DNA of 53,207 nt from Beijerinckiaceae bacterium. Its GTDB lineage: Bacteria > Pseudomonadota > Alphaproteobacteria > Rhizobiales > Beijerinckiaceae. Positions 1-53,207 of this stretch are shown here, in pieces. Every line of letters begins with the position of its first letter. Position 1 is the first letter of the stretch. The stretch lies in contig CANJVX010000019.1 in assembly GCA_947478405.1 (NCBI GenBank), forward strand, positions 1-53,207. Direction: 5' to 3'. The notes under the pieces were generated by a model. That model did not search any database and was not told where the DNA came from. It was given only the letters and a program-made list of their open reading frames with translations. A program made the translations under genes and the position numbers.

Positions 1-277
1 CGTGGGTATGGAACGCCTTCAGCCGCGCCAGGAACGGCGTGTCGAATTCGGTGGGCGTCGGCGCTTCGCCGGTGATGAACATCAGCACATCGCGATCTGG
101 CAAATCCATCAGGCTCTCGAATTGATCAAGCTCAACATCCGAGAGTTTGGCCATTTCAGCATCGGCAAACTTCCCATAGAGGATATCCATTTCACGCATG
201 CCGCGATGCCAGGCGCGGTAAAAGGCGCGGCGGCGGCGGTCATCGAGACCAGCGCTGGAGATCGTGGATTCGGTCAC
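1..277 (-). CDS. sdhE: SdhE, FAD assembly factor for succinate dehydrogenase (partial, C-terminus outside window)
   Basis: SdhE (YgfY/Sdh5/DUF339 family) is a small cytoplasmic protein that helps attach FAD covalently to the flavoprotein subunit of succinate dehydrogenase. I translated the reverse strand by hand. The protein starts T-E-S-T-I-S-S-A-G-L-D-D-R-R-R and carries the family hallmark R-G-M-R-E-M-D-I-L near residue 27, where RGxxE is the functional motif. It continues through an acidic helical region and runs off the left edge after 92 codons, close to the family's usual 85-100 residues. The start is the GTG at 277, preceded by AGGA eight bases upstream; no in-frame ATG lies nearby. 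It is divergent from recG with about 113 bp between them, a pairing I recall from other Hyphomicrobiales. Confidence 0.9.
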   Translation of the reverse strand, partial: MTESTISSAGLDDRRRRAFYRAWHRGMREMDILYGKFADAEMAKLSDVELDQFESLMDLPDRDVLMFITGEAPTPTEFDTPFLARLKAFHTH

Positions 278-390
278 GGGCAAAATCCTCAAAATGATGA
301 CAGCGCCGGACGGCCCTGCCACCCTGCGTTCGCCCCTATATAGAGCAGGCGCTTGCACCTGTCAGGGGGTCGGCTAAAGCTAGAGGTGAA

Positions 391-2496
391 ATGCGCCCTG
401 ATATCCTCAATCCGCTCTTTGCCCCTTTGGCAGCCCTGCCCGGTGTTGGCCCCAAAACCTCGAAACTCTTCGAGCGCGCTTTGGCGACACCGCATGGCGG
501 CGAGGCGCGCGTGGCTGACTTGCTCTTCCATCTGCCCCATTCGGGTATTGATCGGCGCGCGCGCCCCAAGATCATGGAGGCGCCGCGCGACCAGATCGTG
601 TTGCTCGAAGTCACCGTGGTCGAACATCGCCCCCCCCCTAATACGCGGGCAAAAGTCCCCTATCGCGTGGTGGTGGAAGATGACACGGGAGATCTGGCGC
701 TCGTCTTCTTTCTGGCCAACCACCAATGGATCGAGCGCTCGCTACCGCTGGGCGCCAAGCGCTGGGTATCGGGCAAGCTTGAATTGTGGGATGGCCATTT
801 GCAAATGGTCCATCCCGACAAAGTGCTGGATGAAGCAGCGCTGGCCAAACTGCCACCCGTCGAGCCCGTCTATGGATTGACCGAAGGCCTGACGCAGCGC
901 GCTGTGCAAAAAGCCACCGAAGGCGCTTTGGCAAAAATCCCCGATCTGCCGGAATGGATTGATCCGCCGCTGGTCGCCCAACGGCGCTGGCCGACATTTC
1001 ATGATGCGCTGGAGCAGGTGCATCGTCCGCAGGGACCTGAGATTTTCGATCCGCAAAATCCAGCGCGTTTGCGGCTGGCATATGATGAATTGCTGGCAAG
1101 TCAGGTTGCTCTTGGCCTTGTGCGCGCGCGCATGAAAAAACAAGGCGGGCGCGCGAGCCTGGGCACTGGAAAAATTGCTGACCAAATTCTCGCGTCCCTG
1201 CCCTTCTCGCTGACGGGCGCACAGATCGAGGCGCTGAAAGAGATCCGCGCCGATATGGCCTCAAACGAGCGCATGTTGCGCCTTGTGCAGGGTGATGTGG
1301 GTTCCGGCAAGACCCTAGTCGCGCTTCTGGCTATGGCGACCATGGTAGAAGCCGGTCGCCAGGCCGCCATGATGGCGCCAACAGAAATTCTCGCCCGCCA
1401 GCATTACGAGCGCATGCTGCCGCTGTGCGAAGCCGCGCGCGTGAAACTCGCGATCCTGACCGGGCGCGACAAGGCCGCCGAGCGTAAGAAAACGCTGGCT
1501 GCGCTGGAGGCCGGCGACATCGACGTGGTGATCGGCACCCATGCTCTTTTTCAGGAGACAGTCGCTTTCCGCGATCTGGGACTGGCCGTCGTGGACGAGC
1601 AGCATCGCTTTGGCGTGCATCAGCGCCTCGCATTGGGCTCCAAAGGCGAGGCTGTCGACATTCTGGTCATGACGGCCACGCCCATTCCGCGGACATTGGT
1701 GCTGACTTATTTTGGCGACATGGATGTGTCCATGTTGCGGGAAAAGCCTGCGGGCCGTCAGCCCATCGACACGCGCGCGCTACCAATTGAGCGCCTCGAC
1801 GAAGTTGTCGCGGGGATCGGTCGGGCTATTCAAAAAGGCGCCCGCGCCTATTGGGTCTGCCCGCTGGTCGAGGAAAACGAGGATCTCGATCTGGCAGCAG
1901 CGACCGAGCGCGCAGACGTCTTGAGGCAGTTCTTTGGGGACCATGTCGGCCTGGTACATGGGCAAATGAAAGGCGCCGACAAAGATGCTGCGATGGAGGC
2001 ATTCCAGCGCGGCGTGACAAAAATTCTGGTCGCGACAACGGTGATCGAAGTCGGCGTCGATGTGCCGGAAGCCACCATTATGGTGATCGAACATGCCGAG
2101 CGTTTCGGCCTGTCTCAATTGCACCAATTGCGCGGACGCGTGGGGCGTGGTTCGGGGCGATCAACATGCCTTCTGCTATATAAAACCCCTCTTGGCGAAG
2201 TCGCAGAAGCACGCATCACCATCATGCGCGAAACGGAAGATGGCTTTCGTATCGCCGAGGAAGATCTGAAACTGCGCGGGGAAGGCGAAGTGCTAGGCAC
2301 CCGCCAATCCGGCACACCGGGCTTTCGGTTGGCCAGCCTCGACGTGCATAGTGCGCTTCTGCCGGTGGCCCGCGATGATGCGCGCATGATTGTCGACAAA
2401 GACCCCGATCTCTCGAGCGGACGCGGGCAGGCCGTGCGGGCTTTGCTGTATTTATTCGGCCGCGATGAAGCGGTAAAATTGCTCAGGGCGGGCTAG
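391..2496 (+). CDS. recG: ATP-dependent DNA helicase RecG
   Basis: RecG is a superfamily 2 DNA translocase that remodels stalled replication forks and Holliday junctions. The 701-residue product has full family length. An N-terminal helix-hairpin-helix-like segment (L-P-G-V-G-P-K-T near 16-23) leads into the wedge/OB domain around 60-160. The helicase core follows: Walker A G-D-V-G-S-G-K-T at about 301-308, a DEQH box at about 402-405, the M-T-A-T-P-I-P-R motif III region, and R-G-R-V-G-R (motif VI) in the second RecA-like domain. The start ATG at 391 follows AGAGGTG at good spacing. It converges on the DUF502 gene with 47 bp between the stops. Confidence 0.97.
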   Translation: MRPDILNPLFAPLAALPGVGPKTSKLFERALATPHGGEARVADLLFHLPHSGIDRRARPKIMEAPRDQIVLLEVTVVEHRPPPNTRAKVPYRVVVEDDTGDLALVFFLANHQWIERSLPLGAKRWVSGKLELWDGHLQMVHPDKVLDEAALAKLPPVEPVYGLTEGLTQRAVQKATEGALAKIPDLPEWIDPPLVAQRRWPTFHDALEQVHRPQGPEIFDPQNPARLRLAYDELLASQVALGLVRARMKKQGGRASLGTGKIADQILASLPFSLTGAQIEALKEIRADMASNERMLRLVQGDVGSGKTLVALLAMATMVEAGRQAAMMAPTEILARQHYERMLPLCEAARVKLAILTGRDKAAERKKTLAALEAGDIDVVIGTHALFQETVAFRDLGLAVVDEQHRFGVHQRLALGSKGEAVDILVMTATPIPRTLVLTYFGDMDVSMLREKPAGRQPIDTRALPIERLDEVVAGIGRAIQKGARAYWVCPLVEENEDLDLAAATERADVLRQFFGDHVGLVHGQMKGADKDAAMEAFQRGVTKILVATTVIEVGVDVPEATIMVIEHAERFGLSQLHQLRGRVGRGSGRSTCLLLYKTPLGEVAEARITIMRETEDGFRIAEEDLKLRGEGEVLGTRQSGTPGFRLASLDVHSALLPVARDDARMIVDKDPDLSSGRGQAVRALLYLFGRDEAVKLLRAG

Positions 2497-2543
2497 ACAT
2501 TTATTGCGCGCACAAAGGCGCTATGCTCGCAATCATGACGGAC

Positions 2544-3266
2544 TTACGACACGGTTTTTCCCGACACCTTCGCTGCCTTCATCTCTTCGGCCATAGCACT
2601 GAGCGCTGCCTGTACCTCTGGCTGGATCAGCCCAGCTGACATGATCAGCTTGGCAGCATCATCAGGTGTCATCGGAATTTCGATCACATCCTTCACGGGC
2701 AAGAAAAAATAAAAACCTGTCGTCGGATTTGGCGTGCATGGCAAAAAGACCGACACATGCTCGCCCGCAGGCAGCGCATCGCTGAGCGATGCGGCAGGGG
2801 GTGCTGAAATGAAGACAATCGTCCACATTCCGGGCGCTGGAAATTGTACGAGACCAACCTTGCGGAAGCTCGTGCCTGATTGCGAGAAGATCGTCTCGAA
2901 AATCTGCTTCACGCTTTTATACAAGCCACGCACAACCGGCATGTGGTCAAGCATAGCTTCACCAATACGGATCAAAGCGCGGCCGGCAAAATTTGCGGCC
3001 AGAAAGCCCAGAAGAGTCAGCCCAAGAAAGGCGACTACAACGCCGATGCCCGGAATATGAAAATGTGTATAGGCGTCTGGCGACAGAAAGGGCGGCATCA
3101 GCGGCTTCACCCAATTATCAACGGTATCGACAAACCACCAGACCAGCCAGATCGTCACGGTCAGGGGTCCGGTGATGATCAGACCCGTGAAAAACCACGC
3201 GCGCACCAGCGCCCCGAAGCTGGGCCGATGCACCGCTTCGACATTTGGAAATTCAATCTGGTTCAT
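2544..3266 (-). CDS. DUF502 family membrane protein
   Basis: This 240-residue protein matches the DUF502 family of inner-membrane proteins, whose function is unknown. Two hydrophobic stretches are visible, at about 22-50 (a strongly hydrophobic segment ending W-L-V-W-W-F-V) and about 77-95 (V-V-V-A-F-L-G-L-T-L-L-G-F-L-A), followed by a soluble C-terminal part rich in P and G. The segment R-G-L-Y-K-S-V-K-Q-I-F near 137 is a typical family signature. It lies 46 bp downstream of glmS on the same strand and is probably the last gene of a glmU-glmS-DUF502 operon. This neighbourhood is recurrent in alphaproteobacteria, but no link to amino-sugar synthesis has been shown to my knowledge. Confidence 0.88.
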   Translation of the reverse strand: MNQIEFPNVEAVHRPSFGALVRAWFFTGLIITGPLTVTIWLVWWFVDTVDNWVKPLMPPFLSPDAYTHFHIPGIGVVVAFLGLTLLGFLAANFAGRALIRIGEAMLDHMPVVRGLYKSVKQIFETIFSQSGTSFRKVGLVQFPAPGMWTIVFISAPPAASLSDALPAGEHVSVFLPCTPNPTTGFYFFLPVKDVIEIPMTPDDAAKLIMSAGLIQPEVQAALSAMAEEMKAAKVSGKTVS

Positions 3267-3312
3267 GTTTCGCCCGTCAAGCGCACAGAAAATAACGGCG
3301 CTACGGCCTAAT

Positions 3313-5139
3313 CTATTCCACCGTCACGCTTTTGGCGAGGTTTCTTGGCTGGTCCACGTCCTTACCCATCACCACAGCTGTGTGATAAGCGAGCATTTGA
3401 ACGGGCACGGCATAGGGAATAGCTGCAAAATCGGGCGCCATTTCGGGCATGATGATGGCGCGGAAGAAATTCACCGCCGATTCATGCTGGGCCCTCTGGT
3501 CGCCGATCAAGATGATGTTACCACCCCGCGCCGCCACTTCCTGCATGTTGGACACGGTCTTTTCGAACACGCTGTCGAAGGGCGCCAGAACAATCACCGG
3601 CATTTTTTCATCAATCAGCGCGATCGGCCCGTGTTTCAGCTCACCCGCAGCATAGCCTTCGGCATGGATATAGGAAATTTCCTTGAGCTTCAGGGCGCCT
3701 TCGAGTGCCAGCGGATAATTGGTCCCGCGGCCGAGATAGAGAACATCCGTCGCCTTGGCGAGATCGCGGGCAAGCGATTCAATCTGGGGTTCAAGCTTCA
3801 CGGCCTCTGCCATAAGGCCAGGGGTGGCCATCAATTCCGTGACCAACGCCTGTTCGCGGGCTTGGTCCAGCGCGCCACGTGCGCGGCCAAAGGCAACGGC
3901 CAGACCAGCAAGAACGGCCAATTGGCAGGTGAAAGCTTTGGTTGAAGCCACACCGATTTCAGGGCCTGCCAAAGTCGGCGCCACAACATCGCTCTCGCGC
4001 GCAATGGTCGAGGTGGGCACATTGACCACGCAGAGAATGTGCTGACCCTGCTCTTTGGCGTAGCGCAAGCATGCCAGCGTGTCAGCCGTCTCACCCGATT
4101 GCGAAATAACAATCATCAGGCCATTTTGAGGCAGAGGCGCATCGCGATAACGAAATTCACTGGCCACATCAATTTCAACCGGCAAGCGCGCATAGCGCTC
4201 AAACCAATATTTGGCGACAAGCCCTGCATAATAGGCTGTGCCGCAGGCTGAAATGGTGATGCGCGAGAGTTTCTGCACATCAAAAGGCAGATCGAAAGGC
4301 AAGCGCACAGCCCCGGCAGACATGTCGAGATAATGCGCCAATGTGCGCCCGACAACCTCCGGCTGTTCGTGGATTTCCTTGGCCATGAAATGACGATGAT
4401 TGCCTTTGTCGACCAAAAAAGCAGAGGCTTGCGTCTTCACTTTGGCGCGCCGCACTGGCCGTCCGTGCATGTCATGAAAGTCAGCGCTTTTGGGGGTCAG
4501 CACCACCCAATCGCCATCATCGAGATAAGTGATCGTGTCGGTGAAAGGGGCGAGCGCCAGCGCATCAGAGCCCAGATACATTTCACCATCGCCATAACCA
4601 ACCGCGAGAGGCGCACCTTGCCGCGCGCCAATCAGAAGATCATTGGCGCCCTCGAAAATAAATGCGAGCGCAAAAGCCCCACGCAATTTCGGCAGAGCCG
4701 CAGCCACAGCTTCGCGCGGCCCATGGCCCTTCATCATTTCATCAGTGACAAGATGAGCGACCGTCTCCGTATCTGTCTCGGTGACAAAAACATGACCCTT
4801 GACTGTCAGCTCCTCACGTAGCTCACGGAAATTTTCGATTATCCCGTTATGCACAACAGCCACTTTGGACGTGGCATGGGGATGGGCATTATTTTCTGTC
4901 GGGCGGCCATGTGTTGCCCAACGCGTATGACCGATGCCGACTGTGCCGGTGAGCGGCGAGGAGGCCAGTTTTGCGGCCAGATTCTTCAGCTTGCCTTCGG
5001 CACGCACACGAGTGAGGCGGCCATTTTCGAGTGTTGCAACACCGGCGGAATCATAGCCGCGATATTCGAGGCGGCGCAAAGATTCCACGATCTCGCCAGC
5101 TACAGGTGAAGCGCCAACAATCCCGACAATTCCGCACAT
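3313..5139 (-). CDS. glmS: Glutamine--fructose-6-phosphate aminotransferase (isomerizing)
   Basis: GlmS makes glucosamine 6-phosphate from fructose 6-phosphate and glutamine, the first committed step to UDP-GlcNAc for peptidoglycan and lipopolysaccharide. The protein has 608 residues, the usual length. The start is set by chemistry: the mature enzyme needs Cys1 as its nucleophile, and the ATG at 5139 gives M-C-G-I-V-G-I-V-G. A longer frame upstream would bury that cysteine. The N-terminal half is the class II glutaminase domain (H-T-R-W-A-T-H-G, then H-N-G-I-I-E-N). The C-terminal half has two SIS domains and ends in the conserved L-A-K-S-V-T-V-E. It follows glmU by 86 bp on the same strand. 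I see no glmS ribozyme, which is expected outside Gram-positives. Confidence 0.97.
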   Translation of the reverse strand: MCGIVGIVGASPVAGEIVESLRRLEYRGYDSAGVATLENGRLTRVRAEGKLKNLAAKLASSPLTGTVGIGHTRWATHGRPTENNAHPHATSKVAVVHNGIIENFRELREELTVKGHVFVTETDTETVAHLVTDEMMKGHGPREAVAAALPKLRGAFALAFIFEGANDLLIGARQGAPLAVGYGDGEMYLGSDALALAPFTDTITYLDDGDWVVLTPKSADFHDMHGRPVRRAKVKTQASAFLVDKGNHRHFMAKEIHEQPEVVGRTLAHYLDMSAGAVRLPFDLPFDVQKLSRITISACGTAYYAGLVAKYWFERYARLPVEIDVASEFRYRDAPLPQNGLMIVISQSGETADTLACLRYAKEQGQHILCVVNVPTSTIARESDVVAPTLAGPEIGVASTKAFTCQLAVLAGLAVAFGRARGALDQAREQALVTELMATPGLMAEAVKLEPQIESLARDLAKATDVLYLGRGTNYPLALEGALKLKEISYIHAEGYAAGELKHGPIALIDEKMPVIVLAPFDSVFEKTVSNMQEVAARGGNIILIGDQRAQHESAVNFFRAIIMPEMAPDFAAIPYAVPVQMLAYHTAVVMGKDVDQPRNLAKSVTVE

Positions 5140-5174
5140 CTTCAACAAAACTCCGATTGCAGTCGTCTTGCTAT

Positions 5175-5222
5175 CCCTCGACCCTGAGGGGCTCAAGACA
5201 CTTTGCGTAACAGATCGTTACG
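5175..5222 (-). other. Two small inverted repeats in the glmU-glmS intercistronic gap
   Basis: The 86-bp gap between glmU and glmS holds two short dyads: CGTAAC-N5-GTTACG (5206-5222), starting four bases past the glmU stop, and CCCTC-N6-GAGGG (5175-5190). Neither has a T-run. They may be weak RNA hairpins that stabilise or process the message, or chance. No function can be assigned from sequence. Confidence 0.25.
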
Positions 5223-5225
5223 TCT

Positions 5226-6584
5226 TTACGGGCGTTTCTTCAGGCGCCCCGCCATAGCTGTGCGAAAACGCGCCGCCCAGCCTGGCTTTTCGCTTTGCAG
5301 GGCACGCGCGAGAGCCAGAGAACCAGCTGGAACGTCCTGGGTGATCACCGAACCTGATCCGATATAGGCGCCCTCACCGATTTTGACCGGCGCGACGAGG
5401 GAGGAATTGGAGCCAACAAAAGCGCCGGCACCGATCTCCGTCCTGAATTTATTGAACCCGTCGTAATTGCAGGTGATTGTGCCTGCACCAATATTGGCCT
5501 CTGCTCCGATGGATGCGTCGCCAATATAAGTGAGGTGACTGATTTTCGCGCCTTCACCCACTTGCGCGGATTTGATCTCGACGAAATTACCAACCTTGGC
5601 ACCACGCCCAAGATCAGTGCCCGGGCGCAACCGCGCGAAAGGACCAACGCTCGCACCAGAGCGCACATGCGCGCCTTCCAGATGCGAAAAGCCATGTATC
5701 ACAGCGCCATCTTCAATCGTGCAGCCACGCGCAAAAATAACATTGGGCTCGATGAGAACATCGCGGCCGATTTTTGTATCATGTGAAAAGAACACCGTTT
5801 CCGGTGCGATCAAGGTTGCGCCCTCGCGCATGGCCTGTTCGCGCTTGCGGCTCTGAAACACAGCCTCCGCTGCCGCCAGCTGCACGCGATCATTCACGCC
5901 CATCACTTCATGCGCGCTGGCCAGCACATGTACGGCTTTCAAACCGGCCTTGCGGGCGGCCTCAACCGCATCTGTCAGGTAAAATTCCTTCTGCACATTG
6001 TCATTGCCGATGGCCTCCAGAAGAGCCAAGGCATGCTGGCCCGAAAGCGCCATCAGGCCCGCATTGCACAGACCCACCCGGCGCTCGTCCTCGCTGGCAT
6101 CCTTATGCTCACGAATGGCCACCAGCTCGCCCTTGACGACGAGCAAACGTCCATAGCCTGTGGCATCGGCGGGTTCGAAGCCCAGTGCTGCCAGCGCCGC
6201 CCCGTCGGCTAGAGCGCCCCTCAGACGGGACAATGTAGCGGGCGTGACCAGCGGCGTGTCGGCAAAAAGCACGAGCACATCATCGGCACCGGCCGCCAGA
6301 GCGGCTTTGGCCGCCAACACCGCATGCGCAGTGCCAAGTCGTTCTTGCTGCACGAAAATCTGCGCTGCAGGCGCGACCTTGCGCGCAGCAGCCGCGACCT
6401 CATCACGCCCCGGCCCGACAACCACGGCGACCGAATGGGCGCCTGCCCCCCCCACAGCATCAAGCACATGGGCCAGCATCGGCTGGCCACCAACCTCATG
6501 CAGGACCTTGGGTTGGGCTGATTTCATGCGCGTGCCCTCACCGGCGGCAAGAACTATGGCAAGGCAGTTACGGGTCGGGCTCAT
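5226..6584 (-). CDS. glmU: Bifunctional UDP-GlcNAc pyrophosphorylase / glucosamine-1-P acetyltransferase
   Basis: GlmU acetylates glucosamine 1-phosphate and then couples it to UTP, completing UDP-GlcNAc synthesis in the cytoplasm. The 452-residue protein matches the family length of about 455. The N-terminal uridyltransferase domain opens with L-A-A-G-E-G-T-R-M at about 12-20. The C-terminal half is a left-handed beta-helix of hexapeptide repeats ([12 protein letters not shown] and neighbours). I chose the ATG at 6584 because GGAG sits seven bases upstream. A frame opening at a GTG at 6632 would add 16 residues with no family counterpart. It is the first gene of the leftward glmU-glmS-DUF502 set and is divergent from opgG. 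Confidence 0.96.
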
Positions 6585-6774
6585 CCCTAGGCTCCGGTCA
6601 GGTGGTCGAAGAAAAGACTTCCTCGAAGGCACGTTGGGGGTTCAGCGTAAACACATCATGAATCATTCGTGTTTATAAAATGCGGCTCGCGAAATGGCAT
6701 TTTTGCGATTAGATAGGAAAGGCGCGTCCCCGAGTATTCGGGCGCTCCTGCGTAGCGGAGCCAAAACCGAGCCC

Positions 6775-8325
6775 ATGTTGAAGCGTAGGGACCTGCTCAA
6801 AATCGCCGCCGGCTCGTTTGCGGTCGCCTCGGCGCTCGGTCCCGAGCGCGCCTTGGCGCAAGCGCAAAACGGCGGCCCTGCGGAACCGACACCCGCCCAA
6901 TTCGATCCAGCTAGCATCGTCGATCTGGCCCGCAGCCTGTCCAAGAAGCCCTATCGAGCTCCCACCCTGCCCCTGCCCGAGGCTTTTTCGAATCTGACAC
7001 CCGAGGCCTATAGCAGCATTGGTTCGCGGCCAGAAAACCAGATCTGGGCCGCCGATAATACGGGCTTTGTGATCGAGCCGCTGCATCGCGGCTCGGTCTT
7101 TTCGGCGGCCATGTCCATCAACGTCATCGAAAATGGTTTTGAACGCCGCCTTGTTTATGCGCCCGACCTCTTCGAATTCGGCAAGATCACGCCGCCTGCC
7201 AATGCAGGAGATCTTGGCTTTTCGGGCATACGCCTGCTCGTGCCCTTCGAGGGTAACCTTCGCGAAGTCGCCATCTTTCAGGGCGCGAGCTTTTTCCGGG
7301 CACGCGCCAGCTACCAGCTGTTTGGCGCGATTGCGCGCGGCCTGTCGATCCGTACTGCCGATCCGCGCGGCGAAGAAACGCCTGCCTTCCGCGCACTTTG
7401 GATTGAAAAGCCCAATCTGGCCTCCAATGCGATTGTCATTCACGCGCTCTTGGATTCCGAAAGCGTCACGGGCGCTTATCGCTTCACGCTGCGGCCGGGC
7501 GATGCGACGATTATCGACACGGAATGCACGCTCTTCGCGCGCACAAATGTCGAGCATTACGGCATTGCCACAATGGCTGGCACTTATGTCTATGGCCCGC
7601 TCGACCGGCGCCGCGATGACATTCGCCCCTCGGTGCACGAGGTGCAGGGCCTGCAAATACTCAACGGCAATAATGAATGGGTATGGCGCCCTGTCGCCAA
7701 TCGCGAGACGCTGCAAGGCTCGGCCTTTGTGGACACAAATCCAAAAGGCTTCGGCTTCCTGCAACGCGACCGCGCCTTTGCCGCCTTTCAGGATGATGTC
7801 GCGCATTGGGAATGGCGCCCCTCGCTCTGGATCGAACCGATCGGTGACTGGGGCTCGGGCGAAGTCACACTCGTGGAAATTCCCTCAGAGTCGGAACTCA
7901 ACGACAATATGGTTGCCTATTGGCGGCCAAAAGCGCCGCTGATTGCGGGGGCGGAAGCGTCTTTCGCCTATCGGCAGTTCTGGTGCTGGCAAGCGCCCAA
8001 CCGCCCGCCTCTGGCGCAGGTGGCAGTCTCCCGCTCGGGACGGGCAACCGGTGGACCCGCGGGCGGAAAGCGCCGTCGTTTTCTGGTCGATTTTTCGGGC
8101 GATATTTTCGCCGACCCGCAACGCGCGTCCGAGATCAACCCGAATTTGACCGCAGCCCCCGGTACACTTTCCAATCTGCGCACATTCCTCGATAAGGACC
8201 GCAAGAGCATGCGCGTCGTCTTCGACATGGATGCCGGCAATGACACTTTGAGCGAATTGCGTCTTGTGCTCGAAGCGCAAGGCAAGCCGATCAGCGAAAC
8301 CTGGCTTTATCGATGGACACCCTGA
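6775..8325 (+). CDS. opgG: Periplasmic glucan biosynthesis protein, OpgG/OpgD (MdoG) family
   Basis: The protein belongs to the OpgG/OpgD family, periplasmic proteins that shape the backbone of osmoregulated periplasmic glucans made by OpgH. From the ATG at 6775 it has 516 residues and opens with a Tat signal, K-R-R-D-L-L-K followed by a hydrophobic stretch and A-L-A-Q-A. A Tat signal is more typical of OpgD than of Sec-exported OpgG. The MdoG fold covers the rest, including R-R-L-V-Y-A-P-D-L-F-E-F style segments and W-R-P-K-A-P-L near the C-terminal Ig-like domain. An in-frame ATG at 6694 would add 27 residues before the Tat motif, which I consider less likely. The end overlaps the opgH start by 13 bp. 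Confidence 0.9.
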   Translation: MLKRRDLLKIAAGSFAVASALGPERALAQAQNGGPAEPTPAQFDPASIVDLARSLSKKPYRAPTLPLPEAFSNLTPEAYSSIGSRPENQIWAADNTGFVIEPLHRGSVFSAAMSINVIENGFERRLVYAPDLFEFGKITPPANAGDLGFSGIRLLVPFEGNLREVAIFQGASFFRARASYQLFGAIARGLSIRTADPRGEETPAFRALWIEKPNLASNAIVIHALLDSESVTGAYRFTLRPGDATIIDTECTLFARTNVEHYGIATMAGTYVYGPLDRRRDDIRPSVHEVQGLQILNGNNEWVWRPVANRETLQGSAFVDTNPKGFGFLQRDRAFAAFQDDVAHWEWRPSLWIEPIGDWGSGEVTLVEIPSESELNDNMVAYWRPKAPLIAGAEASFAYRQFWCWQAPNRPPLAQVAVSRSGRATGGPAGGKRRRFLVDFSGDIFADPQRASEINPNLTAAPGTLSNLRTFLDKDRKSMRVVFDMDAGNDTLSELRLVLEAQGKPISETWLYRWTP

Positions 8326-10502
8326 CGACAGCCGACCATCTGCGTGACGAAAAATCCGCGCAAGACAAACCGCGCGCGCCCATGCCGCCGGAAGTGCCGC
8401 TTGGCATGCCTGTACAAAGTTTCCGCACATTTGATACGCGCCAGCGCCGCCAGTTGCGCGCGCCAAAACTCGCTTTTACGCCATGGGCTTCACGCTTGCT
8501 CGTTTTCGGCGGCGGACTTTTGCTAACCGTCTATGGCGCGATGGAAATGTATGCGGTCGTGAATGTCGGCGCGATCACCACACTGAAATGGGCGCTGCTC
8601 ATTCTCTTCGTTGCCAATTTTTCCTGGATCGCCATTGCGTTTACCAGTGGCGTGCTGGGCTTCTTCTGGCTTCTCTTCAGTGCACCCAAGCCACCTGCTC
8701 TGCCAGAAAAACTGACCGAGCCTACAGCCGTCGTCATGCCGATTTATAATGAGACGCCGAGCCGCGTATTCGGTGCCGTTCAGGCGATGATCGAAGATGT
8801 CGAGAAGACGGGCCTGGGTGACAGTTTCGACTGGTTTTTCCTCTCCGATACGACCAATCCTGATATCTGGATTTCGGAAGAGCGCGCCTTCATGGCCATG
8901 CGCGCCCGATTGGGCGATCAGGCCCGCGTCTACTACCGCCATCGCCCGAAAAATATCGCGCGCAAAGCTGGCAATATCGGCGATTTTGTCTCGCGCTGGG
9001 GTGGCGCCTACGAGCATATGGTCGTGCTTGATGCCGACAGCCTGATGACGGGACATTCCATCGTATCGCTGGCCGCTGCGATGGAAGCCGATCCTGACTC
9101 TGGCATTATCCAAACGCTGCCGCTGATTATCAACCGCAACACCATGTTTGCGCGCGTCCAGCAATTTGCCGCGCGCATTTATGGGCCAGTGATCGCCTCA
9201 GGGCTGGCCGTCTGGTCGGGACGCGATGGCAATTATTGGGGCCATAATGCGATCATTCGCACCAAGGCCTTTGCCGATCATTGCGGCCTGCCTGATCTGC
9301 GCGGGCGCCCGCCTTTTGGTGGGCATGTGCTCAGCCATGATTTTGTCGAAGCCGCCCTCATCCGCCGCGCAGGCTATGCCGTCTATATGCTACCGGTGTT
9401 GGGTGGCTCTTATGAAGAAAGCCCGCCATCGCTCATTGATCTGGCCACGCGCGACCGGCGCTGGTGTCAGGGCAATCTGCAGCATACGCGCATCATCACG
9501 GCTAAGGGTTTTGTCTGGCCGACCCGTCAGCATTTAGCGACCGGCATTATGGGCTATCTCGCGTCGCCTTTCTGGATGGCGCAATTGATCGTCGGTATCG
9601 TCCTTGTGCTGCAATCGACTTATATTCGTCCTGAATATTTTACAGACGAGTTCCGCCTCTTCCCCGCTTGGCCACGTTTCGACGCGGAGCGCGCGCTGGC
9701 TTTGTTTGGTGTCACTATGGCCGTGCTATTGGCCCCCAAACTTTTTGGTCTCGTCATCGCGCTGTGGGAAAGCGACACACGAAAGGCCTGTGGGGGTGCT
9801 GCGCGTCTCATTGTTTCGACTTTGCTCGAAGTGCTCATGTCAGCGTTGCTCGCGCCGATCATGATGGTGATCCAGACGGGCTCTGTGATGCAGATCGTCT
9901 TTGGCCGCGATACGGGCTGGAACCCGCAGCGCCGTGACGATGGCTCGATCCCGCTTCGTGATATTATTCGTCGCCATCGCTCGCATGTGGGCTTGGGCGT
10001 GGTCACGCTGATCGCGGGCATGCTGATTTCACCCTCGCTGGTAGCCTGGATGTCGCCCACCATTGCCGGTCTTATCATGGCCATTCCGATCTCCTGGGCG
10101 AGCGGACAATTGGGCATTGGCCTTGGCCTGAAACGCATCGGCCTTTTGCTGACGCCGGAAGAGGCCACACCGCCCGCCATTGCCACGCGCGCAAATGCGC
10201 TCATGAGCCAGCTCGCGGCCGACGGCAAAGATGAATCGGATGGTATCCGCGCCATTCATGAGGACGCTGCGTTGCGCGCCAACCACGACCTGTTTCTACC
10301 GTCAGCCCAGCCACGGCTGCGCGGCCACATCGATACTGAGCGCGCTTTGGCGGAAGCCAAGCTTAACGACGCCCAGACACTGGAAGAGGCCATTGACTGG
10401 CTTAAGCCCAAAGAGCGCATGGTTGTGCTGCATGATCGCGCGCTGATCGATCTGCTCGCCCGCCTGCCCTCGGCCCGGACAAACGAAGCGAAGGCCTCAT
10501 GA
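8313..10502 (+). CDS. opgH: Glucans biosynthesis glucosyltransferase OpgH (MdoH)
   Basis: OpgH is the inner-membrane family 2 glycosyltransferase that polymerises UDP-glucose into the linear backbone of osmoregulated periplasmic glucans. The 729-residue protein has two N-terminal membrane segments (about 60-80 and 90-122), then the GT2 domain with D-A-D-S at about 240-243 and the R-D-R-R-W-C-Q-G-N acceptor-site motif at about 380-388. A set of C-terminal membrane helices follows (about 410-600) and a soluble acidic tail. It is somewhat shorter than the E. coli protein, mainly at the N-terminus. The ATG lies inside the last codons of opgG, which implies translational coupling. Confidence in the family is very high. 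Confidence 0.96.
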   Translation: MDTLTTADHLRDEKSAQDKPRAPMPPEVPLGMPVQSFRTFDTRQRRQLRAPKLAFTPWASRLLVFGGGLLLTVYGAMEMYAVVNVGAITTLKWALLILFVANFSWIAIAFTSGVLGFFWLLFSAPKPPALPEKLTEPTAVVMPIYNETPSRVFGAVQAMIEDVEKTGLGDSFDWFFLSDTTNPDIWISEERAFMAMRARLGDQARVYYRHRPKNIARKAGNIGDFVSRWGGAYEHMVVLDADSLMTGHSIVSLAAAMEADPDSGIIQTLPLIINRNTMFARVQQFAARIYGPVIASGLAVWSGRDGNYWGHNAIIRTKAFADHCGLPDLRGRPPFGGHVLSHDFVEAALIRRAGYAVYMLPVLGGSYEESPPSLIDLATRDRRWCQGNLQHTRIITAKGFVWPTRQHLATGIMGYLASPFWMAQLIVGIVLVLQSTYIRPEYFTDEFRLFPAWPRFDAERALALFGVTMAVLLAPKLFGLVIALWESDTRKACGGAARLIVSTLLEVLMSALLAPIMMVIQTGSVMQIVFGRDTGWNPQRRDDGSIPLRDIIRRHRSHVGLGVVTLIAGMLISPSLVAWMSPTIAGLIMAIPISWASGQLGIGLGLKRIGLLLTPEEATPPAIATRANALMSQLAADGKDESDGIRAIHEDAALRANHDLFLPSAQPRLRGHIDTERALAEAKLNDAQTLEEAIDWLKPKERMVVLHDRALIDLLARLPSARTNEAKAS

Positions 10503-10517
10503 AACCCTGACCGGCAC

Positions 10518-10531
10518 TTGATATTTATCAA
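10518..10531 (+). promoter_or_regulatory. FNR/FixK-type operator upstream of the CBS-BON gene
   Basis: The 14-base site reads TTGAT-ATTT-ATCAA, a perfect match to the TTGAT-N4-ATCAA consensus of FNR/FixK/Anr regulators. It lies in the 84-bp gap after opgH. A TAGGTT that could serve as a -10 hexamer lies at 10555-10560, which would put the operator centre near -42, the usual position for class II activation. This suggests induction of the downstream gene under low oxygen. Binding is inferred from the site alone; no FNR/FixK gene is in the window. Confidence 0.65.
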
Positions 10532-10586
10532 GGCGGACCTGAGCACAAAGCGGCTAGGTTTGCTCTGACAGCATCAGGAGCCTCAT

Positions 10587-11294
10587 ATGGAAGCCCGTCA
10601 GGTCATGACGTCCCCGACCATCACCATTTCACCTGCCGCCACGCTGCGGCAGGCCATCGAGCTGATGCTCGAAAAGCGCATCAGCGGCCTGCCCGTGGTT
10701 GACGAGATCGGCCAGCTGGTCGGCCTCATCAGCGAAGGCGACCTTCTGCACCGCTCCGAAATCGGAACCGAGAAACACCGCTCCAAATGGCTGGACTTTC
10801 TGCTCGGCCCCGGCCGTAGCGCCAGTGATTATGTTCAATCCCACTCTCGTCGGGTGACGGATGTGATGACAAATGATGTTGTGACCGTCGAGGAGACAGC
10901 ACAGCTCGAAGACGTGGTCAGGCTGATGGAAAAACGCCATATCAAGCGCGTGCCCGTGGTGCGTGATGGTGGCGTTGCGGGCATGATCACACGATCCGAC
11001 CTGTTGCGCGCTTTTCTGAAAGCCGCAGCTGCGAGAGAGAAGACGCCTGGCACCGATGAAGAGATCGCCGCTCAGATTCATGCCTCTATCGACAAGCAGG
11101 ATTGGGCGCCTGAAGGCTCCATTCATGTCAGAGTGATCGAGGGACATGTCACATTGTCGGGCACAATTTTCGACGAGCGCGAACGAGATGCAATCCGCGT
11201 GTGCGCCGAAAATGCCTCCGGTGTCATCAGCGTGACCGACGATTTGATCTGGATCGAGCCAACAAGCGGTTCATTTATGATCCCGACCGTCTAA
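10587..11294 (+). CDS. CBS-domain pair protein with C-terminal BON domain
   Basis: The 235-residue protein has two CBS motifs (about 7-62 and 90-148), which as a pair usually bind adenine nucleotides, and a C-terminal BON-like segment (about 165-228, V-R-V-I-E-G-H-V-T-L-S-G-T) of the kind that binds phospholipid or mediates protein contacts. There is no signal peptide, so it should be cytoplasmic. AGGAG lies seven bases before the ATG. Proteins of this architecture are common in alphaproteobacteria and are often reported among low-oxygen-induced genes, which fits the FNR-type box upstream. Its biochemical role is unknown; it may sense AMP/ATP. Confidence 0.88.
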   Translation: MEARQVMTSPTITISPAATLRQAIELMLEKRISGLPVVDEIGQLVGLISEGDLLHRSEIGTEKHRSKWLDFLLGPGRSASDYVQSHSRRVTDVMTNDVVTVEETAQLEDVVRLMEKRHIKRVPVVRDGGVAGMITRSDLLRAFLKAAAAREKTPGTDEEIAAQIHASIDKQDWAPEGSIHVRVIEGHVTLSGTIFDERERDAIRVCAENASGVISVTDDLIWIEPTSGSFMIPTV

Positions 11295-11306
11295 TCCGTC
11301 AGAACT

Positions 11307-11326
11307 TCTGGCGCGTCAGATTTTTT
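11307..11326 (+). terminator. Candidate intrinsic terminator of the CBS-BON gene
   Basis: A short stem TCTGG / TCAGA (with one G-T pair) around CGCG is followed directly by six T residues. It lies 13 bp past the CBS-BON stop and overlaps the stop region of the convergent MFS gene. The stem is only five pairs, so strength is uncertain. Confidence 0.35.
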
Positions 11327-12545
11327 GGCGGTCACGCAGGTCAGGGAAAAGCCGCATCCAGACGAGTGCGGCCACAATCGCGCTGACGCCGCCAAAGATC
11401 ACCGTCGGCACCGCCCCGATGAACATGGCCAGTGCACCCGATTCAAATTCACCGAGCTGGTTGGATGTGCCGGTGAGGATTGTGTGCACGGCAATCACGC
11501 GTCCGCGCATCTCATTGGGCGTCTCGCTCTGAATGAGCGATTGGCGGATGACCACGCTGATCATGTCAGCTGCGCCCAGAACTACCAGAAAGAGTGCTGC
11601 AGGCACGATATGCGTCGACAGGCCAAAGCCCACCGTGCAGGCGCCATAGATTATGACGCAAATGAACATGGTGCGACCGGCATGGCTGCGCAAAGGATAA
11701 TGCGCAAGAATGAGAGCCGTGCAGATGGAGCCCACTGAGGACATGGAGCGCAACAGACCAAGTCCCCAGGCATCGGTCTCGAAAATATCTTTCGCAAAGA
11801 CGGGTAGAAGCGCCGTCGCCCCGCCCAGCAAGACGGCCACGAGATCAAGCGTAATGGCACCCAGAATGACCGGCTGCGTCCAGATGAATTTGTAGCCCGC
11901 GACAATCACCGACCATGTGGCACGAACTTTTTCAGCGCGCGGCGGACGCGCCCGAATGACCCAAGCACCGACAACGGAAAGAACGAAACACGCAATCGCA
12001 AAAGCAAATGGTACAGCTGAATCAAACGCCACCAGCACGCCACCCAAAGCCGGACCGCCGACACTCGCGATCTGGTTGGTCGTGTTGTTCCAAGCCACCG
12101 CGCTTTGATATTCCTCGTCAGGCACAAGATTGGTCATCAAGGCTTGCCCTGCCGGATTGGCAAAGGCACGCGCTGAACCCAGCAAGACGACGGTAAGATA
12201 GATCGGCAACATGCGGCCGGGCGCCAAAGCACCGCCAAGCACGAGGCTCAGCATAATAAGGCCGCAAAGCACCATGACCGAACAGGACAAAACGATAATC
12301 CGGCGACGATCATAGCGATCCGCCGCAGGCCCCGTCACAAGTGACAGTGGCACCGTGGGAATGAAAGAGCAAAGCCCGATCAGGCCCAGAGCCAAAGTGT
12401 CACTCGTTACGATATAGACGAGCCAGGCAATGGCAACATTCTGCACCTGCAGACCCAGCGTCCACAAAAAGCGGCAGGCAACAAAGGCGCGAAAATCATG
12501 ATAGCGGAAGACCGCTCGCCCGCCTTTTGGATCGCCCTCAGCCAT
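11316..12545 (-). CDS. MFS transporter, EntS/MFS_3-like
   Basis: This 409-residue integral membrane protein has the twelve-helix pattern of the major facilitator superfamily. The loop motif D-R-Y-D-R-R-R between helices 2 and 3 (about 76-82) is the classic MFS signature (GxxxDRxxRR type). A second half begins after a linker near 205-215. Its closest look is the MFS_3/EntS group of putative exporters that includes siderophore and drug efflux pumps. The substrate cannot be read from the sequence. It follows the acyl-CoA synthetase gene by 36 bp on the same strand, so the two are probably co-transcribed. Confidence 0.85.
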   Translation of the reverse strand: MAEGDPKGGRAVFRYHDFRAFVACRFLWTLGLQVQNVAIAWLVYIVTSDTLALGLIGLCSFIPTVPLSLVTGPAADRYDRRRIIVLSCSVMVLCGLIMLSLVLGGALAPGRMLPIYLTVVLLGSARAFANPAGQALMTNLVPDEEYQSAVAWNNTTNQIASVGGPALGGVLVAFDSAVPFAFAIACFVLSVVGAWVIRARPPRAEKVRATWSVIVAGYKFIWTQPVILGAITLDLVAVLLGGATALLPVFAKDIFETDAWGLGLLRSMSSVGSICTALILAHYPLRSHAGRTMFICVIIYGACTVGFGLSTHIVPAALFLVVLGAADMISVVIRQSLIQSETPNEMRGRVIAVHTILTGTSNQLGEFESGALAMFIGAVPTVIFGGVSAIVAALVWMRLFPDLRDRQKI

Positions 12546-12581
12546 CTGCCCGCCCGCTCCCTTTTTGCTTGTAGAGCGGCT

Positions 12582-14660
12582 CTAGCGCCAGAGAACACGA
12601 ATGTCGAGAGCAACAACACCTTTGCCCGCCTCACGCGCCACCAGCGGATTGACCTCTATGTCGACAATCTTCTCACGATGCGCGAGGAAGAAGCGCCCCA
12701 GCCCTTCGGCCGCTTGCGCCAGTGCGGCAGCATCCGCGGCAGGCCGGCCGCGGTAACCCGCCAGCAACTTACCCAGTTTGAGGCGCGACACGCGTGCGGC
12801 AATCTCCTTTGGGTCGAGCGGCAACATGGCGAGTGAGACATCTTCGAGCAATTCGACGAGGATGCCTCCCGAGCCAACCAGAAGCATCGGGCCATAGAGC
12901 GCATCATCGCGCGCGCCCACAATGGCCTCAACACCACCGCTGACCATTTCATGCACTTCCACGCCCTCGATGCGCGCATCGGCCTGATAGGCTTTGGCGT
13001 TGGCCAGAATTTGGGCCGCAGCCACTTCAACGCCTGCCGCATCACGCAAATCCAAAGCCACGCCGCCTGCTTCTGTCTTGTGCAGAATATCGACGGAACG
13101 AATTTTCAACACGACCGGAAAGCCCATTTTAGCTGCCAGCATGGCAGCCTCTTGGGGATTCTTCGCCAAAGCTTGTTGTGGCGCATGGATGCCGAAGGCA
13201 GCGAGCTTCTCATGCAGATTATCAGGCGTCAGATCGGATGCCGGCGCGAGGCCCAGCACAAGTGGTGTTTTGCCCGTGCGCTGCGCATGGAACCAGAGTG
13301 CATTCATCGCCCGCAAAGAGGGCTGCAATTCCTGCAAGAAAGGAAAACCAACTTCTTGTTGCATGACTTGGGAATCTTGCGACATCGGATAAGACATGCG
13401 CGCAAAACCCAGCACCGGCTTGTCGGTGGCTTCATGCATGGCGCGCAAAAGCGCAGTCTCTTCCCAAACCTTCGTGCGTTTGCCCGGCAATTGCGCGGCC
13501 CAGGCGAGAATGTCGACATTCTTGTCAGCCGCAACAATCGCGCAAAGATCTGCCGCCGCTTTCAGATTGGAGGGAATACCAACATCGAGCGGATTACGCG
13601 GCTTGATCTCGTCTTGCATGTAGGGGCGCAGCGCGGCATCGGTTTCGGATGAGAATAGTGCCAGCGTCGCGCCTTCGCTCTCAACGTAATCATAGAGCAT
13701 ATCGACTGTGCCACCCGACGTGGTGACAAAGCCGATCCGCGGACCCTTGGGGCGGCGCGGCGACTGGAAGGCGAGTGTCGCCTCAACCATGTCATCAAGA
13801 TTTTCGCAGCGGATGATGCCATGACGCTCACACATAGCCAGATAAGCGGCATAATCGCCCGCAATAGCGCCGGTATGGGATTGGGCAGCATCACGCGAAT
13901 TCTGCGTTTGACCGGTCTTCAAGGTCAAAATCGGCTTACCTGCTTCAAGCGCGCGGGCCGCTGCTTTCATGAACGCTTTGGGACGACGGATGCCCTCAAC
14001 AAAGCAAACAATCTGCTTGGTGTGTTCGTCATCGACCAGAAAATTGATGTAATCGGCAAGATCCAGATCAAGCTCATTTCCTGATGAGATGCCATAGGAA
14101 TAACGCAGGCCACGCGTGGCACCCGTCTTCATGAAAAATTGCAACGTGCCGCCCGACTGGAACACACAAGCCACCGCACCCGCTTCAAGCTTGGCCAGTT
14201 CCGGATTGGGATAAGCAAAAAGCTTTTCGCGATACGAATGCGCGCCCATGCAATTGGGACCGGCAAGCCGCAGATTGGTCCGCGCCAGAACTGCCCGCAC
14301 TTCGCGTCCACGCGCCTGCGAGGCCTCATCAGCGCCATCACCCACACCTCCCGCATAAATAGTCATGGAGCGTAGCCCCGCAGCCTCCGCATCTTCCACC
14401 ACGCCCGGCACAGCGGGGGCTGGCACAATGACGATGGCATGGTCGACGGGCTCGGGTAGCTCACGTAACGAAGGGTAGGCCTTCTCGCCAAAGACTTCGG
14501 CCTGGCGGGGATTGATCAAATAAATTTTGCCCGGATAGCCATTGTCGCGCAGAGCGCCAAGAATTTGTCCGGGCCAGCGTCCCCGCTCTGAGGCGCCCAC
14601 CAGCGCAATCGAGCGCGCGCGCAACGTGTGTTCAACAGAGCGGAAATCATCCCCGGACAT
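12582..14660 (-). CDS. Fused ADP-forming acyl-CoA synthetase (acetate--CoA ligase family)
   Basis: The 692-residue protein joins alpha and beta parts of an NDP-forming acyl-CoA synthetase, which converts acyl-CoA, ADP and phosphate to acid, ATP and CoA, or the reverse. An N-terminal CoA-binding Rossmann domain (about 10-140, starting S-I-A-L-V-G-A-S) is followed by succinyl-CoA-ligase-like domains. The phosphohistidine motif S-H-T-G-A-I-A-G has His at about 262. A C-terminal ATP-grasp domain begins near 480 (K-M-G-F-P-V-V-L-K-I) and ends V-D-I-E-V-N-P-L, typical of the family. GGAAG precedes the ATG at 14660. The acyl substrate is unknown; the family includes acetyl-, propionyl- and pimeloyl-specific members and protein acetyltransferase relatives without GNAT domains. 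Confidence 0.88.
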   Translation of the reverse strand: MSGDDFRSVEHTLRARSIALVGASERGRWPGQILGALRDNGYPGKIYLINPRQAEVFGEKAYPSLRELPEPVDHAIVIVPAPAVPGVVEDAEAAGLRSMTIYAGGVGDGADEASQARGREVRAVLARTNLRLAGPNCMGAHSYREKLFAYPNPELAKLEAGAVACVFQSGGTLQFFMKTGATRGLRYSYGISSGNELDLDLADYINFLVDDEHTKQIVCFVEGIRRPKAFMKAAARALEAGKPILTLKTGQTQNSRDAAQSHTGAIAGDYAAYLAMCERHGIIRCENLDDMVEATLAFQSPRRPKGPRIGFVTTSGGTVDMLYDYVESEGATLALFSSETDAALRPYMQDEIKPRNPLDVGIPSNLKAAADLCAIVAADKNVDILAWAAQLPGKRTKVWEETALLRAMHEATDKPVLGFARMSYPMSQDSQVMQQEVGFPFLQELQPSLRAMNALWFHAQRTGKTPLVLGLAPASDLTPDNLHEKLAAFGIHAPQQALAKNPQEAAMLAAKMGFPVVLKIRSVDILHKTEAGGVALDLRDAAGVEVAAAQILANAKAYQADARIEGVEVHEMVSGGVEAIVGARDDALYGPMLLVGSGGILVELLEDVSLAMLPLDPKEIAARVSRLKLGKLLAGYRGRPAADAAALAQAAEGLGRFFLAHREKIVDIEVNPLVAREAGKGVVALDIRVLWR

Positions 14661-14734
14661 ACGCTTCTTCCTTTTCTTTTTGTTTTTGGCTGCGCCCCGG
14701 AAGGCTTCCGGCCGATGGCTTAGTTTAAATGCTC

Positions 14735-15418
14735 TCAGCGCAGATCTGCAATCTCTGCGATGAGCTTGCGCAAGACGGCATCCCCAAATGTCTCGAAATT
14801 CTTGGCCACGATCATGAAAGCGCCCTCGCCACCGATAACTTCCTGCTCGTAATGTCGATCGAGGAACGGCTCGAAGGCGAGAATCGGCAGGCCGTTGATA
14901 ACGATCCCCTGCGCCACCGCCGCATCGCGGGCCACGCGCGCCAGCCGCCCGCTGGAGTTCTCACCATCGCCAGAGACGTCAATCACCCGGCGTGCAGCTT
15001 GATGGGGTGCCTCTTCCAACATGCGCACACCATGATCAATCGCCCCGCTGATCGAGGTGCCGCCGCCATAAAGCTGGCGCGGCCCCTCCTCAATCGCTTT
15101 GGCAAAAGCCTCCGCACTCGCCTGATCGCGGATGATCATCCAGCCCACCGCCTCCCGTTGCAGGAATGGGCCCGTCCATTGGAACATCTGCACGGCAATG
15201 GCGCCGCGCATGCCCGATTGAATGGCGCGCCAGACGCGTGGATTGCGGAAGGCCTCCACATAGCCACGCTTCTGCATCTCAAAACGTTGTTGGTTGACGC
15301 TGCCCGAAGCATCGACAGCAAGCACAAGGGCGAGATCGACCTCTTCAGCGCGCGTCTCTACAGGCCGCGCGAGGAGAGCGGAGAGGAAAATGAGGAGCGC
15401 AACTAACCAACGCTGCAT
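14735..15418 (-). CDS. DUF1194 family exported VWA-like protein
   Basis: The 227-residue protein starts with a Sec-type signal (M-Q-R-W-L-V-A-L-L-I-F-L-S-A-L-L-A) and then has a von Willebrand A-like fold with the metal-site motif D-A-S-G-S near residue 37 and G-G-T-S-I-S-G-A later. This matches DUF1194, found mainly in alphaproteobacteria and of unknown function. The ATG at 15418 is chosen because GGGAGG lies just upstream; an ATG at 15436 would place that ribosome site inside the gene. It precedes the acyl-CoA synthetase gene by 74 bp on the same strand. It is not a CoxE homologue, although a Cox-type operon lies next to it. Confidence 0.82.
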   Translation of the reverse strand: MQRWLVALLIFLSALLARPVETRAEEVDLALVLAVDASGSVNQQRFEMQKRGYVEAFRNPRVWRAIQSGMRGAIAVQMFQWTGPFLQREAVGWMIIRDQASAEAFAKAIEEGPRQLYGGGTSISGAIDHGVRMLEEAPHQAARRVIDVSGDGENSSGRLARVARDAAVAQGIVINGLPILAFEPFLDRHYEQEVIGGEGAFMIVAKNFETFGDAVLRKLIAEIADLR

Positions 15419-15430
15419 AACGCCTCCCGC

Positions 15431-15516
15431 CGTCATTGCGAGCGAAGCGAAGCAAACCAGAAGGCCACAGTCGCGGCCCTAAGTTTGCTTCGTCGCTTCG
15501 CTCTTCGCAATGACGG
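15431..15516. repeat. Dispersed palindromic repeat, copy 1
   Basis: This 86-bp intergenic element has arms that begin CGTCATTGCGAGCGAAGCG and end with the near-perfect complement (CGCTTCGCTCTTCGCAATGACG), separated by a short GC-rich centre. It sits just upstream of the DUF1194 gene and past the end of the coxM-like gene. A second copy occurs at 38540-38627. Elements with GTCATTGCGAGCG ends are, from memory, common in Hyphomicrobiales genomes. As RNA it would form a long hairpin. Confidence 0.8.
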
Positions 15517-15540
15517 AGCGAGCGAAGCGACGAATATGTG

Positions 15541-16332
15541 TCAGCGTGCTGCCACCGCGCGCTTTGCCAAGACAGTCACAACATGCGCGCGATAAGCGGC
15601 GCTGGCGTGAATGTCATTGTTGAGATCATCCGCATCAACCGTGATGCCTTCGATGGCCTTCACCGAGAAATTTTTCGCCAGCGCCTCTTCCATGGCGCTC
15701 ATGCGGAAGGCGGAGGGGCCAGCACCCGTCACAGCCACCCGTACGCCAGCCTTCGTCTGCGCGACGAAGACGCCGACAACGGCATAACCAGACGCCGGAT
15801 GACGCAGCTTCTGGTAATGCGACCAGACGGGGATCGGGAACCGCACGCCAACGACGATCTCACCGGGTTCCAGCGCGGTTTCAAACAGGCTGACGAAGAA
15901 ATCATCGGCCGCAATCTTGCGCTTGTTGGTGACAAAGGTCGCCCCAAGCCCAACCGTGCCAGCAGGATAATCGGCGGCCGGATCCGCATTGGCGCAAGAG
16001 CCACCAATTGTGCCGCGATGACGCACAGCCGGATCGCCGATCTGGCCAGCCAGACTTGCAAGGCCGGGGATGAGCTCACGCACCAGCGCATTTTCATGCA
16101 CTTCGGCATGGGTCGTCATCGCGCCGATGACAACTTCATCACCATCGCGGCAGACGCCCTTGATGTCGGGCACTTTGGCGAGATCGATGAGATCAGATGG
16201 TGCTGCGAGGCGCTGCTTCAGCGTCGGCAAAAGCGTCATGCCGCCCGACATCAACTTGGCATCTTCATTCGCATCGAGAAGTTTTGCTGCGTCAGCAACA
16301 GAGGTCGGGGTGTGATAGCCGAAATTTTCCAT
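15541..16332 (-). CDS. FAD-binding subunit of a CO dehydrogenase/xanthine oxidase family enzyme (CoxM-like)
   Basis: The 263-residue protein is the medium, FAD-binding subunit of a three-subunit molybdenum hydroxylase; it passes electrons from the 2Fe-2S subunit to an acceptor. The N-terminus [12 protein letters not shown] is typical. The FAD-binding signatures are visible: S-G-G-M-T-L-L-P near 35-42 (first loop, AGGHS-type region) and T-I-G-G-S-C-A-N-A-D near 110-119 (second loop). I start at the ATG at 16332, which overlaps the CoxS stop by one base; a longer frame upstream lies within coxS. It is the last gene of a leftward coxL-coxS-coxM operon. Confidence 0.9.
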   Translation of the reverse strand: MENFGYHTPTSVADAAKLLDANEDAKLMSGGMTLLPTLKQRLAAPSDLIDLAKVPDIKGVCRDGDEVVIGAMTTHAEVHENALVRELIPGLASLAGQIGDPAVRHRGTIGGSCANADPAADYPAGTVGLGATFVTNKRKIAADDFFVSLFETALEPGEIVVGVRFPIPVWSHYQKLRHPASGYAVVGVFVAQTKAGVRVAVTGAGPSAFRMSAMEEALAKNFSVKAIEGITVDADDLNNDIHASAAYRAHVVTVLAKRAVAAR

Positions 16333-16814
16333 CAAGCCTTCCCTCCCGCCATTTTGGCGCTCGCATCCATAATCGCTTCGACAATGCCCTGATAGCCCGT
16401 GCAGCGGCAAATATTGCCTTCAAGCTCGAGGCGCACAGTGTGCTCATCCGCATTGGGATGACGGCGACAAATATCGACGCCCACCATCACCATGCCCGGC
16501 GTGCAGAACCCACATTGCAGGCCATGATGTTCGCGGAATGCTTCCTGCACAGGGTGCAGCGTGCCATCAGCAGCGGCGAGACCTTCAATGGTCAGCACGC
16601 TTTTGCCCGATGCCTGCACTGCAAGCATGGTGCAGCTCTTCACCGCCTTGCCATCGACATGTACGGTGCAGCAACCACATTGCGTGGTGTCACAACCCAC
16701 ATGCGTGCCGGTGAGTCGCTGATGGTCGCGAATAAATTCAACCAGGAGAGTGCGCGCTTCGACTTGTCCCGAAACGGCCTTCCCGTTGATGGTCATGTTC
16801 ACATTGATGAGCAC
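16332..16814 (-). CDS. 2Fe-2S subunit of a CO dehydrogenase/xanthine oxidase family enzyme (CoxS-like)
   Basis: The 160-residue small subunit carries two 2Fe-2S clusters. The plant-ferredoxin-type cluster uses Cys at about 41, 46, 49 and 61 (C-D-T-T-Q-C-G-C-C). The second, in the helical C-terminal domain, uses C-G-F-C at 101-104 and C-R-C at 136-138. The start is a GTG at 16814 with AGAGG six bases upstream; an ATG six codons later is an alternative. The gene lies between the large and medium subunit genes, 29 bp after the former and overlapping the latter by one base, so the three are surely co-expressed. Confidence 0.93.
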
Positions 16815-16843
16815 GATAAACCTCTTGTGGTTTTGATTTCGGA

Positions 16844-19177
16844 TCAGGCTTTTTTCGCAGCCTTGGCCTTTTGAATGGTATTCCAGACACGGTCAGGCGT
16901 CATCGGCATATCGATATGGCGGATACCGAAATCTTTCAGTGCATCGCAAACGGCCGAAACAAAAGCACCCGGTGCACCGCATGCCCCTGCTTCACCCGCG
17001 CCCTTGACGCCCAGATCATTGGTCTTGCACGGCACTTCATTGAAAAGCGCATCGATCATCGACAGATGATGGGCGCGCGGCATGCCATAATCCATGAAAG
17101 AGCCGGTGACGAGCTGACCTTCATCATCATAGACAGTCATTTCGGTCATCGCCTGACCAATGCCCTGCGCAACACCGCCATAGACCTGACCATGGACGAT
17201 GAAAGGATTGAGCACTTTGCCGCAATCATCCACCGCGATGTAATTCAGCATTTCGATCTTGCCGAGATCGGGATCCACTTCCACTTCGATCACATGCGTG
17301 CCGTTTGGATAGTTGAACTCTTCCGGATCGCGCTTGAGGAAATAGCTTTCATCAAGTCCGGGCTCCACGCCGTCCGGCAGGTTCTTGGGCTCATAAGAAG
17401 CCTTCGCCACTTCGGCCAAAGTTACTGACGATGTGCCAGCGCGGAACACGCCCGCATCGAAAGACACTTTCTCCGGTTCTGCCTGCATGAGATTGGCGGC
17501 GATCTTCGTACCCTTCTCGACAATGCGCTTGGCCGAGCGTTGCAGACCCACACCACCCATCCAGGATGAACGCGAGCCGAACGTGCCCGCAGATTCCTTC
17601 GGCATGATTTTCGTATCGCCCTGCACCAAGGTCACATTCTCGAAAGGAATGCCCAAGAAAGAATTGAGCAGCTGCGCCCAGACCGTTTCATGGCCTTGGC
17701 CATGCGAATGGGTGCCGGCATAAACTGTCGCCTTGCCGTCCGGAGAAATGGCAATGCGCATTTCTTCCGTCGGGCGTCCACCGGACGGCTCTACGAAATT
17801 CGACAGCCCGATGCCGCGCAGCTTGCCGCGCTTGGCGCTTTCCGCGCGGCGCGCTTCGAAGCCCGTCCAATCGGCGGCCTTCATCGCCATATCCATATTG
17901 CCGATGAAATCACCGGAATCGATCAGCATGCCCATCTGCGTGCGATAGGGCATTTGATCTTGTTTGATGACATTGCGGCGGCGAATTTCATCACGCGCAA
18001 GGCCCGTGGCATCAGCCGCAGCATCCATCAGGCGTTCCATCAGGAAGTTGGCTTCCGGACGACCAGCACCACGATAGGTATCGGTCGGCACTGTGTTGGA
18101 GAGAACGGGCTTCACCGAGAAATAGAAGTTCTCGATGTCATAGACGCCGGGAATGATGCGGCCACCGCCATTGATGGGCAGGCGGGGGCCATTTTCTGCG
18201 AAGTAAGCGCCGCAATTCACAATGGTCCAGACTTTCAGTGCGACCACGCGACCATTGGCATCAAGGCCAAGCTCGGCGTGATTGATCTGGTCACGGCCAT
18301 GATAGTCGGACACGAAAGTTTCGGAACGGTCGCCACGCCATTTGACAGGACGGCCGATCTTGCGCGTCGCCCAAGAGACGACACCCAGTTCGGGGTAAAG
18401 TTTTCCGCGAATACCAAAGCCACCGCCCACATCGGCTGAAATGACACGCACCTTATCAGCCGGGAGATTCATCACAGTCTTGGCAAGGCCTTGCTGAATA
18501 CGACGGCCGCCTTGGGTTGGCGCATAAATGGTAAGTTCTCCATCTTCCCATTTGGCCACCGCGCAACGGGGCTCCATCGGGTTGGGCACGACGCGATTGT
18601 TGACGATGTCGATAATGACGCGCGTCTTGGCCTTGGCCATTTGCACTTCGATCTCGGCTTCAGGACGGTTTTCCCAATGCACGCCGACATTGCTGCCATG
18701 CTCTTCCCAGATCACCGGGCTGTCGGGTGAAGCGGCAAAAGCGGTGGAGCCAACGGGCGGCAGCGCGTCGTAATCGACCATCACGAGTTCGGCTGCAGAT
18801 TTGGCCTGCGCCTGCGTTTCAGCCAGCACAACTGCGACCATTTCGCCCACAAAGCGCACGCGATCGATCGTCATGAAGTCGCGCTTGGGGCGGAACATGT
18901 CTTTGCCCGCAAGATCCTTGAATTCGACATCGGTGATCAGCGTGCCGACACCATCTGCTTTCAAATCAGAACCGGTGAACACAGCCACAACGCCGGGCGC
19001 AGATTTTGCCGCAGACGTCTCAATCGACAGAATTTTGGCATGCGCCTGTGGCGAGCGAACAAAGGCCGCCCAGACCTGGCCATCAAAATTCACATCATCC
19101 GTATAGAGCCCCTTGCCGGTCAGAAGGCGGACGTCTTCTTTGCGCCGGACGGGCTGGCCGATACCGAACTGTCCCAT
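16844..19177 (-). CDS. Molybdopterin-binding large subunit, form II CoxL-like
   Basis: This 777-residue catalytic subunit binds the molybdenum cofactor. G-G-G-F-G at about 251-255, H-G-Q-G-H-E-T at about 492-498 and the catalytic-base motif G-A-G-E with Glu at about 729 are all present, so it should be active. The active-site loop reads Y-R-G-A-G-R at about 368-373. That is the form II signature; the genuine CO dehydrogenase (form I) loop is A-Y-x-C-S-F-R. CO oxidation is therefore doubtful, and a heterocycle or aldehyde substrate is as likely. No signal peptide is present, so it is cytoplasmic. Gene order is L-S-M. A divergent ThDP-dependent enzyme begins about 190 bp away. Confidence 0.92.
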
Positions 19178-19283
19178 TTTTGGCTTGCCTCTTCTTCATG
19201 CCCGGTGGTCCCGGGTCTCCTCGCCCTTGTTCCTAAAGAGAGATCATAGCCCCCGCAAGCCCAGCCTCGCCTCGACACCTCAA

Positions 19284-19325
19284 GTTGACTTGGGGCCCCG
19301 CCCCGTCCCAAATCATTGGGTCAAC
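19284..19325. promoter_or_regulatory. Dyad in the divergent promoter region of coxL-like and ThDP-enzyme genes
   Basis: GTTGAC (19284-19289) and its complement GTCAAC (19320-19325) flank a GC-rich core that itself contains TTGGG...CCCAA. The element sits 45-85 bp before the ThDP-enzyme start within a gap of about 190 bp between divergent genes. It could be an operator serving both directions. A second small dyad, CCCGG-N5-CCGGG (19201-19215), lies in the leader of the coxL-like gene. No regulator gene is adjacent. Confidence 0.25.
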
Positions 19326-19369
19326 AGCCCCGCTAAGGGGCGCAAACAAGACTGATGAGGGAGAGACCG

Positions 19370-21130
19370 ATGCGCACCGACCGCCCAAATGGAAAAATCG
19401 ATGAAAAAGTGGGCTTTGGCAGCGACGTCGCCGCTCAGATGCTACGCCGTTTCGGCTTCAAATATGTGAGCCTCAACCCCGGCGCCAGCTATCGCGGCCT
19501 GCATGATTCCATCGTCAATCATCTTGGGAATATGAACCCCTCCATGGTACTCTGCCTGCATGAAGACCACGCAGTGGGCATTGCACATGGCTATGCCAAG
19601 GCCACCGGCGAGCCCATGGCCTGCGTGCTCCACTCCAATGTCGGCCTGCTGCATGGCATGATGGGCCTCTATAATGCCTGGTGCGACCGCGCCCCCATGT
19701 TCGTGCTGGGCGCCACCGGTCCGGTGGATGCCAGCCAGCGCCGCCCATGGATCGACTGGATCCACACCTCCGCCGATCAGGGCGGCATGATCCGTGACTT
19801 CGTGAAATGGGACAACCAGCCCGCTTCCGCTGATTCACTGGTAGAAGCTATGGCGCGCGCGAATATCATGACGCGCGCGGAACCCAAGGCGCCGGTCTAT
19901 ATCTGCCTTGATGCAGGCCTGCAGGAAGCAGCTCTCGAGAAGGCGCCGGACTTCCCAGACCTGTCGCGCTTGCGGCCGCCCGCCCCGCCGCGCGCAGCCA
20001 AGGCTGATATCGAAGCCACCACCAAACTGCTGAAAAACGCCAAAAAGCCGATCCTGCTGATCGGCAAGACGGATTGGACGGAAGAAGGCTGGAACAATCG
20101 CATTGCGCTCGCTGAGCGTCTGGGCGCTGTGGTCTTCACCGATCTGAAAAACCGCACGTCCTTTCCGACCGATCATCCCTGCCATGTGACAGCCCCGCTA
20201 GAACAGGTCGGCCGTTCTGCCGACTATGTGCGCGACATGCTGTCCGACGCCGATGTGATCCTCGCCTTTGATTGGGTGGATCTCGATTCTGCGCTGCGTA
20301 TCAAGAGCAAGAAGCTGAAGGCCAAGGCCATTCATGTTTCACTCGACCAGCATTTGCACAATGGCGCGCATGCCAATTATCTGGCTCTACCGGAGCTTGA
20401 TATTTTCATGGCCGCCTCGCCCGATGCCGTGATTGCCGATCTCGTGGGCGAACTTGGCCCTGGCAAAAACAAATGCTGGCATGAAGAAATCCGCATAATC
20501 CCGCAGCGTGATGAAAGTCGCATCAATGTTGACCAGCTCGCGCTGGCTCTGCGCGAGGCCTTCCCCAATCAGGATGAAGTGACGTTGACAGGCGTATGCA
20601 GAAAGTTCCCGATGGACGTCTGGCCTGCCCATTCACCGTTGACTTATATGGGCAAGGATGGTGGTGGCGGCATTGGCGGCATGCCTTCCATCTCCATCGG
20701 CATTGCGCTCGCGCTGCATGACAAAGGCCGCAAGACCGTCGGCGTTTTGGGCGATGGCGACTTTCTCATGGGTGGCCATGCCATCTGGACGGCTGCGCGG
20801 CATCAAATTCCACTGATGCTCGTCATCAATAACAACCGCTCCTATTTCAATGATGAATTGCATCAGGAGACGGTCGCCAAAAAGCGCGATCGTCCGCTAG
20901 AAAACCGCTGGATTGGCCAGCGCATTTCCGACCCCGATGTGGATCTGGCCAAATTTGCCGAAGCGCAGGGCGTTGTCGGCATTGGCCCGATCACCAACCC
21001 TGCCGATCTCGGGCCTGCAATGAAACGCGGCGCCGAAATTTTGGCCAAGGGCGGCGTCGTGTTGATCGATGTGCATGTGACGCCGGGCGAAGAACGCGGT
21101 GCGGCCACAACCGGCCATCGCGCGACCTGA
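19370..21130 (+). CDS. ThDP-dependent enzyme of the acetolactate synthase / benzoylformate decarboxylase superfamily
   Basis: The 586-residue protein has the three-domain ThDP fold. The cofactor-activating glutamate is in L-H-E-D-H-A-V-G (Glu at about 65), and the ThDP/Mg motif runs from G-D-G at about 461 to I-N-N-N near 486-489, so the site is intact. The start ATG at 19370 follows GGGAGAG; an ATG at 19355 lacks a ribosome site. It is not a canonical IlvB, and no small regulatory subunit gene follows. Decarboxylation or carboligation of a 2-keto acid is the expected chemistry, but the substrate is unknown. It is divergent from the coxLSM-like operon, with which it may share regulation. Confidence 0.85.
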   Translation: MRTDRPNGKIDEKVGFGSDVAAQMLRRFGFKYVSLNPGASYRGLHDSIVNHLGNMNPSMVLCLHEDHAVGIAHGYAKATGEPMACVLHSNVGLLHGMMGLYNAWCDRAPMFVLGATGPVDASQRRPWIDWIHTSADQGGMIRDFVKWDNQPASADSLVEAMARANIMTRAEPKAPVYICLDAGLQEAALEKAPDFPDLSRLRPPAPPRAAKADIEATTKLLKNAKKPILLIGKTDWTEEGWNNRIALAERLGAVVFTDLKNRTSFPTDHPCHVTAPLEQVGRSADYVRDMLSDADVILAFDWVDLDSALRIKSKKLKAKAIHVSLDQHLHNGAHANYLALPELDIFMAASPDAVIADLVGELGPGKNKCWHEEIRIIPQRDESRINVDQLALALREAFPNQDEVTLTGVCRKFPMDVWPAHSPLTYMGKDGGGGIGGMPSISIGIALALHDKGRKTVGVLGDGDFLMGGHAIWTAARHQIPLMLVINNNRSYFNDELHQETVAKKRDRPLENRWIGQRISDPDVDLAKFAEAQGVVGIGPITNPADLGPAMKRGAEILAKGGVVLIDVHVTPGEERGAATTGHRAT

Positions 21131-21154
21131 AAAGGCTGCGTGAGGGCACACAAG

Positions 21155-21183
21155 AGGAAGCCCGGACCAAGGCCGGGCTTCCT
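21155..21183 (+). terminator. Strong hairpin downstream of the ThDP-enzyme gene
   Basis: An 11-bp perfect stem (AGGAAGCCCGG / CCGGGCTTCCT) encloses a 7-base loop, starting 24 bp after the stop codon. An overlapping alternative dyad pairs CCCGGACCAAGG with CCTTGGTCCGGG to 21196. There is no T-run, so it may act with Rho, stabilise the 3' end, or be a small palindromic repeat. Confidence 0.4.
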
Positions 21184-21196
21184 GCCTTGGTCCGGG

Positions 21197-21512
21197 GCTG
21201 GGGGCGAAAATGGGCCAAGGCACAAGAGCAACGTTTGCTTATTCTGAAGGTTCCTGATTGCGCTCGGGGTTGAGCCTTACTGGGAAACGAGAGGGCTTGG
21301 TTGCGCTGGTCATTCAGGAGAAGCTAAAATAGTCAAATTCGCTCCTTGATCTCGAAATCTCGTTCAAAAATTCCTCGGAAAACCCCAAAATCGCGCCAAA
21401 GCTCGCGGGCGAGGCTAAGGGGTGCCTTGATCCACCGGCAACGAAGGTGCATGTCAGGTGACGAAGGGCGCGCGCCTGAATAGCCGGTTCGCCCGCTACC
21501 TTTTCCGGGACC
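21197..21512. other. Intergenic stretch before glcB, no gene seen
   Basis: About 315 bp between the hairpin and malate synthase contain no supportable coding region; the open frames there are short shadows. The stretch is visibly more AT-rich from 21320 to 21400 and probably carries the glcB promoter and an untranslated leader. I see no riboswitch-like conserved structure. Confidence 0.5.
21301..21330 (+). promoter_or_regulatory. Candidate promoter for the glcB-bio gene set
   Basis: TTGCGC (21301-21306) and TAAAAT (21325-21330) are separated by 18 bp and resemble a housekeeping -35/-10 pair (four and five matches of six). Transcription would begin near 21337, leaving a leader of about 175 nt. 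This is a pattern match only. Confidence 0.3.
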
Positions 21513-23654
21513 ATGTCAATGTCACGCATCCAGATCTCAGGCCTCGCCGTCGACAAGACCCTGTATGATTTCCTCGTCACCGAAGCCCTGCCTGGCACGG
21601 GCGTGACGGCGGAGGCTTTCTTTGAGGGGCTTTCAGGTCTGGTGCGCGATCTCGCGCCCAAGAACAAAGCGCTGCTGACTATCCGCGATGATCTACAATC
21701 CAAAATCGATAATTGGCATATTGCCCGAAAGGGACAAACGCATGATACGAGCGCTTACAAAGCCATGCTGCAAGAGATCGGCTATCTGCGCTCAGCGCCC
21801 GCCACTTTCGCCATCAAGACGCAGAATGTGGATGCTGAAATCGCCACGATGGCTGGCCCGCAGCTCGTCGTACCCATGTCCAACGCCCGCTACGCGCTGA
21901 ACGCCGCCAATGCGCGCTGGGGTTCGCTCTATGATGCGCTCTATGGCACGGATGCTGTAGTCGCAGAGCCCCCCGTCAAGGGCTATGATAAAGCCCGCGG
22001 CGACAAGGTGATCGCCACCGCCAAAGCCGCGCTCGACAAAATCGCTCCGCTGGCCGCGGGCTCACATGCTGATGTCACGGGCTATGCGATCAAGGACGGT
22101 GCGCTGGTTCCCGCTTTGAAGGATCCCGCGCAGCTCGCTGGCTGGCAGGGCTCGCTTGATGCCCCCACGCGCGTGCTTCTGGTCAATCACGGCATTCATG
22201 CCGAAGTGCATATCAATCGCGCGCATATCATCGGCAAGGATGACAAGGCGGGCGTCAGTGATGTTGTACTGGAATCTGCCCTGTCGACCATTATGGACAT
22301 GGAAGATTCCGTTGCCGCCGTCGATGCGCAGGACAAAGTTGAGGTCTATCGCAACTGGCTTGGCCTGATGAAGGGCACACTCACCGCCTCTTTCGACAAG
22401 GGTGGCAAGGTACTGGAGCGCAAGCTCAATGCTGATCGCGTCTATGATAACGCCAAGGGCCACGTGACGCTGCACGGCCGCTCGCTGATGCTGGTGCGCA
22501 ATGTCGGCCATCACATGTATACGGATGCCGTGCTTGAGGGCGCTGGACACGAAATTCCCGAAGGCATCCTTGATGCGGCAGTGTCTTTCATGATTGCTAT
22601 GCATGATCTCAACGGCATGAGCGCGGTCAAAAATTCGCGCAGCCGTTCGGTCTATATTGTGAAGCCCAAAATGCACGGGCCCGATGAAGTAGCCTTTGCC
22701 AATGAACTCTTCGGCCGCGTCGAAGATATGCTGGGCCTCACGCGCAACACGGTGAAAATGGGCATTATGGATGAGGAACGTCGCACGACGATCAACCTCG
22801 CCGCCTGTATCCATGCCGCCGCCGAGCGCGTGGTCTTCATCAACACGGGCTTCCTTGACCGCACGGGCGATGAAATCCACACGTCCATCGAAGCGGGCCC
22901 AGTTGTGCGCAAAAATGACATGCGCGCCACCGCCTGGATCAAGGCTTACGAAGACAACAATGTCGATGTGGGTCTGGCCTGCGGCCTGCCCGGCCACGCC
23001 CAAATCGGCAAAGGCATGTGGGCAGCACCCGATCGCATGGCCGACATGCTGACCCAAAAGATTGGCCATCCAAAGTCAGGTGCAACCACCGCTTGGGTGC
23101 CGTCCCCCACCGCTGCCACGCTGCATGCGCTGCATTACCACGAGGTCGATGTGTTTGCGACGCAGGGTGCGCTGAAGTCGCGCAAGACAGCCTCGCTGGA
23201 TGACATTCTCACCATCCCGCTGGCCCATTCCAATTTCGCGCCCGAAGACGTGAAGCAGGAACTCGATAATAATGCGCAAGGCATTTTGGGCTATGTTGTG
23301 CGCTGGATTGATCAGGGTGTGGGCTGCTCGAAAGTGCCCGACATTCATGACATCGGCCTGATGGAAGACCGCGCCACTTTGCGCATTTCCTCGCAGCATA
23401 TGGCCAATTGGCTTTTGCATGGCGTGGTCACCGAAGCACAGGTGATGGAATCCATGAAGCGTATGGCAGCCATTGTCGACCGCCAGAATGCAGACGACCC
23501 GCTCTACAAGCCGATGGCCCCGAAATTCGACGGCGTGGCTTTTGCCGCCGCCTGCGATCTCGTCTTCAAGGGCCGTGCCCAACCCAATGGCTATACGGAA
23601 TTTGTGCTCCATGCGCGTCGACGTGAGGCCAAGGCAGCAAAGGCTGGTGCGTAA
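21513..23654 (+). CDS. glcB: Malate synthase G
   Basis: Malate synthase G condenses glyoxylate with acetyl-CoA to malate, closing the glyoxylate shunt or consuming glyoxylate from glycolate. The 713-residue length matches the G isoform (about 720) rather than isoform A (about 530). Family segments are clear, including [13 protein letters not shown] near residue 260, the catalytic-region [15 protein letters not shown] near 325, and G-K-G-M-W-A-A-P-D near 500. The start is the ATG at 21513, with another two codons later. The stop is one base before bioB, so malate synthase and biotin genes are likely on one transcript. Confidence 0.96.
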
Positions 23655-23655
23655 C

Positions 23656-24660
23656 ATGAATATGCATGCGCCCATCGACACCAAACCGCAGATCCGCCAC
23701 GACTGGACGCGCGAGGAAGCTCAAGGTCTCTATGATCTGCCTTTCAACGACCTCTTGTTTCGTGCGCATCTGACCCATCGCGCCATGTTCGACCCCAACA
23801 TGATCCAGCGTAGCCAGCTCTTGTCGATCAAGACAGGCGGCTGCCCCGAGGATTGCGGCTATTGCAGCCAGTCGGCCCATCACCAGACCGGCCTGAAGGC
23901 TTCGAAACTGCTCGAAGTCGAGCGCGTGCTAGAAGAAGCCAAAAAAGCACGGGCCTCCGGTTCCACGCGTTATTGCATGGGTGCCGCCTGGCGCAGCCCG
24001 AAAGAGCGCGATATGGAAAGCATTGTCGCCATGGTCAAGGGCGTGAAGGCGCTCGGCATGGAAACCTGCATGACGCTCGGCATGCTCTCGGCGCAAGACA
24101 CAATCCGCTTGAAAGACGCCGGTCTCGATTATTACAACCACAATATCGACACGTCAGAGCGCCATTATGAAAAGGTGATCACGACGCGTACTTTTGCCGA
24201 TCGCCTTGAAACGCTTGCCCATGTGCGCGAAGCGGGCATCAAAGTCTGCTGCGGCGGCATTGTTGGCATGGGCGAAGAAAAGATGGACCGCGTCGATATG
24301 CTGTTGACGCTCGCCAATCTGCCGGAACATCCTGAAAGCGTGCCGGTCAACTTGCTGATACCCGTCGAGGGCACGCCGCTCGAACTGGAAGGCAAGATCG
24401 ATCCGATTGAATTCATCCGAACCATTGCGCTGGCGCGTATCATGATGCCAGCCTCCGACGTTCGCTTGTCAGCAGGCCGCACGGAAATGAGCGCCGAAAT
24501 GCAGGCGCTCTGTTTCTTTGCCGGCGCCAATTCGATCTTTGCGGGTGAATGTCTCCTGACGAAAGATAATCCGGGTGAGGATGAGGACGCCGCCCTCTTC
24601 CGCCGTCTGGGCCTGAAGAATGCACAGCTCAACCAAGACCGTCATGCTGTCGAGGTATGA
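23656..24660 (+). CDS. bioB: Biotin synthase
   Basis: BioB is the radical SAM enzyme that inserts sulfur into dethiobiotin to give biotin. From the ATG at 23656 it has 334 residues. The radical-SAM cysteines C-x3-C-x2-C lie at about 63, 67 and 70 ([10 protein letters not shown]). The S-A-G-R-T-E-M motif, with its arginine near the sacrificial 2Fe-2S cluster, is present in the C-terminal part. A longer open frame that runs back into glcB is not used. The start is only one base after the glcB stop, so there is no room for a dedicated promoter or BioR operator directly in front of it. Confidence 0.96.
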
Positions 24661-25774
24661 ACAAGCGCTTGAAGCCCTGAACCGTCGCGCGCGCCTGCGC
24701 AGCCTCGAAGGCCGCGCCGGTATTGATTTCACCTCGAATGATTATTTGGGCTTTGCCGAATCCGGCGCGCTGAAAATCGCGCTGCAAGAGGCATTGGCGC
24801 GGGGCGTGCCCGTGGGTGCTGGCGGTTCGCGTCTGTTGCGCGGCAACCATCCCGAACATGAGACGCTGGAATCAGAGGCTTCTGCATTCTTCGGCGCGCA
24901 AAGTGCGCTTTACTTTGGAGCGGGCTTTGCCGCCAATGCAGCCCTGATCTCGACCCTGCCACAGCGGGGCGATCTCGTTGTATATGATGAATTGGTTCAT
25001 GCCAGCACACATGAGGGGCTGGGCCTGACGAAAGCGCAGACGGATTCTTTCGCGCATAATGAAATCATGCAGCTTGAAGACAAGTTGCGCACCTTTCGCG
25101 CCAGCAACACGCAGGCGCGTTGCTTCATTGCTATTGAAAGCCTCTATTCGATGGATGGAGATCTCGCCCCGCTTTCAGACATTGCAGCACTTGCCACGCG
25201 CTATGAGGCCATTTTGCTGGTGGACGAAGCCCATGCGACTGGTGTGCAAGGCCCACAAGGGCGTGGGCTTGCCGCCGAGCTTGAAGGCGCGCCCAATCTT
25301 ATTTCACTGCACACTTGCGGCAAGGCACTCGGAGTCTCGGGTGCCCTGATCCTGATGCCGGAACTTTTGCGGCGCTTCATGATCAATCGTTGCCGGTCAT
25401 TCATCTATGCAACAGCTCCCTCGCCGCTGATGGCGGCAGGCGTGCGTGCGGCTTTGAAGCTTTGCGCCGCGGCGGATGATCGGCGCGCAGCTTTGCAAGC
25501 GCGCATCAAACAGTTTGATAGCCTTTTACAAAAGCTCGACCTGTCCGTGACCGGCACGCAGATTCAACCCATCATACTGGGAGCAGACCGCCGCGCGCTG
25601 GATATGGCGCAGGCGCTGGTGCAGGAGGGTTTTGACATTCGTGCCATACGCCCGCCCACCGTGGCCGAAGGGACGGCGCGGCTGCGTATCACATTGAGCG
25701 CCAGCCTTGCGCCAGCTCACGTTGATGCTTTGGGTGCAGCACTCGCCCATCATCTGGAGGAGCGCATGGCATGA
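24644..25774 (+). CDS. bioF: 8-amino-7-oxononanoate synthase
   Basis: BioF is a PLP enzyme that condenses pimeloyl-ACP (or CoA) with L-alanine to 8-amino-7-oxononanoate. The alpha-oxoamine synthase fold is evident: F-T-S-N-D-Y-L-G-F near the N-terminus, [10 protein letters not shown], the [11 protein letters not shown]-ring motif, and the Schiff-base lysine in T-C-G-K-A-L-G. From the ATG at 24644 it has 376 residues. An ATG at 24620 would add eight residues and is possible; neither has a strong ribosome site. It overlaps the end of bioB, which indicates coupled translation. Confidence 0.94.
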
Positions 25775-26403
25775 CCGGCTTCATTGTTACCGGCACAGAT
25801 ACGGGCATTGGCAAAACGGTTTTTGCGGCCGCACTCGCCGGCGCGTTGCAGGCCTATTATTGGAAACCTATCCAAGCGGGGCTGGATGACGAGACTGACA
25901 GCGAGACAGTCTCGCGTCTGTCGGGCCTGCCGCGGCACAAGATTCTACCGGAAGTCTATAAGCTCACACATCCGCTATCGCCCCATCGCTCCGCAGAACT
26001 CGATGATGTGGAAATCCGGCGCGAGCGCCTGCTGCAGCCACCCGCAGTCGACCAATTGGTGATTGAAGGCGCTGGTGGATTGATGGTGCCGCTAACGCGC
26101 GATTGGCTTGCCATTGATCTCTTCGCCGATTGGCATTTAGCAGTTGTGCTGTGTGCACGCACCGCGCTTGGCACAATCAACCATTCGCTTCTCTCCATAG
26201 AAGCTCTGCGCCTGCGCGACATTCCCATTCTCGGCATGGCCTTTATCGGAGAAGCCAACGAAGACAGTGAGCGCACCATTTGCACTATGGGCGGCGTGCG
26301 CCGGCTTGGACGGCTGCCACATCTTCCCTCGCTCGATGCGGAAAAACTGACAGACGCATTCCGTGAGAACTTCAATCTGGCGGATTTCGGAGTGGAGATG
26401 TGA
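25771..26403 (+). CDS. bioD: Dethiobiotin synthetase
   Basis: BioD carboxylates 7,8-diaminopelargonic acid to dethiobiotin using CO2 and ATP. The 210-residue protein opens with the P-loop G-T-D-T-G-I-G-K-T (about 8-16) and has K-P-I-Q-A-G (about 37-42) and E-G-A-G-G-L-M-V-P (about 104-112), all standard for the family. It overlaps bioF by the four bases ATGA. The order bioB-F-D-A-Z is the one found in several Hyphomicrobiales. Confidence 0.95.
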
Positions 26404-27659
26404 CGAGCGGTCCTGTCTGGCATCCCTTCACACAACATGCGCTGCAACCTGACGCGATCTCCATCGCGCGGGCGGCGGGCGCATGGCTGGAGGCGACAGA
26501 TGGACGACGCATTCTCGATGCCATCTCATCCTGGTGGGTTGTCACGCATGGCCATCGCCATCCGCGCATCATAGATGCGATCAAGAAACAGGCCGACGCG
26601 CTCGATCAGGTGATCTTTGCTGGCTTCACCCATGACCCGGCAGAAGAGCTGGCCGCGCGACTAACACAACGCATTGGCCTGCCCCATGCCTTCTTCTCCG
26701 ACAGTGGCTCCACGGCCGTCGAAGTCGCCTTGAAAATGGCGCTCGGTTTCTGGCGCAATCAAGGGATCAATCGCACGCGCATCATCGCGCTGGAACATGC
26801 CTATCATGGCGACACGATTGGCACGATGTCGGCAGGCGCGCGCGGCATATTCAATGCGCCCTACGATCCGCTGCTATTCGATGTTATCCGCTTGCCCTTT
26901 CCCAATCGCGGCGACGAAGACAAAACGCTCACGGCACTCAAGGCAGCCACAGCCGATGGACGGGCTGCAGCATTGATCGTCGAGCCGCTCATCCTGGGCG
27001 CTGGCGGCATGCTCACCTATGCGCCAGAAACCTTGCGCGCGATGGCTGCGATCTGTCAGCAGTCGCAGACGCTCTTCATCGCCGATGAAGTGATGACGGG
27101 CTTTGGTCGCACGGGGACATTGCTGGCCTGCCATCAGGCGGGCATCACGCCCGATATTCTCTGTCTGGCGAAAGGCATTACAGGCGGATCATTACCTCTG
27201 GCTGTCACGCTCGCCAGCACATCCATTTTTGAAGCGCATTATTCGGAAGATCGCCGAAAAACTTTCTTCCATTCCTCATCCTACACCGCCAATCCCATCG
27301 CCTGCGCGGCAGCTGTCGCCAATTTAAATGTCTGGGATCAGGAACCCGTTCAGGAACGCATCACACAAATCGCACAATGGCAGCGCGAGATGAGCGAGGG
27401 GCTTCAGACGAATCCCCGCTTTTCCGATATGCGCCTGTGCGGAACCATCGCAGCCTTTGATCTGCGCGTCGCAGATGAAGGATATCTCGCCAGCATCGGA
27501 CCAAAGCTTTATGATTACTTCCTGTCGCGCGGCCTGTTGCTGCGCCCACTTGGGAATACGATTTACATCATGCCGCCCTATTGCATCACGCGCGATGAGC
27601 TATCGAGGATCTATGATGCAATACGCGATGCCGCCGATCATTTTGGCGCGCGCATATGA
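26400..27659 (+). CDS. bioA: Adenosylmethionine--8-amino-7-oxononanoate aminotransferase
   Basis: BioA transfers an amino group, normally from S-adenosylmethionine, to 8-amino-7-oxononanoate to give 7,8-diaminopelargonate. The 419-residue class III aminotransferase has the N-terminal W-H-P-F-T-Q-H signature of BioA, S-S-W-W-V near 43-47, [11 protein letters not shown] with the PLP-binding Asp at about 229, and the Schiff-base Lys at about 258 (L-A-K-G-I-T-G-G). The start is a GTG at 26400 overlapping the bioD stop (GTGA), with GGAG-type bases just upstream. It overlaps bioZ by ATGA. Confidence 0.95.
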
Positions 27660-28624
27660 GTGGCACACGCATTTCCGGCCTGGGGCATCACCTGCCCGCG
27701 CGCCTCGTCACCAATCGCGAGATCGAAGAGCGCCTTGGTCTTGAAGAGGGATGGATCGAGTCACGTGTTGGAATCCACGCGCGCTATTTCGCACGCGAAG
27801 ATGAAGCCCTCACCGATCTGGCCCTACCTGCCGCACGCATGGCACTCGATGAAGCAGGCTGTCCCGACATAGGCTTTCTTATTCTGGCGACATCAACCCC
27901 CGATCACCTCCTGCCACCATCTGCCCCTCTGCTCGCACATCGGCTTGGTCTGTCTTGCGGGGCGAGCGATCTGGCCGGCGCCTGCGCTGGATTCATCAAT
28001 GCGTTGACTCTGGCTGATAGTCTCGTGCGCGTACAAGGCAAAAGCGTGCTTGTTGTCGCGGCCAATATTTTGTCACGCAGAATCAATCCCGCGGACCCTT
28101 CCACCTCCGCGCTTTTTGCTGATGCGGCAGGCGCCGTTGTCGTCTCGCCAGCATCGGGACACAGCGGCGTGATCGCGGCTGATCTTGTGTCGGATGGCGC
28201 AGGCTATGATCTCATTAACATCCCCGCCGGCGGCAGCCGCAAGCCCTTTGGCAAAGGTCTCGGCGCTGATGAGCTTTACATGCAAATGCCCGATGGTCGC
28301 GGCCTGTTCAGCAAAGCGGTCGACACAATGGTGGGAAGTTCCGCCCGCGTGATGGCACAAGCGGGCGTGAGCGCTGACGACATCACCCATTGGGCGCCCC
28401 ATCAGGCAAACTTGCGTATCACAGCAGCGGTCGAGCGCCGTCTCGGGCTTGATCCGGCGCGGGGCCTCTCCAGCCTGAAAACCTGCGGCAATAGTTCCGC
28501 AGCCACCATTCCCCTCACCCTTTCGACTGCGGGGCGTAACCGCGGGCTCAACCAAGGCGACCTGCTCCTGATGAGTGCGGTGGGTGCTGGCCTCTCAGGT
28601 GGCGCGGTGTTATTTCGTTGGTGA
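27656..28624 (+). CDS. bioZ: BioZ, ketoacyl-ACP synthase III-like enzyme of biotin precursor synthesis
   Basis: The 322-residue protein is a FabH-like thiolase-fold enzyme with the intact triad: Cys at about 110 (A-G-A-C-A-G-F), His at about 249 (W-A-P-H-Q-A-N) and Asn at about 279 (C-G-N-S). Position at the end of bioBFDA identifies it as BioZ rather than housekeeping FabH. In Agrobacterium and Brucella, BioZ is reported to condense glutaryl-CoA with malonyl-ACP to start pimeloyl-ACP synthesis, replacing the BioC-BioH route. No bioC or bioH is present in the window, which agrees. It overlaps bioA by four bases and ends the operon. Confidence 0.92.
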   Translation: MSGTRISGLGHHLPARLVTNREIEERLGLEEGWIESRVGIHARYFAREDEALTDLALPAARMALDEAGCPDIGFLILATSTPDHLLPPSAPLLAHRLGLSCGASDLAGACAGFINALTLADSLVRVQGKSVLVVAANILSRRINPADPSTSALFADAAGAVVVSPASGHSGVIAADLVSDGAGYDLINIPAGGSRKPFGKGLGADELYMQMPDGRGLFSKAVDTMVGSSARVMAQAGVSADDITHWAPHQANLRITAAVERRLGLDPARGLSSLKTCGNSSAATIPLTLSTAGRNRGLNQGDLLLMSAVGAGLSGGAVLFRW

Positions 28625-28643
28625 TAGTTTGACTGACGCAAGT

Positions 28644-28658
28644 TTTGCCAATGGCAAA
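28644..28658. promoter_or_regulatory. Perfect dyad upstream of the BMP-family gene
   Basis: TTTGCC-AAT-GGCAAA is a perfect 6-bp dyad with a 3-base centre, 20 bp after bioZ and about 90 bp before the BMP-family gene. Its size fits an operator for a dimeric repressor or activator. It has no T-run and is too short for a good terminator. Confidence 0.3.
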
Positions 28659-28697
28659 CAGCATTTGAATGCAGCAGAATTATCGCAGCATTTTAAC

Positions 28698-28721
28698 GAG
28701 CCCTGATTGGTCGGGCTCTTT
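28698..28721 (+). terminator. Candidate terminator after the bio operon
   Basis: GAGCCC and GGGCTC are separated by nine bases and followed by TTTC. The stem is six GC-rich pairs and the T-run is weak. It would separate the bio operon from the BMP-family gene, whose start is about 30 bp further on. Confidence 0.4.
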
Positions 28722-28748
28722 CACCTAATCGAGCCAAGGGCAGGTTCC

Positions 28749-29819
28749 ATGAATAGCTTAATCAAACTCGCTGCAGCGGTCGTTGCTTGTGTGGGTCTGG
28801 CGAGCAGCGCGGGGGCTGCCGAAAAGCTAAAAGTCGGCTTCGTTTACGTGGGCCCCATCGGCGACCACGGCTATTCCTATCAGCATGAGCAGGGACGTCT
28901 GGCCCTGCAAAAGGCTTTAGGCGACAAGATCGAGACGACCTTCCTCGAAAACGTGCCGGAAAATGACAGCGAGCGTTCCATCGAGCAGCTTGCCCGCGCT
29001 GGTCACAAGTTGATCTTCACGACTTCTTTCGGCTTCATGGAACCGACGCTGCGCGTGGCCCGCAAATATCCGAACCTGCGGTTCGAACATGCCACCGGCT
29101 ACAAGCGCGCCGACAATGTCGCGACCTATTCGGCCCGGTTCTATGAAGGCCGCTATGTACAGGGCGTGATTGCCGGCAAGGTCACCAAGACCAATACGGT
29201 CGGCTATATCGCAGCCTATCCGATCCCCGAAGTGATCGGCGGCATCAATGCCTTCTATCTCGGCGCCAAGTCGGTCAATCCGAACATCAAGATCAAGATC
29301 GTCTGGGCCAACACTTGGTATGATCCCGGCAAGGAAGCGGAAGCCGCCAAGGCTCTGCTGGCGCAGGGCGCCGACATTCTTGCCCAGCACACAGATTCAG
29401 CCGCCCCCATGCAGGAAGCCCAAAAGGCCGGTAAATTCGCCTTCGGCCAGGCCTCTGACATGATCAAGTTCGGCCCGAAGGCCCAGCTCACCGCCACGAC
29501 CAACAATTGGGCGGGCTATTACATCGAGCGCACCCAGCTCGCGCTGGACGGCAAGTGGAAGACCGGCGACGTTTGGGGCGGCATCGGCGCTAAAATGATC
29601 ATCATGGCGCCCTTCACAAATATGCAGGCTGACGTGACGGCACTGGCCGAAAAAACTATTGTCGAAATCAGCTCAGGCGCGCTCTTGCCCTTTGCCTGCC
29701 CGGTCGCTGATCAGGCTGGCAAGACAGTCGAATGCAAGGGCGGCGAGGGCCTCTCAGACGAGCAGATCCTCAGCATGAACTGGTATGTTCAGGGCATCGA
29801 GGACAAGGTGCCGCAATAG
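28749..29819 (+). CDS. BMP-family (PnrA-like) ABC transporter substrate-binding protein, orphan
   Basis: The 356-residue protein has a Sec signal peptide (M-N-S-L-I-K-L-A-A-A-V-V-A, cleavage near A-G-A-A) and then the BMP/PnrA fold: K-V-G-F-V-Y-V-G-P-I-G-D-H-G-Y-S near 29-44 and D-S-A-A-P near 218. Characterised relatives bind nucleosides or purines and feed an ABC importer. There is no lipobox cysteine, so it is a soluble periplasmic protein. No permease or ATPase gene follows; the next gene is a TauD-type dioxygenase 128 bp away. The start is the ATG at 28749 with GGCAGG upstream; an upstream TTG in frame lies inside a terminator-like hairpin. Confidence 0.9.
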   Translation: MNSLIKLAAAVVACVGLASSAGAAEKLKVGFVYVGPIGDHGYSYQHEQGRLALQKALGDKIETTFLENVPENDSERSIEQLARAGHKLIFTTSFGFMEPTLRVARKYPNLRFEHATGYKRADNVATYSARFYEGRYVQGVIAGKVTKTNTVGYIAAYPIPEVIGGINAFYLGAKSVNPNIKIKIVWANTWYDPGKEAEAAKALLAQGADILAQHTDSAAPMQEAQKAGKFAFGQASDMIKFGPKAQLTATTNNWAGYYIERTQLALDGKWKTGDVWGGIGAKMIIMAPFTNMQADVTALAEKTIVEISSGALLPFACPVADQAGKTVECKGGEGLSDEQILSMNWYVQGIEDKVPQ

Positions 29820-29947
29820 CAATGGCTTAGAACTGGATACCGGCCTTGTCTTTGGGCTGGTCAAAGAGTGCGCCGGGTTGCAAGCAAGGCTGCGCCTCGC
29901 TAACCTGATCCTCAGGCCAATAAGAATCCGGTCAACGGGAGGAAATT

Positions 29948-30769
29948 ATGACAGTTTCGGTGAAGCCCCTCGACGCACCTCTTGGCGCGGAGATTGTCGG
30001 GCTCGACGTGCGCAACATCACGCCCGAAGATTCCAAGACCATTCTGGACGCCTTCAACCAATATCATGTGCTCGTCGTCCACGGGCCGACCATCAATGAC
30101 GATGAACTCGTTGAGTTCGGCAAGGTGTTCGGGCATATCGAAAAGGCCCGCAAGAAGTCGCCTCTGTCGCACCGCGACGATATTATGGTGATCTCCAACA
30201 TCCGCGAAAACGGCGAGCTGGTTGGCTCCCTTCCCGATGGCGAGATGGATTTCCATTTTGATCGCATCCATCAGGTCCAGCCCTGCAAGGGCGCGGCGCT
30301 ACATGGTCTGGAAATCCCCTCGGAGGGTGGCGACACCTGCTTTGCCAATATGGTGCGCGCTTATGAGACGCTGCCCGAGGCGACGAAAAAGCGCATTGAA
30401 GGCCTGAAGGCGCTCAACACTTTCACCTATGGCGCGACCAAGCCGGATGGCAAGAATGAACTCGGCCCCCATGCCATTCATCCCATTGTGCGGCGCATTC
30501 CAGAAACCGGCAAAAAGTCTCTCTATGTCTGCCGCCTGATGACGGACCATATTGTCGACATGCCAGCTGACGAAAGCCGCGCGCTGATCAACGAACTCTG
30601 CGATCACATTGAAAACACGGGCCTGATTTACGCGCATCAGTGGAAAGTTGGCGACATTATCGTCTGGGACAATCGCTGCACCAGCCATGCGCGCACCGAC
30701 TTCTCCGATAAGGAACGCCGCCTCATGAAGCGCGTCACCATCGGCGATACGGTGCCCCCGCTTCAATAA
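29948..30769 (+). CDS. TauD/TfdA family Fe(II)/2-oxoglutarate-dependent dioxygenase
   Basis: The 273-residue enzyme has the iron-binding facial triad of the family: H-x-D at about 103/105 (F-H-F-D) and the distal His at about 247 (T-S-H-A-R-T). R-R-L-M-K-R near the C-terminus contains the usual 2-oxoglutarate-binding arginine. Family members hydroxylate sulfonates such as taurine, aryloxyalkanoates, sulfate esters and others, so the substrate is open. GGGAGG precedes the ATG. It has its own strong terminator, so it is a separate unit from the Mo hydroxylase/Sox run that begins about 160 bp downstream, though the two may be functionally linked. Confidence 0.9.
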   Translation: MTVSVKPLDAPLGAEIVGLDVRNITPEDSKTILDAFNQYHVLVVHGPTINDDELVEFGKVFGHIEKARKKSPLSHRDDIMVISNIRENGELVGSLPDGEMDFHFDRIHQVQPCKGAALHGLEIPSEGGDTCFANMVRAYETLPEATKKRIEGLKALNTFTYGATKPDGKNELGPHAIHPIVRRIPETGKKSLYVCRLMTDHIVDMPADESRALINELCDHIENTGLIYAHQWKVGDIIVWDNRCTSHARTDFSDKERRLMKRVTIGDTVPPLQ

Positions 30770-30796
30770 GCTTCACAATTCCGTTTAGGGAAAAAC

Positions 30797-30826
30797 ACGC
30801 GCCCGGTTTTCCGGGCGCGTATTTTT
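30797..30826 (+). terminator. Intrinsic terminator after the TauD-type gene
   Basis: A perfect 10-bp GC-rich stem (ACGCGCCCGG / CCGGGCGCGT) with a TTTT loop is followed by ATTTTT. This is a textbook Rho-independent terminator, 27 bp past the stop codon. Confidence 0.88.
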
Positions 30827-30926
30827 ATGGCGGAGTCCTGCAATTCTTGTAATCTCACGCCCAACGGTGGAGCCAGCCAGAACAATCGGCACTCCGCCTC
30901 CAAGCCAGCACCATCGGGAGGGATGA

Positions 30927-31415
30927 ATGGCGCGCCTGAACATCAACGGCAAAATTCATAATATTGACGTCGAGCCAGACACACCTTTGCTCTGGGCCAT
31001 CCGCGAACAGATCGGCCTGACCGGCACGAAATATGGCTGTGGCGTTGCTGCATGCGGTGCTTGCACCGTGCATGTAGATGGCGTGCCGACGCGCTCCTGC
31101 TCGCTCCCTGTGAGCTCTTTCACCGAGAAGCAGAAGATCGTGACGATTGAAGGTCTGTCCAAGACAGTCACTCACCCCATCCAGAAAGCTTGGCTTGAAC
31201 TCGATGTGCCCCAATGCGGCTATTGCCAGTCCGGCCAGATCATGGCCGCTGCCGCTTTGCTTGTGAAACATCCCGAGCCGACCGATGCGCAGATCAATGA
31301 AGAAATGACCAATATCTGCCGCTGCGGCACCTACAACCGCATTCGCGCGGGCGTGAAACTCGCCGCTAAAAATGCCAAGGGTGCGAAGAGCAACAACAAA
31401 GCGCAGCGCGCTTGA
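30927..31415 (+). CDS. 2Fe-2S subunit of an IorA-type molybdenum hydroxylase
   Basis: The 162-residue protein is the small subunit of a two-subunit molybdenum hydroxylase of the isoquinoline 1-oxidoreductase/aldehyde oxidase type. Cluster-binding cysteines are at about 38, 43, 46 and 58 (C-G-V-A-A-C-G-A-C) and at 97, 100, 131 and 133 (C-G-Y-C, C-R-C). It has no signal peptide although its partner has a Tat signal, so it is presumably exported folded and bound to that partner. GGGAGGG lies just upstream of the ATG. The lysine- and asparagine-rich tail ends 17 bp before the large subunit gene. It is the first gene of the run that ends with soxA. Confidence 0.9.
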
Positions 31416-31432
31416 ACACGGGGAGGAATGAC

Positions 31433-33604
31433 ATGACGATTGCGCAAAAACTTTCGCGTCGCGGCTTTCTTGCCGGCGCTGCTGTGGCCACAGGCGGACT
31501 CTCCATTGGCTTTCATATTCCCACCGCCGAAGCGGCTGTTGGTGACACGCCTGAAATCAATGCCTGGGTTGTTGTGAAACCAGACGACACGGTGGTGATC
31601 CGTGTGGCGCGTGTTGAAATGGGCCAAGGCACACTCACAGGCCTCGCCCAGCTTGTGGCCGAAGAACTCGATGCGGATTGGTCGAAAGTGACGACCGAAT
31701 ATCCGACACCGGGTCAGAATGTGGCGCGCAAGCGCATCTGGGGTGATTTCCAGACAGCCGGCTCGCGCGGTATTCGCGGTTCCGAAGATTACGTGCGCAA
31801 GGGCGGCGCTGCGGCGCGCCTCATGCTGATGCAGGCAGCTGCCAATCAGTGGAAAGTGCCGGTTGGCGAAGTCACCACCAGCAAAGGTGTGATCACGCAC
31901 AAGGCCTCGGGCCGCTCCTTGCGATATGGCAAAGTGGCGCTGGCAGCGGGCAAGCTCGAAGCGCCCAAGGATGTGAAGATCAAAGATCCGAAAGATTGGA
32001 CCATTGCTGGCAAGCCGCTGCCGCGTCTTGACACCAAAATGAAGCTCGATGGTTCGCAGATCTATTCCATCGATTTCAAAATGCCGGGCATGCTGAATGC
32101 TGCGATCAAGGAAACACCTGTGCCGGGTGGCAAGGTGAAAAGCTTTGATGCCGCCAAAGCCGAGAAAATGCGCGGCGTCAAAAAGGTTCTGGTGATTGAT
32201 GGCAATGCCGTCGTCGTCGTCGCCGACACATGGTACCGCGCCAAGACCGCGCTCGATGCGGTGAACATCGTCTGGGATGAAGGTGCGAACGCTTCTGTCT
32301 CGACAGCATCCATCAAGGCCATGCTGACCGAAGGTCTCGATGCCAAGCAGGCATTTGTCGGCAACAAGAAAGGCGATGTCGAAACCGCCATTGCCGGCGC
32401 GACCAAGAAAGTGGAAGCGGTCTATCGCTATCCCTACCAGCACCACATGACCATGGAGCCCATGAACGCCACGGCGCAATGGACACCTGAAAAGTGCTTG
32501 GTGTGGACCTCGACGCAAAATGCCGAAGCTGCCCTTGCCACAGCGGTGCCGGCCTCCGGCCTGCCGATTGAAAAATGCGATGTCATCCGCATGAATCTGG
32601 GCGGCGGTTTTGGTCGACGCTCCTCGAGCCACGACTATGTGCGCCAGACCGTGCTCGTTGCCAAGGAAATGCCCGGCACGCCTGTGAAACTCATCTGGTC
32701 ACGCGAGCAGGATGTCACGCATGGCACCTATCATCCCACCACTATGTGCAAGCTCACAGGTGCGCTGGATGACAAGGGCAATGTGGTGGGCCTGCATATG
32801 CGCATTTCCGGCCAGTCCATTCTGGCAGGACTTCGTCCCGAAGCGCTTGTCGAAGGGCGTGATCCCGGCACATTCCAGGGTCTCAATGCGCAGGGGCCGG
32901 AAGGTCAGTTTGGCTATGAGATTCCAAACCTGCTCGTTGATCATGCGATGCGCAACCCGCCCTTCCGTCCGGGTTTCTGGCGTGGTGTGAACAACAACCA
33001 GAACTCGATCTATCTGGAATGTTTCATCGATGAGATGGCGCATGCCGCCGGACAAGATCCGCTCGAATTCCGCCGCAAGATGATGAAGAATTATCCGAAA
33101 CATCTGGCGGTGCTGAATACGGTTGCGGAGAAATCGGGCTGGGGCAAACCCACAGCACCGGGCGTCTTCCGCGGCATTTCGCAACATATGGGCTATGGCT
33201 CTTATGTCGCCGCTGTGGCTGAAGTCTCGGTCAGCGACAAGGGTGCGTTGAAAATCCATCGCATTGTTGCTGCCACCGATTGCGGCCATGTCGTTAATCC
33301 GCAGCAAGTTGCAGCCCAGATCGAAGGTTCTTTTGCCTATGGTTTGTCCGCACTTCTCTACGGCGAAATGACAGTCAAGAATGGCCGCATGGAGCAGGAA
33401 AACTTCGACACTTACGAAGTGATGAAAATGGCCGACATGCCGCCAGTGGAATCCTACCCCGTTCCCTCGGGCGGATTCTGGGGCGGTGTGGGCGAACCGA
33501 CGATTTTCGTCGCAGCCCCTGCCGTGCTCAATGCGATCTTTGCCGCAACCGGCAAGCGCCTGCGCGATGTGCCGTTGAAAAACTTCGACCTGCGCAAGGC
33601 TTGA
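31433..33604 (+). CDS. Tat-exported molybdopterin-binding large subunit, IorB-type
   Basis: The 723-residue catalytic subunit opens with a Tat signal, L-S-R-R-G-F-L-A-G followed by a hydrophobic stretch and A-E-A-A, so it acts in the periplasm. It has the IorB arrangement of the Mo hydroxylase domains, with G-G-G-F-G-R-R in the middle and the catalytic-base motif G-V-G-E-P with Glu at about 688, so it should be active. The ATG at 31433 has GGGGAGGAA upstream; a TTG 21 bases earlier is not needed. No FAD subunit is encoded; such two-subunit enzymes usually pass electrons to a c-type cytochrome, and one follows after 3 bp. The substrate (aldehyde, N-heterocycle or other) is unknown. Confidence 0.9.
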   Translation: MTIAQKLSRRGFLAGAAVATGGLSIGFHIPTAEAAVGDTPEINAWVVVKPDDTVVIRVARVEMGQGTLTGLAQLVAEELDADWSKVTTEYPTPGQNVARKRIWGDFQTAGSRGIRGSEDYVRKGGAAARLMLMQAAANQWKVPVGEVTTSKGVITHKASGRSLRYGKVALAAGKLEAPKDVKIKDPKDWTIAGKPLPRLDTKMKLDGSQIYSIDFKMPGMLNAAIKETPVPGGKVKSFDAAKAEKMRGVKKVLVIDGNAVVVVADTWYRAKTALDAVNIVWDEGANASVSTASIKAMLTEGLDAKQAFVGNKKGDVETAIAGATKKVEAVYRYPYQHHMTMEPMNATAQWTPEKCLVWTSTQNAEAALATAVPASGLPIEKCDVIRMNLGGGFGRRSSSHDYVRQTVLVAKEMPGTPVKLIWSREQDVTHGTYHPTTMCKLTGALDDKGNVVGLHMRISGQSILAGLRPEALVEGRDPGTFQGLNAQGPEGQFGYEIPNLLVDHAMRNPPFRPGFWRGVNNNQNSIYLECFIDEMAHAAGQDPLEFRRKMMKNYPKHLAVLNTVAEKSGWGKPTAPGVFRGISQHMGYGSYVAAVAEVSVSDKGALKIHRIVAATDCGHVVNPQQVAAQIEGSFAYGLSALLYGEMTVKNGRMEQENFDTYEVMKMADMPPVESYPVPSGGFWGGVGEPTIFVAAPAVLNAIFAATGKRLRDVPLKNFDLRKA

Positions 33605-33607
33605 TCC

Positions 33608-33940
33608 ATGAAGGAGCGAAAGACATTTCGCTTCGCGACGACAACAGGAGGAGCGCTTACAGCGCTCCTCTTCTGCCTTTGCGGCTCTTCACTTGCAGCG
33701 CCGCAAGATGTTTCCCAATCGCCGCCCGGCGCATCGGCCTGCCTTAGCTGCCACGGTGCGGGCGAAACAGAACTACCCTCTTTAAAAGCTCTCTCCGCGC
33801 TCGACATTGAAACCGCCATGGATGCGTTTCGCACTGGCGCGCGCGACGCCACACTGATGAACCGCATCGCCAAAGGTTTCACGCCGGAAGAATCGCGCGC
33901 CATCGCGCAATGGCTTACCACACAGGGGCGCGCCCCATGA
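33608..33940 (+). CDS. Small exported mono-heme cytochrome c
   Basis: The 110-residue protein has an N-terminal signal (hydrophobic from about 14 to 30) and one heme-binding site C-L-S-C-H at about 45-49; a methionine in T-L-M-N-R may be the distal ligand. It fits the small cytochrome subunit of flavocytochrome c sulfide dehydrogenase (FccA), because the next gene is FccB-like and overlaps it by ATGA. It could equally be the electron acceptor of the Mo hydroxylase encoded 3 bp upstream. Its position between the two enzymes allows it to serve both. The family is clear; the partner is inferred. Confidence 0.85.
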   Translation: MKERKTFRFATTTGGALTALLFCLCGSSLAAPQDVSQSPPGASACLSCHGAGETELPSLKALSALDIETAMDAFRTGARDATLMNRIAKGFTPEESRAIAQWLTTQGRAP

Positions 33941-35184
33941 GCCTCACACGCCGCACACTTCTCGCCTCTTCCGCCGCAGCACTTGCCGCGCCCGCTTTGG
34001 CGCAGACGCAAGGCAAAATCGTGGTGATCGGTGGCGGCTTTGGCGGCGCCTCTGCCGCGCGCTTCCTTCACCGGATGGGGCTCGACGTCACGCTGATCGA
34101 GCCCAATGCGCAATATATTTCCTGCCCGTTTAGCAATTCAGTCATTGCGGGGCTTCGTGATCTGTCTCAGCAGACTTTCACTTATGCGGCATTGGAGCGC
34201 CAAGGCATTCGCTTGGTGCGGCAGATGGCGAGTCAAATCAACACGTCTGTGCGCCGCGTAACTTTGGCTGACGGCGTGATGATTTCTTATGATCGTCTCG
34301 TGCTTGCACCCGGCATTGATCTCAATTTCGAAGCCCTGCCCGGCTATGATGAAGCCGCCAGCAACCTCATGCCGCATGCGTGGAAAGCGGGTGCACAGAC
34401 CATGCTGTTGCGCCAGCAACTTGAAGCCATGGATGATGGCGGCACGGTCATTATTTCTGCGCCTGCCAATCCCTTCCGCTGCCCGCCCGGACCTTATGAA
34501 CGCGCCAGCCTCATTGCCTGGTATCTTAAAAACAACAAGCCGAGGTCGAAATTGCTGATCCTTGATTCCAAGGATGCTTTTTCGAAACAATCGCTCTTCA
34601 CTGCAGCGTGGAAAGAGATTTATGGCGACCGCGTCGAATGGATCGGTCTCTCGGGCGGCGGCAAAGTCACTGAGGTGAAGGCGAAAGAGAAAATCTTCGT
34701 CACCGAATTCGGCGAACATAAAGCAGATGTGGGCAATGTCATTCCTCCGCAACGCGCCGGAAAAATTGCGATCAGCGCAGGCATTGCCGACCAGACAGGC
34801 TGGTGCCCGATTGATCCTGTAACGTTTGAAGCCAAACTAGCGCCCCATATTCATGTCATCGGCGATGCTTGTGTGGGTGGCGGCATGCCGAAATCAGCTT
34901 TTTCGGCCAATGCACAAGCCAAAGCCTGTGCGCAAGCGGTGGCGGCTTTGTTGCGCGGAGACAATCCTGTCGAGCCCAAACTCGTCAACACCTGCTATTC
35001 GCTGGTGAAGCCTGACTATGGCATTTCGGTTGCAGGCGTTTATGCGCCAGCCAAAGGTCTGCTTGCCGATGTGCAAGGGGCTGGCGGCGTAAGTGCTGCC
35101 AATGCGCCTGCCAGCGTGCGTGCGGCTGAAGCGCAATATGCCGAAGGCTGGTACAAGACCATCACGCAGGAAGTGTTCGGCTGA
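33937..35184 (+). CDS. fccB: FccB-like flavoprotein (sulfide dehydrogenase flavoprotein subunit family)
   Basis: The 415-residue flavoprotein has a Tat signal (L-T-R-R-T-L-L-A-S) and the dinucleotide-binding motif G-G-G-F-G-G at about 32-37. It aligns well, from memory, with the Allochromatium FccB sequence. The covalent FAD cysteine is in Y-I-S-C-P-F-S-N (Cys at about 63), and the redox-active pair is in F-R-C-P-P-G-P-Y-E (about 182) and G-W-C-P-I-D (about 290), so all key residues are kept. Family members oxidise sulfide to sulfur, or act as SoxF to stimulate the Sox system. The start is the ATG overlapping the cytochrome stop; it overlaps soxX by one base. Confidence 0.9.
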   Translation: MSLTRRTLLASSAAALAAPALAQTQGKIVVIGGGFGGASAARFLHRMGLDVTLIEPNAQYISCPFSNSVIAGLRDLSQQTFTYAALERQGIRLVRQMASQINTSVRRVTLADGVMISYDRLVLAPGIDLNFEALPGYDEAASNLMPHAWKAGAQTMLLRQQLEAMDDGGTVIISAPANPFRCPPGPYERASLIAWYLKNNKPRSKLLILDSKDAFSKQSLFTAAWKEIYGDRVEWIGLSGGGKVTEVKAKEKIFVTEFGEHKADVGNVIPPQRAGKIAISAGIADQTGWCPIDPVTFEAKLAPHIHVIGDACVGGGMPKSAFSANAQAKACAQAVAALLRGDNPVEPKLVNTCYSLVKPDYGISVAGVYAPAKGLLADVQGAGGVSAANAPASVRAAEAQYAEGWYKTITQEVFG

Positions 35185-35633
35185 TGTGGCGCGTGTTGGG
35201 ATTACTGGCGGTGCTGGTGAGCTTTGACGCCACCGCGCAGACTCCTGTGCCCTATCGCATCGAGAATGGCGCCATTGCACAACCGCTCACGGGGGTGAAA
35301 GGCGATCCCGCCAAAGGCCGTGCCATTGTCGTCGAGCGACAAAAGGGCCTCTGCCTGCTCTGCCATTCCGGCCCCTTTCCGGAAGAGCGTTTTCAGGGCG
35401 ATCTCGCGCCAAGCCTTGTGGGCACAGGATCGCGCCTGAGCGAGGGCGAAATTCGCTTGCGCATGGTCGATAGCACCAAAGTGAATGAAAAAACGATCAT
35501 GCCGCCCTATTATAAGACCGAGGGGCTTGAGCGTGTCGCCGCCAATTACAAGGGCAAGACTTTGCTCTCGGCCCAAGAGATCGAAGATGTCATTGCCTTT
35601 CTCGTCAGCCTGAAAGACGACACGCAGAAATGA
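35184..35633 (+). CDS. soxX: SoxX, mono-heme c-type cytochrome of the Sox system
   Basis: SoxX pairs with SoxA to couple thiosulfate, or another sulfur substrate, to the carrier SoxYZ. The 149-residue protein has a Sec signal ending A-T-A-Q, heme site C-L-L-C-H at about 57-61 and a likely distal methionine in K-T-I-M-P-P-Y-Y at about 106, the usual SoxX pattern. It starts on the base that ends fccB (TGATG) and overlaps the SoxY gene by ATGA. Here soxX and soxA are separated by soxY and soxZ, an X-Y-Z-A order that also occurs in other bacteria. Confidence 0.92.
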   Translation: MWRVLGLLAVLVSFDATAQTPVPYRIENGAIAQPLTGVKGDPAKGRAIVVERQKGLCLLCHSGPFPEERFQGDLAPSLVGTGSRLSEGEIRLRMVDSTKVNEKTIMPPYYKTEGLERVAANYKGKTLLSAQEIEDVIAFLVSLKDDTQK

Positions 35634-36073
35634 ACACGACACGCCGCCAATTCTCTCTTCTGGCCGCAGGCGCAAGCTTCGCGCTGGTGGCGCCTGCGCG
35701 CGCCACACCTGACAGTATGAAGGCCTCCATTCAAGCCTTCACGGGCGGCAAGCCTGTGAAAGAGGGCCGCGTGAAATTCGACATTTCCCTGCTGGTCGAG
35801 AATGGCAATTCCGTGCCACTCAGCGTGCTGGTCGACAGCCCGATGACGAAGGACAATCACGTCACGCGCATCGGCATTTTCAACGAGAAGAACCCGCTGC
35901 CTGATGTGGCGATCTTCAATCTGACGCCACGCAGTGGGCGCGCACAAATTGCCACTCGCATGCGGCTCAACGACACGCAATTCATCACCGCTATCGCGGA
36001 AATGTCTGACGGGACTTATTTCAGCGCCAAAAGCGAAGTCATTGTCACCATGCCCGCTTGTGTGGAGGAATAG
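35630..36073 (+). CDS. SoxY-related carrier protein with variant C-terminal arm
   Basis: The 147-residue protein has a Tat signal (T-T-R-R-Q-F-S-L-L-A) and the SoxY immunoglobulin-like fold (V-K-F-D-I-S-L-L-V-E-N-G near 46-57). Canonical SoxY carries its sulfur cargo on the cysteine of a C-terminal G-G-C-G-G arm. This one ends V-T-M-P-A-C-V-E-E, so a cysteine is kept but the flexible glycines are gone and an acidic tail follows. I recall an NCBI family called SoxY-related AACIE arm protein that matches this ending. The cargo may therefore differ from classical thiosulfate intermediates. It is followed by soxZ after 2 bp. Confidence 0.88.
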   Translation: MNTTRRQFSLLAAGASFALVAPARATPDSMKASIQAFTGGKPVKEGRVKFDISLLVENGNSVPLSVLVDSPMTKDNHVTRIGIFNEKNPLPDVAIFNLTPRSGRAQIATRMRLNDTQFITAIAEMSDGTYFSAKSEVIVTMPACVEE

Positions 36074-36075
36074 AC

Positions 36076-36396
36076 ATGGCCCGCGCGCTCATCAATGTTC
36101 CGCAAAAGTCCAAGCGTGGCGAGATCATCGAGATCAAGACGCTGATGTCGCATCCGATGGAAACGGGCTTTCGTCCCGGCATGGATGGCCAGCTGATCCC
36201 GCGCGACATTATCGAGAAATTCGTCTGCACCTATAATGGCGAGGTGGTCTTTTCGGCGCAGCTTCATCCCGCCATCACAGCCAATCCCTTCATCTCTTTC
36301 ACAACCATTGCGACAGACAGCGGGACATTGGTTTTTTCCTGGACAGATAATAAGGGCGAGACGCAAGTGCAGACTGCGAGCATTCAAGTTGAATAG
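36076..36396 (+). CDS. soxZ: SoxZ, partner of the SoxY-type carrier
   Basis: The 106-residue protein matches SoxZ, the leaderless subunit that binds SoxY and is exported with it through the Tat system. R-G-E-I-I-E-I-K-T-L-M-S-H-P-M-E-T-G-F (in the first 35 residues) is the family signature. GGAGGAA before the ATG at 36076 fixes the start; an upstream ATG at 36058 lies within the SoxY gene. The last codons overlap the TTG start of soxA. Confidence 0.93.
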   Translation: MARALINVPQKSKRGEIIEIKTLMSHPMETGFRPGMDGQLIPRDIIEKFVCTYNGEVVFSAQLHPAITANPFISFTTIATDSGTLVFSWTDNKGETQVQTASIQVE

Positions 36397-37147
36397 GCTC
36401 GCCTATCTTGTTGTGATCGGCATAGCCCTGCCAGCCTTTGCGCAGGATGCGCGCAAATCCGGCTTTGATTTTATGGGGCCGGATACGCAGGCCATGCAGA
36501 AAGACGATCTCGCCAATCCGGGCATGCTGTCAGTGCTGGAGGGCGAGGCGCTCTGGAAAGCTAATGCTGGCACATCGCAAAAATCCTGCGCTTCCTGCCA
36601 TGATGATGCGACCCAAAGCATAAAAGGGGTCGCCGCACGCTACCCGGCTTTCGATGAGACGACACAAGCGCCACTCGATCTCGCAGGCCGCATCATTCAA
36701 TGCCGCACGGAGCGCCAAGGTGCCCCCGCGCCCCAGCGCGAAGGGCGCGAGTTGCTGGCACTCACCAGCTATGTCGCACATCAATCACGCGACCTACCCA
36801 TCGCACCCCCAAAAGACGCTCGCCTTGCCAGCACCCGCGCGCAGGGGGCCGCGCTTTATTCCACCCGCATGGGCCAGCTCAATTTCTCCTGCGCGCAATG
36901 TCACGATGACAATGCAGGCGGACATTTAGGCGCTGCCCCCATTCCCCAGGCCCATCCGACCGGTTACCCGCTCTATCGGCTGGAGTGGCAGGCGCTCGGC
37001 TCCCTCCAGCGGCGCTTTCGCAATTGCCTGTCGGGGATGCGGGCCGAGCCAATTGCGGCCGGCTCAAAGGAAGCCATCGCGCTCGAGCTCTTCCTGATGG
37101 AGCGAGCCGCCGGCATCCACCTCGAGACGCCCGCCGTTCGTCCCTGA
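36389..37147 (+). CDS. soxA: SoxA, diheme c-type cytochrome of the Sox system
   Basis: SoxA forms the active part of the SoxAX cytochrome. From a TTG at 36389, nested in the end of soxZ, the protein has 252 residues and a Sec signal (L-A-Y-L-V-V-I-G-I-A-L-P-A-F-A-Q). It has two heme motifs, C-A-S-C-H at about 67-71 and C-A-Q-C-H at about 168-172, so it is the diheme type. The cysteines expected as axial ligands are present at about 105 and 213; the latter, in F-R-N-C-L-S-G-M-R-A, corresponds to the persulfide-carrying active-site cysteine. The TTG start is inferred from the signal peptide; no ATG or GTG fits. Confidence 0.9.
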   Translation: MNRLAYLVVIGIALPAFAQDARKSGFDFMGPDTQAMQKDDLANPGMLSVLEGEALWKANAGTSQKSCASCHDDATQSIKGVAARYPAFDETTQAPLDLAGRIIQCRTERQGAPAPQREGRELLALTSYVAHQSRDLPIAPPKDARLASTRAQGAALYSTRMGQLNFSCAQCHDDNAGGHLGAAPIPQAHPTGYPLYRLEWQALGSLQRRFRNCLSGMRAEPIAAGSKEAIALELFLMERAAGIHLETPAVRP

Positions 37148-37252
37148 CATGGCGGGGACAAGTGCCTTGATTCTATTGGGTTGGATTAGACTTTCGGGTC
37201 AGTCTGTGGCAGTTTTTCCCCACGCAATCAAAAACGATAAGAGGAGACAGAC

Positions 37253-38488
37253 ATGCCCCATGATCCTGGCGAGAAGGACGGCGTCCAGCATTGGCACGAG
37301 CCGTCAGGCACCCGCAAAGCGGGCTTCGGCGAGTTCAAGAAACAGCCGACCCCCTATGATGCATGGATGGAAGCCGAAGGCATTCCGGTGTTCCGAGGGA
37401 TTGGCATCAGCAAGGTGCAGAATCTGCCCCTCTTCGACTGGAAGCGTCGTGGTGGCAAAGGCCATTTCATCCAGCTCTACGGCACCGAAACCAAATGGGG
37501 CTGCTATGTGATTGAAGTGCCACCGGGTGGCGCGCTCAATCCTGAAAAGCACATGTATGAGGAAATCTTCCTCGTCGTCGAAGGCCGCGGCACCACGGAA
37601 GTCTGGCAGGAAGGCGACAAGAAGAAGCTCACCTTCGAATGGCAGAAGGGTTCGATGTTCTCGATCCCGATGAACGCTTGGTATCGCCACGTCAATGCAA
37701 CGTCGGGCGGCGCTCTGCTGCTGGCCGGCAATACGGCACCGAATGTGCTGAACCAGCTCAACAATGCCGACGCGGTCTTCGACAATCCCTTCGTCTTCCG
37801 CGATCGCTTCTCGGGCGACGAAGATTTCTTCAAGCCCAAGGATGAGATCGAGCCCGATCCCGTGCGTGGCCTTGCCCAGCGCAGGACCAACTTCATTCCC
37901 GACGTGATCAATTGCGAATTGCCGCTCGATAACCGCCGCTCGGTCGGTTATCGCCGCGTCGAACCGGCGATGACCAACCACCAGTTTTATTTCTGGATCG
38001 GTCAGCACGAGAATGGCCGCTATTCCAAGGGCCATGCGCATACGTCCGCTGCTGTGCTCGTCTGCCTGAAGGGCAAGGGCTACACTTATTCATGGCCGGA
38101 AAAATGCGGCGAACGCCCGTGGGAAAACGGCATGGCCGATCAGGTCAACCGTCTCGATTACGAGCCCGTTGGTCTTGTGACCGCAGCACCGGGTGGCGCG
38201 CGCTGGTATCACCAGCATTTCTCGGTGTCGAAGGAAGACTTCCGCCTCTCCGCATGGTTTGGCCCGCACAATCCGGGGCGTGACCCCGGCGCTCCTGGCG
38301 AAAAGCACACAGATTATACGGCCATTGACGTCAATCAGGGTGGCACAGCCATTCCGTACTGGATGGAAGATCCGTATATCCGCAGCGAATACGAAGAAAC
38401 ATTACGCAAGAACGGCGTCGATTGCCGGATGGATGAAAAGTGGTACGTCAAGGCTGACGATGCCGATACAACCAAATCGGTGGTGTAA
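37253..38488 (+). CDS. Bicupin domain protein
   Basis: The 411-residue protein has two cupin domains and no signal peptide. The first (about 85-160) is degenerate, with K-H-M-Y-E-E where a metal-binding HxH-x4-E would be. The second (about 240-345) keeps G-H-A-H (His at about 261 and 263) and a later Y-H-Q-H-F, so it could bind one metal. AGAGGAG lies upstream of the ATG. Related proteins in databases are usually called cupin domain-containing, and I cannot name a reaction. It follows soxA by 105 bp on the same strand and precedes a strong terminator, so it may end the Mo hydroxylase/Sox transcript or be a separate gene. Confidence 0.82.
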   Translation: MPHDPGEKDGVQHWHEPSGTRKAGFGEFKKQPTPYDAWMEAEGIPVFRGIGISKVQNLPLFDWKRRGGKGHFIQLYGTETKWGCYVIEVPPGGALNPEKHMYEEIFLVVEGRGTTEVWQEGDKKKLTFEWQKGSMFSIPMNAWYRHVNATSGGALLLAGNTAPNVLNQLNNADAVFDNPFVFRDRFSGDEDFFKPKDEIEPDPVRGLAQRRTNFIPDVINCELPLDNRRSVGYRRVEPAMTNHQFYFWIGQHENGRYSKGHAHTSAAVLVCLKGKGYTYSWPEKCGERPWENGMADQVNRLDYEPVGLVTAAPGGARWYHQHFSVSKEDFRLSAWFGPHNPGRDPGAPGEKHTDYTAIDVNQGGTAIPYWMEDPYIRSEYEETLRKNGVDCRMDEKWYVKADDADTTKSVV

Positions 38489-38500
38489 GCCACACAAGAA

Positions 38501-38527
38501 AAAGGCCCCGGAAACGGGGCCTTTTTT
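38501..38527 (+). terminator. Intrinsic terminator after the bicupin gene
   Basis: A 9-bp stem (AAAGGCCCC / GGGGCCTTT) around GGAAAC runs into a run of T residues. It lies 12 bp past the bicupin stop and closes the rightward block that starts at 30.9 kb. Confidence 0.9.
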
Positions 38528-38539
38528 ATTTGTCCCGCT

Positions 38540-38627
38540 TCGTCATTGCGCGCCACAGGCGAAGCAACCCAGAAGCCGCACGCGTCGCCAATGGATTGCT
38601 TCGTCGCTACGCTCCTCGCAATGACGG
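38540..38627. repeat. Dispersed palindromic repeat, copy 2
   Basis: This element begins CGTCATTGCGCGCCACAGGC and ends CGCTACGCTCCTCGCAATGACG, the same end sequences as the repeat at 15431-15516, with a different centre. It lies between the bicupin terminator and the amidotransferase gene and overlaps the last codons of the latter. The arms are less well matched than in copy 1. Confidence 0.75.
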
Positions 38628-39380
38628 AGTACCATTGCGAAAAACGGTGAGCGCGCCAATCGGCAATTCGCTCCACACTTCATCGCGCGTCAACGGGTTG
38701 GAAGCGATCACCGCCACGCGATCCTTTGGGTTTGTCTCTTTGGAAAAATCCACGCGCAAATCTTCATCTACCAAGGTCGCAAAACCAAATGGTGCCTTGC
38801 GAACAATGTAGAAGAATTTCTTCGTGCAGAAAGCATAAAGCGAACGCCCGTCGCTGATCAGAATGTTGAACACACCAAGCTGCGCCAATTCCTGACACAG
38901 TTTTTCAAGAGCAACTTGCAATTGGGCATGGCTGGGGAGCTGTGGAAATTTTTTATGCAGGCGCCCGATGATCCAGCAAAAAGCATATTCGCTGTCAGTC
39001 GTCCCAATGGGGCGATAAAGGCCAAGCTTTTTTGCCTTTACGCCTTTGAGCTGGCCATTATGTGCGAAGGTGATCGCCCGCCCCCAGATTTCACGCGTGA
39101 ACGGGTGCGTATTTTCAAGTGCCACACGCCCACGATTGGCGCGACGCACATGGGCAATGACAGTTTCGCTCTTCAGCGGATAATCCCGCAACAGACGCGC
39201 AATTTCAGAATGGGCGGAGGGCTGCGGATCGTGGAAACAGCGCGCACCACGCCCTTCATAAAAGGCGATGCCCCAGCCGTCGCGGTGCGGCCCTGTCGCG
39301 CCGCCGCGGCGCGCCAGAGCTGCAAAGGAAAAGCGGATGTCGGTTGGGACATTCGCGTTCATGCCAAGAAGTTCACACAT
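38607..39380 (-). CDS. Class II glutamine amidotransferase (YafJ-like)
   Basis: The 257-residue protein is a stand-alone class II (Ntn-type) glutaminase domain. The start at 39380 is required because the catalytic Cys must be residue 2 (M-C-E-L-L-G-M-N). H-V-R-R-A-N-R-G and F-A-H-N-G-Q-L-K-G are the standard glutamine-site motifs. It resembles E. coli YafJ, whose acceptor substrate is unknown. The last codons (S-L-R-G-A and the stop) are read from the palindromic repeat, so the tail was probably created by repeat insertion. Confidence 0.9.
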   Translation of the reverse strand: MCELLGMNANVPTDIRFSFAALARRGGATGPHRDGWGIAFYEGRGARCFHDPQPSAHSEIARLLRDYPLKSETVIAHVRRANRGRVALENTHPFTREIWGRAITFAHNGQLKGVKAKKLGLYRPIGTTDSEYAFCWIIGRLHKKFPQLPSHAQLQVALEKLCQELAQLGVFNILISDGRSLYAFCTKKFFYIVRKAPFGFATLVDEDLRVDFSKETNPKDRVAVIASNPLTRDEVWSELPIGALTVFRNGTPSLRGA

Positions 39381-39456
39381 AGTCCCGCCTATAGCGCCAC
39401 CAAAGCGGCGGCACAATGGCTGCAATCACAAGAACAGGGGCAGGCTGAGCTTTAGC

Positions 39457-41418
39457 TCAGTCACCCTTGCGATGTTTTTTGAATTTCGGCTTGCCCTCGC
39501 CAGCCTTGAAAGGCTTGGCAAAGTCGCCCTGCGCAGGCTTGGCAAAGTCGCCTTTTGAAGCTTTGGCAAAATCCGGCTTGGGGCCTTTAGCAAAATCACC
39601 TCTGGGAGGCTTGGCAAACTCGCCCCGCGGTGGCTTGGCAAACTCGCCCCGCGGTGGCTTGGCAAAATCGCCTCGCGGTGGTTTGGCAAAATCGCCACGG
39701 GGGGGCTTGGAAAAGCCGCCTGGCTTGTTGTCGAATTTCTTCTTGAACGCGGGCTTGTCTTCCACCTGCGCGCCATCGGCACGGGAGAAGACCATATCCG
39801 CCTCGCCCTTGCGCGGCTTGCCTGGTGTCAGCATAGCCGCCGCAAAAGCCTCGGCCTGGTCCGACGAAACTTGAAATTTCGTTTCAAGGTCGAAAATGCG
39901 GATAGCGCCAATCGCATCGCGCGACACACCGCCACGCTTGCAGATGACTGGCAGAAGCCATTTCGGATCGGCGCTTTTGCGCCGACCAATGTCGATGCGA
40001 AACCACACACCTTCACCCTTGTGACGCATGGGTGCAGCTTCACGACGCTCACCGGTGGCTTCGCGGCGTGGTTCGTTGGGGCGCAACGGGCGCGGATCCT
40101 GGCGGAAGCCTGGATCGGTGATTTCTTCAGGCGCAGGCAGACGCGCGCGCCAGCTGCGCACGAGGGCTGCAGCAATATCTTCAGCGCTACGGCCTTCAAG
40201 AAGAGCACGCGCTACAGCCAATTCGTCTTCGGTGTTTTCTTCCTTGAAAAGATCATCTGCAAGCAGACGCTCGCGATCAAGCGCGCGGATATCATCGGCA
40301 GACGGAGGGCCGCTCCACTCGGGCACAAGCCCGGCATCAACCAAGAGGCGCTCAGCCTTCCGGCGACGCGAGACTGGCACCAGCAGTGCTGCAATCCCCT
40401 TGCGACCTGCACGACCCGTACGGCCGGAACGATGCTTCAGCACTTCGGAATCGTGGGGCAAATCAGCATGAATGACGAGGCTGAGATTGGGCAGATCAAT
40501 ACCGCGCGCCGCGACATCGGTCGCCACGCAAATACGCGCACGCCCATCACGCAAAGACTGCAACGCATGATTGCGCTCATTCTGGCTGAGTTCACCCGAT
40601 AGCGCCACAGCATTAAAGCCGCGCTCCATCAAGGCGGATTGCATATGACGCACGGCTTCACGCGTGTTCAGAAAGATGATGCAGCCGGCCGGATCGTGGT
40701 AGCGCAAGAGATTGACAGTGGCATGTTCGATTTCATGCGGAAGAACGCGAATGGCGCGATGTTCAATATCGGCATGGCCCTGTTCGCCCGCGCCCACTTC
40801 GATGCGCAAAGCATCGCGCTGGAAGTCGCGCGCCAATGTAACAATGCCCTTGGGCAATGTGGCCGAGAAGAGCAACGTGCGCTTTTCTGCCGGCATGGCT
40901 TTCAGAATATGTTCCAGATCGTCGCGAAAGCCGAGGTCGAGCATTTCATCAGCTTCATCAAGCACGACGGCACGGATAGCGGAGAGGTTGAGCGCACCTC
41001 GTTCAATGTGATCGCGCAAGCGGCCCGGTGTGCCAACAACAATATGCGCCCCTTGCTGGAGCGCACGACGCTCGCGGCTTGGATCCATGCCCCCGACACA
41101 GGATGCAATGCGCCCTCGTGCTTCACTATAGAGCCAGGACAATTCGCGATGGACCTGCAGCGCGAGTTCGCGCGTGGGCGCGACAACCAGCGCCAAAGGC
41201 GCGCTGACATAGCCAAAGATTTCGGCATCTCCGAGCAACGTGGGCGCAATGGCCAGACCATAGGCCACGGTCTTGCCCGATCCGGTTTGGGCGGACACCA
41301 GAAGATCGCGCGCTTGCGTGGCCTCTTCGAGAACAGCCAGCTGCACGGGGGTGGGTTCATTGTAATCACGCGCAGCAAGAGCGCGCGCGAGGCTCGGGGT
41401 CGTCACGGGAAAGGGCAA
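39457..41418 (-). CDS. DEAD-box RNA helicase with DbpA-type domain and repetitive tail
   Basis: The 653-residue protein has a full DEAD-box core: Q-motif P-T-P-V-Q at about 22-26, A-Q-T-G-S-G-K-T at 43-50, D-E-A-D at 154-157, S-A-T, and H-R-S-G-R-T-G-R-A-G-R in the second RecA domain. A DbpA-type RNA-binding domain follows (about 480-545). The last 87 residues are mostly eight-residue units of the type R-G-D-F-A-K-P-P and then a lysine-rich end, a basic disordered RNA-binding tail. The start is a TTG at 41418 with GAAGG six bases upstream; a GTG four codons later is an alternative. Likely role is ribosome assembly or cold-shock RNA remodelling (DeaD/CsdA-like). Confidence 0.92.
   Translation of the reverse strand: MPFPVTTPSLARALAARDYNEPTPVQLAVLEEATQARDLLVSAQTGSGKTVAYGLAIAPTLLGDAEIFGYVSAPLALVVAPTRELALQVHRELSWLYSEARGRIASCVGGMDPSRERRALQQGAHIVVGTPGRLRDHIERGALNLSAIRAVVLDEADEMLDLGFRDDLEHILKAMPAEKRTLLFSATLPKGIVTLARDFQRDALRIEVGAGEQGHADIEHRAIRVLPHEIEHATVNLLRYHDPAGCIIFLNTREAVRHMQSALMERGFNAVALSGELSQNERNHALQSLRDGRARICVATDVAARGIDLPNLSLVIHADLPHDSEVLKHRSGRTGRAGRKGIAALLVPVSRRRKAERLLVDAGLVPEWSGPPSADDIRALDRERLLADDLFKEENTEDELAVARALLEGRSAEDIAAALVRSWRARLPAPEEITDPGFRQDPRPLRPNEPRREATGERREAAPMRHKGEGVWFRIDIGRRKSADPKWLLPVICKRGGVSRDAIGAIRIFDLETKFQVSSDQAEAFAAAMLTPGKPRKGEADMVFSRADGAQVEDKPAFKKKFDNKPGGFSKPPRGDFAKPPRGDFAKPPRGEFAKPPRGEFAKPPRGDFAKGPKPDFAKASKGDFAKPAQGDFAKPFKAGEGKPKFKKHRKGD
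39508..39720. repeat. 24-bp tandem repeat encoding the helicase tail
   Basis: About eight units of 24 bp lie in the 3' part of the helicase gene. The middle four are nearly identical (CGCGGTGGCTTGGCAAA plus ACTCGCCC or a close variant) and the outer ones are more diverged. The period is a multiple of three, so gain or loss of units would keep the reading frame. Confidence 0.85.
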
Positions 41419-41539
41419 GGGAAACCTTCGTCAAAGCACTGAGCCAGATTTGGCATCAGGCGCGTCGGGCCGAGCATCAGGCCCGGTGAATGAGCCCTTG
41501 TAAGCGCCAGAGGGGCAAAAGGCCACCGAAAAGGGAGGT

Positions 41540-42397
41540 TCAAGCGCCCCGCGGCGCCTTTTTACGCCGATCCGCCATCCGCCGCTGGCCAATCAGCCGC
41601 AATGGGATGCAGACCAGCAGCGCCAGAAGCACAATCTGGCTTGGGCGCCACGCCAGATCGGAATCAAAATTGGCTGCTAGCACGCGCGAGGCTACCACGC
41701 CCGTTTTACCAAAATACCACAAGGCTTCGATCAACGCAGTCGACAAACAGGCCAGCAGAGCAATCACCACCAAAACAGCATAACCATCCTGCCCGCGACG
41801 GCTAGCAAAGCGCCACATCATCATCGCGAAGAAAATTCCGCTCAACATCACCCAATTGGTGACATCGATCTTCGATTGCAAAAAGGCATGGATGAAGGCC
41901 AGCAGCATGAGCCAATAAATCGTGCGATGCAGCTTGCTCCACCGCATCGAACCAAGCCGGTGCACCGAACCATCTGTTGATGTGACGCCAAGCGCGACAA
42001 TCCCTAACAGGCCAATAAAACCAATGGTGAGGTAAAAGCGCAGCACAATCTCGGAGGCGACGCGCAGCATGTCGCCCTTTTGATCATAGATATAAAGCGC
42101 AAAATGACCGATGAGATAAAGGCAGGCCGCAACTCCCACCATGCGGCGGATATCGATCAGCCGTGGCCAGTACACTATCGCCCGAAGGGGCGTAACAGCC
42201 AGCGAGCCCAACAGAAGATAGACAGCCCAGGTACCAGTCTGGTGTAGCGCTTCGGTGACTGGCTTGGGGCCAAGATCGTCCTGCGACCATTGCCACAGCA
42301 CCCAAAAGGCAGGCCCAAAGAGCGCGAGAAAGGTGGCGAGCTTCAGCGGCACAAGCCTGCCCTTATGATCTGTCCAAGGCGCCACCTTTGTCTCCAT
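41540..42397 (-). CDS. MsrQ-like heme membrane protein (ferric reductase-like transmembrane domain)
   Basis: The 285-residue integral membrane protein has a ferric-reductase-like domain with histidines in G-H-F-A-L-Y and K-L-H-R-T-I-Y-W that should bind heme, as in MsrQ (YedZ). MsrQ delivers quinol electrons to the periplasmic methionine sulfoxide reductase MsrP. Two extra hydrophobic stretches at the C-terminus make it longer than E. coli MsrQ (about 211 residues). No msrP gene is adjacent, so the partner is unproven. The start at 42397 (M-E-T-K-V-A-P-W-T-D) is chosen by resemblance to the family. It is divergent from the phosphopantetheinyl transferase gene. Confidence 0.82.
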   Translation of the reverse strand: METKVAPWTDHKGRLVPLKLATFLALFGPAFWVLWQWSQDDLGPKPVTEALHQTGTWAVYLLLGSLAVTPLRAIVYWPRLIDIRRMVGVAACLYLIGHFALYIYDQKGDMLRVASEIVLRFYLTIGFIGLLGIVALGVTSTDGSVHRLGSMRWSKLHRTIYWLMLLAFIHAFLQSKIDVTNWVMLSGIFFAMMMWRFASRRGQDGYAVLVVIALLACLSTALIEALWYFGKTGVVASRVLAANFDSDLAWRPSQIVLLALLVCIPLRLIGQRRMADRRKKAPRGA

Positions 42398-42468
42398 GGT
42401 GAAGGTTTCAGGTTTTCCCACGTTCAAATGACATACGGAAGCCTTGGTTTGGCCGATGAGCATGCCCG

Positions 42469-43203
42469 ATGATAAAAGACGCCATGGCCACGCTTGCTCT
42501 TGCCTTTGTCCCCTGCCCGAAACTCACTCTGCCCTTGCCTGCAGAAAGGATTGCCCATGTCTGGAAGGTGGATCTGGAGGAGGCCCGCGATCCGATTCTG
42601 AGCCCCGACGAACAGACACGTGCGCAGACCATGCGCCATTCCGAAAAGCAAAGGCATTTCATCCGCGCCCGCTCTGCTTTGCGGTTGATCCTGGCCAAAT
42701 ATACGGGCCTGTCGCCAGCCGATATACCGCTGGCAACGGCCACAGAAGGCAAGCCGCATCTCGATCTTGCGCACGCACCCCATTTCAATCTGACGCATGC
42801 ACACGGCAAAGCTCTTGTCGCGGTCGCTCGCGTTCCGGTGGGCATTGATCTCGAATTTCCCCGCCCGGTGCGCCAACTAGACCAACTGGTGGCTGATTAT
42901 TTCTCCTCGGCTGAAGCCCGCGATTGGGCAAGCCTTGATGAAGAGGATCGCGCAAGGGCTTTTCTCGGTGCATGGACACGCAAGGAAGCGTTTCTAAAAG
43001 CGACCGGCGAGGGCATTGCAGGTGGTCTTCATCGCTTTGACGTGTCCTTGCTGCCAGATGAAGAGGCGCGCTTGAAGGCCATAGATGGCGATGTTCAAGC
43101 CGCCGCAAGCTGGACCCTGCATGCCTTCACCCCGTTTGAAAATGCGCAAGCCGCGATCTGCCTCGCAGCGCCCAACATGTCTCTCCTTGGCTTCACGCTC
43201 TAA
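42469..43203 (+). CDS. 4'-phosphopantetheinyl transferase, Sfp type
   Basis: The 244-residue enzyme moves phosphopantetheine from CoA to carrier proteins. It has the family's Mg-binding motif G-I-D-L-E at about 126-129 and the W-T-R-K-E-A-F-L-K motif at about 169-177, as well as F-N-L-T-H near 106-110. Sfp-type enzymes usually serve PKS, NRPS or related synthases, none of which is in the window. The first ATG at 42469 and another at 42484 are both possible starts. It converges on the hydrolase gene with a four-base overlap of the ends. Confidence 0.92.
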   Translation: MIKDAMATLALAFVPCPKLTLPLPAERIAHVWKVDLEEARDPILSPDEQTRAQTMRHSEKQRHFIRARSALRLILAKYTGLSPADIPLATATEGKPHLDLAHAPHFNLTHAHGKALVAVARVPVGIDLEFPRPVRQLDQLVADYFSSAEARDWASLDEEDRARAFLGAWTRKEAFLKATGEGIAGGLHRFDVSLLPDEEARLKAIDGDVQAAASWTLHAFTPFENAQAAICLAAPNMSLLGFTL

Positions 43204-44264
43204 AGTTTTTCGAGCCAGTCGATCACAACGCCTGCAATCTGATGATTGTTTTTCTCCATCATGAGCATGTGGCCATTGCCGCAAATGCCTTTGTCAGCGA
43301 GACGGAGGAAATCAACCGGCACACCAGCTTGGCGCAGATAAGCAACCGTATTGTGGTCATAAGGGGCATGATAAGAGGCCTCGCCCTGCACAACGAGGAC
43401 AGGCACATCGGTGAGGTTAGCTAGCTGCCGTGCGGGCTCGGCTTGTAACCACCCCGGCATCAGCCCCGGACCATCCGCTTTTTCCTGACGCACAAACGTC
43501 AACGCCTCGCCTGTCTGCAAAGGCGGATCATAAGCGAGTGGCTCGGCGGTCAGGCCATAAGGCTTCGTGAATGCGCCATCCTGCACCCAATCAGGTGCAC
43601 CTTTGGCCACCATGTCATGCACGGGTGGGCCAGAGGGCTCCAGCGCAACAATAGCTTTCACCTTGCCCGGACGTGCATCGGCAATCAGCCAACCGAACGT
43701 GCCTGATTGCGAATGGGTGAGCAGGATTGCCTCACCAAGTCGATCCAGCAAAGCAGACCCAGCATCGCGGTTGAGCGCCTGCTGCTGCGCGAAACGCGCA
43801 AGCGAGGGAAAATTCTGAGCGTAGAATTGATCGAAGATGGGGTCTCCGGCCATACCCTCACCCGGCCATTGCGTGTGCAAATGCGCCTTCGGCCAGAGTT
43901 TCGCGCGCGCGGGCGCTGTGAATTGCTGTTCGACACGCGCTGTAGAATGACGCGATTGCTTGCCAGCCTCGGCCTGATGGGGAGAGCGGGCGCGCGAAGG
44001 CTGATCGCAGAGATAGACCGCAAAGCCCCGACGCAGAAAGTAATCACGAAAGCCGGGGCGCCCGTCCGGTGTGCCCGAATAATTCAATCCGCTCTGCCCA
44101 CCGCCCGAAAACATAACAATGGGCAAAGCCTGTGTCCGCTGATGCGGAATTTGATATTCGACATACATCTGCCCGGACAGAAACCGCCCGTCAGGCGCAT
44201 CAAAATAGCTGCCGCCGCAGAAAAAATATCCCTGTTCGGCAATTTCCAGCGGCGGCAGGCTCAT
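43200..44264 (-). CDS. Alpha/beta hydrolase (esterase-like)
   Basis: The 354-residue protein has an alpha/beta hydrolase fold with the nucleophile elbow T-H-S-Q-S-G-T-F-G (Ser at about residue 188) and an N-terminal oxyanion-region segment F-S-G-G-G-Q-S-G-L-N. A likely acid/histidine pair is in the C-terminal part, with G-N-G-H-M-L-M-M-E near the end. No signal peptide is seen. It starts one base after the stop of the neighbouring hydrolase gene on the same strand, so they form an operon. The substrate is unknown. Confidence 0.82.
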   Translation of the reverse strand: MSLPPLEIAEQGYFFCGGSYFDAPDGRFLSGQMYVEYQIPHQRTQALPIVMFSGGGQSGLNYSGTPDGRPGFRDYFLRRGFAVYLCDQPSRARSPHQAEAGKQSRHSTARVEQQFTAPARAKLWPKAHLHTQWPGEGMAGDPIFDQFYAQNFPSLARFAQQQALNRDAGSALLDRLGEAILLTHSQSGTFGWLIADARPGKVKAIVALEPSGPPVHDMVAKGAPDWVQDGAFTKPYGLTAEPLAYDPPLQTGEALTFVRQEKADGPGLMPGWLQAEPARQLANLTDVPVLVVQGEASYHAPYDHNTVAYLRQAGVPVDFLRLADKGICGNGHMLMMEKNNHQIAGVVIDWLEKL

Positions 44265-44265
44265 C

Positions 44266-45420
44266 TCACTTCACCGGCTTCACAGTGCCATTTTCATCCG
44301 CACGGAAGCGGCCCGTCTTTTGGCCGCGCACCGTTAATGATTGCAGCCATTCGTAAGAGGCTGCATGCAAAACACGCGATTGCTTTTCCCAGACCATAAA
44401 GTGGGTGGCTTGCGAAATGCCGATAAAGGCTTTGTGCTGTGTGCCCAGATCATCAAACAATTCATTGTTTGAGCGCGTCAGATCATCCTGTTCGCCCACC
44501 ATAATGAGCGTCGGGATTTTTACCTTGGCAGCACCCTCTGCATTCCAGCCCCAATAAGTGCGCGTGGGTGCGCGCAATCCGCCCGTGCCCCATGTTGCAC
44601 CTAATGGATCATGCTGGGTATTCATCGCCCAGATCATCTCCGGCATGCCCGGTTCAATTGTTTGTGGGAATTTTGAAGTTCCCAGCCAGCGCTTGTCGAT
44701 GCCAACATCGCGCGTCTGAATGGTCATGGGCGCGCCAGCTTTGGGCAAAGCGGGCTTGGCTGAGGAATTTTTGCGATCATAATTGGAGGAGGCAAAGATC
44801 ACATATTTGTCGATCTTTTCAGGGTGACGCCCGATATAAGTCCCGGTGCGGATGCCTCCACCCGACCAGCCGATCAGCGCAATCTGATCGACACCGCGCA
44901 ATTTGCGAATATAATCCACTACACGATCAATATCGTCACTCTCGCTATCGCTGTTGACGAGATCGAATTTATATTTCGGTTCGCATTTGGCCGGCAGATT
45001 TTTGGGGACCAGCAGATCTTGCTGTTTCGGATCAAGATTGCACGGCTCATCCATCATCGGATGGCCTGAGCGACCGTAGCCGGTCATATCCATCGCAAAG
45101 ACGTCGTAGCCACGCCGGGCGAGATAATCCATCCACGAATAATTCTTGAACGGCACATCGAAGGCCAACGTTGACGGCGAATAGCCGCCATGGACCATGA
45201 GCACGACTTTACCAGACGGTGCCTTGCCATCCGCGCGCTTAAAAATGGCATCCGGCACTTTTTCGCGCACGAACAGATCAATCGGCTTACCGGCAATGGC
45301 TGGAACGGTCGACACATGCGCCACGAGGCGATCAATCGTGTGAACCTTTTCCTGCGCAGTTGCGCCAAAAACCGACAGAGCCGCACAAGCAAGTCCCATT
45401 CCCAGAGCGTGAAAATTCAT
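44266..45420 (-). CDS. Exported alpha/beta hydrolase
   Basis: The 384-residue protein begins with a Sec signal (M-N-F-H-A-L-G-M-G-L-A-C-A-A-L-S, cleavage near A-T-A-Q), so it is probably periplasmic. The fold is alpha/beta hydrolase: V-H-G-G-Y near 85, D-M-T-G-Y-G-R-S-G and the nucleophile elbow G-W-S-G-G-G near 183. The terminal histidine may be in A-T-H-F-M-V-W. GGGGGAGG precedes the ATG at 45420. It is the first of two adjacent hydrolase genes and is divergent from the isochorismatase-like gene. Confidence 0.83.
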   Translation of the reverse strand: MNFHALGMGLACAALSVFGATAQEKVHTIDRLVAHVSTVPAIAGKPIDLFVREKVPDAIFKRADGKAPSGKVVLMVHGGYSPSTLAFDVPFKNYSWMDYLARRGYDVFAMDMTGYGRSGHPMMDEPCNLDPKQQDLLVPKNLPAKCEPKYKFDLVNSDSESDDIDRVVDYIRKLRGVDQIALIGWSGGGIRTGTYIGRHPEKIDKYVIFASSNYDRKNSSAKPALPKAGAPMTIQTRDVGIDKRWLGTSKFPQTIEPGMPEMIWAMNTQHDPLGATWGTGGLRAPTRTYWGWNAEGAAKVKIPTLIMVGEQDDLTRSNNELFDDLGTQHKAFIGISQATHFMVWEKQSRVLHAASYEWLQSLTVRGQKTGRFRADENGTVKPVK

Positions 45421-45555
45421 CTCAACCTCCCCCAATTTACATTTTGTCGCGATTGTCATCTCAGGCACCGTGCTTGTCTATGGGCGGGCGGCTAGAACTT
45501 TCCGCCTGTCCCCCTTAAAAAGGGATCAGCAAAACAAGCCGAGGAGGCAAAGGGC

Positions 45556-46263
45556 ATGGTGAGGGTTCCCAAGGAACGGTTCGAGGATCATTGCTGGAAG
45601 GATATCGTCCCCGCACAAGATCTGAAACTCTACGAGACCTATGTCCGCGAGACTTACATCGGGCTTGATGCCGCCGTGCTGGCCATTGACCTCTACAATA
45701 TCGTCTATCGCGGCGGGCCTCATTCGCCCTACGAATTGGAAGAGAAATTCCCCAATTCCTGCGGCATCTATGCCCATCAGGCGATTGAGCCAACCAAGAA
45801 AGTTCTGGCTGCCGCACGCGCTGCCGGTGTACCGATCATTTTCTGCACGAAAGATATCGCGCCCAACAATCGCCCTGCCGATGCCATTTCCACCAAGCGC
45901 CGCCAATGGGCGCCGGGGCCTGACGACTACGATATTTATCCCGAATTCGAAGTGCACAAGGAAGACATTGTCATCCGCAAACAGCGAGCCAGCATTTTTG
46001 AAGGCACGCCGCTGAAGTCACATCTTGCCTTGATGGGAGTGCGCACTTTGATCGTGCTGGGCGAGGCCACCTCAGGCTGCGTGCGCGCCAGCGTCGTCGA
46101 AGGTTTTTCGGCGGGCTATCACATCAATGTCGTTGAAGAATGCACCTTTGACCGCGCGCCTCTGACCCACAAGGTCAATCTTTTCGACATGCATCACAAA
46201 TATGCCGACGTAATGCATGTGGAAGATGTCCTCGCGCATTTGGGCGCATTGGCCAAAGCATAA
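45556..46263 (+). CDS. Isochorismatase-family cysteine hydrolase
   Basis: The 235-residue protein has the cysteine-hydrolase triad of the family: Asp at about 45 (A-I-D-L-Y-N), Lys at about 142 (R-K-Q-R-A-S) and Cys at about 175 (S-G-C-V-R-A). Such enzymes are amidases, such as N-carbamoylsarcosine amidase, nicotinamidase or biuret and ureidoacrylate hydrolases; true isochorismatase is less likely without siderophore genes nearby. GAGGAGG lies upstream of the ATG. It is divergent from the exported hydrolase and converges on the PhoB-like gene with a three-base gap. Confidence 0.87.
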   Translation: MVRVPKERFEDHCWKDIVPAQDLKLYETYVRETYIGLDAAVLAIDLYNIVYRGGPHSPYELEEKFPNSCGIYAHQAIEPTKKVLAAARAAGVPIIFCTKDIAPNNRPADAISTKRRQWAPGPDDYDIYPEFEVHKEDIVIRKQRASIFEGTPLKSHLALMGVRTLIVLGEATSGCVRASVVEGFSAGYHINVVEECTFDRAPLTHKVNLFDMHHKYADVMHVEDVLAHLGALAKA

Positions 46264-46266
46264 GAT

Positions 46267-46977
46267 TTATTTGCCGTAAGCGTCATCAAACCCATAGCCC
46301 GCTCCGCGCACTGTGCGGATCGGGTCTATCTCGCGGCCCGTTGTCAGTTCTTTGCGCAAACGGCCAACATGCACATCGACCGTGCGCTCATCGATCTCGG
46401 CGCTCATGCCCCAGATCGCATCGAGCAATTGCGCGCGCGTATAGACGCGACCGGGCTTTTCCATGAGATGTTCGAGCAGGCGAAATTCTGTCGGGCCCAG
46501 ATCAATTTCACGGCCAGCCCGGTGGATACGGCGTGTCTCGCGATCAAGCACCAGATCGCCCGCAATCAGCTGATCGGCCACACGTTCGGGCTTAGACCGG
46601 CGCAGCAAAGCGCGGATGCGCGCCACAAGTTCCGGCACGGAGAAGGGTTTGACGATATAATCATCCGCTCCCGTTGAGAGACCGCGCACACGCTCATCTT
46701 CCTGCCCGCGGGCGGTGAGCATTATAACAGGCAAAGTCTTGGTCTGCTCACGCGCGCGCAAGCGACGACAGATCTCAATGCCCGAGACGCCCGGCAGCAT
46801 CCAGTCGAGGATCAAGAGATCGGGCGGGTTTTCAATGAGCATCAGATCTGCGTCATCGCCATGCGCCGCTTGCTCAACGACGAACCCTTCCGCTTCAAGA
46901 TTATAAGTCACAAGTGTCGCCAGTGCTTCCTCGTCTTCGACAAGGAGAATCCGTGGTTTGTTCTCGCTCAGCGCCAT
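46267..46977 (-). CDS. OmpR/PhoB-family response regulator, PhoB-like
   Basis: The 236-residue protein has a receiver domain with the acidic pair E-D-E near 14-16, phosphorylated Asp at about 58 (L-I-L-D-W-M-L-P-G) and K-P-F-S, followed by an OmpR-type winged helix. The DNA-binding part is very close to PhoB: L-G-P-T-E-F-R-L-L-E, P-G-R-V-Y-T-R, I-D-E-R-T-V-D-V-H-V-G-R-L-R-K and P-I-R-T-V-R-G-A-G-Y. PhoB activates phosphate-starvation genes. Here no phoR, phoU or pst gene is adjacent; instead the ATG overlaps the stop of a GlcD-type oxidase gene by one base. It could be the genomic phoB or a paralogue. Confidence 0.88.
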   Translation of the reverse strand: MALSENKPRILLVEDEEALATLVTYNLEAEGFVVEQAAHGDDADLMLIENPPDLLILDWMLPGVSGIEICRRLRAREQTKTLPVIMLTARGQEDERVRGLSTGADDYIVKPFSVPELVARIRALLRRSKPERVADQLIAGDLVLDRETRRIHRAGREIDLGPTEFRLLEHLMEKPGRVYTRAQLLDAIWGMSAEIDERTVDVHVGRLRKELTTGREIDPIRTVRGAGYGFDDAYGK

Positions 46978-48380
46978 CAGCGAAGCACTTTTCCGGGGTT
47001 GAGGATATTGGCCGGGTCGAACGCTGCCTTAATCCGCTTCATCAGCTCCAGCTCACGCGGCTGCTTATAGCGAGGCAATTCGTCGATCTTAAATGAGCCA
47101 ATACCATGTTCGGCACTGATCGAGCCCTGATGCGCATGGGCATTGTCATGCACCAGATTATAGATCGCATCATAATGTTTCATCAGGTCTTCGCCCGTGA
47201 AGCGATCAGAGGAGCCAACATTATAATGCAGATTGCCGTCGCCCAGATGGCCGAAGGTCATGTTAAGAAGACCCGGGAATTTCGCCTGCAGCTCGGCATC
47301 GGTTTTTTCAATGAAAGAAACCATGTTCGACACCGGCACCGAAATATCATGCTTGATGCTTTTTACCGCCTGCGCCTGGGCCAAGGTGATGCTTTCACGC
47401 AGATGCCAGAGGTCTTTCGATTGTGTGAGATTTCCGGCAAGCACCGCATCATCGATCTCGCCGGCTTCAAAGGCTTCACCCAGCATGGCTTCAAACATGG
47501 CGCGCGCATGTTCCTCGCCCTCGGAATCCGAGATTTCAAGCAATGCATACCAAGTTGGCTTTTCGACAAATGGCAACTTTTGTTGCGGAAAACATTGGTG
47601 AACCATGTCGAGACACACGCCCGCCATCAGCTCATAACCGGTGAGCGCCGTATCAAAGGCTTTGCGGGCACGGCGCAAGACGGCCACAGCATTTTCAACC
47701 GATGAAAGCGCCAGCATGGCGGTGCATTTGGCCGCAGGCTGAGGGAAGAGCTTCAGCGTCGCGGCAGTGATAATGCCCAGCGTGCCTTCGCTGCCGATAA
47801 ACAGATCGCGCAGATCATAGCCCGTATTGTCCTTGCGCAAACCGCGCAGCCCATCCCAGATCTCGCCGTCGGCGCAAACCACCTCAAGGCCCAAAGTCAG
47901 ATCGCGCATATTGCCATAGCGCAGCACCTGCGTGCCGCCCGCATTGGTGGCAAGATTGCCACCGATCATGCAGGAGCCTTCTGCCGCCAGCGATAGAGGA
48001 AAAAGAAAGCCCGCATCTCGCGCCGCCGCCTGCAGATTCTGCAAGATCACGCCGGCATCCACCGTGATCGTGGCATTGTCCGCATCAAGGGCGCGCACTT
48101 TGTTGAGGCGGCTCATCAGCAAAATGATGCCTTTGCCGCTCTCATCGGGCGTCGCACCGCCCACGAGGCTCGTATTGCCGCTCTGCGTCACCACGGGCAC
48201 GCCGTGCGTAGCGCAAAGCTTCACGACTGCCGCGACTTCTGCCGTCGAGCCGGGGCGCACGGCGCATTGCGCCTTGCCGGTCGCCATATTGCGCCAGTCG
48301 GTCAGAAAAGGTGCGAGTTCCTCACCGGTCAGGACATTCTTCTGGCCGACGAGTTCGGCAAGGGCGGCAAGCAGGCTCAT
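46977..48380 (-). CDS. GlcD-type FAD-linked oxidase (D-2-hydroxy acid dehydrogenase family)
   Basis: The 467-residue flavoprotein has a PCMH-type FAD domain (V-T-Q-S-G-N-T-S-L-V-G-G-A near 66-78; G-G-N-L-A-T-N-A-G-G-T near 139-149) and the C-terminal FAD-oxidase domain with F-G-H-L-G-D-G-N-L-H-Y-N and E-H-G-I-G. This is the pattern of D-lactate, D-2-hydroxyglutarate and glycolate dehydrogenases. The exact substrate cannot be told. I start at the ATG at 48380, with AAGGA upstream; a longer frame lacks family support. Its stop overlaps the PhoB-like start, suggesting translational coupling. Confidence 0.9.
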   Translation of the reverse strand: MSLLAALAELVGQKNVLTGEELAPFLTDWRNMATGKAQCAVRPGSTAEVAAVVKLCATHGVPVVTQSGNTSLVGGATPDESGKGIILLMSRLNKVRALDADNATITVDAGVILQNLQAAARDAGFLFPLSLAAEGSCMIGGNLATNAGGTQVLRYGNMRDLTLGLEVVCADGEIWDGLRGLRKDNTGYDLRDLFIGSEGTLGIITAATLKLFPQPAAKCTAMLALSSVENAVAVLRRARKAFDTALTGYELMAGVCLDMVHQCFPQQKLPFVEKPTWYALLEISDSEGEEHARAMFEAMLGEAFEAGEIDDAVLAGNLTQSKDLWHLRESITLAQAQAVKSIKHDISVPVSNMVSFIEKTDAELQAKFPGLLNMTFGHLGDGNLHYNVGSSDRFTGEDLMKHYDAIYNLVHDNAHAHQGSISAEHGIGSFKIDELPRYKQPRELELMKRIKAAFDPANILNPGKVLR

Positions 48381-48615
48381 GCGTCTGATCCTTGAGGGCG
48401 CTTGGGGCTTTCGGGCCCCATTTGTCCCGTTTGCTCTAGGCAAAGCGGGCGGTCTTGTCGAGACTTTAGGCGGGGCCGGCCAAAGGGTGCCCTATGGCTA
48501 CGCAAGTCGCTGGGGATGAAGGGCCCGACAGACGCCTGATGGGGGGCAGAACAGGGTAGAGAAGGGGTCACGCTCAAAGGCCCCGAATCTCTCTCAAGGC
48601 CGCCTCGGAAAGATC

Positions 48616-50076
48616 ATGCCAGCAAGCCCTCCCCGCCCTGCCTCTTTGCGCCGATTATGGGCGCTGGCAGCACTGCTTGTGGGCGGGCTCGGGGCGGGTT
48701 GTGCGCCCGATCTCTCGCCGTTGGCAACGGACGCCCCGAGCCTCCCCGAATCTTTTTCTGCCACGCGCTCGAGCGAGACCAGTGAGATTGCGGGCTGGCC
48801 CGACCTGTTCGGCTCGCCAGAATTATCTGCACTCAGCCGCGCCGCCGCACAAGGCAATCTCGACATTGCGGCAGCCACCGCTCGTATCCGCCAAGCAGAT
48901 GGCGTTGCACAGACCGTCGGTGCCGCTTTGTTTCCTGATCTGTCGGGTTCGCAAGGCGCATCGCGCAGCCTGTCACCTGGTACATTGCGCACACAATCCG
49001 CGCCCTTCACGCGCACCGCTACGAATTCTTTCAGTCTCGGCCTGTCAGCATCCTACATTGTCGATCTCTTCGGCCGCGAACGTCTGCTGGCAGAAACCGC
49101 CCGCGCCGATGCGCTGGCCGCGCTTTTTGACCGCGAGACTGTCGCGCTCGCATCAACCGCAAGCGTCGCCAATCTCTATTTCCAATTGCTGGCGGCTCAG
49201 GATCGCCGCCGCTTCGCAATCGACAATACGCGGACTGCCGAACAAGTGCTTGATGCCATTCGAGCGCGCGCCGATGTCGGCACAGCCAATGCTCTTGATT
49301 TGGCACAACAGGAAGGCGTGGTCGCAGCACAACGCGCCTCCATCCCGGCGCTGGATCAAAGCATTGCGCAAAATCGTAACCTGATTGCCGTGCTGACAGG
49401 CGCAACACCTGACAGCATTGCTATATCTGGCGGCAGTTTGCGGACGTTGCGCACGCCCAAGGTACAGCCGGGCTTGCCAGCCACTCTGCTCACACGCCGT
49501 CCCGATGTCGCAGCATTTGAAGTGCGCCTTGGTGCCGAACGCGCCAATGTAGAGGCCGCCCGCCGCGCATTTCTACCCACGATCACGCTCACCGCCTCTG
49601 GAAGCCTGCAAAGCGGAGTCCTGAGAAATCTTCTGAAACCAGATGCGCTGGCCAGCTCTTTGGCCCAAGGCCTGACGCAACCGATCTTCGATGGAGGAGC
49701 TTTATCGGGTAAGCTGCGCCAAGCGGAGGGCCGCGAAATCGAAATGTTACAAGATTATCGTAAGGCCATCCTGACTAGCCTGTCGGACGTCGAAAATTCA
49801 CTGATAGCCGTTGAGCAGAGCACGAGACATGAAAACCTGCAGGCTAAAGTGGTAGAAACGGCACGGCGCGCGCAAAGCATCACGGCTGAGCGCCTGCGCG
49901 AGGGAACGATTGACGTGGTGACACTTCTCAACACACAGCTCACGCTGTTCCAGGCTCAAGATCAGTTGACGCAAATACGGTTGCAGCGCTTTCAGGCCTA
50001 TGTGGGCCTCTTCCAGGCTTTGGGCGGCGGCTGGTCACGCCCGGCCATGGCTAACGCAATGGCGGAGACACCATGA
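48616..50076 (+). CDS. RND efflux outer-membrane lipoprotein, NodT/OprM family
   Basis: The 486-residue protein has a lipoprotein signal with the lipobox ending L-G-A-G-C (Cys at about 29) and two outer-membrane efflux protein repeats that form a TolC-like channel. L-L-T-R-R-P-D-V-A-A-F-E in the middle is the standard linker motif. It opens a three-gene RND efflux operon, overlapping the adaptor gene by ATGA. The 235-bp gap before it is the divergent promoter region shared with the FAD oxidase; I see no clear operator there and no local regulator gene. Confidence 0.93.
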   Translation: MPASPPRPASLRRLWALAALLVGGLGAGCAPDLSPLATDAPSLPESFSATRSSETSEIAGWPDLFGSPELSALSRAAAQGNLDIAAATARIRQADGVAQTVGAALFPDLSGSQGASRSLSPGTLRTQSAPFTRTATNSFSLGLSASYIVDLFGRERLLAETARADALAALFDRETVALASTASVANLYFQLLAAQDRRRFAIDNTRTAEQVLDAIRARADVGTANALDLAQQEGVVAAQRASIPALDQSIAQNRNLIAVLTGATPDSIAISGGSLRTLRTPKVQPGLPATLLTRRPDVAAFEVRLGAERANVEAARRAFLPTITLTASGSLQSGVLRNLLKPDALASSLAQGLTQPIFDGGALSGKLRQAEGREIEMLQDYRKAILTSLSDVENSLIAVEQSTRHENLQAKVVETARRAQSITAERLREGTIDVVTLLNTQLTLFQAQDQLTQIRLQRFQAYVGLFQALGGGWSRPAMANAMAETP

Positions 50077-51323
50077 CACGGGAAGGTGTTTTCAATCTGA
50101 TAAAGCAACACGGGCGGCGCATTGCAGGCGGTGCTGTGGCGGTTCTGTTTGTCGTATTTCTCGCTTATGAATTTGGTATTTTTGGCCGCGATGCAACTGG
50201 CCCGCGCGTTTTTGTCGGCCGTCGTGCCGCACAAAACATCGAAGAGATACCTGTTCTCACCGCGCGCGTGACACGCGACAATGTTCCCGTGACCCTCGAT
50301 GCTGTGGGAACAGTCCAAGCCCTCAATAATGTTGTCGTGCGCGCACAAGTGGAGGGCCGCCTCAATGAAATCCTCTTCCGTGACGGACAGGATGTAAAAA
50401 AAGGCGACGTACTGGCGCGCATCGATTCCCGCGCTTTGCAAGCCCAATATGATCAGACCATCGCCCGCAAGGCGCAGGATGCCGCCCAGCTTGCCAATGC
50501 ACGGATTGATCTGGAACGCTATGAGCGCCTCGCACAATCCAATTTCGGCTCTCGCCAGCAAGCCGATACGCAGCGCGCCAGCGTGGCACAGCTCGAAGCC
50601 TTGCAGCAAATCGATCAGGCATTGATTGATAATGCCAAAGTCATGCTCGATTATGCGACCATTGTCGCGCCCATTGACGGGCGCACGGGCCTGCGAAATG
50701 TCGACGCGGGCAATGTTGTGCGGGCGTCTGACCCAAGTGGTTTGGTCACCATCACACAGATGAACCCGATGGGGGTGCTCTTCTCACTACCCCAACAACA
50801 TTTGCGCGCTGTCAATGCCGCCAAAGCACGCCGACCGCTTGTTGCCAATGCACTAGAGAGCGACAATCGCAGCCTGATCGAAAAAGGCGAAGTTGAAGTG
50901 ATCGACAATCTCGTCGATGCAGCGACCGGCACAGTGCGTATCAGAGCTGTCTTCCCCAATGATGCGCAAAAGCTCTGGCCGGGACAATTTGTAAATATAC
51001 GACTGGAACTCGATGTCGATCGCGATGTGTTGACTGTGCCCGCAGCAGCCGTCCAGCGCGGACCGAACGGACCCTATGTCTTTGTTATTGGCGAGGACTC
51101 GAAGGTCATTCTCAAGACCATCAACGTCGTTCGGCAAAATGAACGCTTGGCAATCATCGCATCTGGAGTTGATGAAAACTCCCGCGTCGTCACCTCGGGC
51201 TTCATGTTGCTGAATGACGGCTCGCTGGTGAAACCCGCGGATGCGTCCAATGAGGCTGCACCAGAAACGCCGCCAAATCGTGATCGGCGCCGCACTGGAG
51301 GCGGTGGCCAGGCACCAAGATGA
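50073..51323 (+). CDS. RND efflux periplasmic adaptor (membrane fusion protein)
   Basis: The 416-residue adaptor has one N-terminal membrane anchor (about 17-38), a lipoyl-type domain split by an alpha-helical hairpin, and beta-barrel and membrane-proximal domains. V-R-A-Q-V-E-G-R-L-N-E-I and T-I-V-A-P-I-D-G-R-T-G are typical of MdtA-type proteins. The C-terminal tail is rich in P, R and G and probably unstructured. It joins the inner-membrane permease to the outer-membrane lipoprotein encoded on either side. Confidence 0.93.
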   Translation: MTREGVFNLIKQHGRRIAGGAVAVLFVVFLAYEFGIFGRDATGPRVFVGRRAAQNIEEIPVLTARVTRDNVPVTLDAVGTVQALNNVVVRAQVEGRLNEILFRDGQDVKKGDVLARIDSRALQAQYDQTIARKAQDAAQLANARIDLERYERLAQSNFGSRQQADTQRASVAQLEALQQIDQALIDNAKVMLDYATIVAPIDGRTGLRNVDAGNVVRASDPSGLVTITQMNPMGVLFSLPQQHLRAVNAAKARRPLVANALESDNRSLIEKGEVEVIDNLVDAATGTVRIRAVFPNDAQKLWPGQFVNIRLELDVDRDVLTVPAAAVQRGPNGPYVFVIGEDSKVILKTINVVRQNERLAIIASGVDENSRVVTSGFMLLNDGSLVKPADASNEAAPETPPNRDRRRTGGGGQAPR

Positions 51324-53207
51324 GCATCAGCGCGCCCTTCATTCTGCGCCCTGTAGCCACTTCGCTTCTGGCGGTGGCGGCTTTGCTATGCGGAATTCTC
51401 GGCTATTGGCGCCTGCCTGTATCGGCGATGCCACAAGTTGATTTTCCAACGATCCAGATCACAACGCGCCTGCCCGGCGGCAACCCGGAAACAATTGCTG
51501 CCATTGTCACAGCGCCTCTGGAGCGACAATTCGGGCAAATTCCAGGATTGACGGCCATGTCGTCGCAGTCCTCTTTCGGCCTTTCACAAATCACGTTGCA
51601 ATTTGATTTAGGCCGCGACATTGATGCCGCCACACAGGATGTGCAGTCAGCGATCAATGCCGCGGGATCGACGCTGCCGCGCAACCTGCCCTATCCGCCA
51701 ATCTACTCAAAAGTAAATCCTGCTGATCCGCCCATTGTCACGCTGGCTCTTTATTCGGACACATTGCCGCTGCGCACTTTGTCAGATTATGCCGACACAT
51801 TGATGGTGCCTCGTCTCGCCGAAATTTCCGGGGTAGGACAGGTGACTCTGCAAGGCGGCATCAAGCCCGCCGTGCGCATACAGGCAGATTTGGCACGGCT
51901 CAGTGTGATGAAAATCGGACTGGAAGAATTAAGGGTCGCCATTGCTGCGGCAAATGTTGCCGGGGCCAAAGGCGCACTCGATGGGCCGACCCAAGCCTAT
52001 ACAATTGCCTCCAACGATCAGCTTGGCGCGGCTGAGGCTTATCGCAATATCATTGTTGCCTGGCGCAATGGCGCGCCCGTTCTCCTGCATGATGTCGCCG
52101 AGATTATCGAGGGGCTAGAAAATGCCCGTGTCGGCGGCTGGTATCAAGGTCGAAATGCCGTCATTCTCGATGTGCAAAAACAGCCCGGTGCCAATGTTGT
52201 AGCGACACTCAATAAATTACGCACTGAATTGCCACGCATCGAACGGCTCATGCCAGCGGGTGCGCGCGTCGAAATCGTGCACGACCGCACGCAATCAATC
52301 CGCGCCTCTCTCACTGAAGTGCAGCTGACTTTGCTCCTCTCTATTTTTCTGGTTGTGCTGGTCGTGCTGCTCTTCCTGCGTGATGTCCGAGCGATGATTG
52401 TTGCTGGCATCACTTTGCCAATGTCTATCGTGACCACATTCGCCTGCATGTGGGCCATGGGCTTTTCCATCGACAATCTCTCACTGATGGCACTCACGAT
52501 AGGTACGGGCTTCGTCGTGGACGACGCCATTGTCATGATTGAAAATATCAAGCGACGCATGGAACAGGGTGAGGCCGCGCTAGAGGCTGCTCTATCTGGC
52601 GCGCGGGAGATCGGCTTCACCATCGTTTCGCTGACGCTCTCGCTCATCGCTGTCTTCATTCCCTTGCTGTTCATGACGGGCATTGTCGGGCGCATGTTCC
52701 GGGAGTTCGCTTTGACGCTGACCCTTGTTGTCATTGTCTCGGCAGTGATCTCGCTCACCGTCACGCCGATGATCTGCGCCAAATTTCTACGCAAGGATAT
52801 CTCGCCCCTCTTTGACCGATGGCTGCAACTCACTGAAAAACCTTTTGCAGCACTTCTGGGTGCCTATGAAAAATCGCTACTTATCGCGCTGACGCGACGA
52901 CGCCTTGTTCTAGGCGCAACCCTTGGCACTCTCGCTCTCACGGGGCTGCTTTATATTTTTATGCCCAAAGGTTTCCTGCCTCCGCAAGACACAGGCGTGA
53001 TGATCGCCGTTCTCGACGCTGCACCCGAAGCCTCATTCCGTGAAGTTACACGGCTACAGGCCCAAGCCAGTGAGCTTTTTCTCAAAGATCGCGACGTGCG
53101 GGCCATCACATCGGTTGCTGGCATCGGCCCACTCAACCCAACCAGCAACAGTGCTCGCCTGACCATTGTACTCAAATACCGTGACACGCGCCGCTCGTCG
53201 GCCGAAG
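51320..53207 (+). CDS. RND efflux permease, MdtB/MdtC-like (partial, C-terminus outside window)
   Basis: The gene starts at the ATG overlapping the adaptor stop (ATGA) and runs off the right edge after about 629 codons; full-length relatives have about 1030. The first membrane helix (S-I-S-A-P-F-I-L-R-P-V-A-T-S) and the pore-domain start P-Q-V-D-F-P-T-I-Q-I are typical of hydrophobe/amphiphile efflux RND pumps. The helix 4 region contains V-V-D-D-A-I-V-M-I-E-N, with the two aspartates that carry protons. The second half of the porter domain begins near the right edge. The substrate range is unknown. Confidence 0.93.
   Translation, partial: MSISAPFILRPVATSLLAVAALLCGILGYWRLPVSAMPQVDFPTIQITTRLPGGNPETIAAIVTAPLERQFGQIPGLTAMSSQSSFGLSQITLQFDLGRDIDAATQDVQSAINAAGSTLPRNLPYPPIYSKVNPADPPIVTLALYSDTLPLRTLSDYADTLMVPRLAEISGVGQVTLQGGIKPAVRIQADLARLSVMKIGLEELRVAIAAANVAGAKGALDGPTQAYTIASNDQLGAAEAYRNIIVAWRNGAPVLLHDVAEIIEGLENARVGGWYQGRNAVILDVQKQPGANVVATLNKLRTELPRIERLMPAGARVEIVHDRTQSIRASLTEVQLTLLLSIFLVVLVVLLFLRDVRAMIVAGITLPMSIVTTFACMWAMGFSIDNLSLMALTIGTGFVVDDAIVMIENIKRRMEQGEAALEAALSGAREIGFTIVSLTLSLIAVFIPLLFMTGIVGRMFREFALTLTLVVIVSAVISLTVTPMICAKFLRKDISPLFDRWLQLTEKPFAALLGAYEKSLLIALTRRRLVLGATLGTLALTGLLYIFMPKGFLPPQDTGVMIAVLDAAPEASFREVTRLQAQASELFLKDRDVRAITSVAGIGPLNPTSNSARLTIVLKYRDTRRSSAE

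Follow-up and report, generated by a model that had tools for sequence, protein, structure and literature searches.

What do sox genes do when they share an operon with a molybdenum hydroxylase? Such genes are often taken as a sign of thiosulfate oxidation, and the locus described here carries soxX, soxZ, soxA and a soxY-like carrier gene next to the two subunits of a molybdenum enzyme. The original prediction left two possibilities, namely that soxB lies elsewhere in the genome or that these genes serve a different sulfur relay.

Layout and conservation of the operon

In the window, by which we mean the whole 53,207-nucleotide stretch analysed, a single run of eight open reading frames on the + strand was confirmed at 30927-37147, in the order iorA-iorB-cytc-fccB-soxX-soxY'-soxZ-soxA and with gaps of at most 17 bp or overlaps, as originally predicted:

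30797..30820, + strand: terminator-like hairpin and T-run (10 pairs, 9 of them G-C, tail ATTTTTATGG), between a TauD-like gene and iorA
30927..31415, + strand: iorA, [2Fe-2S] subunit of molybdenum hydroxylase (PF00111/PF01799)
31433..33604, + strand: iorB, Tat-exported molybdopterin subunit (MoCoBD_1/2, TIGR01409; solved-structure match 8gy3_C)
33608..33940, + strand: cytc, small monoheme cytochrome c (CxxCH; PF13442 just below cut-off)
33937..35184, + strand: fccB, flavoprotein of flavocytochrome c sulfide dehydrogenase (PF21706, PF09242; 5n1t_A)
35184..35633, + strand: soxX, monoheme cytochrome (TIGR04485 above cut-off)
35630..36073, + strand: soxY', SoxY-related carrier with an AACIE-type arm, here PACVE (TIGR04487 above cut-off)
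36076..36396, + strand: soxZ, carrier partner (TIGR04490 above cut-off, PF08770)
36389..37147, + strand: soxA, diheme cytochrome with a C-terminal cysteine (TIGR04484 above cut-off)

The start codons of iorB, soxZ and soxA were checked, the TTG at 36389 being our choice for soxA. The 17-bp spacing between iorA and iorB takes the ATG at 31433 as the start of iorB, and an alternative in-frame TTG at 31412 overlaps iorA; all remaining gaps are of at most 3 bp, or the genes overlap. The hairpin that follows the TauD-like gene agrees with the strong terminator predicted before the operon. The hairpin recurs unchanged in one near relative (L059), and L061 has a different inverted repeat. Consensus scans over 29000-39500 returned 13 terminator-like sites (11.6 ± 3.9 in shuffles) and 6 promoter-like sites (4.5 ± 2.0), in neither case an excess. 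Since these counts are no higher than in shuffles, the scans give no signal beyond chance for a promoter or terminator separating the molybdenum genes, and neither show nor exclude a promoter specific to the sox genes.

A scan of one-per-species genomes for the carrier matched 527 relatives, of which the best 80 were inspected; the relatives beyond these 80 need not share the carrier type. The 527 matches include strains of Bradyrhizobium, Microvirga, Methylobacterium and Neorhizobium. Gene order was compared across 78 distinct loci whose sequence reaches 6 kb or more upstream of the carrier gene. In 76 of them iorA, iorB, soxX, soxZ and soxA lie in the same order around soxY', so the gene order is not unique to this strain; the two exceptions are L021 and L138, whose contig stops after soxZ. 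Because the loci were retrieved by the carrier alone, gene order was not selected for. Flanking genes are not widely shared, the commonest cluster outside the operon being found in 19 of 80 loci. Pairwise distances of IorB, uncorrected for species phylogeny, correlate with those of SoxY' (0.83), SoxZ (0.82), SoxA (0.82) and IorA (0.82). Reciprocally, IorB at 60% identity or more is encoded in 23 of 289 genomes of the class, 21 of which also hold a SoxY in the same layout, and the next IorB proteins do not exceed 51% identity. One genome (G136) retains both IorAB and fccB-soxXYZA on separate contigs. Divergent versions pair a SoxYZ fusion with IorAB again, with an IorB 35-36% identical; by contrast, L229 and L230 comprise a genome in which IorAB goes with SoxXA but nothing matches SoxYZ, and a locus that carries only IorAB. 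At the level of sequence, the eight genes form a conserved, co-inherited unit that extends beyond a single strain.

Component proteins and the carrier arm

Family matches agree with the predicted grouping of a Tat-exported two-subunit molybdenum hydroxylase with FccB, SoxXA and SoxYZ-like proteins, and the ligand and catalytic residues that we checked are present and conserved across loci, in line with the expectation that they would be intact. IorA has eight cysteines that are invariant in the 87 loci read. IorB contains MoCoBD_1/2 domains and a Tat signal above the TIGR01409 cut-off; its Tat arginines are kept in 85/85 loci read and the glutamate of its GVGEP motif in 97/97, and among solved structures it is matched best by 8gy3_C (E=1.6e-74), an aldehyde dehydrogenase large subunit. 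MoCoBD domains, a [2Fe-2S] subunit, a Tat signal and the GVGEP glutamate place IorAB with hydroxylases of the IorAB/AldFGH type. IorB belongs with the xanthine oxidase-type enzymes, whose reaction is the hydroxylation of carbon, and not with those of the sulfite oxidase type. Gluconobacter-type molybdenum aldehyde dehydrogenases (AldFGH) include a triheme cytochrome c subunit; no gene for one occurs among the operon's open reading frames, and no FAD subunit of the molybdenum hydroxylase type was found among the unit's proteins.

SoxX (72.5 bits against TIGR04485, cut-off 61) aligns with structures 2c1d_B and 1h31_B and keeps its CxxCH and methionine in 116/116 loci read. SoxZ scores 99.6 bits against TIGR04490 (cut-off 76) and also matches PF08770. 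SoxA scores 219.3 bits against TIGR04484 (cut-off 110) and aligns with 1h31_A, including the C-terminal cysteine that serves as active-site heme ligand in SoxA and that is kept in 115/117 loci read. The heme ligands of SoxXA and the SoxA active-site cysteine expected of a Sox system are present. The carrier is different: SoxY' belongs to TIGR04487, the NCBI family of the "AACIE arm" (187.2 bits, cut-off 172), and falls short of true SoxY (TIGR04488, 94.8 bits, cut-off 125). Its arm retains the carrier cysteine yet has, in place of Gly-Gly, the pattern [A/P]-A-C-x-E, here PACVE rather than GGCGG, with the cysteine kept in 122/122 loci read and the glutamate at +2 in 117/119.

One explanation for these associations is that SoxY'Z serves the molybdenum enzyme, by supplying or restoring its molybdenum sulfido ligand or by shielding it from thiosulfate or sulfide. 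SoxYZ fusions do adjoin carbon-oxidising dehydrogenases, and a passage in PMC11237559 proposes protection of methanol dehydrogenase. However, the window's genome encodes an XdhC-type maturation protein, and this explanation, which we find very improbable, would leave the conserved SoxA cysteine unaccounted for.

The small cytochrome, whose CxxCH is conserved in 74-75 loci read, scores slightly below the PF13442 cut-off (25.4 bits against 27) and is probably the electron partner of FccB. FccB has the FAD domain, the FCSD_central and FCSD-flav_bind domains (PF21706, PF09242) and the two cysteines by which flavocytochrome c sulfide dehydrogenase is recognised, these being conserved in 95/95 and 101/101 loci read, and it matches the solved structure 5n1t_A (E=2.5e-137). 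Its gene lies within 9 kb in 68/78 loci, and its position around the same core varies (before iorA in 2 loci, after soxA in 3). Because FccB distances track those of the other unit proteins loosely (r about 0.5) and fccB is missing within 9 kb in 10/78 loci, we consider FccB to be accessory.

These observations bear on the possibility that the neighbours are merely co-regulated, IorAB being a plain periplasmic aldehyde dehydrogenase while FccAB, SoxXA and SoxYZ treat sulfide or thiols separately. The genes would then stay together because a single parent compound yields both an aldehyde and reduced sulfur, the two halves having nothing in common but the cytochrome c pool. The aldehyde dehydrogenase subunit that best matches IorB and the resemblance of FccB to an ordinary sulfide dehydrogenase fit such a scheme, and a single operon is also expected with separate substrates. 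On the other hand, IorB distances follow SoxY', SoxZ and SoxA as closely as IorA, divergent versions again join IorAB to SoxYZ, and the component absent from the largest number of loci is FccB, the clearest candidate for a sulfide enzyme. Methanethiol oxidase, which would yield both an aldehyde and reduced sulfur, does not co-occur with the unit (above cut-off in 2/19 carrier genomes versus 23/289 genomes overall). We regard co-regulation as unlikely, though deserving of serious attention.

SoxB and SoxC in carrier genomes

The absence of soxB and soxCD that was originally noted holds for the window. In the window's genome (95.08% complete) we found no soxB candidate, but a soxC-like gene is present on another contig (G000:C32; 492.7 bits, cut-off 420), adjoined by a small cytochrome gene. 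That genome thus has a soxC-like gene without soxB and not the complete soxB-soxCD set that would make this ordinary thiosulfate oxidation; soxB is nevertheless present above cut-off in 11/15 carriers of a phylum-wide draw.

Could the unit's proteins simply cooperate with a SoxB encoded elsewhere? Besides those 11, soxB above cut-off is found in 7/29 carriers of the genus and 1/19 of a class-wide draw, and cross-talk is thus possible in the phylum-draw and genus carriers that have it. But soxB above cut-off is missing in 18/19 class carriers and 21/29 genus carriers, including 10 of the 14 genus carriers with a completeness of 95% or more. Hits on the SoxB model that stay below cut-off occur in 5/18 and 8/21 of these soxB-less carriers, respectively, and weak matches are also seen in 10/14 control genomes, such as E. 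coli. In the 19 soxB-bearing carriers, moreover, a second SoxY-family match shares a contig with soxB and lies no more than about 2 kb from it, except in G020, where only a soxB fragment stands beside it; and the SoxY' arm differs from that of true SoxY. Cooperation in ordinary thiosulfate oxidation is accordingly hard to credit. By sequence comparison, the carrier has an arm type of its own, and many of the genomes that retain the unit have no detectable SoxB. Of the two original possibilities, a different relay is the one supported by the conservation of the unit, the soxB-less carriers, the second SoxY beside soxB and the distinct arm.

IorAB might instead replace SoxCD, taking SoxY'-bound sulfane sulfur up to the oxidation level of a sulfonate, with another hydrolase or a thiol freeing the product. 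SoxCD is likewise a molybdenum enzyme that acts on SoxY-bound sulfur, and 17/19 class carriers lack SoxC above cut-off. This is quite unlikely, given the carbon-hydroxylating type to which IorB belongs; furthermore, a SoxC-like protein is found in 9 (plus 3 partial) of the 21 soxB-less genus carriers, the window's genome included, and the acidic residue next to the arm cysteine would disfavour a sulfonate cargo.

Proposed pathway and comparison with known systems

We put at only slightly under even the prospect that the unit is a dedicated, self-contained, periplasmic and SoxB-independent oxidation pathway built on a thiol carrier, with the molybdenum hydroxylase as an integral part. SoxXA would oxidatively couple a reduced sulfur compound to SoxY'Z at its arm cysteine; this cargo would probably be a neutral organic thiol and not anionic thiosulfate. 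This reading of the cargo derives from two features, the charge of the arm and the aldehyde dehydrogenase relative of IorB; the lack of co-occurrence with methanethiol oxidase, the single specific source examined, speaks against it. Periplasmic IorAB, drawing oxygen from water, would then oxidise the aldehyde-level carbon part of the cargo and in this way move it on, which is the job of SoxB and SoxCD in the thiosulfate pathway. FccB and the small cytochrome may oxidise sulfide or persulfide released along the route, and all electrons would leave as reduced cytochrome c; SoxXA, with three hemes, possibly replaces the triheme subunit of the Gluconobacter-type enzymes. More tentatively, we propose a new class of pathway, in which an organic thiol stays attached to a swinging-arm Sox carrier during oxidation of its carbon by a molybdenum enzyme of the xanthine oxidase type. 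If true, carrier-bound organosulfur oxidation without SoxB would occur in many species, mostly Proteobacteria and possibly numbering in the hundreds. Because soxXYZA occurs with a different carrier in many genomes without detectable soxB, such genomes would be misread. The unit also makes it possible to test whether a sulfur carrier acts together with a carbon-oxidising molybdenum enzyme.

Compared with the Paracoccus-type Sox system (SoxXA-SoxYZ-SoxB-SoxCD), the unit shares SoxX, SoxZ and SoxA above NCBIfam cut-offs and intact heme ligands, SoxA cysteine and arm cysteine of a SoxY-related carrier. It differs in the absence of SoxB and SoxCD, in the [AP]-A-C-x-E arm, and in integrating two molybdenum hydroxylase genes and usually FccB. 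Like IorAB/AldFGH-type periplasmic hydroxylases (8gy3), it has a Tat-exported MoCoBD subunit and a [2Fe-2S] subunit; unlike them, it lacks a triheme cytochrome gene and is tied to SoxXAYZ. Its FccB carries both conserved cysteines of flavocytochrome c sulfide dehydrogenase but is located inside a molybdenum hydroxylase/Sox operon and sometimes missing. TIGR04487, of which SoxY' is a member, names the carrier only; two plasmid records annotate their copy as AACIE arm protein and a third labels it SoxY. Our literature searches found no description of the TIGR04487-carrier molybdenum hydroxylase operon as a whole unit.

Two reports come close. In SAR324 bins, a flavocytochrome c sulfide dehydrogenase is flanked by low-identity SoxY and SoxZ, further sox subunits being unrecovered, and the authors propose a novel mechanism using an incomplete Sox complex (PMC4782131). 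The same draft genomes contain an isoquinoline 1-oxidoreductase, but the relevant passages of that report discuss it under aromatic degradation, unlinked to the sox genes, and do not report SoxXA (PMC4782131). A link between carbon and sulfur was previously suspected from SoxYZ fusions beside alcohol dehydrogenases: SoxYZ-S2/S4, which adjoin PQQ alcohol or methanol dehydrogenases, resemble our unit in coupling a SoxYZ-type carrier to a carbon-oxidising dehydrogenase, whereas the unit has separate soxY and soxZ as well as SoxXA (PMC11237559). A term search of the main text of PMC11237559 gave no occurrence of xanthine, aldehyde, molybd- or flavocytochrome. The unit described here joins an aldehyde-type molybdenum enzyme to half of the Sox machinery, in a combination that has apparently not been described previously.

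Gene run and component proteins

Eight ORFs lie on one strand, spaced by no more than 17 bp, in agreement with the original prediction, and a sequence scan revealed a terminator-like hairpin ahead of the first of them:

30797-30820, terminator-like hairpin between the TauD-like gene and iorA
30927-37147, + strand, iorA, iorB, cytc, fccB, soxX, soxY', soxZ and soxA (eight ORFs)

We rejected the idea that the TauD-like gene next to the unit ties it to taurine or sulfonates. This gene is placed outside the unit because the hairpin separates it from iorA and because, in the fetched loci, it occurs as a neighbour in close relatives only (74-98% identity), matches of 34-38% lying elsewhere in a few loci. 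On the other side, 3′ of soxA and also outside the unit, a gene for a Cupin-domain protein (37253-38485) is approximately 90-95% identical in most near relatives having it, with other genes intervening in several. Further downstream, an ORF on the − strand (39457-41418), which we take to be DEAD-box-helicase-like, carries GDFAKPPR-type repeat units in its C-terminal tail.

Family searches confirmed the gene names originally proposed, with the exception of SoxY: at 187.2 bits (cut-off 172) the protein belongs to TIGR04487, “SoxY-related AACIE arm protein”, and at 94.8 bits it does not reach the cut-off of the true-SoxY model TIGR04488 (125). Alignments with solved relatives indicated that SoxA keeps both CxxCH motifs and a C-terminal cysteine, SoxX its CxxCH motif and methionine, and FccB both cysteines; IorB aligned over its full length with its best solved match, the aldehyde dehydrogenase large subunit of 8gy3. 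The local query proteins had their first residue set to M, and the search queries began upstream of the reported starts by 2 (IorB), 1 (SoxZ) and 13 (SoxA) residues. Among 122 loci, 12 of which duplicate a place already represented, and with denominators that vary with the reach of the local alignments, we counted the carrier arm cysteine in 122/122, a glutamate at +2 in 117/119, the SoxA cysteine in 115/117, the FccB cysteines in 95/95 and 101/101, the IorB glutamate in 97/97 and the Tat arginines in 85/85. As originally expected, the residues are intact, and they hardly vary over the loci read; activity itself is a prediction from sequence. The roles of these residues, such as that of the SoxA C-terminal cysteine as a heme ligand, are those established for the protein families.

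Conservation and co-inheritance of IorAB with the carrier

We used the carrier alone as bait to scan one-per-species named genomes, in which 527 relatives were matched and the best 80 loci kept; sequence added from relatives, from plasmids and from further draws raised the total to 122 loci, 110 of them distinct. Gene order and partners were counted in the 78 distinct loci in which 6 kb or more precede the carrier gene (53 from named genomes, 22 from other genomes and 3 from plasmids). Within 9 kb on the same strand, SoxZ was found in all 78, IorA, IorB, SoxX and SoxA in 77 each, and FccB in 68. The order iorA-iorB-soxX-soxY'-soxZ-soxA was kept in 76 of the 78 loci and is thus not unique to this strain. 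The two exceptions are a contig that stops after soxZ (L138) and a locus (L021) in which soxY'-soxZ-soxA adjoins a different gene, presumably purD. The 80 listed loci comprise one Rokubacterium, one titled Proteobacteria only, eight that we place in the Betaproteobacteria or Burkholderiales, and otherwise Alphaproteobacteria.

The position of fccB is more variable: it occupies the usual place in 63 loci, lies 5′ of iorA in 2 and 3′ of soxA in 3, and in the Burkholderiales loci is mostly missing from the run or found elsewhere nearby. Because FccB is variably placed or absent while the other partners are nearly constant, the core of the unit is IorAB, SoxXA and SoxY'Z, with FccB as a frequent accessory. 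In three genomes (L187-L189; 1.7-2.1 Mb, completeness rated at 100%), iorAB-soxXYZA is kept in addition to a separate soxB set, with no fccB match within the fetched 19 kb.

Clustering of the genes flanking the 80 loci revealed no widely shared extra gene, the largest non-operon cluster being present in 19 of 80 at scattered places. Deducing the substrate from flanking genes was rejected, as the flanks differ among these loci. A plasmid megablast with positions 30000-38500 of the window returned short matches only, in 3 records.

Pairwise distances were compared in the 51 of 80 loci in which all seven proteins were long enough. With species phylogeny left in, IorB distances correlated with those of IorA (0.82), SoxY' (0.83), SoxZ (0.82) and SoxA (0.82), and with those of SoxX (0.68) and FccB (0.51); the maximum for any protein pair in 200 shuffles was 0.31. 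In a reciprocal IorB search of 289 class genomes, with at most three candidates scored per genome, 23 held an IorB of at least 60% identity (two of them partial matches), the next IorBs reaching at most 51%. Nineteen of these 23 are those whose AACIE SoxY scores 160 bits or more, and in two others IorAB adjoins a SoxY that has the same layout and a lower score (L227, L228). Of the remaining two, G115 has IorAB with SoxXA, its stretch L229 giving no match to SoxYZ and its genome none to TIGR04487, and G307 has IorAB alone at L230 and a second, divergent unit elsewhere (L231). The IorBs of L229 and L230 are 62-63% identical to that of the window. In G136, IorAB and fccB-soxXYZA lie on separate contigs, and the IorAB and sox parts are likewise on different contigs in G138. 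The 160-bit line was set by us and drops from the class draw G169 (139.3 bits) and G096 (148.1 bits), both with a SoxY of the same layout beside IorAB, G096 also having soxB and a SoxC; more divergent, lower-scoring units (for example in G132, G307 and G123) fall outside it as well.

Some genus relatives (L052, L054-L056) carry a SoxYZ fusion 5′ of iorA and an iorB 35-36% identical to that of the window. On the strand opposite the SoxYZ fusion are found fccB and its cytochrome in L052, L053 and L055, and also soxX and soxA in L053 and L055, the contig of L053 being cut before any iorAB would appear. Other class genomes have IorBs of 35-38% identity with SoxY and SoxZ (L236-L238). Because divergent IorBs again accompany SoxY and SoxZ, the association between Mo hydroxylases and SoxYZ carriers is older, or more repeated, than the family of the window's unit alone. 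The fusion version also lies near a larger cytochrome gene in L055 and L056. Near soxA, L053:5255-6103 holds a gene that we take to resemble a TauE/SafE-type exporter, a possible hint of an exported sulfur anion.

soxB and SoxC in carrier genomes

No SoxB candidate was detected in the genome of the window (3.03 Mb, 79 contigs, 95% complete), which extends to the genome the absence originally noted for the window. In the class draw, one of 19 carriers (G164) has soxB above the cut-off and 5 of the 18 others have weaker matches; addition of G169 and G096 gives 2 of 21. Such below-cut-off matches are also present in 10 of 14 control genomes. In the genus, where several genomes are incomplete, down to 58%, 29 of 37 are carriers (including the contig-cut G008, at 149.3 bits, and G027): 7 have soxB, 21 lack it (8 with weaker matches), and G025, with a soxB fragment at a contig end, is counted in neither group. 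Ten of the 14 genus carriers at least 95% complete are without soxB. In the phylum draw, which shares G213 with the class draw, the search for soxB covered the 15 carriers other than the window and found it in 11, a result that speaks against any plain claim that the unit never occurs with soxB. In these 11, in G164 and in all but one of the seven genus genomes, soxB has a second SoxY-family match on its contig, within approximately 2 kb; in the exception, G020, that match is adjoined by no more than a soxB fragment.

One soxC-like gene was found on another contig of the window's genome:

G000:C32:16571-17812, soxC-like gene (492.7 bits, cut-off 420)

There, in a genome without soxB, it is accompanied by a small and a larger cytochrome gene (L168:9019-11900). 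A SoxC-like protein of this kind also occurs in several genus relatives, where its score is mostly lower than that of the soxB-linked ones. SoxC was rejected as a regular, fixed partner because its presence among carriers is patchy: above the cut-off, it occurs in 2 of 19 class carriers, and of the 21 soxB-less genus carriers 9 have it and 3 more have a partial one.

Proposed chemistry and relation to described Sox arrangements

The cysteines of SoxA and of the carrier arm imply that the pathway starts as Sox pathways usually do, with a sulfur compound being linked oxidatively to the arm. Mo enzymes of the xanthine oxidase type use water to oxidise the carbon of aldehydes or heterocycles. In the simplest joint reading, SoxXA would link a sulfur compound to the SoxY' arm cysteine and IorAB would oxidise the carbon part of the carrier-bound thiol, a role suggested by this chemistry and by the aldehyde dehydrogenase match; where present, FccB would handle free sulfide. 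SoxXA may also take the electrons of IorAB, since units that lack FccB and the small cytochrome have SoxX and SoxA as their sole cytochromes. The glutamate near the arm cysteine would make an anionic sulfonate cargo less likely. Methanethiol oxidase (PF05694) was rejected as a general source of sulfide and formaldehyde, being absent from the window's genome and present in 2 of 19 class carriers. Missing Mo maturation was likewise rejected as the reason for a sulfur donor because the window's genome has an XdhC-type protein.

The carrier family has already been named by NCBI, and two plasmid annotations use that name. In searches of largely open-access literature, we found no paper describing the whole unit, and the available portions of PMC6382920 and PMC3623810 yielded nothing on it. 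The terms xanthine, aldehyde, molybd- and flavocytochrome were not matched in the available text of PMC11237559, which describes SoxYs of divergent type and fused SoxYZ next to alcohol and methanol dehydrogenases, and proposes that these may take part in carbon metabolism. The portions available of PMC4782131 report that in SAR324 bins a flavocytochrome c lies between SoxY and SoxZ of low identity, suggest that an incomplete Sox complex acts by a novel mechanism, and also mention an isoquinoline 1-oxidoreductase, there not tied to flavocytochrome c/SoxYZ. Because this arrangement is reported there, the FccB-SoxYZ part of the idea has already been voiced. We regard the unit as a variant of the Sox type, and there is a fair chance that it represents a new pathway.
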